Below are positions 1 to 64,000 of a DNA stretch of 64,000 bases, piece by piece. The position numbers and the translations under genes are program-made. Every line of letters begins with the position of its first letter. Position 1 is the stretch's first letter. The stretch is from NCBI RefSeq assembly GCF_038396675.1, contig NC_088920.1:27477001-27541000 (forward strand), read 5' to 3'. Under the pieces are notes generated by a model. That model did not search any database. It had not been told where the DNA came from and saw only the letters and a list, made by a program, of their open reading frames with translations. The stretch is from Hydra vulgaris (lineage: Eukaryota > Cnidaria > Hydrozoa > Anthoathecata > Hydridae).

Positions 1-593
1 TAAGACAAAACAAAAAAATGATATCTTTTAAAGCTTTATAAAAAAATAAAATTTGATGCAAATCCTTTTTTTGTTCCAAAAGCCTCAGAAAAGACAAGTT
101 GTTGTTGGATCACATTTAAAATAAGCTCTGCTGCTAGAAGTGCAATAATTGCTTCTCAAAAAGTCTCTAAGGGCTGATATTTTTTTATTTCTAAGCAATG
201 TATTTTAAGACAAAAAAAGAACAAAATCCACAGTTGATGTAGCGGCACTCCCTTGCATGTTCTATCTAGATAGTCAGACTACCTATTCAGTATGATATCA
301 TCAGTGCCTGTCTAAATTGTGCATTTATTTTCACTATGTGTGCATACACACTTTTATGAATAGAAATATGATCACTTGCTCTCTTGTGCCGAAATTTTCA
401 TACAACAAAAAGCGCGATAATAGAAAAGATAAATTTAGCACTTTATGACCCCTAATAAAAAACTTAGACAAAAACAAGCTATAACTACAAAACTACAAAA
501 AATAAGCTATAAAAAAAAAAATCGCTAAAATACTTTTTTAAAGTAAAAACTATAAATACGACTACTATATATTATTAAAAAAATAGCGAAGAT
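1..593. other. AT-rich sequence without a gene
   Basis: I see no open reading frame with protein character, no RNA gene and no clear element end here. The inverted-repeat element that follows starts at about 594. Confidence 0.5.
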
Positions 594-886
594 CAGGCTT
601 GGTCAGGAAGCGGGAGCGATCGCTCTCGATAACTGACCATGGGAATGTATAGGGTGTTTTTTATTTACAATGATTATTAACAATTTCATTGAAAACGCAA
701 TAATTGTAGAAAGTCTTTTTGTTTACAAAATAGATCATAAAAAAAAATTTTTTTGTAAATTTAAATATTCTCATAAAATCAAATGTTATCAAAATGACTA
801 CAAAACCTGGCCAGTTTTTTGCAACTAAATATTATTTCTGTGGTCAGTAATCGAGAGCGATTGCTCCCGCTTCCTGACCAAGCTTG
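594..886. mobile_element. Short inverted-repeat element (MITE), CAGGCTTGG family
   Basis: The left end reads CAGGCTTGGTCAGGAAGCGG and the right end is its near-perfect inverse, ending CTGACCAAGCTTG. The inverted repeats run roughly 45 bp. There is no coding capacity. The interior (about 670-720) matches part of the longer neighbour at about 1915-1965, so this is probably an internally deleted copy of that element. I could not define a target duplication. The superfamily is uncertain. Confidence 0.7.
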
Positions 887-2646
887 AGGCTTGGTCGGGA
901 AGCGGGAGCAATTGCTCTGATAACTGACCATGGGAATAATATTTAGTTGCGAAAAGCTGGTCAGATTTTGTAGTCATTTTGAGAACATTTCAAAAAACAA
1001 AATGAAAGCGCAAAAAAGATTAATTGGACCAATAAGAGACAATTACAAAAAAAATATCTAGAAAATAACTTTTATTACGAAAAAACTTCAAGCAAAATAA
1101 ATTACGTTTAGAACAAATATTTTCGAAACATTGCTCTTTTATAATTTTTTTATAAAATTAGACAAGATTTTTTTAATTAAATAACATCTTACGATTGCTT
1201 AATAAGGAAACAAATGTTCTTTTATTAATTAAAGAGTTTTATATAATTTTTATTTATATAAAGTGCTGGACTAAGGAGGGTTGGGGTTAAAGGGGGCTAT
1301 AGTCCCGGGCTTCGCAATGTTAGGGGCCCCGAAATAGTCAAGAAGACTTTTTTTTTAGTCATTAGCAATATTGTAAAGCAGTTCCACTTCCTCTTCATAA
1401 AGTATTTTTAGTTGATTTCTATCTTTTTAGGTGATTTTTATCAGGTAAACTTAATTTAATACAGTAAAACGGTGTGGCACATAAAAAGGCCTCCAATATA
1501 AAAATAGCCCCCGGCACCGAAAAGTCTAACATGATTCTAATAAAACAAACACAAGCTTTAGTTTTATTTAAGCTAAATTATTTTATAAATAAAAAAGTTA
1601 ATTTTTTTAAATAACAATTTAATGTTTCGCGTGCAAATTTTAACATATTTGAAACAATTCTTTTTAGTAAGATGAAAAATCAAATAATTAAATCATTGTT
1701 AGAAATTAAAGAAACTAGATCAACTAAAAATACTTTATGAAGAGGAAGCGGAACTGCTTTACAATATCGCTAATGATGTTAAGCGAGTGGGCTTTTTAAT
1801 TTTAATTAGTATTTAAAACAGAAAAAAGTAACTTTTAGTTAAAGGATAACGAGTTTGTAAGAATTGCAACTGAAGCGAAAATATTTAGAGCTAGTAAACC
1901 AATATTAACAATTATTAACAATTTCATTGAAAACACAATTATTGTTGAAAGTCTTTTTGTTTAACAAATAAATCGTAAAAATTTCTTTAAAAGATTACAT
2001 TAGAATAAAAAATAGATACACATAATTACATTTACATAAAAAATACATACTTTTAACTATAAAATAAGAATATACTAATAAAAATCAATAATACATAATA
2101 AACTTTCAAAATTTTGACAATTTAAAAAATATATATTTAAAACATTTATTTTTGTAAACAAATAATATTAGTTTAAAAGATTTACGGCTTTGCAGATGTG
2201 GCTGCAAGAATGAGCTATAGTATTAAAGTATTAGTTCGCATGATATATATTCTTAAAACAATTTATGCTAGAAGTATCAACTAATTTTGAATAATACAAT
2301 TTTTAAAACAATTCGACAGAAAACTCTAGAACTTTATTTCGCTTAGTCAGCGTAATTTTTGAACCAAAATAACTAGTTTGTTCGTAGATTTGGCGGGTTT
2401 TTAGTGTTCGCAAATATTCTTTTTATACTTATATACTTTTATATACCGCACCAAGATGTTTTAAGAACATTAACTTTATGTATGTTTCCATGTATGTCCG
2501 TAAAACAAAAACTTTTTGTTTTATGAACATACATAAACTAAAATGTTCTCAAAACGACTACAAAACCTGGCCAGTATTTTGCAACTAAATATTATTTCCG
2601 TGGTCAGTAATCGAGAGCGATTGCTCCCGCTTCCCGACCAAGCCTG
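887..2646. mobile_element. 1.76-kb non-autonomous inverted-repeat element, CAGGCTTGG family
   Basis: Terminal inverted repeats of about 120 bp are visible. The left end has AGGCTTGGTCGGGAAGCGGG, a nearby GGTCAGATTTTGTAGTCATT and GAGAACATTT. The right end has the inverse (AAATGTTCTC, then CTACAAAACCTGGCCAG, then CCGACCAAGCCTG). No transposase frame exists inside. The element directly abuts the shorter family member on its left. A second foldback segment lies inside it. Confidence 0.7.
1340..1790. repeat. Foldback segment nested in the 1.76-kb element
   Basis: Sequence at about 1364-1425 (TCATTAGCAATATTGTAAAG, TTCCACTTCCTCTTCATAAA) returns inverted at about 1700-1775. The left shoulder (1290-1335) carries GC-rich words such as GGGGCCCC that stand out from the AT-rich surroundings. 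It is probably an independent MITE inserted into the larger element. No coding capacity. Confidence 0.55.
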
Positions 2647-5600
2647 AAGATGCAAAAAGCAATCCCGATTAGCTTAATTTGAGCCCTGTAAATGCAATTT
2701 GTAATTTTCTTAATTTTTATTGCCCTTTATTTTATAACTATGATGCAATTTGATTACTTTATTAAAACATAAATTGAATTTAAACAAAGTTAATTTTAAA
2801 AACTTTGTAAAATAGGTAAAAAATTATTTAAACTAAATAACTTGGCAATAAATAACTAACCTCAACGATACTTTGTAAAGAAGCATCCTAAAAAAAAAAA
2901 GGGGAAAAAAAAAATTACTATTCAATTATTAAAAATAAATATATAAAGTTTAACTTATTAATTAATTTTTGTTATTTTTATTATAACTATATGAAATTTA
3001 TTTTGAAATACTTGAAATTTATTTTCTTTCTCATCTTCTTCAACATTTGGAACAAGTCTTCGTTTTTGAAGTGCTTCATCTCGCTTTGCCTAAGAAAAAT
3101 TAATCCAAGTGATTTGCTTAAACTTATTCAAACTTTTTTCAAGTTTATTTTTTTAATTGTCTTTCATTTCAAAAAGCTTGCCATCTAATAAACTACAAAA
3201 TATAATCTCTAACCTTTCTTAAAACCACAGATACTTCATTTCTTCTTTGCCTCAACGACTATAAAAAGTTAAAAAATACAAAACCCAAACAAGCAAATAC
3301 TGTATAAGTGTATACATTATGTATTGTTGACTTAATCCAACAGGATTGTATGTGTATGAAAAGGTTATGTATTAATGTATGTATGTATATTTATATTATT
3401 ATTTATACAGTATAATATTATTAGGAATATAAATATTTGAAATTTGAATTTAAAACTTAAACAGTCTGAATTTTATAAATTGTTTATTAAAATAACTATT
3501 AAAACCTTCTCTCTAAAAGAACTAAAAAGTAATTAATTTAAGAGAACTCACAGAACTGAATTTTGTGCTAAAGTTGTGACAGATTTAAAAAAAAAAAATT
3601 TTTTTAAGGAAATGCCAGACAAACATTTTTAGGTGTTACTTTTTAGAAATATATAAGCTTAAATTATTTTTAAAAAAAAAAAAAAAAAAAAGCAAAGTTA
3701 AGTTTGATTTTTATGTATGCTGACCTTCCAATCAAGAACACTCTGAGTGTAGAAAAATAGACTTTAAGATATTTGTTAAAAACTATTTAATACTCTGCCT
3801 GTGCTAATATATTAGAATGTTCTTTTTTAGCAATTATTCTTTATATAAAGCTTCCTTGATTTTTTGCAGGTGCAAAAATTTTATAATGAATCATATTCAA
3901 CACCTAACTAAAAAATTTTTTGCACTTAATGTGTTCTTGAATGGCAGGGGCATTATGGTTGATACATTTTGTTTTGACTTTATTAGAATTGAAAATTGAG
4001 TTGATGGTTTAGTATAAAATTGATGATGAAATGATGAATTTTTTTAAATGAAGTTTTCTTATGCATCTGCTGAATTTAAAAGTTTCCGATAAAAGTGTTA
4101 TTTGGTATTTAAATTCATTTTCTTCCTGGATATTGGTCCTAGAGCTTTAAAAATAAAAAGGCTTATCGATTACTTTTGGTAAAAAAATACTTTTAGGTTA
4201 GAGAAATAATCTATTTTAAACCAGAAGTACTGTTATATAATGGCAACAAGCACTCAAGGACTCCTGGCTATAACACAATTGGTCATTAATCTCATAAATT
4301 TTTTTTATAGTATGTCATAAGTCACTCAAAATTTGAATTATTGGACAGAGGACTAGGAAAAACAGAGATTTAAAGCCGGAGACAAAATATACCGCTCCAT
4401 CAGCATGACTTTAATATCTGGATATTACCTCATCACTCACTAAATTTGTTACACCTCAAAATCTTGCAGTAATAAAAGCAGAAAACTCAAAAATAAGTAA
4501 AAAAAAACTATATTTTTTGGCATCTCTTCAAACAAATATAACCTTATTTAAAAAAAAGTATAAACAGTTTAAGATATTTTACAGTTATTAAATGTCAAAA
4601 TATTTAGTACAAACAGAAAAAAATGTAAAAACACAACCACAAATTATAGTTGAATTTGAAAACAGCAATACATGTAACCAAGTACTTGCAACTGTCAAAC
4701 ACCATTATTTAAAAATAACCCGCCAAACACCGTATATTAAAAATTCAGAAACTGAAAGCCTTTTTTTTTTGTGCAAAAAAATGTCTACATACAGCAATGT
4801 TTCTGCCATTTTTTCTTTTGGCAGGCGCCATCACCCAAATTATTTTCCTAGAATACCCACTGGAAGTTCATCAATATTAATAACTATTCAAAAGATAATA
4901 ACTATAACAGATTTTATATCTTTAAAAAAAAATTACTATAAACAAATTTACTGACAACAAACAAAAAACTAAGAGATATTGCTCTTTCAACATCAAAAGA
5001 CATTTATTACCAAAACATGGTTTAGAAAAATATCATCTCTGAATGTAAAAATTTCTAATTTATTTAATGACATTTATTTAAAAAGTTGGTTAAACCTAAT
5101 TAAATTGAGATTGAATTTATTTTCACTTTACTCTTAAACATTCTGTTTCTACTCCCATTTATCAGCAGTAACAATTTACTGATTGGATGTATGTAGCCTA
5201 TTGTTGTCATTTTCAAGTTATTTGGAGAGCGCAATGCAAAACCTATTTTTAATTAATATTTGTACTGCACTCTTCTACAAAAATAACTGGATTTTGACAA
5301 CCCTAAATACTACCTGCCAAAAATGATAGTTATACAAAAATAGCAAGCCTACTCAGAAGAGGTGTGCATTTGCACACCTTATTATATGAACTCACATACA
5401 GTATTTTTTTTTTGAAAACTTGAACATGGTTTATTTTTGCATATTTTGATTACTTGTGTTCAAAAATTGTGCTGAAAAAACCAATACAATTTAAAGAGAA
5501 AATTAAAAATAGACAATAATAAACTGTTCAATTAGTTCAAAAAAATAGTTCAAACCTAATTATTAATTTAATCAAAAGCGCCGTAATTGATAGTTTAAAC

Positions 5601-5811
5601 TTAATATTTCTTTTATCACTAAGATAGTATAGCATTTAGGCTGATTTATTGTAACATTTATTAGGAGCAATTGTTAGTTAGGAATTGGATGAGAATTTAA
5701 ATCCTTTTAAATAATAGTTTTTTTATTAAATGTTTTATTTACTTAGACAAAAGAAAATATCAAAGTTTCAAATTTTCAAATAATTAAGTTTCGAATTAAT
5801 TAAGCTTAGAT
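2647..5811. other. AT-rich sequence, no supported gene
   Basis: About 3.2 kb with only short low-complexity reading frames. The longest is a 120-codon frame at 4592-4954 (+), listed separately. A small perfect hairpin AGGTGTGCATTTGCACACCT lies at about 5360-5380. I recognise no element ends, RNA gene or exon. Confidence 0.4.
4592..4954 (+). CDS. Unrecognised 120-codon reading frame, probably not a gene
   Basis: An ATG-initiated frame of 120 codons with a fairly even amino-acid mix, better than most chance frames in this window. I recognise no domain. There is no signal peptide, membrane segment or clear motif; the C-terminal part has a serine/isoleucine-rich stretch. No splice-site pattern ties it to a neighbour and no transposon ends bracket it. 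It could be a fragment of an old repeat or chance. Confidence 0.15.
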   Translation: MSKYLVQTEKNVKTQPQIIVEFENSNTCNQVLATVKHHYLKITRQTPYIKNSETESLFFLCKKMSTYSNVSAIFSFGRRHHPNYFPRIPTGSSSILITIQKIITITDFISLKKNYYKQIY

Positions 5812-6555
5812 TAGGGCTGCTAATTTGAACTTTTTTTAAAAAGTTCAAACTCAAACACTTTCGAACTATTTAGGAAAAAAGTTCGAACTTTTTTGAACTT
5901 TATTTAATAGTTTTTATTTATTTAAAATTGAAAACAAAAGGGTACAAGTAAAACACAAAACTGCTAATTTATTTATAAAGACTTTTTATTTGTTTATAAA
6001 AAGTAAATGAAAGGTATCATCTTGCAACCAGTTTCTTTTTCTATGCGAAAACTATCCAATGGCTAGAGAGCTCTTTCACAAGATCATATTATTTCATAGA
6101 TCATATCACAAGATCATCATCAAAATCATATATTTTATCAAAACATTTTCGGTTCTTTAGCTAGAGTCAATCCTTTGTTATAATTTTTAATATCATTACC
6201 AATTTTGGCTTTTTTATTAATATCGAGTCTATCTCTCTAAGCTAGAATAATCTTTGAATATGATTAATTTGCAAAATTATCTATATTATTTCTTTTTATT
6301 TTGTTCTCAAACTGATTAACTTGATTTAAAACAGGTGATATTTTAATTATATTTTTAGAGTTTCCAGACAAACACAAAACAAAAAGCAAAAATATTCAAA
6401 TTTTTAATTTTTACTTGTATTTTAGCTTGTTTTACAAAATTTTATAAAATTTAAAAGTTCAAACTATTAGGAGGAAAAAGTTCAAACTAGAACGTTGAAA
6501 TTTTTGCGAAAAGTTCAAACATTCGAATTTGAACATGTTCGAACTAGCAGCCCTA
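5812..6555. mobile_element. hAT-like non-autonomous element with 8-bp target duplication
   Basis: Ends are TAGGGCTGCTAATTTGAACT on the left and the inverse GAACTAGCAGCCCTA on the right. Flanking 8-mers are GCTTAGAT (5804-5811) and GCTTGGAT (6556-6563), matching at 7 of 8. An 8-bp duplication with short inverted repeats is the hAT signature. Subterminal regions carry many copies of GTTCAAA/TTTGAAC words, which may be transposase-binding repeats. There is no transposase frame. Confidence 0.75.
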
Positions 6556-6632
6556 GCTTGGATTAAACTTTGAAAATTTGATCTCCTCTGAATTCAATAA
6601 AGTGAAACTCTTTTAATATAAGATAAAGACAT

Positions 6633-7665
6633 CAGGCTTGGCCAGAAAGGCATGCGATTTCAAGTCTTTGTATAACCATGCAAATAATATTTTATTTTGA
6701 TGATTTAACCATGGTTTTTAACAAATGTGCTGAAAAAAATTTTTATATGAGCAAAACGCTTTTAAATAAAGTAGTTTATGATTTTAATTAAAGCATCATT
6801 GAAAGTTGTATAAATTTTTATTTATATTATTTAATTATATAAGATTTTTTAATAAGTAAAATAAAAAATTGAAAATTATTTTAAAAAATTTAAATTTTAT
6901 AAGTGACGATTTAAACAGCGATGGTCTCTTAAATAAATTTTATTAAAGTTAATTAACTCGAAATGTAGAAATATTTTGTTGAGAAGAAAAAAAAGACAAA
7001 CTTTTTTGAAAGCCATTTGAATTAAATAACTTTGATCTTTACTTATGTTTTTATATTATTGAAACACATTTAAATAAAGTAACAAATCACTGCTAATGAT
7101 TTTTTAAAAAAATTTTAATGAATAAAATATATTTTTTTAAATTTATATAAGTATGTATTTTTTATGTCTTTAAATAAAAAAATTTATATCAACTTTTTAA
7201 ATAAATGATTTAATTATTTTTTCTTTTGTTTATGTTACTGCGAAAAATTATTAGGAATTTTTTTTTAAACTTTTAAATGTGCGCATTTATTAAACAACCG
7301 TTAGATGTAAGTTGATACTTTATTTAAAAAGATTTTTGCATAATATTATATTATAAAAACATTAGTAAAGATAGGCAATTCAAAGTTATTTATTCCAAAC
7401 ATAATTTAGATAATCTTATCATTATAGTTTATTATTTATTTTAGTTAAGTTTTATTTTTTTACATTTAATTTTAGTTAAGTTATTTTTATTTCATTTTTC
7501 ATTATTTTTTTTTTTACAAAGATAAGATAACTTTTTTTGGCGCATTTTTAAAATTTATACAAACTTTCAAAATGTTTTGACAGCGGCGGTCAAGTTTCCA
7601 AAATCACAGAGTATTTGCATGGTCATATTATGACATGAAATTGCACGCCTTCCTGGCCAAGCCTG
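6633..7665. mobile_element. 1.03-kb inverted-repeat element, CAGGCTTGGCCAG family
   Basis: The left end is CAGGCTTGGCCAGAAAGGCA followed by GCGATTTCAAGTC. The right end is the inverse, GACATGAAATTGCACGCCTT then CCTGGCCAAGCCTG. Subterminal words (GCATGGTCATA, TTGACCGCGG-like) also mirror each other. No coding frame. A second copy lies at 38721-39873. The outer CAGGCTTGG resembles the 594-2646 elements, so these may be related families. Target duplication not resolved. Confidence 0.65.
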
Positions 7666-8378
7666 AGACAATAATTTTATCATTTTATTTTTTCTGGTTT
7701 ACCTATTATTTATTTTATATTCAGTGCAATTTTAAAACTCTCTAATTTTCAAAACTTGCAAAAAGCTGTGACCAAATTGTCAAATCAAAACATATTCATG
7801 GTCATATAGGGCGTGCGACTGAACGCTTCTCCTGAGCAGGCTTGAAATTGTATAACTTTAGCAAAATAATTTATTGATAGTTTAGATAGCTGTCTTAAGG
7901 ATAATTATTCACAGGCAATTTTAACTATCCTAAAATTGTTTAGAACAATTCAACAAGCTTCAATTTTTCAATACCCTGTAAGTATATATTGATGGAAACA
8001 TTGCAGAATAATAGCATTTATCGGCAAAAAATATGTTAACCTAAAAAAAAAATTTTTAATTTCTGAATTTGATTAACGCCCCATGCATAACCCCTGCATA
8101 TTGTTAATAAATTTGTATCACAAATTTAATTAACAAAGAATTTTACAAAAAATGTAAAGATATTATGAATTATGTGCTAAATTCATACCGCCAATAATAA
8201 AATACAAAAATATAAACCATTAACTTGGATCACAATTGACATTACAAGGTTAAGCAAAATAAAAAAAACAACTGTGATACAAAATATAAATACAAAGTGG
8301 AAAATCAAATATTTAGTAAACCTTTATTATTCAGTTTGAAACAAAATTATTAAATATACTCGTTTAACAATTAAAGTC
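7666..8378. other. Non-coding sequence with a decayed element end
   Basis: At about 7790-7850 there is a decayed match to the right end of the CAGGCTTGG family (GGTCATATAGGGCGTGCGAC ... GAGCAGGCTTG). Otherwise AT-rich sequence without a recognised gene. Confidence 0.4.
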
Positions 8379-8830
8379 TTTGAAGAAAATTTTTCAAATG
8401 GTAAATGCAACCCAAAAAGGCTTTTCAACTATATTAATCATAAAAGTTCATGCTTGAAACCTATGATCACTGAGTCAGATATTTCTATAAAGACAGTGAA
8501 TACTACTTATGTACTACTTACAACTAAAATCAGTTTTCACAACTGGAACACAGAACATTAAACACAATTTTCAAATTATTCTGTATTGACTGCATAAGTC
8601 TTTCAGTTCTATAAAAACGTGCAAAATCATAAAAAAAAAACATAATTACTTCTATTTCAATTTTTAATTGATCAATCTGAATTACCAGAACCTTGGCTAA
8701 AAGCCAATATAACCATTATAAAATAAGGCTGCAGAACAGATCCAGTCAATTATTTCCCAGTTCCGTTCACCTATTATTTGCAAAAGTTTTGAGATAATAA
8801 TTAGAGATAAAATCACAGAACATTTATCAC
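8379..8830 (+). pseudogene. LINE reverse-transcriptase fragment (CR1/Jockey-like)
   Basis: Translating the plus strand in shifting frames gives typical non-LTR retrotransposon sequence. It includes a linker like NPKRLFNYINHKSS near 8410, then PEPWLKANIT and GCRTDPVNY near 8685-8750, the conserved start of the RT fingers (usual form: TPI.KKG...P.NYRP.SL). Several stops and frameshifts break it. Only the region before the catalytic domain remains. This is a dead 5'- and 3'-truncated copy. Confidence 0.7.
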
Positions 8831-9448
8831 ATACATTTTTTATTTATCTTACATGTGTTTAACAACATTTTATGTTTTTGGATTCGAGTAAGAAATGGTG
8901 CAAATAAATTTGAATTCCCGGTAAATGAAAACGAAATTTTTTTATAGAAATAAAAATAAAGCAAAGTAGAAAAGCGGTATTTTTTGTTTACTATTTTTAT
9001 TTTGTGTAAAGTCTCCTGTTTAATGCTTTATGCAGCGAGAACATTTTTTGGGAAAACCCAATCTAATTGTGTAAATTGTTCAACTATGCATTAAAATATT
9101 ATTCAAACAAGATATTTTAACAGAAAAACTATTTAGATTCAAGAAGATAATATTAACCTCTCAACCAGAAGTATAATGGCTAAACAACCAATGTTTTTTG
9201 CTAATATCTCATTAAATAATTTGTTTTGGTAATTTTAATAAAATTAAAACTTTTTTCCTAATGTTCATTTACAAAACAAACATAATTTGTCAAAGCACTT
9301 AAGAATCCCTTTTAAAAAAAGATATCAAAATGTTAGAAAAAATGTGCTTCAAAAAAAAGACAAATGATCTTCATAAACTTTATCACTGCTATGTCATTAA
9401 ATGAATGACTTGGGTCTGACCCAAACAGGATTATCTTTTTTTCAATGT

Positions 9449-9573
9449 TAATTCACCTCCATAAGGCGATGGCCACTACTTTAATTGTGGTTACAACCCT
9501 CTTTTAACTCCAAAAGTCTATAACACAAATCTTGACAAACAAGGCAGCTGTGCAGAGAAACAAGATCTAATTC
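9449..9573 (-). mobile_element. Truncated SINE body, family a
   Basis: Matches the body of the SINE copies at 31464-31690 and 40678-40866. Shared words are TTCACCTCC.TAAGGC, GTGGTTA.AACCCTC and CTTGACAAACAAGGCAGCTG. The tRNA-like head, which would be at the high-coordinate end, is missing. Confidence 0.6.
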
Positions 9574-9977
9574 AAAAATATAAACTAGACAATTTTAAAA
9601 TAAAATAGTCAGGTACAAATATCCTATAAAGTTTTTAGCGCTAATTTACTTCTCTAGCCCTTATTTTTATTAATAATTATGAAGAGAATTTTATGCTGAT
9701 CAAGATTCATATAAAAATTTAGACCTGAAAATCAAAGGAAAGTTTTTTAATTTGATGTTAAAGTGTTAAAGAAATAAACCAAAAAAGATAATATTTGTCA
9801 TATTTTTTGAAATTTAGAAACTCTCAACAAGGTTTTTTTTTAATTATGGCTTTTTTTAAAGTATAAAAAAAGGACATGGCTATTTAAACATACTAATTGT
9901 ATATGCAATTGGCTATTTATATTTGCTATATGTACCTTTTTTATTTTGTATACATACCTTAACTGACTTAAATAGGG

Positions 9978-10083
9978 ACATGCAAGGAGTGTACACACAT
10001 TGACTCGGAGTTTGGGTAAGGGCAGGCAATCTTAATGCCAACCCTAACCCTTTCAATGTGTATGTACACTCCCTACATGTTTT
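9978..10083. repeat. Imperfect hairpin, about 105 bp
   Basis: ACATGCAAGGAGTGTACACA on the left pairs with TGTGTATGTACACTCCCTAC and ATGT on the right. A further partial copy (GCACTCCCTGCATGT) follows at about 10109. No coding capacity. Confidence 0.5.
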
Positions 10084-10304
10084 CCATACTAAAGTCAGTC
10101 AATGAATGCACTCCCTGCATGTTGCTCAACAACCAACAACAAACTTTGACATAATTAGCATAAAATTCTATATCATAATTATTAATAATAATGGGAGTTA
10201 TAAGTAAATTAGTGCCAAAATTTCTTCTCGAGCTGGCCAACATTTACAATATCAAAAAAATATATACATAAAACTGTGCTTAACAGTATTATCTCTATAA
10301 CAAT

Positions 10305-11545
10305 ATAGTTGTGGTGCTACAGTTACTCCCCTCCTTTTTTTTATTGATTATGATTATACTGATTCAGAATCATATAAAAACATAGGTCTAAAAAACCTGA
10401 GGAAAATACTCTAATTTTATGTTAAAGGGATCTCAAACCTCTAAGACATGTTGTGTTCATATTGATGAAAATGATAGAAAAAAATGTTTGGGTTAAATTT
10501 TTTTCATTAAAACAAAAGAATAAATGCATATCAAGAAAAACTAACATTTTGTTGTAGGCCAAAAAGTCAGCATAATATATGCTGCAATCTACTTGATAAT
10601 TTATTTAACCATGTTTTATTTATAAGAGTTTCAGTACATAAGGTCATTGATTTTTTTGTTTGTGTAAAAGATCGATTATGTAAACAAACAAAAACGTCAA
10701 TGACGTCATGTACTAAAACTCTTAGGAATAAAACGCGCTTGAATAATTTATCAAGTCTGTAGATTGTGGCGTATAATATGCTGACATTTTGGCCTACAAC
10801 AAAATGGAGGTGAACTTTAACTAAAATAAAAAAGTTAGTTTTTCTTGGTATGCATATATTCTCTATTTTAATCAAAAAAATTTAGCCCAAACATTTTTTT
10901 TAACATTCTCTTTAATATGAACACAACATATCTCGGAGGTTTAGGAATCACTTTAAAGTTTAAAAAGTTACAATTCGATGTATATACATTTAATTGTTGT
11001 TCAATGTATATACATTTAATTGTTGTTGTTAATTCGATGTATATGCATTTAAAAGTTACCAGTCGATGTATATACATTTAATTGTGCCAGTACCTATTTG
11101 TCATTTGGAGCATATACATTTAAATTCGCTAATCCCCATTTTTCAGTCAATGTATGTACATTTAATTGCATCAATCCCTATTAGTTAGTCAATGTATGTA
11201 CATTTAAAAAACTATATCCAAAAAATTTTTTTAAATTCAATTAAAAATATATATAATCATAAAAACACTTAATTTAAATGAAATTTAATTTCAACGACAA
11301 TAAAAACTGGTTTGCGTAATTAAAAAAAGATTTTCTAAATGATTGATTTCTATATGCAAACTTTGATAAAATGTTTTTAAAAAGTGGCGAATATTAGCGC
11401 TATTTAGTGAAGTTTTTTAAACTTTAACATCAAATTACAGCGCTTTTTGTTGATTTTCAAACCTATGTTTTTATGACTCTTAATCTACATTCTCTATCAT
11501 AATCAATGAAAAGAAAAAGGAGGGAGAAACTACAGTAGCGCCTAT
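10305..11545. mobile_element. 1.24-kb inverted-repeat element with nested foldback
   Basis: Outer arms: the left reads GTGCTACAGTTACTCCCCTC, then TTGATTATGATTATACTG, then CATATAAAAACATAGGTC. The right arm is the inverse (GACCTATG-like, TCATAATCAATGAAAAG, GGAGGGAGAAACTACAGTAG). A second, inner foldback spans about 10424-10965, with arms of about 250 bp sharing ATGTTGTGTTCATATT and GCATACCAAGAAAAACTAAC. No transposase frame; the interior includes a tandem array. It is probably a non-autonomous DNA transposon or a nest of two. Confidence 0.6.
10975..11215. repeat. Degenerate tandem repeat of GATGTATATACATTTAATTG
   Basis: Seven or so copies of a 20-30 bp unit built on the palindromic word TGTATATACA followed by TTTAATTG, with spacers of varying length. 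It lies within the inverted-repeat element. Confidence 0.7.
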
Positions 11546-11695
11546 AGTTGCTTCAACATGGAGTTCACTCCCAGAAAATGTTATTAGGCAAACTCTTTTA
11601 AAAATTGATAAAACGGTACATTGAACAAAAAATACTTTTAAAACTCTATGGAAACTACAAAATGAAAGTGTGTGCATTTGTGTGAGCGAGTGAGT

Positions 11696-11712
11696 GTTTG
11701 TGTGTATGTGTT

Positions 11713-11806
<94 letters not shown>
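11696..11806. repeat. TG/CA dinucleotide microsatellite
   Basis: About 110 bp of TG repeats with a few TTTG and TATG interruptions at the left end. Reading frames across it encode only Val-Cys or His-Thr repeats and are not genes. Confidence 0.97.
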
Positions 11807-11808
<2 letters not shown>

Positions 11809-13330
11809 CATTTTATTGCTAAATCTTTAACAAAAAAAGATACCAAACTAAAATTATTTTTATTGTGTAATTTGATAATTTTTTTTGTTAATCTAAAAAT
11901 TGAGATTACCTGTTATATTACAAGCTTAAGGTGCATTTAAAATATCTTTATTTTTAATTCAATATAAACAAATTATTTATTATAATTTTTTATATTTATT
12001 GACTATAGAGATGTATAATGATCGATATATTGACTATTCCTACTAAGTAAAACCTAGGTTACCTCTGTATCTTTATCTTTATTTTTAAATAGCTTTTGTC
12101 TTTCTAAAGGTTTTTGGACAGACATAGTAAAGCAAAAATATTATAGTCAAAAATAAGTTGGGTTAAGACTTTTCACACGTGCCAAAGGAGAGTCGTTATC
12201 AGCAGATAAATTCACTCGCGGTAAGGATAATTATTGCATAATAAAAATGGCAGAAAATATTCGATCTGCGTTGATCGTTTATACAGAAAGTACACAAATG
12301 ATGTCATTGATGGTTTAAGAATTTATTATTTTAATTTAAAAATGTGTCTATATTTATTTGACAATTTTGTAGTGTCATAGGTAAGTCGGTAACTTCCGGG
12401 TGAAATAATAATTCTTAAAAAGTTATCTACAAAAAAAAAGCAACTTGAAAGTCTGTTATTGAAAATTATTGAATAAGTTAAAAGCCAAACTTATAAAGAA
12501 ATTATTTTTTTAAGTTTAGAATCGATTCAAGGTGCAGTAGCGTATCTAACAATAAGTTACAACTGTGTTGTTGCTCCCGAGACTTTAGTCTCAATCCCAA
12601 ATTTATGCTCGTTTTTTCAAAGTCTTAGTTCAGCATGACTAAGATATTTAATTTCAAATTATATTTCAAATATTGTATATTTAATCTTTTATTTTTTTAA
12701 TTCTATTTATATTTTATTTTTTACTCCATGGTAATTTAAGCAAAATACACTTCCGTTGAAAATAAGTTATCTATTAAAAATACTGTCAAGATAAACGTAA
12801 AATTACTTAGCATTATTTGAAAATATTATAAAAAATTTAAAAAGTTACATTATGTTGTTATAAAGAACAAGTAGAAGACTGAGGATGGTTCTTATAATCA
12901 AGAACTTTGAATGATTTCACAAATTACGCATAAATAAAATTGGTTATTTTCGTTTTTTTTTTAAAAAAATATTATGTACGTGTTCGTGTGTTAATAATAA
13001 TAATACCGTTGTTGTTGTTTTTTTATATATAAATTACTTTTTTTATATATAGTCTGTTGATTGTTCAATTATGAACTAAAGTTTTAATTTTTACTTTGAA
13101 TTATCTTAAAAATTATAAGAATTCAATATAATTATCTATATTAGGAACGAGATTTTTGAGTATTGTTTTTTAAAGATAATAGTCTGAAGAAGTAATTAAG
13201 ATGTGTTTCTGAATTTATTTGCTAAATGAATAGAGACAGATATATGAGATTGAAAAATGATAAATTTTGTTTGCTTTCCGGGGTACGATAAAGTTACAAG
13301 TCGCTCTTGAGTTAGATATATTGGTATTAT
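11807..13330. other. AT-rich sequence, no supported gene
   Basis: No recognisable exon or element apart from a possible element end, CAGTAGCGTATCTAACAATA, at 12535. That end resembles the inverse of CAGTGGCGTAACTAGGGGG at 14455-14483. If paired they would define a 1.95-kb element, but the flanks show no matching target duplication. Confidence 0.35.
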
Positions 13331-13587
13331 TAGGCCAGGTGAATAAAAAAAAGCAATTGCTTTTACTCAGCGTTTTTAGAGTAATTGTTCAGCTCTACGT
13401 GAAATTTTATTTTAGCAAACACGTTCAATTTTTTATTCACGTAAAAGCTAAGCAATTTACTCCAAAAACGAAGAGTTGAGCCATACGTTAATAAAAGTTT
13501 GAGCGAAATTTTTTAAAGTTTTTTTATTTACGTAAAGCTGACCTATTACTGAGTAAAAGTAATTGTTTTTTTTATTTACCCGGCCTA
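13331..13587. mobile_element. 257-bp MITE with about 45-bp inverted repeats
   Basis: The left end is TAGGCCAGGTGAATAAAAAA then AAGCAATTGCTTTTACTCAG. The right end is the inverse, CTGAGTAAAAGTAATTG then TTTATTTACCCGGCCTA. The interior also holds inverted CGTGAAATTTTATTTTAGC-like words. TTAT-like flanks are compatible with insertion at an A/T-rich target. No coding capacity. Confidence 0.7.
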
Positions 13588-14516
13588 TTATGAAAGAAGT
13601 TTTATGTAAACCGTCGAGAAACTCATTTTGTGTTTTAGTATGAATATTATGTTACCATAGATACTAATGTGGTAAATATTTAGCGCTTTCATTTCTTTTA
13701 ACAGGGGTTTAGCATGGGTAAGTTTGTTATTGCGATCTTTTGATCTTAGTTGTATTCAATGAAATGCATAATCGGGTCATATCAGAGGAAGTTCTAACTA
13801 CGCAAATATGTTTTGCAAATTTTTTTTTTGCAAATCTCTTAAAAAAGTATTTACTAAGCAAATTATGATTTACATAATTATTTTTAGTGGAGGCTCAGCA
13901 AAGATCTTTAAATGATTGTCAACCCTGACGGTTTTTTCAGGTAAAAAAATCCACTGTAAAATTATTTTTAATAATTTTGTAAAAAATAGATTAGTGTTTT
14001 TTTCATTGCCAGTACCAATAAATTAATTGTATCAGCCATCTAACAGTTAAAAATTTGCTTGACTAACTTCATAGGCTTTTTTTTCATTAAACAGCCTACA
14101 ATTGCTAAAAAACGTTAATTATTTAAAAATATAATTTACTTGGCAATGGAAACTTTTTTTTAAAAGATTTACTATTTTCTTCGTAAAGTAAAAAGAAAGC
14201 CATGTATTGAAAGTAAAAAAAAGGTCCTTCAAAAGAAAACTTTGGGGATACAAAATAAAATCTTTTGATCTTGATTAAAAGACGAAAGATTCTTGTGTGA
14301 AATGAAGAAGTATCAGAGTTAGAATATCGAAAAATCATAACCTGAAAACTATTAGTTAGGCCTAACGCAAAAATAAATTAACACGAGCATGAGCAGATCT
14401 GTCATGTTTAGATTTTTTTGGTTTTGATGTCACTTCTCTATGTAAAGTCATTATGGGGCCCGCACCCCCTAGTTACGCCACTGCCACAACGCGCGTGCGT
14501 ACTACTCACCATGTTT
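13588..14516. other. Non-coding sequence with a GC-rich element end
   Basis: The only notable item is the GC-rich stretch at about 14453-14483 (GGGGCCCGCACCCCCTAG, then TTACGCCACTG), which reads as the right end of an old DNA transposon. No gene recognised. Confidence 0.35.
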
Positions 14517-15295
14517 TCATTATTCGTTAAAATCCAGTTTAAAGTTCAAGAATCCGAATAAGTTTATTTTTCTAACGCTTGCTAAACAAACAATTTCCTT
14601 CGGACATTATGACATTAACGATTTGTATAACTCTTTCTAGACATTATTAATGTTTGCAACACAAGCAATTAACATTAAAAATTCCATTTAACATTAAAAG
14701 TTCCATTTGGGTATCATATTCATTCGCAGGAAGGAATTTACGTAAGAACGCTGGGTAAAATTCGTAGCGTTTAAGGTAAAAATCAGATGATACAAAATAA
14801 AACAACAAATAGTATAAGTTATTTAATAAAGAGATATTTATTAGTTATTATTTTTCATACTTTTTAAATCATTATTAAAGGTTTGGTGTGCCTCCTTTGA
14901 TTATATTTTTATTTAAGAGATTTATCAACCGCTTGCTTATAATAATTATAATTATTTTTTTTTTTTTTAATTTTTTTTTTATTTTTACTGTTGCTTTTTA
15001 TTATTACTATTATTTTTTATTTACAATTTTATTATTATTTTTAATTTATAAATTTTTCAGCATTACTTTTTAGTATTTTGTAATAGACAATTATACACAA
15101 TATGATATACATATATTCAAAGCAGAAATGTAAAGTTGTGTCCAACAACTCTTGTTTTCAAAGCTGGTTCTGAATAAATTTTTGTTGACAGGTTTAAGTA
15201 TCTAAGTATATAATTGAAAATTTATTACAAATTTATTAGTGCTATTTGTGATGCGAATAGTAAGCAAATAGTGCTATTCGTTTAACAAATTAATT
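14517..15295 (+). repeat. Dispersed repeat copy A (partner inverted at 29.5-30.4 kb)
   Basis: Shared with 29516-30366 in opposite orientation. Matching words are TTCGTTAAAATCCAGTTTAA near 14521, TTATTTAATAAAGAGATATT near 14820, CAAAGCAGAAATGTAAAGTT near 15119, and the GCGAATAGTA/GTGCTATTCG ends near 15250-15285. No coding capacity. It lacks the 174-bp insertion seen in the partner copy. Confidence 0.7.
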
Positions 15296-15495
15296 AGTTC
15301 AACTATGCACTCATCGAATAGTTCGTCATAAGCAATCAATGTATTGCAAATAAAAAATGAAAGTTTAGAAAAATTCGTAAACAATATTTTGAGTTAATTG
15401 TTATTTTTTTATGTTGTGCTTTTTAAAATGACTAAATGGTAAACTATACTTGAATGATAAATTTCTAGATTAGATTTGAATTAATAAATGTCTAT

Positions 15496-15591
15496 AGACA
15501 TCCGGCAAAAGACATCCGGCATAGACATCCGGCAAAAGACATCCGGCATAGACATCCGGCAAAAGACATCCGGCATAGACATCCGGCAAAA
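15496..15591. repeat. 27-bp tandem repeat of GACATCCGGC
   Basis: Seven copies of GACATCCGGC separated alternately by AAAA and ATA. This makes a 27-bp unit of two half-repeats repeated about 3.5 times. The array is flanked by TCTATAGA words in both directions. Its CCGG content contrasts sharply with the AT-rich surroundings. The minus-strand frame through it (LPDVYAGC repeats) is a by-product. Confidence 0.9.
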
Positions 15592-15956
15592 ATCTATAGA
15601 TAAGAATAGGTAGTATTTTTCCCAGATTTACAAAAATGTATTTTATATCTCTATATTTTAAATATAGCAATTTGTTTTTTAAATCCAGCAAAAATACTAC
15701 AACACAAAATAAAATCTTAGAGAGATATAATAAGTTCCTTGCCGAAAAAACTTATCAAACCTATAGCTAAACGGAGAGGCAAAAGATAAGTTTAAACAAG
15801 TGGTAGATATTGTCTAAAATTTTGATATTTATATCAAATTATTAATATTAAATTATTCAAAAAACGACTACTTTACGTAGATCATGTTTTTTTTTGTAAT
15901 TATTTCTTGATAGTTTGAACAGTTGTTTAAGAGAGTAATCCATTTTGATTTTGACG
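15592..15956. other. AT-rich sequence, no supported gene
   Basis: Nothing recognisable between the tandem array and the LINE fragment. Confidence 0.4.
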
Positions 15957-16190
15957 TAATGTTGCCTTCTGATGGTGTACATGTATATATAAATGTAACA
16001 GTCATATATATCAATTATAATTTTCACAAAGCAGATTACGACACATTTCATGCATTGTTACTAAATATAAACTGGTATATGCTCACGGTTAGTACGGATC
16101 TTGATAATGCCAACCTTGCCGACCCAATAACGCCACTTATATGGGGTGATAGCGTACACATTAAGGTAACCTATGCTTTTAAAATCTTTT
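15957..16190 (+). pseudogene. Possible LINE fragment, endonuclease-RT linker
   Basis: The plus-strand frame reads NYNFHKADYDTFHALLLNIN followed by W. This resembles the linker after the endonuclease domain of Jockey/CR1-like LINEs (usual form: .F.KADW..F...L...DW). It is short, with no catalytic motifs. Alternative: a chance resemblance. Confidence 0.35.
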
Positions 16191-16480
16191 AGTTTTTTCC
16201 GCTGAAAATAACTTATTTTGAATGTGAGACAACAAAAACATCTGTAGAATGAGAGCCACTTTATATAATTTGATAAAAATTAATTCAAGTGTAGTATTTT
16301 TTTTTATTTTTTTATTTTTGTTCTTTTTTTTCTTCATAATAACTATTACAATAAAATAAATGAAAGAAGAATGCATATAAATAAAAACTTACAAATTTTG
16401 TTACATATAAAATAATAACGCGAAGACTTGCAGAAGATTAGATGATCTTGTCACCAGGAACCGCTTACAGTCGTTACATG
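16191..16480. other. AT-rich sequence, no supported gene
   Basis: Poly-T and poly-A stretches; no gene or element recognised. Confidence 0.4.
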
Positions 16481-16639
16481 TTTAAAACAATTTTGTAATG
16501 TGTATAAAATAAATATTAAATATATTTTATAAATTTATTTAATATTTATTATATTTATAAATTTTATATATATTATTAAATTTATAAATATTAAATATAT
16601 TTTATAAATTTATTTTATACACATTACAAAATTGTTTAA
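16481..16639. repeat. Palindromic element, about 160 bp
   Basis: The left end TTTAAAACAATTTTGTAATG then TGTATAAAATAAATATTAAA is mirrored on the right by TTTATTTTATACACATTACA then AAATTGTTTAA. The interior is pure A/T with nested inverted copies of AAATATATTTTATAAATTTA. It could be a foldback MITE. Confidence 0.7.
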
Positions 16640-16803
16640 CGAAGTAAAAATTAACGTTTTATATTAATGTATAAATTAAATTAATATGGTACACAAAAAT
16701 AAAATTAACAAAGCAAAATTTAAATATACAAGTATATACTCAAATAAATATTTTTTATATAAGAATTCGTAAAAACATTATAAATAAATCAAAATAATTA
16801 AAT

Positions 16804-17587
16804 TTAAAAATATATTAGTATGTTTTCAATAGAGAGATTGATATTTTTTAATTTCCTTTTAAATGCAAAAAAGTCCCAGTCTTGAGAGAAATCAAAATGT
16901 TTCAAAACTATATTATTCCATAGAAACGCCCCTCGAAAAGAAATACAAAACTTGCCTAAATTGGTTTTGAAAACTGGTTGAACTAGGAAATTATCATTTC
17001 GTAAATTATATTTATTTTTTTCTTTTAAGGAATATAAATTGTGAAAAGAAACCGGAGTTGTACGAGTTTTACATTTAAACATAAAACACAGTACATTAAA
17101 AATATTTAGTTGTAATATATTTAAAATATTCATTTCAATAAAAAGAGGCTTAGCATGTTAAAAACGGTCTTTAAAATTAATAAGACGTGTAGCATGTTTC
17201 TGTTGGCGATGAAGAGGTTCTAATTTACTTTTATTGACACTACCCCAAGCCGCATTCGCATAGTTTATGTTGCAATGAATGAATGAGTGGTATAGTTGAG
17301 TTAAAATATGTTTATTTAACATGCTTCTTGCTTTATAGAATATACCTATACTTTTCGAAATTTTGCAGGTAATATTTTCGATATGTTTTTTCCATGTGAG
17401 ATTTTCATCAATTGAAACCCCTAAAAAGTTTGTACAAGTTGCTCTCTTAATTAGAACGCCATCAATAAAAAGAGGAGGAAGCTCGATTGGAAGTAGACGT
17501 TTTTTAGAGTTAGAATGAAAAAGAGACCATTTTGTTTTTTCAATATTCGGAGAAAGTTTGTTTGATTTAAACCATTGAGAAACTCAA
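16804..17587 (-). pseudogene. LINE reverse transcriptase, C-terminal part (CR1/Jockey-like)
   Basis: Read on the minus strand from 17587 down, this is one continuous frame. It gives QWFKSNKLSPNIEKTKWSLF (after the RT palm), then TNFLGVSIDENLTWKKHIEN, then SMLNKHILTQLYHSFIHCNI and NYANAAWGS. It ends with KTNLGKFCISFRGAFLWNNI. This is the thumb and C-terminal tail of non-LTR retrotransposon RT; the catalytic YADD region would lie upstream and is missing. A TAA stop sits at about 17143-17145 in frame, so the copy is dead. The 5' break coincides with a palindrome at 17564-17625. Confidence 0.85.
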
Positions 17588-17625
17588 TGTTTTAAATCAA
17601 ACAAACAGAAAAGAAAAGTATAAGG
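17564..17625. repeat. Palindrome at the LINE break
   Basis: TTTGTTTGATTTAAACCATT then GAG is followed, after AAA, by CTCAATGTTTTAAATCAAAC AAA. The arms are about 24 nt with one mismatch. The left arm is native LINE coding sequence (SNKL on the minus strand); the right arm is its inverted copy. Confidence 0.8.
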
Positions 17626-18403
17626 CTACACTGGATTCAGTTTGGATTGGTTAACTGGTTAATGATTTATGGCAGTTTTAATTTATATTTTGTAAGTGAT
17701 TTGCTACTTATACCTTAAAAGGTTACCATTTACTGTGATACTCGGTCACTATTTTCAAAATAATGGTTTTATGAGTGTTCTAATACCAACAATTTTTGTT
17801 ATAATCGTTTTATTGCTACACGTGCGATTTTCATTTTATAGACCAAAATATTGATTTGCCATTTGAAGCATGGTTTGACTTGGCTTAGACATGCGTGAAA
17901 ATATCAGCGTAGACATAAACTACTGTCAAAATGCATGAAAATGTTAAAAATAGTTAAAAAGTTTTTATAAAGATACCAACATAAAAAAAATATATAAATT
18001 TAGATAAGATAACTAAAATAATTGACAAATAAAAAGTAAGAAGGACTGGGTCGGAGGAAAATCTTTTGAAAGAGAGAATAGTCCTTTGAGGAGCAGTAAA
18101 AATCTTTTGCAGGAATGTGTCTCAACTGAATTGTCAATAAGTATGACAAGTGTCATTAATTTAAATAATTATTTCCATTAAAGGAAAGAATCATGTAAGA
18201 ATTATTTCTTTGTAATTTAAGTAATTATTTCCTTGATTTTAATTGTTTGTAATTAACAATTTTTGTAGGTATGTTAATGGATTGTTATTCAATTAAAATA
18301 AGTTAAATTTTTTAAAACGGATAGTTTAATTTAGTAAAGCTGAATTTAGTAAATTGTCACAATGCCAAATTAAGCAAAGGTTCACGATGAAAATTGAAAA
18401 GTT
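17626..18403. other. AT-rich sequence, no supported gene
   Basis: No gene, RNA or element recognised. Confidence 0.4.
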
Positions 18404-19560
18404 GTGTGCTTGCTCTATCTGAAAAAATGTTTACGACAACTTACTGCTTTCCAAGCAGATAGAATATGCCAGCTGTACAAGACAAAGATCAATATCGGTG
18501 ATTCTAGGGTACCACAAGGACTCTGCGATTCGTGTAGAACAATTTTGCGCCGGAAACAAGAGGGAGAAGAAGTTATACTCCCTCCTTTGTTTAATTTTAG
18601 TTCAATACAAGTGAAACCTGAAACAAGAGACACGATGTGTTATTGCTTAATCTGTTAAATTGGTTGTTTAAAGTTGCAAAAAAAAATATCCTCTTGAAGA
18701 GCAAACCACCATTGAAAAAGAACCAAATGTTTATTTCAGCATATACCTCTGCCCTTTAGGAAAAGGTTTGCCCCGCCAATGCTCTCATATAAAGTTCAGG
18801 GAAAACATTCAATCTTTATCAGCAAAAAATGCCAGAGCAGCCGAACAACTTGCATCTCAAGTTATTTCTAATAAAAAATTATCCCCTGAAGGAACTATTT
18901 GGCTTGCCAAAGCATCTTTTGGAGTAATGTGGAGGCGGGCCTCCATTTACGATTACCCCAAGTAAATATTTATACTTAAATAATTTTTGCATATATATTT
19001 AAAGAAAATCTTTAAGAAAAGAGACAAAATAGGTTTTGGAAAGTATATTTTTAACAAGTTTCTATTCACTTTAAAACCGATTAATTTGAAAGTTTTAAAC
19101 AAACGTTCAGAACAAAGTTTAATACAAAGGTAAAATATGTATGTTTTGGTTTCAGGTCAAAGTAGTGTCCTGTCACTATCAAGCGCTCCAAAATTGACCA
19201 CTCTAGCTCTTGTAAATGTACAATTAAATACGGGACTATCAAACAACGGGACAAAAAACAAGATTATTAAAAAAACTAGTCAGAACTGTAAACCAAACAT
19301 CAAGCAGCAAGATGTGGTAGAGCCAAATTTTTATAAGAATTTCTAAAGAGCAGGTCAGCACTTGTTTGATTTCTTCACCTGAAGTGACTTAAAAGTTACA
19401 GAAGTAAAAGGAGATTCTGGTACCGTTCGGGTTGTTGCGCACTACAATGAAATTGCAAATTCTTGTTGCAGTATCAGAAGATTCGCCAGAAACTCACTCC
19501 AACATTGAATAAATCTGGTAACTGATTAATGCAAACAGAGTTAAATTAATTTTGACTTGC
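18404..19560 (+). pseudogene. Broken cysteine-containing frame, repeat-derived
   Basis: Three plus-strand pieces look like one decayed protein. Piece one (18404-18658) has DRICQLYKTKINIGDSRVPQ, GLCDSCRTILRRKQEG and CYCLIC, a set of CxxC pairs that could bind zinc. A TAA stop at 18656 and a frameshift in the A-run near 18677 break it. Piece two runs on with YLCPLGKGLPRQCSHIKFRE and EQLASQVISNKKLSPEGT to 18962. Weaker remnants follow at 19137-19346 and near 19420 (GDSGTVRVVAHYNEIA). I recall similar cysteine-rich frames recurring in cnidarian repeats, but I cannot name a family. No enzyme motif is visible. Confidence 0.5.
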
Positions 19561-21209
19561 GATACAAAAGTTGCAAATATAGTTTGTAAAGTCAAAATTT
19601 CTCTTAATTTGAACATTTAAATTAAATTATTTTCCGCAAACAAAATTAAAAGATTTTACAGTTTGCATCACAGGGTACCAAGATGTGTATGCTATCACCC
19701 TACATTAGTAGCATTTTTGGGTCAGCTAGGTTAGTATTATCGAGATTCGTGTTAGCCGTGTGCTAGCCAGGCAAGATTAAGGAACCATCCTTGAAAGTTA
19801 TTTGTAATCACTTAAACTCATGTTTCATTATTTTAAATTAAAAGAAATCTGCAACATCAAGCTATCATAAAAAAGGATTCTAAAAAACGTATTCTCTATA
19901 GATATTACAAAATAACCAATAAAACATCCTTCATTCATCCTTTTTTCATTCATCCAATTCATCCTTGTCATGTTACACGATACAGAAATTGAAAAAAAAA
20001 AAAAAAAAAATAGAATCTCTAGAGAAAAACATTTAGAATTAAAGATTTAATTAAGATTTAATTCAAATTAGGAGCCCAAAAATTGGATGGTTCCGAAGTA
20101 AAACCTTATTTTTTAATTAAAACAAAAGTTCTTTTTTTGTGAAATAGTCAAAAATGCTAATAATGTAATTTAAACATTTATTTATTTATATTTATAAACA
20201 TTTTTATTTATTATTGTTCTACTTCTTGTATTAAAAAATTCTTGCTTCTGTACAATTTAATCCTGCAGTTCGACAAAGTAAAAAAATCTTAAAAACTTTC
20301 AGAACATTTCTGAAGAGAAAAGTAAAGAAATTCAAAATTATTTTAATATACTTTTTATTTGATTTTTTTTTCTCATTACTGATGCAAATATTTGCAAATT
20401 CTTTTTGCGCATTTATACCAATTCGCACTTGCCAGTTTTTGCAACTGCTTCGCATTTACTTATGCCAACGCTCGCAATTCTTTCGGTGCTCTTATGAAAG
20501 TTTTTGCTACTGCTTCACGTTTACGAAATTAACACTTATTTAGTTTCCCCTCTATAAGTGACCGAAGTTATAGTATTTAAAATAATTCATCGATTTCCAT
20601 GAAAAAGAGTACTTAATATTTGAAAAATGTTTTTATTTTATTTTCAAATACATTTAACTTGGTAACTCTTAATAATACTAGTACTAAATTTAATCATTTC
20701 ATTTAAAAATTTGCTTATTTTAGATTTCAATCATATGCGTAATTTCAAAACTTTTGTTTAGCAAACAAATTATTTCAGCAGATTTCAAATAAACATCATT
20801 TTTTTATGATTTTTATACGCAAAGTGACAAATAATATTATTGAAATATAAGTTTGTAAAAGTTTAAATACGTTTACTTTTTTTGTTATTTATCCTTAAAT
20901 GACCGAAGTTACATAACGACCAAACTCAGTCGAATTTACGGTAGTTGTTTTTATGGGTAATAAGATGGAAGTATTAGAAACTGTAATACTCCTATGGTAA
21001 TAGTAACAGTATCGAAAACAGCCAAACTGAATAAGCTCGAAAAGGGACCTTCCAGAATAATATTGAAATAGAGAATAAAATCGAAATTGTAAAAAAAGAG
21101 AATAAGTTCGAAAAGGGACTTTTCGGATTAATATTGAAAAGTATTTTCGTCAAATAAAATAAAAACTTTATCAAAGATATTAAAACTATTTATATCCATT
21201 AACTTTTGT
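19561..21209. other. AT-rich sequence with a short duplicated segment
   Basis: No supported gene. At about 21028-21070 and 21098-21140 a 40-bp unit (GAATAAG.TCGAAAAGGGAC ... TAATATTGAAA) is repeated with some divergence. Confidence 0.4.
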
Positions 21210-21600
21210 ATGACAAGGCCGTAGACAACTTTTTTTGATATTTGAGCTAAGCAACTTTAAAACATGAAGAAAACTCCATATTTAAGTATGTTCATATAAA
21301 TGAGGAATAAGGATGCTATGCAAAAAATTGCGGTGATTGGAGACTGAGAACAACAAAAACCCTAAAACGTTAGCTTCCCCAGCCCCAAATAGGAGGGTAA
21401 TAAGTCAAGTTTGCTATTTTTTTTTTCAATCTAAAACTTAATTTATATTCATCGACGAATTTCAAACTTGATTCAATAATCTCTTGTTGTTCAGCTTTTA
21501 TGACCTTATAAAGTTTACGGCCCCTCTAAATTTGAGTTTTCTTCATGTTTCAAAGTTGCTTAGCTCAGACATCAAAAAAAGTTGTCTACGGCCTTGTATG
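21210..21600. mobile_element. 390-bp foldback MITE
   Basis: The left arm TGACAAGGCCGTAGACAACT then TTTTTTGATATTTGAGCTAA then GCAACTTTAAAACATGAAGA is mirrored at the right end (TCTTCATGTTTCAAAGTTGC ... AGTTGTCTACGGCCTTGTA). The arms are about 75 bp. The interior is unique and non-coding. Confidence 0.8.
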
Positions 21601-21873
21601 ATTCTTGTAGTAAGATAATACGATAATAATTTGTCGCATTATTTTAAAACATAAACGCGATCATTAACATACGGACACTTCCATTTATTGTTTGAGGACA
21701 AATACAAAGAAATTTAATAGCATCATTTTTTCAGGACACCTGTGAATGATTTTTTTTGCTATATCTATTGCGCAATGTTTCTTTGTTTCACATGTGCACT
21801 ATTTGATGTAGCCTTTCTTACGCAGTTTAATTGACACAGATTAAAAGAGCTGATAAACTTTAGCAAAATCCTT

Positions 21874-21875
<2 letters not shown>

Positions 21876-21913
<38 letters not shown>
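21876..21913. repeat. TA microsatellite
   Basis: Uninterrupted TA repeat of about 38 bp. Confidence 0.95.
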
Positions 21914-21917
<4 letters not shown>

Positions 21918-22643
21918 AAAAACTGGCGTTAAGCATTGTCATAATTTTAATTAGCCTTAACTTAGACCTATCTAAAAGAGAATTAAGAATTTGCTTTATG
22001 AATTTGCAATAAAGAAAAATAATTTATTACATCTCAATAATGAACTAAGGTAAAAGGGGCGGTTGACGGACTTGCAACAAAAAATGCTTAAACGCGTTTT
22101 TCAAATATCTAATGATTCAAAAAGAAATCAAACATAACAAATCAGATTCTCGATGTACCACTCTTGAAATCAATAAATGAAACTTTTGACATTTGCTCTG
22201 AATGTAAAAAAAGCCAGGTTTGACTAAAATTGAAACGAGTAAAAAAAAAAAATTTTCAGTTACTAATTTGTTATTGATATTTTTTTTCTAAACATATATC
22301 ACACCTGTTGAAATTTTTGACTATAAAACTATAAAACGCTCCAAAATAAAAACACATATCTATAACTGCTTATTTAAAGAAGACAGCAATTTTAATAAAA
22401 TAATAAAAATAATCTTTCATAAAAACTCATAACAAAAACATATAAAACTCTCAGATATAATTTCCTAACACAAATAAAACAGATTTTTTTTTTTAAAAAA
22501 AAGAAAAATTTGTACATTAAATGTATTCGAATATATATTTGTATATATAATGCATTCGAATATATATTCTAATATATACTCGTAGATTCATTTTATTCGA
22601 ATATATATTATGCGGAGTAAAAACTCCTATACTTTTAACACTT

Positions 22644-22649
22644 TTTATT
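22644..22649 (-). terminator. Candidate polyadenylation signal for the Rab6-like gene
   Basis: AATAAA on the minus strand, about 210 nt past the stop codon. It is the first canonical hexamer I find downstream. In sequence this AT-rich, a hexamer alone is weak evidence. Confidence 0.35.
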
Positions 22650-22856
22650 TAAAATAGTTTTAATTTTTAGTTTATAAAGTCTAATTAAAGTTTATATAGC
22701 TTTTTTTTTTTGGTTATTAATAATACATAAAGTCTTGAGACATTTACTTTTTAGATAAAAAACAGAATCTATTTAGGAAAAAAAAAACAAAAATCACATT
22801 TTCTTTTCAAAAGGTATAAATAAAAACATTAAAAAAAAACAAAAAAAAACAAACGA

Positions 22857-41105
<18,249 letters not shown>

Positions 41106-41944
41106 TTTCCCTCAAGCACATTCTTCTTTATAAATTGTTAGATTAAAAGCATGCTGAAAAGGGAAATATTATATATAACTTTTTTTCAAATAAATCATTA
41201 ATTCAAAATGTTGAAAGTCTTTTTAAATATCAGATTATCAACTGATAATTAAAGTCGCACAAATGTTAAATAAAGTCGCACAAATGCATGCACATTGTTT
41301 ATAATGTAATGGAAAACAAAACATAAAGTTTCGTAACCATTTATTCTAAACAGAAACCCACATCAGATAAATCTACTAGAATTACAAATCGTTCATTCTT
41401 ATTAATTGATAATATTTTAACTGAGTTTTTCAAAATATGTTGCCTAAAAATAATGTTTTTAGGCAACTGTAATATAAAATATATAAAAATATAGGCACTT
41501 ATAATATAATATGAAATATATTAAAATATTAGTTATTTATTCTCTGCATAAGTGCTGACAACAAAACAAATACGCCTTAGGCAACAATAGAAAAGTTGAT
41601 AGTTGTAAAAGTTGTTGATACTGACTGTCATGAACTTATTAACAACTTTTAAATTAAGACTGAAGATGTATTAACTTCAATAATAATATATACCTATATG
41701 TTTCTTTTTTTAAAATTTTTACAAATTTTTACAAATAGAAAATAATACTGGATGAAATAATGTAAATAAATGTAAAATAATTCTGAACACAATAAAAAGT
41801 ATTTTTTAGATTATATCTTATTTTCAAACCAATTCTTAAATATTATTTTGTATATATTTAATATATTTTAATATTAACAAATTTTGTTTATATATTTTCT
41901 ATATTCTATATTTCTACATTCTGTATATACCTATATTTTACAAA

Positions 41945-42225
41945 ACAATTCTTAAAGTTTTTTCTTTCAAATACTAAATATTTTAAACACTATCATGGAT
42001 TTTTTGAGGCTTGATGATAAAACTAAGTTTATCTTCTTCTAGCCCTGATCGTATAATAATTATTTATAAATTACGATTGTATATTTTAAAAAACAATTCT
42101 TAAATTTTATTCTTTGTAATACTAAATATTTTAAACGCTGTGATGCATTTTTCAGGGTTTGGTGATTAGACTAAGTTTGCCCTCTTCTAGCCCTAATCAT
42201 GTAATGAATATTTAAAAATTACAAA
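41945..42225. repeat. Diverged tandem duplication, about 135-bp unit
   Basis: Two copies share AATACTAAATATTTTAAACR, then TTTTTSAGGSTTKRTGAT, then CTTCTAGCCCT.ATC. The first is at about 41945-42075, the second at about 42085-42225. Confidence 0.65.
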
Positions 42226-42635
42226 TGTATATATCTTTTTCTTATTGGCCGAGTGTAATTTAAAAAGAAAGGAAAAAAAACAAAAAAAAAAACGCCAAAG
42301 ACATATCTTGTAAAAACATTATCTAAAATAAAGCAAAAACTCCATGTCAAATGTCTAAAAACTAAATCAGCTAAACATTAAAATAACTACCCAGCATATT
42401 TACATTAATAAAATCTCCATTGATGAATTTATTTTAAACAACACGACTTTGAACTTTTCAAATTTAATTTTTAATGAATTTAAAAAAATAAATAAAATAA
42501 AATCATTAAAAAACAAAACAAAGCAATTAGGCTTGATGGTATAAACCAAAACATTTAATTTTGTTGTTATGAAAGATGTCCTCTTAGATGCTAAATACAC
42601 AGGAGGGAACAATTATTAATATTTTAAAAATTTTC

Positions 42636-42925
42636 CCACCCACCCCAAGCTTATTAAGACCCCCCCCCTCCTTTACTAATTTTGTTTATCTCATAACTAA
42701 AAAAAATCCTTTAAAAAATCTTGCAAATCTTAATTGGTCAAAAATTAGGTTTTCGTTTATTTCTCACAATAGTATAAAACTTATACAAGCATACTAAGTC
42801 CTATTGAAATTATGAAACAGCTGTTAAAAAAATTCATAAATTAAAATTTCCGCTGACCTATTTATTAAGACCCTCCCCCCCCACCTCCCATTTATTAGAT
42901 CTGGATTAATATCCCCCCCCCCCCA
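42636..42925. repeat. Cluster of poly-C tracts
   Basis: Runs of 9 to 12 C at about 42660, 42874 and 42913, with shorter CCCACCC runs and two copies of TTATTAAGACCC. The opposite strand is therefore G-rich and could form quadruplex structures. Function unknown. Confidence 0.7.
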
Positions 42926-43109
42926 AGATTAAGAACACGAGAGTAATCTGAAAATAGCAAAAATAACTCCAACCCTCAAAACAGCAATCATATTAACATT
43001 ACAAATTTTTGTCTAAGTTCTTTCAATTTTTTCAAAAATTTAATAATCAAAAAGGTATAACAAATGTAAAATTATCTTAAATATCATTAATTACTTACTC
43101 CAAGAATTC

Positions 43110-43650
43110 TCAATTTACACTAGGCATATTCATTGATTTGTCAAAAGTTTTTTATGTTGTTAATCATGATGTATTTAAAAAAAAAACTGGAAATCTATAG
43201 TGTGAGGGATAGAATTTCAAGTTGGTTAAAAAGCTATTTTAGCAAATGTAAACAATTTGTTTATAACAAGAAATGTTCATTTCAAATATAAATGAATAAA
43301 ACATGTGGTGTTTCCCAAGGATCCGTATTTGAGCCCCTTTTATTTCTAATATTCATTAAAATCTTAACAAAGCTTCAAATTGAATGATGGGTCACTTTTC
43401 CAGTCACATTAATATATAAATACATATTAATAATATGACGGATGAACTAAAAATTCACATTGATTTAAAAATGGATTGTCTTTAAATATTAATAAAACAT
43501 AATGGATACTTTTATGTCTCTTTTAAGACTCAATCTTTAGAAAAAAAGAGATTAAAAAAATGATGTTTTACTTATCTATTGACAACACTATCCTAACAAA
43601 AATAAAGTTACAAAATTCCTAGGCTTAATGATCAAAAATCTAGGAAAGCA
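43110..43650 (+). pseudogene. LINE RT palm fragment with damaged catalytic box
   Basis: The plus strand gives LGIFIDLSKVFYVVNHDVFK, then KLEIYSVRDRISSWLKSYFS, then TCGVSQGSVFEPLLFLIFI. The RT A-box is normally DLSKAFD and here reads DLSKVFY, so the second conserved Asp is gone. Later words (KMDCL, KFLGLMI-like) follow in broken frames. Dead copy. Confidence 0.8.
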
Positions 43651-44045
43651 GGAGTCTACTGCAAGCAATAAATTAACTCATTGCTTGCAGTAGGCCATTT
43701 TTTATGCCTTATTAAAATCCATGAGTAAAAATTCTTAAAACTGAATGTTATTTTCATCAACACAAAAATTTTTATCTGCATTTTAATTAATTCATATACT
43801 AAACTTTTACAAAATTTAAAATACAAAAACTGCACATACAAATTTTATAAGGCAAAAGACAAAAGCATTTCTTTCCATAAATTTATCATTCATAGATTCC
43901 ATGTCAATATTTTTGAAAACTGCACATTCATTTTAAAGAATTGCAAGACTTGATAAGCAACTTTGTCCTATAGTATATTGATGATTGATTTTTGATGCCT
44001 TTAAAATCAAAATAACAGTACAATTAGTTATAATTAAAATTTTTT

Positions 44046-44116
44046 TTTTTAAAGCTATCCTGTTGACTTTTTTGTGCAATTAGTGCACAAAAAAGTCAAC
44101 AGGATAGCTTTAAAAA
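44046..44116. repeat. Perfect palindrome, 33-nt arms
   Basis: Arms 44046-44078 and 44084-44116 are exact inverses around a 5-nt loop. The core word is GCTATCCTGTTGACTTTTTT. Confidence 0.95.
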
Positions 44117-45120
44117 TTCAGTCAAGATATTCAGTGCAGGGAAAAGTCAATTCATGATTTTTAGAACAAATTCATTAGAGAAGATAAGAGCAGGTGGTTT
44201 CTGCTTTTTGTAACTATTTTTAGTATATAAATTATTTCTAAATAGACCACTGTAATTACATATTATTATGTTGATTTCTGCAACTATGTATGATTTTGAC
44301 CAAAATTCTGTATCTTTTGTACTTGTGATTTTTAAAAAAATGCAGCTTGTAGAGCCTATAGTATCAAAGTAGGCAAACACTACTGGCCCCTAAAAATATC
44401 ATGGATGAAAGCAGCAGGATCATAAGAGACACAAACCTTGAAGACAACAAATTAATTTTACTTTCATAAAAATACTAAAAGAATTGGAGTCCAAATTAAA
44501 CATATTAAATCAATACCTATTAACACAGCAATACTTTTCATTTATATGTAACATAAATTATGTAAATATGTTAATATTATTAACACATCAACATAAACCT
44601 ATACAAAATTTTATATAAATTTTGTAAACATTATGTGAAGAAAATCACATAAAACTAAACTTAAACCTTTCTACCAGCATCAGAGCATAATTTTTGTATA
44701 ATTCTCATAAACAATTTTGCTATAACCTTTTAAACTTCTTCTTTTTTTTTTAAATAAAAAATGAAAGTTTTGAATGTTTATGAACTAAATGTTTTTGACA
44801 TTTTATGTTTAAATTTATAATTATATATTAAAATTATAAAGAATATTCTTCTGTGTTTATAAATCTCCATAATTTGAAATCCAAAAATAAATAACATTTT
44901 TGTTTTTGGTAAAAATATTAGGAGTCACTTTACCAAACTAAAAATACCCAATCAGTAAAAAAATGAAATTAGTAAAAAAAATAACACTTATGTGACTTGA
45001 ATTTCTACTCTGCATTGGCAAGTCCTATGAAACAGCCTAGAATTAGAGATTTTATAAATTACTTATATATTATTAAAAGAATTTTATTTATATAAAAAAT
45101 ATATATATATAACATATCTT

Positions 45121-45167
45121 AGATTTAAACCTCTAATTATATAATATATAATTAGAGGTTTAAATCT
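45121..45167. repeat. Perfect palindrome, 23-nt arms
   Basis: AGATTTAAACCTCTAATTAT ATA mirrored with a 1-nt centre. Confidence 0.9.
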
Positions 45168-47680
45168 TAGACACAAGTTTTATATAATGGTATAGACAGT
45201 CAGTAGTACTGACACTATAAGCTTAAGTTAGATAAGTGTTTTTTTTTATACTAATTTATTACTGCTCTGTTCTATAAGAACATTGAGCTCGTATTTTGTA
45301 AAATACACGAACATATTTGACATAAAGAAGAAAAAGATATAAGAAGGAAAAAGTTTATATATAAAAAAAATGCATACGAAGGAAAAAGTTTATATTAAAC
45401 TCCTTCTATAGAACAAATATATAAATAAAAACTTTTTGCAAATTCAAAAACAAATTTCTATATGACAAGAACTTGGCACTACGCTTTGGAGGTTCAACCA
45501 AACAGTTATACGCCAAATATTTGAGCTAAAACGCAAACGCTTTTGCTGCACAATCTAAGCTGCGCAAAGCAAGTCTGATATCAGTCATTTCATAGACGAT
45601 ATCATAAGTGACGCTTTTAACGTATATATTAGGGAGGGGGACAGTGGGGAGAAATGGGACGCAGGAGAAGTGGAACATCCTAAAAATTCCAATTAGGAGA
45701 GGTCTCGAATTAATGTTATCTAATGTAAATAATAAGATTCACCTCCCTCTATTTAGCATACATTGCTTTGTTTTTTTGCGCGTGGTAAAAACCACATTTT
45801 TGAAAAGCCCCCTCCCTCCAAAACAAAACAAAACAAAAACTTTTTTTGATGGGTGAAAATTAATTGATATCCCATTTCTGCCATATAGCTTTCGGGTAAT
45901 TGTGAATTTTGAGGAAATCTCTTGAGTATTTTGATGAAGATTACGTAGTTTACGATTTTAAAAGTTTTTAATTAATATGTTTTGTTACTATATTGTTAAT
46001 TACTTATTTGTCTTATTTCACCCAATACCTGTCCCACTTTACGATTGGGACAGGTTTTCGGTGAATGGAACAGTTCCTATAAAATCAAAAGTATATATAC
46101 TTTATCATTACCTGCTGCCAATGTAAACCTTATTTTATTAAAATGAGAATTTTCAATATATTTGAACTCGACGTTTTAAAATTTCATTTTATGTTTATAT
46201 GCGGAAAAACAATCTATCCCCCCTATTACGTTAAATAAATCTTTAAAGATCTATTTAACGTAAAACACAGCAACAAATAAACTTTATAAATATAAATATT
46301 TTTAAAGAACCTTTTTGTCACACAAATTTTAATCATTTTTTAAAAACAAAAGAAAAAACTTAATTCTTTACCTCGATAACATACCTCGGATTCTTTACAC
46401 AAAATCTTTAAAAAACTTAAATCTAGATTCAACAAGGTTTTAAGATCCCTTCATTACACAATTAGATATCGAAGTAAAAGATAAGTTTCTTACGGAATAA
46501 AATATTTTTGTCATTATTTCTAACTATTTCTTTTATGTTTTGAATGTTATGGAGTCTTTTTCTATGGTTTTCTCATTTTTACCAAATAATGTTTTCCAAA
46601 CTATGCTCTGCATATTTCAGAATTGAAGAAAACAGCTATTTATTTCTTATCGTGGTCCTTTTTATGGAATAAAATAACTTTGCATAATTTTGATTTGTCT
46701 TCGAAAAGGACTTTAACTTATTTTCAAACGAAAATTAAAAGAAATTAATATTTATTATTTTTACATCTTTTTAAGTTTTTAGTTCTTTTTTGTTTTATAT
46801 ATTTTATCCAATTTATTTATATTTTAAATGCACACTTATATACAGTTTATGTTGATTTATTTTTATTGGTTAACTTGATTTTTTCATATTATTTGATATT
46901 GTAAAGGGCTTAATAATGATGAGATTGTATGATCTTCTGGAAGTCCTGCCAATAATACTTTTAACAAAGCCATTCTGTAATTGATTTTCTTTGCTGAGTA
47001 CATCGAATAATTAAATGAAGCTGACGGAAAAAGATATTGACTCCGTTTTGATATTAGAAACAGGATGATTTTCAAATCATCCTGTTTCTACCATAGCATA
47101 GTTTTTCCATTTCTACCATAGTTTTTCAGTCTCTATGAACATATGAATAAATTTTTTAGTTTAAGTGTTTTCTATGTTTAATTTTTATTCGGTAAAATAT
47201 ATCAGCAACCTCAGTTAAAGCTATTTTTCAAGTTGACTTCCAGTCAATATAGAATGCAACATTCACGTTAATGGTAACCGAAATGCTACTGTGGTTCTCT
47301 TTGCTACCATATTCTTTCACCCTATGTTAGTTTAAGTACTTCTTTTCCATCCGGCATTTTAGGCTTTCTAAATTTTGTTGATGCCCAGTATTTAAATTTA
47401 ACAGCTGTTTAAATTTGCAAAAATCTTTTAATTGTTACGCTACGAATTTTAAATGTATCTTATTTTGTAATTGAATACGTTATTTAATACACAAAAGCAT
47501 GTTGTTTTTGAAAAATTTAGTGTCCTTTGTTATAAAGTAATTATAATTATTATAACTATAACATATATATCATATATAACATACTATAACTTATATATGA
47601 TGTATCATATATATCATATATAAGTTATATATGATATATCATATATACCAAATATTATATATAACTATACTGAATCTTTA

Positions 47681-47926
47681 CTATAGTATAGGCTTTAAAA
47701 CTCTTTTTGTTGGCATTTTAAGTTCATAAATGCAGAGATGATATCTTCCAGGATAATCTGCTAGTTTATTACTTCTAAACCACTCATTAACTTTCGATAA
47801 TTGTTCGTTTCTTGTTTCAAATATTGTATTAATATCTCTGTGGAAATAAAAAAGATTGAAGTCATCTGCAGAAAGAATACAATTTAATAGATCTGTTGCT
47901 AATGAAATAATAAAAATCTGCAACTA
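47681..47926 (-). pseudogene. LINE RT fragment with ADD catalytic box, cut by a palindrome
   Basis: The minus strand gives LLNCILSADDFNLFYFHRDI, then NTIFETRNEQLSKVNEWFRS, then NKLADYPGRYH. This is RT palm box C (usual FADDTNLF) and the following helix (usual NEWFKANKLSLN..KT). Upstream coding sequence is replaced by the inverted arm of a palindrome, so the copy is truncated exactly at the palindrome centre. Confidence 0.8.
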
Positions 47927-47983
47927 TTTAGTTGCAGATTTTTATTATTTCATTAGCAACAGATCTATTAAATTGTATTCTTT
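47872..47983. repeat. Perfect palindrome, 55-nt arms, 2-nt loop
   Basis: Arms 47872-47926 and 47929-47983 are exact inverses; the core is AAATCTGCAACTA/TAGTTGCAGATTT. The left arm is LINE coding sequence on the minus strand. Confidence 0.97.
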
Positions 47984-48063
47984 AATAGATAGCTGTAGAC
48001 AGATCTATTAAATTGTATTCTTTAATAGATAGCAACAGATCTATTAAATTGTATTCTTCAAGT
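47961..48063. repeat. Tandem copies of the palindrome tail
   Basis: ACAGATCTATTAAATTGTAT then TC(T/A) occurs three times in a row (starting about 47960, 48000 and 48036), extending the right arm of the palindrome. Confidence 0.85.
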
Positions 48064-48411
48064 AGCTAGCTGTAGCTAGCCAAATGATACATATCACAGC
48101 TTTTTACCCAGAAATGTTGTTGCAATACAGCATTAGCTACCTATCATAGCTTTGTTGCTAGCAACTTTATAACGATAATTCTCTAGCTACTTGGTAGCTA
48201 TAGAGATATGCATCATATCGAGGGTTTTAAGTTTAGGATTTTCAATCATTCTAAAACAACATGATAAAAATGATAAAGATGCCGATAGCTACATTTCATA
48301 GCCTGCTTAGAAATTTAAAAAATGTAAGTTGATACCGATAGCTGAAAAGCTACTATTATATTATTGTAGCTAACTACAACAAGTCTTTATCTATTCGATA
48401 GCTACATAATG
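48050..48411. repeat. Cluster of TAGCTA/AGCTAC words
   Basis: More than a dozen TAGCTA, GTAGCT or GATAGC words in both orientations. The last unit, GATAGCTACATAATGTA, is split from a matching GATAGCCACATAATGTA at 51360 by the 2.9-kb transposon. Confidence 0.6.
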
Positions 48412-48774
48412 TAGGGGAGATGGGGGCGCATTGATCGCCGGGGCAGTATGATCTTTTGGCTTTTACTCGTTCATTTTTGCCTTACTAGAAGTGAGGTTGC
48501 AATTTAATTAACCATTTCCCTAATTGATTATTCGTAATATTTTTTCATAAGGTTATCAGCGTCAAAAAAAATAAAGAAAATATTGTTTTTCGTCATAAAA
48601 AGTGATTTTTTTAAATCGTACTATAATTCAAATATATTTTTATTTAGATGTCTGTATGCGTTAACAACAATTTTATTTTAAATTTGTAAGTGTTAGGTGT
48701 ATAATATAATATATAATTTTTATTTGGCTGCAATTTATACAGTAGATATTGCTATCAATATGTTACCTATACCT

Positions 48775-48855
48775 ATTGGGGTACATTGATCTTTGACTAT
48801 GCGGGGCCCATTGATCGGAGGATCAAAGTGCCCCATAGAAGACGAAGTGCCCCAT
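48775..48855. promoter_or_regulatory. Left subterminal repeats of transposon A
   Basis: TTGGGGTACATTGATCTTTG, GGGGCCCATTGATCGGAGGA and GATCAAAGTGCCCCAT lie within 80 bp. They echo the terminal repeat word GCATTGATCG. They are plausible transposase-binding sites by analogy with other Tc1/mariner elements. Confidence 0.5.
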
Positions 48856-49128
48856 GTTTTTGTTTATAAGCAATACAGTTAAACGAATGGAATTGTATTT
48901 ATAATTTAAAAAAAAACTATATATAAACAAACAATAGCTTTTAGCATTTCATTTTTTAAATCTACTTATGTTATAAGCTAGTAATAATAATACTATTATT
49001 TTATAATATCAAAAGAATAATATTTAACATAATAATTAAAAAATATTTAACATAATATTATTATGTTAAATATTAGCATTTATTAAAAACATATGTTTTT
49101 ATTGATATATTTTTTTACAAATCTTAAA

Positions 49129-50779
49129 ATGGTTAGAAATAGAATTAAAAAAACAAATAAAGTTGCTATACCAAGTGAAACAATGAAAGTAGCTGTTAAT
49201 AAAGTTTTAGAAGGAACACAACTGAATGTTGTAGCACGTCAGTTTAACATAGATAGAATGACTTTAAAAAGATATTGTCGTAAAAAGAGGCTTAATCCAA
49301 ATGAAGCTTTCAAGCCTAACTACAACAATAGATAAGTTTTTACAGCAGAAGATGAAAAAAGTTTATCAAGTTATTTACTAATTGCATCAAAAATGAACTA
49401 TGGCCTTTCAACTAGGTCAACGCGATTATTGGCATATGAATTTGCTTTAAAAAACAATAAGATATGCCCATCATCATGGATCAAAAATAAAATTGCAGGC
49501 ATTGATTGGTTGCAAGGTTTTATGAAAAGACAACCAGAGTTGTCTCTACGAACACCTGAAGCAACGAGCTTCGCTCGATCAACAGCTTTTAACAAACACA
49601 CTGTAAGAGAGTTTTTTCAAAATCTTAAAACGGTAAGAAATCGATATAAATATAATCCTAACTGTATATATAATGTTGATGAAACTGGTTTAACAACCGT
49701 TCAAAAGCCGGTAAAGGTTTTAGCTGGTAGAGGAAGCAAACAAGTTGGAAGAATCACATCTGCAGAACGAGGAACATTGGTATCTGCATGTTGTGCCTCT
49801 AATGCTATTAGAAATTCCATTCCTCCATTATTTATTTTTCCTAGGGTAAAGTTTCATGATTACATGATTAAGGAAGGACCTCCTGGATGTGTGGGATTTG
49901 CAAATCCTTCTGGTTGGATGAACTCAGAAATTTTCATAGAATGGATTAAACATTTTGTTAAATATTCAAACTGTCCTCAGGAATCTCCAGTTTTGTTACT
50001 TCTCGACAGTCATGAAAGTCATATTTCTGTTAAAGGCTTGGAGCTTGCAATTCAACACGGAATTACAATGATAAGTTTTCCTCCCCATTGCAGCCATAAA
50101 TTGCAGCCATTAGATAGAACTGTTTTTGGACCATTGAAAAGGTTTTACAATTCTGCATGTGATAATTGGATGGTTGAAAACAATATCATAAATGGTCATT
50201 GAACCAATGACCATTTATGATATTGTTTCAATAGTTCGAGAACCGTATACAAAAGCTTTCTCACCATCTAATTTACAGACAGGATTTAGAGTAGCTGGCA
50301 TTGAGCCATTCAATTCTGAAATTTTCAAAGATGACGAATATTTACCATCATCAGTTACAGATAGAGCTGCTCCAGATACAGTTACTATCACTCCTGTCAA
50401 CAACATGGAATCTGAAATGATACCAGCACATGTTAATCACATAGAGTCTGAAATAACTATAGTAAATATTGAAACAAGTATTTTAAACAAAGTGTCAACA
50501 AGTGTTGCTTCTATAATCTCACCTGAGGTTTTAAAACCTTACCCAAAAGCATCTGCCAGAAAAAAAAATGTTAAAAGTAGGCAGTTAAAAGCAAGGATCT
50601 TGACTGATACTCCTGTCAGAAATGAAATTCGTTTGTCAAAAGAAAAGAAAATTTTGAAGCAAACCAAAAATCAACAAAAAGTCTCCACAAAAGATAAGAA
50701 AGAAACTAAGAATTACTTGCTTAGGAATAAAAAACAATGTAAACCAAAAGCTGCTTCACATCTTGACTTTCACAAATGA
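49129..50779 (+). pseudogene. Tigger/pogo-like transposase, broken by a stop and a palindrome
   Basis: Likely start ATG 49129 (VRNRIKKTNK). N-terminal HTH of the psq/CENP-B type (VARQFNIDRMTLKRYCRKK), then a second DNA-binding part ending GFMKRQPELSLRTPEATS. Then a DDE_1 catalytic core: YNVDETGLT (Asp 49678-80), LLLDSHESH (Asp 50005-07), LQPLDRTVFGPLK (Asp 50113-15), a DD35D spacing. GFRVAGIEPFNSEIF follows, then a lysine-rich tail. Lesions: an in-frame TAA at 49333-49335, apparently one base from a Gln codon, and a 24-nt-arm palindrome at 50178-50228 that shifts the frame before PMTIYDIVS. All three catalytic residues are present, but the gene cannot make a full protein. Confidence 0.9.
50178..50228. 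repeat. Perfect palindrome inside the transposon A gene
   Basis: Arms 50178-50201 and 50205-50228 (24 nt) with an AAC loop. The right arm encodes the conserved MTIYDIV; the left arm is its inverted copy and replaces native coding sequence. Confidence 0.95.
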
Positions 50780-51094
50780 TGAAATATTCTTAATCAAAAT
50801 ATTGTACTTTACAAGTTTTGTAAACTTAAAAGTTGTATTCTTATTTCAGTCTTTATATTTCAGTTCTTATAAATTTCAAGTTGTTGTAAAGTTTTAAACG
50901 TATATAAAGCGGGTAGCTTATAGCTGCTGTGATTTATACATTTTTTAATTAAAAATTAGACTAGTGGGTTTAACTGCTATATTTAAAAAATAATTAAAAA
51001 ATTTAGATGTATTATATGTTATACAATATTACCCTTTGACTAAATTATTTACAAGATTTAGTTATAGAAGTGTTAAACGTTTAGATAATATTAC

Positions 51095-51180
51095 GCATAT
51101 AAGATCAATGTGCCCCAAGTCGGAGATCATAGTACCCCATAGTTTGGGGTACATTGATCTTTTGAGAGGGTTGTTTAAAA
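51095..51180. promoter_or_regulatory. Right subterminal repeats of transposon A
   Basis: GATCAATGTGCCCCAAGT, GATCATAGTACCCCATAG and GGGGTACATTGATCTTTTG mirror the left cluster. Confidence 0.5.
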
Positions 51181-51348
51181 GTTAAAATTATTCATGTTTA
51201 TCATTTTTTTAAATCAAAATATTTATATATTCCAAAAGCCAGATAGTTCTACATGTGTTTCGTAGTTAATAAGTTTTTACATCTCTTTCAGGTTCTGCGC
51301 AATTTTCAAAACACTGCTACGGCGATCAATGCGCCCCCATCTCCCCTA

Positions 51349-51814
51349 CCTTTATAGCTCGATAGCCACATAATGTACAAAAAAAAAAGTTCTGAAATAT
51401 GGTTAACAAATTAAATAATATGTAATAACAATACTATAGCATAAATACGAACAAGTAACATAATGCAAATTTTTGCTAGATTAACTAGCTAGCGATTCAA
51501 ACCGGGTTCCATGTTGATGGAAGCCAATATCAGATTAACTATTTGAACATAAGGATGATCTAAAAGACGTTCGTGACGTATGAAAAATGAATGAAACAAA
51601 GATAATCTAAATTAATAGTAACAAGTATAGCAAAAATAGCAATTAATAGTAATAAGAAATTGTTATATAATAATCTTAATTAATTACAAACTCTTTCATA
51701 AAAATCAAACAATTGATCATGCATATACTTTTTAATCTTTGATTTTTCTTTAACAATATTGTTAAAGAGATATTTAATTAACAGCTCCTTATATACTAAG
51801 TATTAAATATGTTG
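51349..51814. other. AT-rich spacer between transposons A and B
   Basis: No gene. It begins with GATAGCCACATAATGTA, continuing the TAGCTA-type sequence seen left of transposon A. Confidence 0.45.
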
Positions 51815-52006
51815 TAGAGTAAAACCGGTCAAACCGTACGCTTATCAATAAAAATTAAAAAAACTTTTTTTTTTTTTTAACTTTTTTTTTTTATTAGATA
51901 GGTAATAAAAAACAACATAAGATAATATAAATATATGTTAAAAAAAAAATAAAGTTATTGAAAATGTTAAATGTAAAAATAAAAATAAAAATTGTGCGGT
52001 TTTAGG

Positions 52007-52011
52007 CGACA
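52007..52011. repeat. Target-site duplication of Transib, left
   Basis: CGACA directly before the heptamer CACAGTG. Identical to 55336-55340. A GC-rich 5-bp duplication is characteristic of Transib. Confidence 0.92.
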
Positions 52012-52050
52012 CACAGTGGGACGAAATCCCGATTTCGTGGCCAAAAGTCA
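52012..52050 (+). repeat. Transib left terminal repeat, RSS-like
   Basis: Heptamer CACAGTG, then 22 bp (GGACGAAATCCCGATTTCGT GG), then CCAAAAGTC, which matches 6 of 9 positions of the RSS nonamer ACAAAAACC. The heptamer equals the consensus RSS heptamer. Confidence 0.85.
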
Positions 52051-52119
52051 AATTTTTGTATTTTATATTTTCGTCTTTTTACGTTCAGATCTTGTTTACA
52101 GATAGTCCTAGAACAAAAT

Positions 52120-52170
52120 TCCGAACAGAGCAGGTATATACCTGCTCTAAGGTGGCCTGGGCGTCAGTTG
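52120..52170. repeat. Perfect 22-bp palindrome
   Basis: AGAGCAGGTATATACCTGCT CT with no loop, in the Transib 5' non-coding part. A second one, AATGCGTGGTGCGACATTAA with its inverse, lies at about 52557-52613. Confidence 0.8.
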
Positions 52171-52867
52171 ACATTTAGCCTCCGTTCGGTACGCACTAAA
52201 CAAGTGGACACGTCGAAAAATTCTTGCCTGTTTTAAAGTGCTGTTAAACTGAAGAAACTATATCAATTGGAATTCGGCAAAATGGTTTCACTTTCTTGAG
52301 GCATGTAGAATATATGATTATGCACTGTTATTGCTAATTTTAATTTTTTTCATATTTGAATCGCACGACAAGTAAACATAAAGAATTGTAAATTTTTTTA
52401 TCTGAAATCGATTTTCTAATGTCGTTTTAAAAATTTAACGGTGGTTATCCACCTTATTTTGACAAGGAACTGATCGTGTATAGTGTTAAATATAACATAT
52501 TAAAAAACTGGCTGCCATTGAGTGCCATTTTAATAATGAGACTAGTTTTTATCGAGGAATGCGTGGTGCGACATTAAACTATGTTAATAGATTAATGTCG
52601 CACCACGCATTAATGGTCATGGAAATTAGTGAATTAACATTATTTAATAGCACTAACTACATTTTAATGCAATAATTTTTTTTTTTAAATATATGCTTTA
52701 AAAGTTACTTCTCATTCCGTTTTATGATAATCTCAAATAGTCCTCAAAGAACTTTCAGCAGTTATTACTGTATTTTTTTTTACAGAGTCTTCCAAATCTT
52801 CAAATATGGAATTTTTAAGAAAAGATATATTCTTAATGGTGAAAGATAGTTTAAAAAATGAATATCT

Positions 52868-52953
52868 GTTATTTTGAAAATTGCATCTGTCAAAACATCA
52901 ATGATGAATAAATTCATCATTGATGTTTTGACAGATGCAATTTTCAAAATAAC
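52868..52953. repeat. Perfect palindrome at the start of the Transib gene
   Basis: Arms 52868-52909 and 52912-52953 (42 nt), loop AA. The right arm continues in frame into the conserved transposase (DVLTDAIFKIT); the left arm is its inverted copy and supplies the first ATG (52901). Confidence 0.95.
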
Positions 52954-54983
52954 GGAACATGTGATACAAGTAGGCGAGGATGAAATGTCATTATCACGGT
53001 TATTTTCAAATTTTCGATCGAGATGGAGAGCAGCAGGAAGATGGGAAGATTTTTTTTTGAAAAAAAATGAAGAGTGGTTGAAGGGCACCGTACAATTTTT
53101 AAAATTATCCAATACTGAATGCACAACAACTGAGAAGATTGTGAAGAGTGATAATAAAAAAGGAACATGTGGGCGACCTTCGCAATCCTTTGCTTCATCT
53201 AGTGAAAGATCAAAGAGGCGAAAGACTCAAAAAGTACGTTCTACTTTTTCTACAGAAGAATTGGCATATGCTGCTCAAATGAGTTTAAGAACTTCTGGTC
53301 AAGTACATGCTGCTCAAGTTGTTAAAGATGTCACATTAACAACCCCAACAAGAGCCTCAAAATATATATCCGCTGTTAGTTCACAAAATGAAGTACCTTT
53401 AACCCCAGATGAAGCACTTTCTTTAATGATTGAGAAAGGAGAATCAAAGCACTCTTATCAACTATCAAGAAATGTAGCTAGAGCACATAAATGCAAATTA
53501 TATCCATCATACCTTGAAGTAGAAAAAGAAAAAAAACGTTGTTATCCATCAGTTGTGTACACAACTGTTAGTGAGTCGTGCGCACAGATTGAACTACAGG
53601 CATTACTTGATCATACCACATCTAGAATTATACAACTTCAGGCTGATGTCATTGATACTCTAAATCCGGAAATTCTGCAAAAATTAGTACTTTACTGTAA
53701 ATGGGGATGTGATGGAAGCAGCGGTCAAAGTGTTTATAAACAAAAACTTACTGAGACTGGAAAATCTGATGAAAGCATTTTTTATACTTCTCTTGTACCT
53801 TTACAATTAATACACAACAACCACGAGATGGGTGAAGCAACTATTGTGTGGAAAAATTCTAGACCATCATCTCCGCGATTCTGCAGACCAATACGACTGC
53901 AGTTTGTACATGAAGATGTACAGTCAACATTGAAAAAAGGTACCGACATTGAACTGCAGATTGAGGGTCTTGCACCATATGCTAATGAACCAAAATGAAA
54001 AATCCATTTCAGTAACTTATTGTATGTCATTTATAATGATAGACGGTAAAGTCTGTAATGCAGTAACTGGTACCACTTCTACACAACGCTGCTTCCTGTA
54101 CAAAGCTTCCTCTAAAGAATTTAATGACATCAACAACATTATAAAAATGGACATTACAACAGATAATTTAAGATTAGGCGTATCTACATTGCATGCATGG
54201 ATTCGTTTTTTCGAGTGCTGTTTGCATCTGTCGTATAAGCTAACAACTGAAAAGTGGCAAGCTCGTCGAAAGGAAGATAAAAAGAATGTGAAAATACGTA
54301 AGGAAGAAATACAGACTCAATTTAGGATAAAACTGGGGCTTATCGTTGATCGACCAAAGCCAGGATATGGAAACTCTAACGATGGAAATACAGCGCGCCG
54401 CTTTTTTCAAAATGCTGCTATATCTGCTAAAATAAAAGGAGTCGATGAAAAATTAATTCACCGATTTTATGTTATTTTGCAGGTAATTTCGAGCGGGTTT
54501 GATATAGATGATAAAAAATTCAAAGACTATTGTGTAAATACCGCCCATTTATTTGTTGCTTTATATCTGTGGTATTACATGCCTACATCTGTACATAAAT
54601 TGCTGATCCATGGAGCAGAAATTGTAAAGTATGTCCTTTTACCGATTGGACAACTTTCTGAAGATGCCCAATAGTCACGCAATAAGGACATTAAAAACTT
54701 CAGATTACATCATTCAAGAAAATGCTCAAGAGAATCGAATATGAGAAACATTTTTAATAGGCTCTTATTAACATCAGATCCATTTCGCTCGAGCATCAGG
54801 AAATTGCCCCAGAGACCGGTAAAATCTCTACATCAAGAAGCTATACAATTGTTAAAACAACCTGAAGTCACCAGACAAGAGACAAGGAACGATTTCGATT
54901 TAGATACAAGTGGTTCAACATCAGATTCCAAATCGAATGATTCGAACATTGATGAATATGACATACTTGATTTTTGTTACTAG
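52874..54983 (+). pseudogene. Transib (RAG1-core-like) transposase, broken
   Basis: Three frame pieces form one protein of about 700 codons. Cut-and-paste transposase; by family it nicks next to CAC and forms hairpins. Correspondence with mouse RAG1: Asp600 in KWGCDGSSGQ (53711-13); Asp708 in MIDGKVCN (54042-44), 16 residues before a Cys (RAG1: 19 before Cys727); zinc His pair in VHKLLIHGAEI (54594-96, 54609-11), same spacing as His937/His942; the Asn-rich GNSNDGNTARRFF block. The second zinc Cys is Tyr (54099-54101). The Glu962 position, before SRNK, is a TAG stop (54672-74). A one-base frameshift near 53985-53995 separates pieces one and two. The remaining tail (RNIFNRLLLTSDPFRSS) stays in frame after the TAG. 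Non-functional as it stands. Confidence 0.88.
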
Positions 54984-55295
54984 GATTAAAGAAACAATTT
55001 TTTTACATATATGTGAGTTAATCTTTTACCAATTTAAAAAAAATAAATAAAATTAAAATTACAAATTTCTGTTTTTTTATTAATAGTATAAATTTGAAAA
55101 TAGTTTTGCAATGTTTTTGCTCTAATTTAACTCCTGAATCATTAGCAATGACCTTGAAAACCAAACTACATGAGATTTTATATTTTCAACGTATGAACAG
55201 TTTTGGCCGCCATATTGGAGCCGCCATTCTGAACTTTTTAAATCTGATTTGAGATTCCTAATCAGCGACCTCGAAAACCCATATGTAGGTTATTT

Positions 55296-55335
55296 GGGAA
55301 TTTTGGCCACAAAATCAGGATTTCGTCCAACTGTG
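55296..55335 (-). repeat. Transib right terminal repeat, RSS-like
   Basis: Read inward on the minus strand: CACAGTT, 22 bp (GGACGAAATCCTGATTTTGT GG), then CCAAAATTC. Same layout as the left end. Confidence 0.85.
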
Positions 55336-55340
55336 CGACA
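55336..55340. repeat. Target-site duplication of Transib, right
   Basis: CGACA, identical to 52007-52011. Confidence 0.92.
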
Positions 55341-55419
55341 TTCTGATAAAACCGCACAGTTAAGAAAATATTAAAATTTCTAAATTTTAATTTTTTTTTA
55401 TTACTTTTTTAAACACAAC

Positions 55420-57478
55420 TTATATTTGGGAAACTATATAAAAGTTTTTACATCTTTTGCAAGAAAAAAAATTAGTTCCAACAACATATTTCTTTGGTAA
55501 ACATGTTTCTTTGCTCAACCATTCCCGACACATCGAATTTTCGCATTGCAACATTTCTATGTGTAACTGTACTCTACACTTTTTACATTTTGCAACTTTT
55601 AATCGTTTGGCTGCTGGTACTTGTTCTTCATTTCTATTTTGCTGAGGTTGCTCAGCATTTTTTATGCTCAGGCATTTGAGTACTTGGCATAGAGAGTCTA
55701 CGCTTTGCGTTAAGTTTAGCAACTTTCACGGCTTCCTTTTTTGCTTTTTCTTTATTTTTTTGTTTGAGGAACTCGATCATATTTTCTTCAGTAATACATT
55801 TTCCGCCAAGTTTTGACATGTTACACTGCATCGATATCTTTACATGCGATTGATTTCTTGCTTGAAAAAACTGCTTCAATTCTATCTCGATACTGTTTTT
55901 GCAACACTCTACATATGCTTGATACCTATCAAAACTTTTTATTTTTAGGTTATTTAGGTCCCAGAAGTCCTTTCGGTCTTATCACGGAGCACCGCAGAAG
56001 AGGATTTAACTAGAAGTTCATGCCTCTTTCCTTACCAATGTCGCTTATTGAACTAGAGCTGGCGTCGGACCTCTGGGCCTCGGACCTCTGGGTTCTGAGT
56101 CAGAACTCTAACCACTGCGCCACGGCTGCTCAAAACTTGAAGCTGGTGTAGTTGAGAAAGATGGTAATTGGTGTGTAGTTGGAGCAGGTGATGCGGCGGC
56201 TGTTGAAGATGATGAAGCTGTATCTAAGCAAGATGGTTTAGGTGCTGTGGAGGTTGCTAAAGTTGGTGAAGATAGATTAAACGTTTGTGTGATTGCTAAC
56301 GCCTTATGATTTATGTTGTTTTTATTAAGTGGAAATATACCATTGTACTAGAAACTTGCGATTCCATGCAAGCGTGTAAAACAGTTACCACTCTCGTATA
56401 GCAATTTGAGCAACGGTGGAAAATTTTGTTTATCTAAATTCTTACATTTTGAGTCTTTGTAATACTTTGTAAGAATTTTTTTCCATGCTTGTTTGACATG
56501 ACAATAGACACATCTCTCCAATGGTTGTAGAATATGTGAAGAATGCTCTGGTAAACAAATCAAGATTATATTGTGTTTTTTGCACAGCAATACAGCTTCC
56601 AAAGCTTTGTGAGTTGTATGCCCATCTAATACTAAAATATGAATACCACCAATTTGCTCAGTTTCGGGCATAAATACTTCTTTCAGCCATTCAATAAGTA
56701 CGATATGTTCGTGCTCCATCCAACCTGATTTTGAAATTGAATATTTGGTGCCAACGGGACCACTTCTTGCCCAGTTAGGACAAAAGCTTCTTTTGGTTTT
56801 GTATATTACAAATGGGAGTGCAAAATGCCCATCTGCTTTCCAGCAATTGTATACAGTATAATGAATTTTTTCATTGTTGCCAGTAAGTTTATACGCACGT
56901 CTTGTCCCTTTTCGACACACTACGGTTGCTTTGCCTTGATCACCCGAAAAACCTGTTTCATCACAATTCCAAATATGCGAACCAGAAGTTATACTAGTCT
57001 GGTAATATTGCTTGGCGACGCATTCAAAATAACAATCAATTATTTCTGGCGTACAAGAAGCGGCTCTTTTAGATGCTAATTTATCCGCTTTTCTTGTTGA
57101 AATTTCTTTTGACCATCGTTTCATCAAGGCATAAAACCAGTCTTTACCAGACTTGCCATTTTTGAATAAGTGCAATTAATCTTTGCGTTTAAGGTAGCCT
57201 CATACAAATTCTAGGATTTCATTTCGGATTAAACCATAACCCCAGCCAGCAAGTAATTGGAACGCATGCACCATCAATCTTACTGTTTCATTTGAGAGTA
57301 CCGTTGTTGTACCTGAGCCATGGAAGCCTTTGTTGTTGTTATTTTTGCGATCTTTGAGCGTTGAGACTAGAACGCCATGTTTGAATGCAGCTTTTCTCAG
57401 TGATATTTTATTTTCTTTCATAGTTAATGCAGCTAGTATATCATCTTCATTGTATGCTTTTGTTTTTTTAGTTGACAT
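55420..57478 (-). pseudogene. Transposon B transposase with C-terminal zinc finger, broken
   Basis: Start at 57478 (STKKTKAYNEDDILAALTMK). HTH of psq type (SLRKAAFKHGVLVSTLKDRK), then WFYALMKRWSKEIS, then the DDE_1 core: WNCDETGFSGDQG (Asp 56962-60), LVLDGHTTH (Asp 56626-24), and LQPLERCVYCHVK (56518-16), where the third acid is Glu instead of the usual Asp, 36 codons after the second. Then GIFPLNKNNI, a Ser/Thr/Ala/Pro-rich linker, a lysine-rich segment, and a PHD-like cysteine cluster (CKKC, C-8-C, W, C, FFSCKRC). Lesions: stops TGA 57202-00, TAA 57178-76 and TAG 56350-48, a SINE at 55938-56129, and a frameshift between 55652 and 55722. Dead copy, but domain order is clear. Confidence 0.85.
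55938..56129 (-). mobile_element. tRNA-derived SINE, family b, with target duplication
   Basis: From 56129 downward: GCAGCCGTGGCGCAGTGGTT AGAG (A box), then CAGAGGTCCGACGCC (B box region). A short duplication (CAGAGGTCCGA repeated) sits inside the head. An A-rich tail ends it. TCAAAACTT flanks both sides (55929-37, 56130-38), as made by LINE machinery. It interrupts the transposon B transposase. Confidence 0.92.
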
Positions 57479-58049
57479 GTTAAAGTGAGTGAGTTAAATT
57501 GAATTGAGTGAGTGATGATTATATTGAGAAATAATATGATAATTGGTTTTTAATGAGTAAGTGTTTATTAAATTAACAAGTAACATTATACTTCATTCAT
57601 AATTAAACCGGAATTAACATTAATTTAATTAGATAAATATAGGCGCTTAGCCACTTGCTAAAAACTAAACCAAGTAATTAAACGAGTTTTATCAGTTTTT
57701 TTTACTCTTTTAATTTTTTACTTAACTTTTTGTTCTAGCTGCATAAAAATTTTACTATCGAAATTAAAATTAAATTTCCAACAAGATAGTGTTAAAATTA
57801 TTTTTTTATCAGTTTCGGTTCAAGCGCTACTTTATACTAAAAATTTTTGACTCCCTGTTAAAGTTGTATAAAAAAAGAAAAAAATGGAGTTGAATCGGCA
57901 TATCATTTTATCAATTCGAATAGAGGAGAGAGTTCTGTATTTGAATCTATTTTCATTTTTTTCATAACCATATCCGTTTAGTTTTTATTTGATAATTTCG
58001 ATCAGTGTGTGGAATGATATGGTGTGCGGTTTGACCCGGTTTTACTCTA

Positions 58050-58540
58050 TATCTCCCTAAATTGAATGAAACACGTTATAAAAAGTGTCAATAAGCAATT
58101 TAAAAACAATGAATTACTTTTTTTAAACCTCCTTAGGGTTATAATACTTTCCAGATATTTAATTAAAGAATAAACATTTCGTCCAAAGAACCTAAAACTT
58201 TGTCATAGTTAGCTCTATCAAATCCACAACCATTATAGCCGTGCCTGATAAACAATCAAAAAATGGATCTTCCATTATTATTATTGTATCTGTATAACTG
58301 TATAATTTTAGATTATGAATATTTATAGAAATGAATATTTATTACATTAAATAGAATGTCTAAAAGAGTCAAAATAGACTTTATTTTGACAAACACCCAC
58401 AGCTATATAAGTAAACTACCTACGATACGTATTATTAGATACGTGCTGTTGTGCCATAGTTCATAAAAAATAGTTTATTTTTACGGTTAGAAGACAAAAC
58501 ATGTTTCTTTTTCATGCTTCTAGTCTCTTTTAAAAAAATG
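58050..58540. other. AT-rich spacer, no supported gene
   Basis: Nothing recognised between transposon B and the next inverted-repeat element. Confidence 0.45.
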
Positions 58541-60093
58541 CCCAGTTGAACAATAAACAGTTTTGGTCCTTTAAAATGTTCTCCCGAACAGTTCTTTGTA
58601 GCCGTTGTCGGGAAGTTTAAAAAAACTACGTCAATGTTGAAGAATGTTGATTCAAGGTTATATCTAATTAATTTGTATAAACTTATATCTAATTAAATTG
58701 ATTAGATCTAGAGTAGCTTTTGTTTTTCTTTTTCATCATTAAACTCCAGTCTCCAGTATAAAAGCTCCAAAACATTTGTTCAATAAATTAAAGCTGAGAT
58801 CAGTTGTATAACAGACAACAAGTTTTCGTACACTAAAAAGGATCTCAAAAACATTCATTTTGGGGATATGCACATGAAAAATAAACAAAGAATTCAATCC
58901 ATGTGTTCTTTTTGTTCATGATCTGGTTCAGCAGTTTTTTAGATTGCACAGAAAAGATTGTACCTTCCACATTACTAATTTTATTGTAACGTCTATTGCG
59001 TGCTCTTGGACAGCTTTTATTGTAAATATATTTGTTGCAACCAAACAAATGACTTTTGTTTTATAATGTTCAAAATTGGAGCAACTTGCTGCACGTTAAG
59101 CTGTAGAAAGTTGTTCAGTTTTTTGACTATACCCAAATCGATCTTAACGAATTTGGGTATAGTCAAATTCGTTAAGATCGATTGTTTGGTCAAAAGTTCA
59201 AAAGCCTCTGCTTTTGTTTTATGAGAAAATTATGACCATACAAAACTTGTAACCCCTTGTAATATGGTTCAAACTTTATATAGTCATAATTTTTGAACGC
59301 TAATAGATTATTGTATGAAATTTAAGATTTATCAATAAATATAAATTTAGTTGAGAATAATCAAAAAATATTTTATTTACTTGTCGCTTTCTCATTTAGG
59401 GCAGTTGTTGCCAAATTTTAGGGTTTTTTTTATTTCTAGGTTCAAACTATCGTTTTTTTTACAACGCATCTTTATTTGACATAGGTATAAACAAATATTT
59501 GGAGTTTGGTTTATGTCTGGAAGTTAACTCAAACATCAAAAAATGCTGCATCCGCCCCTGTTACTATTACGCTTTCTTTTAGAGATGATCATGTTACCTG
59601 TTAATTTCACAACTTTCTTAGCTATCAAGTAAATGAATTCTTCACAAGTGTTTTGGATAGGTACAAGGTACGAGGTCTCTTTCCTTTGTTGTCAAAAATA
59701 ATCAAGTGTTGAGCAAAAAATGGATCAAACTTTGCTTATAGCTCGATCTAGGAAAGTTTCCAACTTGCATTAATCTTAATTTTTTAAAAAGCATTATTAC
59801 ATGGTTGTTCAATTAAAGTATTTATAATATTATTCTAATTTTATGTGAGTTTTCAATATAATACAAACCTAGACGAGAGATTGATAACTTCAATTGTTTA
59901 GACAGTACTTACAATGTTGGGAACATTAAATTACCTGGTTGCAGAAGAAGAAGTTTATTATAGCTAATGTATAGCTGACGTCATGACGACATTCTTCAAC
60001 ATCGGCGTAGTCGTTTCAGACTTCATGACTACGGCTACAAAGACTGTTTAGGAGAGTGTTTAAAAAGACCAAAGTGCTTATCGTTCAACTGGA
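58541..60093. mobile_element. 1.55-kb non-autonomous element with about 100-bp inverted repeats
   Basis: The left arm CCCAGTTGAACAATAAACAG, TTCTTTGTAGCCGTTGTCGG and CAATGTTGAAGAATGTTG is mirrored on the right (CATTCTTCAACATCGGCGTA, CTACGGCTACAAAGACTGTT, TTATCGTTCAACTGG). No transposase frame; the longest frames (58845-59048, 59000-59224) are unrecognised. Superfamily unknown. Confidence 0.65.
59125..59180. repeat. Two interleaved perfect inverted repeats
   Basis: GACTATACCCAAAT (59125-38) pairs with 59151-64, and CGATCTTAACGAATTT (59139-54) pairs with AAATTCGTTAAGATCG (59165-80). The order is A, B, A', B'. Confidence 0.92.
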
Positions 60094-60261
60094 CTGCGCT
60101 AAGAGTTTTTTTTTTAACTCAAACATTTTAAAAAGAATAAGAGACTGGTATTAAAAGCATAAAAATTTAAAGAATCTATTAGCAATAATTATGCCAATAA
60201 TTAAATAAATTATGCCAACAATTAAATAAATTTAAATATAAACTAGTAGTTTAATGTGCTG

Positions 60262-60340
60262 TTTCTCAGGACCAAAAAAATGTTAGGTAGTTTAAAACCA
60301 CCTAAAATTTTTTTGATCCTGAGAAACAGGACATTAAGAA
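60262..60340. repeat. Near-perfect palindrome, about 35-nt arms
   Basis: TGCTGTTTCTCAGGACCAAA AAAATGTTAGGT is mirrored by ACCTAAAATTTTTTTGATCC TGAGAAACAGGACA, with a few mismatches. Confidence 0.8.
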
Positions 60341-60454
60341 TTTATTTAAAATAAATAATACATTTTTAAACAAATATATAAACACAAGAGCGCCAACCGC
60401 AACTGAATTTTAATAACAAAACTAAGTTTGTGTTTTAATAACTAGGGATGGCAC

Positions 60455-60550
60455 TTTTACTTATTTTGATGTAAAAACGCGAATTACTTTTACGCGTAAA
60501 TTACTTTACATAACTCATATAAAAATATATAATTTACTTACTTTTAAAAG
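60455..60550. repeat. TTACTTTTA-rich tract, left of transposon C
   Basis: Repeated words such as ATTACTTTTACGCGTAAATT and TTTACTTACTTTTAAAAG. The same word composition resumes at 63196, so transposon C split one larger tract. Confidence 0.6.
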
Positions 60551-60552
60551 TA

Positions 60553-63193
60553 GGGGCCCTTAAGGTGAGATGGGCCCCTTTCAAATCTCTTGCTTGGACA
60601 ATAATTGTTATAAATTTAACTGTACTTTTGAAATTTTTTTGAGCTAAATATTTTTTACTATAATCGTAAAAAACACTTATGTTTATATATCTCTATATAT
60701 TGTAATTATATTAAATATAATTATAATATATAGAGAGTTATATATAGTTACAAAAAAGTTTTAATGTAAAATGTACACCCTTTTATAGTTTCATTGAATT
60801 GGACTGATTTTATAAGCTTTTTTTCTATCAATTCCTCTTGTTTTAGATATGGAGAAATATGTTAGAAAAACAAAAAGGCAGTGTTGGAGTGAGAGGTCTA
60901 TGTCATCAGCTATTGAGGCTGTAAGAAAGAAAGAAATGGGATTAAAAAAAGCATGCAAGCAGTTCAATGTACCATGGAGTACTTTGCAAAGAAGGTGTAG
61001 ACTTAATTTGAACTTTGTACAAGCCTCGTTGAAATCACTTGGATCAGTAAAATGTGTGTTTTCTATTGAAATGGAAAATGAACTGGTGACTCATATCAAG
61101 CAAATGGAAGCTATGCTTTTTGGTTTAACACCTCAAGTTTTGGGTAAAGTTGCCTACCAGTTTGCTAAACTTAACAATCTTCATAAAAGGTTCAGTTCAA
61201 AAAGTGAACAAGCTGGTGCTAATTGGTTTCATAGATTTTTGATTCGACACCCTCAATTATCTGTAAGAACACCCGAGCCAACTTCTGCAGCAAGAGCACA
61301 GGGCTTTAATCAAGCCAGTGTCGGAAAGTTTTTTGATTTATTGCAAGCATTGCAGGAAAAGCATCACTTTTTTCCAGATCGTGTTTATAATGTTGATGAA
61401 ACAAGCATTACTACTGTTCCAAATAAGCCATCAAAAGTGGTTGCTATTCGTGGAAAGAAACAGGTTGGATGCCTAACTTCTGCTGAGCATGGGCAGTTGG
61501 TTACAGTGGAAATCTGCATGAGTGCCTCAGTCAATTTTGTGCCACCTCTTTTTGTTTTTCCAAGAGTTCACATGAAATCTGAACTAATGGATGCTGCACC
61601 GCCCAGTTCAATTGCTGTTTGTCACCCATCAGGTTGGATGCAAAGTGATATATTTGTTACTTGGTTCATGCACTTTGTAAAGCATGCTAACCAAACAGAG
61701 CATGAACCTGTTTTGCTAATATTAGATGGGCATAAAACTAATACTTCAAATCTAAAAGTAATTAATCTAACTCGTCAAAATAACGTTGTTTTATTGTCTT
61801 CCACCACATTGTAGCTATAGACTTCAACCTTTAGATGTAGCTTTTATGAAGCCTTTAATGACTTATTATGCACAAGAGGTTGAAAATTGGCTGAGAAATC
61901 ATCCTGGACGATTTGTAACAACTTATCAAATAGCCAAACTGTTTAAAAATAGCTATTTGCGAGCAGCATCTGCTATCACTGCTGTTAATGGTTTTGTTAA
62001 GACTGGCATTTTCCCGATAAATCGAAATGTTTTTACAGACAATGATTTTGCCTCAGCACTTTCAACTGATATTTCTCTGCAGCTGCTCAATAAAAAAATA
62101 ACGTTAGAAGATGTTTCTGGTCAAACATTGATCTCGCCACAGCAGATTCTAGACATTGCTCAAAATGAGGATCTGCTCATTGAGCTTCAGGCCTCAAAAG
62201 TTGTAACGCCAGTTGTTAATCAAGTTCTGACACAAAGTCTCAACTTTTTAGAGCCAGTTGTTCCACCAACAGTATCAAATAAAAACCACTATTTTCCCTT
62301 GACAAAAGTTTCTCCTATTCCAAAGATTATTACTCCTCGAAAAAAAAATCATCAGCACAAGGGTTTACTGCTGTTTTGACAAGCAGTCCATACAAATATG
62401 ATTCGGAAGAAAAGCAAAATATAAAGACAATAAAAATGTTATTAAAAGAAAACCGAAAGTTATTAACAGAAATCAAAAGAGCAAAAGAAAAAAAAAATTA
62501 CGAAAGCCAAAAAAAGACCACACTTCATCAAAGAAACTGATAAAAATAAAAAACCCAATAAAAAAAGCAGTGTTATGTGCTAAAGAATTGAACAATAAAG
62601 ATAACTAATCTTTACCGCTATAAGTAATAAATAAAACTGAGGTTTCATTTTTTTAAATATATTTGAAAAGACCACTTTTAAATTTTGTTGAGCTAAATAT
62701 TGTATTTATGTTTATTGCAATTATAAAAAGCACTTATGTTTATTATGTTTTTTGATATTTTTCAAAATTAAACATATTATCTTTTAATTTGCACAAGATT
62801 AGTTCGAGAGTTGTCACTTCAATTTAGGCACATTGTACATTCTGCCTCAGTTGAGTTTACTCAGAGTCTCAAATTTTAATGTGAACAATGAACAGAAGAT
62901 TATGTACCATCAATAAATTACAGTCAATTTTTGTTTAATAATTAGGTTTTATTCAGAAATTAAATAAGGGGCCCATTTTAGGCTACCTCAAGGGTGAAAC
63001 GGGCCCCTAGCATCTCTTTGTTCAACGGTTATTTCCTAATGAAAGGCATAGCCACACCTTTATTTTTTTGATGTTAAATTGTAGAGCATAGATTGACTTT
63101 CCTGAAAAATACTTTGTTTGTAATTTTCGGTTGGTTATAGATAGCTGATTCTATCATTTTTTGAAAAGGAGCCCGTTTTTGGTCACTCTCCCC
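60553..63193 (+). mobile_element. Tigger/pogo-like DNA transposon C, 2.64 kb
   Basis: Left end GGGGCCCTTAAGGTGAGATG GGCCCC then TTTCAAA. The right end read inward is GGGGAGAGTGACCAAAAACG GGCTCC then TTTTCAAA. TA flanks both (60551-52, 63194-95). The terminal pairs agree at the tip and at GGGC(C/T)CC, but diverge between. A further internal copy of the end (GGGGCCCATTTTAGGCTACC ... ACGGGCCCCTA) lies at 62968-63018. Confidence 0.8.
60849..62600 (+). pseudogene. Transposon C transposase (Tigger/pogo-like), two frameshifts
   Basis: Start ATG 60849. Psq-type HTH (LKKACKQFNVPWSTLQRRCR), CENP-B-like second part (WFHRFLIRHPQLSVRTPEPT), then the DDE_1 core: YNVDETSIT (Asp 61395-97), LILDGHKTN (Asp 61725-27), LQPLDVAFMKPL (Asp 61834-36). 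The last two are 109 nt apart instead of the 108 expected for DD35D, so one extra base near 61786-61800 breaks the frame. GFVKTGIFPINRNVF follows. A second frameshift in the A run at about 62341-62348 separates the tail, which continues with TSSPYKYDSEEKQN and a lysine-rich stretch. About half as damaged as copies A and B; all three Asp remain. Confidence 0.9.
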
Positions 63194-63195
63194 TA

Positions 63196-63690
63196 ATTCG
63201 TTTTATTTTACATAAATTATATAACGCGTAAAACTTACTTACTTAAGTTTTTAAAATGAGTAAGTGTGACTTGAAAAAGTAATTTACTTTTATAAGTAAA
63301 AGTTATTTACATTTTTACTTTTACTTGTAAATGAAACATACTTTAAATGGTTATGTAAAGTAAACTACTTTAAAAAGTAGTTTTGGTTATAATTATGTAA
63401 AAAATTTACATTGAAATGTAATTTACTTTTTAAATGTAAAAAAAATAATTTATGAAATATACTTACGTAAATATAATATTCAAAAGACATAACACTCACT
63501 TTACAAAGTAAAATAAAACTACATCGTAACAACAAATTACTTTTACGTGTAAAAGTAAGTAGTTAGCAAAAACAGTTTACATAAAAGTAATTTGTAAAAA
63601 ATTATTTACTTTTACAAATAAAAGTAATTTTTTTCTTTGAAATTTTATACTTTACTTGGTAAGTAAGTAAAAAGTAAGTTATATTATTTA
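63196..63690. repeat. TTACTTTTA-rich tract, right of transposon C
   Basis: About 500 bp built from variants of TTACTTTTA, AAAAGTAATTTAC and TTTACGTGTAAAAGTAAG in both orientations, with no fixed period. Possibly the interior of an old repeat-rich element. Confidence 0.6.
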
Positions 63691-64000
63691 CTTTCTCAAA
63701 GAACAGTCATTTCATGTTGATTTAACATAAATTTTGAGATAGGTAGCGTATTCAAATCTATTGACTGTTTGAGGGCACTTCTGGGTAATACATCAGGTAA
63801 TAATCTGATGTATGTGGGCAATGTTTGTGGTGGAGCACCGGGAAAGGATTTTTTTTTCCACGTATATCGTAAAGGGTAGTTCTATTATAATTAGGGGCAA
63901 ATATAGCCATCACGCGGCTATATTAGTAGTATAGAGACGGGCTCCCTGTCGCATGAGTACTAATAGGGGCTGCTAAATAATTATTGATTTTTTATTTCTT
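63691..64000. other. Non-coding end of window, possible element start
   Basis: No gene. AGGGGCTGCTAAATAATTAT at about 63966 resembles the TAGGGCTGCTAATTTGAAC start of the hAT-like element at 5812, so another copy could begin here and run out of the window. CACGCGGCTATAT and a GC-richer stretch lie before it. Confidence 0.3.

Follow-up and report, generated by a model that had tools for sequence, protein, structure and literature searches.

The element at positions 52012-55335 of the window (the whole 64,000-nt stretch of Hydra vulgaris DNA analysed here) is a Transib, both ends of which consist of a heptamer, a gap and an A-rich block. We are highly confident of the following account as a whole: the element is a relic of a decayed burst of symmetric 22/22 Transibs, the ends of which were recognized as bipartite signals by a RAG1-homologous transposase, it entered an older pogo-like element by cut-and-paste insertion at CGACA, and it has young relatives in the same genome with a 13-bp spacer at one end and a 22-bp spacer at the other. 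The window element adds one more member, a dead one, to a known kind of transposon and is ordinary in itself; it is the abundance and the youth of the 13/22 group that merit a closer look.

The element is 3324 bp long, has 38-bp inverted ends and is flanked by a direct repeat of CGACA on both sides. Its layout and surroundings are as follows:

51817-58047, no strand: insertion host, a probable pogo/Tigger-like DDE_1 element, 2902 bp long without the Transib and one duplication
52007-52011, no strand: left target site duplication CGACA, from the sequence and the read of 63 copies
52012-52049, plus strand: left terminal repeat, with heptamer CACAGTG (52012-52018), 22-bp spacer (52019-52040) and A-rich block CCAAAAGTC (52041-52049)
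52558-52611, no strand: hairpin with 25-nt arms, found at the same place in 22 aligned full-length copies (loop deleted in L022, 3' part rearranged in L005)
55298-55335, minus strand: right terminal repeat, with heptamer CACAGTT (55329-55335), 22-bp spacer (55307-55328) and A-rich block CCAAAATTC (55298-55306)
55336-55340, no strand: right target site duplication CGACA, from the sequence and the read of 63 copies

The two terminal repeats pair at 34 of their 38 positions (89%). The left heptamer, CACAGTG, which an earlier reading of the sequence alone (hereafter the sequence-only reading) had equated with the consensus RSS heptamer, is also found at the left end of 52 of the 63 two-ended copies of the family described below and at the right end of 53, i.e. 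at 105 of 126 ends in total. The right heptamer of the window copy, CACAGTT, occurs in a single one of the 63 copies and is a mutation of the window copy itself. The gap between heptamer and A-rich block had been given as 22-23 bp; the bipartite spacing is present, however, the gap measures exactly 22 bp on the left as well as on the right. An assignment to the 23-RSS class, made on the strength of this gap, is loose, 22/22 being the ordinary symmetric Transib form (spacers of 20-22 bp according to a figure legend in PMC8355894).

A-rich blocks are present at both ends as had been reported; since each end is the inverted repeat of the other, the two blocks do not count as separate evidence. 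The RSS nonamer has the consensus ACAAAAACC, and its best fit at either window end is 6 of 9 letters at spacer 22, a score that 2.7% of the 9-mers of the window reach. With a single inverted repeat, six matching letters and an AT content of 73% in the window, the A-rich block might be an ordinary family-specific terminal repeat that resembles the RSS nonamer by chance in A-rich DNA. As the two inverted ends amount to one observation, other Transibs of the genome were therefore examined; they make such a coincidence improbable (see below).

The genome searched comprises 911,502,276 bases in 15 contigs and is very probably that of H. vulgaris strain AEP. A qPCR primer for AEP (PMC8324302) has exactly one perfect match in it and none for the reversed control; a second primer (en3-F), which may span an intron, has no match, and a search for the Macin family found nothing, in its control genomes either. 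A DNA search returned 192 candidate places, 40 of which were scored; 22 of these cover essentially the full length, namely the window copy plus 21 others at 92-94%. Patterns of the two ends found 76 left and 95 right ends, which form 61 facing pairs within 10 kb (49 ends remain unpaired); all 61 pairs are left-right and measure 1987-8012 bp. Together with two full-length copies paired by hand, one end of each having been missed by the pattern, they make up the 63 two-ended copies; L008, with a damaged end, stands outside this set. The sequence-only reading would have fallen had other copies ended elsewhere; these 63 are bounded by the same two ends. Small non-autonomous derivatives of the family were considered and rejected, the shortest of the 61 pattern pairs being 1987 bp, and smaller copies with more diverged ends would escape the pattern.

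The proposed 5-bp duplication holds across the family: it is perfect in 47 of the 63 copies, has one mismatch in 9 and two or more in 7, whereas combining the left flank of one copy with the right flank of another gives a perfect match in 7.1% of 3906 pairings. No copy (0/63) shows a 6-bp flank match by the same test. Three copies on contig C14 share their flanks and look like segmental duplicates, hence the 63 copies are not all independent. Of the perfect duplications, 26 of 47 read CGNCG, 16 are one letter off and 5 are further away; CGNCG is the Transib target described in PMC4735498 and PMC5704228. The 16 of 63 copies without a perfect duplication are an observation that counts against the explanation as a whole.

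The insertion host of the window copy, the probable pogo/Tigger-like element, has GAGTAAAACCGG(G)TCAAACCG as its terminal repeats, with TA directly beyond them, and contains a DDE_1 frame at 56348-57175 on the minus strand. A palindrome that flanks the insertion (51990-52004/55347-55361) belongs to the target, beyond the duplication, and was for this reason rejected as Transib sequence.

The transposase gene of the element is broken. Its features are:

52806-54983, plus strand: broken Transib transposase gene, family frame from ATG at 52806 to the stop codon at 54981-54983 (710 aa in the majority of 22 copies)
52865-52956, no strand: palindrome with 45-nt arms, from a 44-bp inverted duplication found in 1 of 22 copies, breaking the frame
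53171-53350, plus strand: approximate NBD-like stretch, with GRP (53171-53179), a basic run and then EL..AA, weakly RAG1-NBD-like
53711-53713, plus strand: codon of the first catalytic Asp (WGCDG), corresponding to HzTransib D126
53990-53991, plus strand: 1-bp insertion shifting the frame, private to the window copy (1/22)
54042-54044, plus strand: codon of the second catalytic Asp (MIDGK), corresponding to HzTransib D225
54672-54674, plus strand: premature TAG stop in place of the third catalytic residue, a Glu that is number 608 in the family frame and pairs with HzTransib E436 in the alignment

Two pieces of the frame, 52877-53998 and 53949-54671, match in sequence order the transposase with PDB code 6pqn, which we take to be HzTransib of Helicoverpa zea, at 5e-34 and 5e-55. 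This naming fits PMC11844651, and the DDE residues of HzTransib are D126, D225 and E436 (PMC6941560); the offset of 17 between this numbering and the PDB chain was set in our analysis and agrees with both Asp residues. Of the three catalytic codons, the window copy retains the two for Asp, whereas that for Glu has become a stop. The view that the element is well preserved does not survive, as the 44-bp inverted duplication, the 1-bp insertion and the TAG codon, all three unique to the window copy among the 22 full-length copies, disrupt its gene, and every one of the 22 carries at least one stop or frameshift in its 710-aa frame. The palindrome at 52865-52956 is a consequence of the private inverted duplication and was rejected as a functional part, since the other 21 full-length copies lack it.

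The frames were checked in the 22 full-length copies. In their alignment these copies lie about 1.3-3.1% from their majority, and two of them, on C14, are identical. Substitutions fall on the three codon positions in the numbers 373/360/297; the absence of an excess at third positions is as expected of neutral decay.

The identification as a Transib, already proposed from the sequence, rests on (i) the HzTransib-like transposase; (ii) the 5-bp duplications of CGNCG type; and (iii) the CAC-starting terminal inverted repeats with an RSS-like heptamer, all of which are present. The kinship of the transposase to RAG1 was likewise borne out: a profile built from the window piece and three other Hydra families finds 6pqn at 6e-168, RAG1L (6b40) at 3e-8 and vertebrate RAG1 from 4e-6. 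The RAG1 family PF12940 has 24 weak matches in the genome, the best at 4e-6. A RAG1-like (RAGL) element would have the DDE core and the CAC ends in common with what we see; the distance between 6e-168 and 3e-8 in the same four-family profile speaks against it, as does the fact that a RAG2L-type second gene was not found, there being no other frame of at least 120 aa within the 3.3-kb element, of which 1146 bp lie outside the transposase gene. We regard a RAGL origin as hardly credible and treat the element as a Transib. A Pfam match of the C-terminal frame piece to IL23 is below its cut-off and was taken as chance, and Rfam gave nothing at the gathering threshold.

The resemblance of the N-terminal stretch to the NBD of RAG1 is weak. 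In sets of 1000 shuffles, 1 reaches the score of the window copy, 74 that of L096 and 675 that of L097, the last two being further Hydra Transibs introduced below. BLASTP gave no alignment of the region, a profile of it against the PDB found nothing up to an E value of 10, and a fold model of the N-terminus from one sequence (pLDDT 49.7) is unusable. An NBD equivalent with GRP is reported for both Transib subgroups in PMC9435367, which describes symmetric as well as asymmetric ends in Subgroup II and has H. vulgaris among the species of its tree.

We propose that in the live family the transposase, with its RAG1-homologous DDE core, would have recognized each end as a bipartite signal, the CAC heptamer serving as the cut site and the A-rich block, about two helical turns inward, being probably bound by the NBD-like N-terminal domain. 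By analogy with HzTransib and RAG, a dimer would bind two such ends, and the cut at the edge of CAC would leave hairpins on the flanks, as in HzTransib, for which a hairpin of the flanking DNA during excision is documented (PMC6941560). The ends would then be joined at a 5-bp stagger in CGNCG; the window copy would have been inserted in this cut-and-paste manner into CGACA inside the older pogo-like element.

The bipartite layout recurs in other Hydra Transib families with different spacers. A search of the genome with an HzTransib fragment yielded 5480 candidates, 150 of which were scored as matches. Against 6pqn, L096, with an open frame of 716 aa, scores 6e-116 and L097 (670 aa) 3e-105; L098 (531 aa), which was found with the HzTransib fragment, aligns with both. 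Pairwise identity among the Hydra families is 48-50% over the second piece of the window frame. The ends of L096 are CACAAAG and, on the right, a damaged TACAGTG, with spacer 24 and ACAAAA and with no evident duplication; L097, of which one end was read, has CACAGTG, spacer 22 and ACAAAA; L098 has CACGTAG twice, spacer 23 and CCAAAA, with the duplication CGCCA/CGCCG (one mismatch). The spacer sequences of all three are unlike that of the window copy.

Genome-wide, the motif CACAGTG-N(5 to 35)-GG[AC]CAAAA has 2647 occurrences versus 42 for a reversed control; with an N of 5-16 (spacer 7-18, counted to [AC]CAAAA) there are 939 versus 16, which leaves about 1708 long-spaced sites. Since the motif derives from families known beforehand, those with other A-rich blocks or mutated heptamers are missed. 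Listed sites are copies and not independent observations; the first 100 listed (contig C1, to 26.6 Mb) have spacers of 10 bp (1 site), 12 (2), 13 (36), 15 (1), 22 (44), 23 (10) and 24 (6), and a separate set of 100 listed short sites (from C1 and from C2 up to 5.7 Mb) has spacers of 10 (1), 11 (2), 12 (5), 13 (90), 15 (1) and 16 bp (1). For the first 100 listed sites, grouping according to the sequence of the spacer yields six short clusters (10-15 bp) and 10-12 long ones that keep the length of 22-24 bp. Two results argue against a chance likeness to the nonamer and for a signal of two parts: among these first 100 sites [AC]CAAAA recurs 22-24 bp away from the heptamer in 10-12 clusters whose spacers are otherwise unlike, and 10-15 bp away in six further clusters, with none at 16-21 bp; and genome-wide there are 2647 sites against 42 in the control.

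How these signals are paired points to a distinct group. The first 100 listed sites include 28 facing pairs within 8 kb, of which 26 are 13/22, two are 24/24 and none is short-short; 26 of the 40 short sites in this list have a partner with a spacer of exactly 22 bp. The 13/22 pairs span 1290-3620 bp, with 18 falling at 3.2-3.4 kb. Among the 100 listed short sites a facing 13/13 pair is found (C1:26877590-26877905, 316 bp apart), so that 13/13 pairs are rare though present in this list. The L097 gene as query gave 1124 candidates; the best 40, among them L097 itself, show 99-100% identity across 2001-2010 bp of the query, but as the top-scoring slice they do not reveal how widely the group varies. 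One of the 40, C1:5251454-5253463, sits within a listed short-long pair. In all three of the 40 that fall within the listed stretches (one on C1, two on C2) a 13-spaced end lies 865-868 bp upstream, and in L097 and the C1 copy a 22-spaced end lies 483 bp downstream of the gene, which places the transposase gene between 13- and 22-spaced ends. Judged from these sequences, the Hydra genome seems to harbour a young, abundant, RAG2-free Transib with 12/23-like ends.

The transposase of this young and very abundant group may need one short and one long signal, CACAGTG-13-ACAAAA with CACAGTG-22-ACAAAA. We hold this only tentatively, and somewhat more so since the facing 13/13 pair was found; if true, a 12/23-type pairing rule would exist in a non-bilaterian transposon without RAG2. 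The 13/22 arrangement could instead be an inherited quirk of one successful group in which one end lost about 9 bp, the ends pairing freely with no 12/23-like rule, to which we give an even chance. A single origin would account for the spacer of 13 in 90 of the 100 listed short sites, mostly close in sequence where the letters are shown, and free pairing for the 13/13 pair; moreover, symmetric 22/22 and 24/24 families have also moved in the same genome. It sits less well with the short spacers of other sequence (GTCGAAATGGTGG, GAATGTAGGGTGG and CGCCAGTTGTGG), with the 26 short-long pairs of 28 and no short-short pair among the first 100 listed sites, and with the existence of 12/23-like Transibs in insects (PMC8355894).

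With regard to the origin of the 12/23 rule, the symmetric and asymmetric Transib families that stand side by side in Hydra would make it possible to compare spacer rules directly within a single host, which can be maintained and is amenable to transgenesis. According to PMC4411706, an animal genome typically contains one autonomous Transib copy or at most a few. The likeness of Transib ends to RSSs is credited to Kapitonov and Jurka 2005 (cited via PMC8355894 and PMC6941560). Judged by titles and the beginnings of abstracts, none of the papers listed deals with Hydra Transib spacers; the Transib-end alignment in Figure 1g of PMC9435367 may include a Hydra element. PMC12220107 counts CMC-Transib of H. 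vulgaris as one of 14 TE families that are putatively active and enriched in AEP, outside the 11 of these 14 that are in the top 20% by expression. This CMC-Transib very probably includes the elements described here; the passages on it in PMC12220107 describe neither ends nor spacers.

Compared to HzTransib (PDB codes 6pqn, 6pqr, 6pqu, 6pqx, 6pqy and 6pr5), the window copy is alike in the register of the core, the DDE positions and the single gene, with 46% identity over a 220-aa stretch; the window family differs in coming from a cnidarian and in being broken in the 22 copies checked. With the 12/23-like Transibs of insects (D. melanogaster Transib 5 and Anopheles gambiae Transib 2 and N1-N3; PMC8355894, citing Kapitonov and Jurka 2005) it shares the heptamer and the A-rich block, and the asymmetric Hydra relatives also have one short and one long spacer (13/22). 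The window family, in contrast, is symmetric (22/22), and the asymmetric Hydra group is high-copy, its best-scoring copies being 99% identical. The vertebrate RSS/RAG1 system has CACAGTG and the DDE core in common with the window family, and the start of its nonamer, ACAAAA, recurs in the Hydra relatives; there is, however, no RAG2 in Hydra Transibs, and the process is transposition and not V(D)J joining. A 12 + 23 spacer pair of V(D)J type was encountered neither in the window copy (22/22) nor in its relatives (13/22): the symmetric pair does not reproduce the 12/23 rule, and the asymmetric Hydra relatives come close to it.

The Transib copy of the window is nested in a probable pogo/Tigger-like DDE_1 element, and two further DDE_1 transposase genes are present in the window.

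DDE_1 features in the window
49393-50779, + strand: DDE_1 (pogo-like) transposase gene, broken into two frames
51817-58047: probable pogo/Tigger-like DDE_1 element around the Transib, 2902 bp once the Transib is subtracted
60849-62379, + strand: DDE_1 (pogo-like) transposase gene, broken into two frames, with an HTH_psq domain

The terminal repeats of the element around the Transib are GAGTAAAACCGG(G)TCAAACCG, and the Transib insertion point lies in a palindrome, within the central 13 bp that separate its two 15-bp arms. The target sites of 47 window-family copies show a mild palindromic preference outside the CGNCG motif, with A preceding and T following the duplication; T was found immediately before the duplication in none of the 47.

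At locus L031 (189-201), the CGACG target of a window-family copy adjoins the heptamer of a different Transib, belonging to a family with a 24-bp spacer, and this CGACG is probably the own duplication of the latter. Two copies in the host genome, C6:56512627-56515915 and C6:57023393-57026651, have 15 left-flank bases in common (TTTTTTGCAGCGATG), which, together with the mismatched duplications of the former, is a sign of recombination between copies. The flanks are the same in three copies on contig C14 (29995126, 30006647 and 30164336), two of which are identical to each other and in opposite orientations; the trio is probably a segmental duplication.

Elsewhere in the host genome, two 13-spaced signals face each other merely 316 bp apart (C1:26877590-26877905), possibly as a small symmetric (13/13) non-autonomous element.

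The window copy carries an inverted duplication at a small palindrome (52865-52956), and a separate one, likewise at a small palindrome, is found in the copy at L005 (element hairpin, about 547-600). Both look like template-switch mutations.
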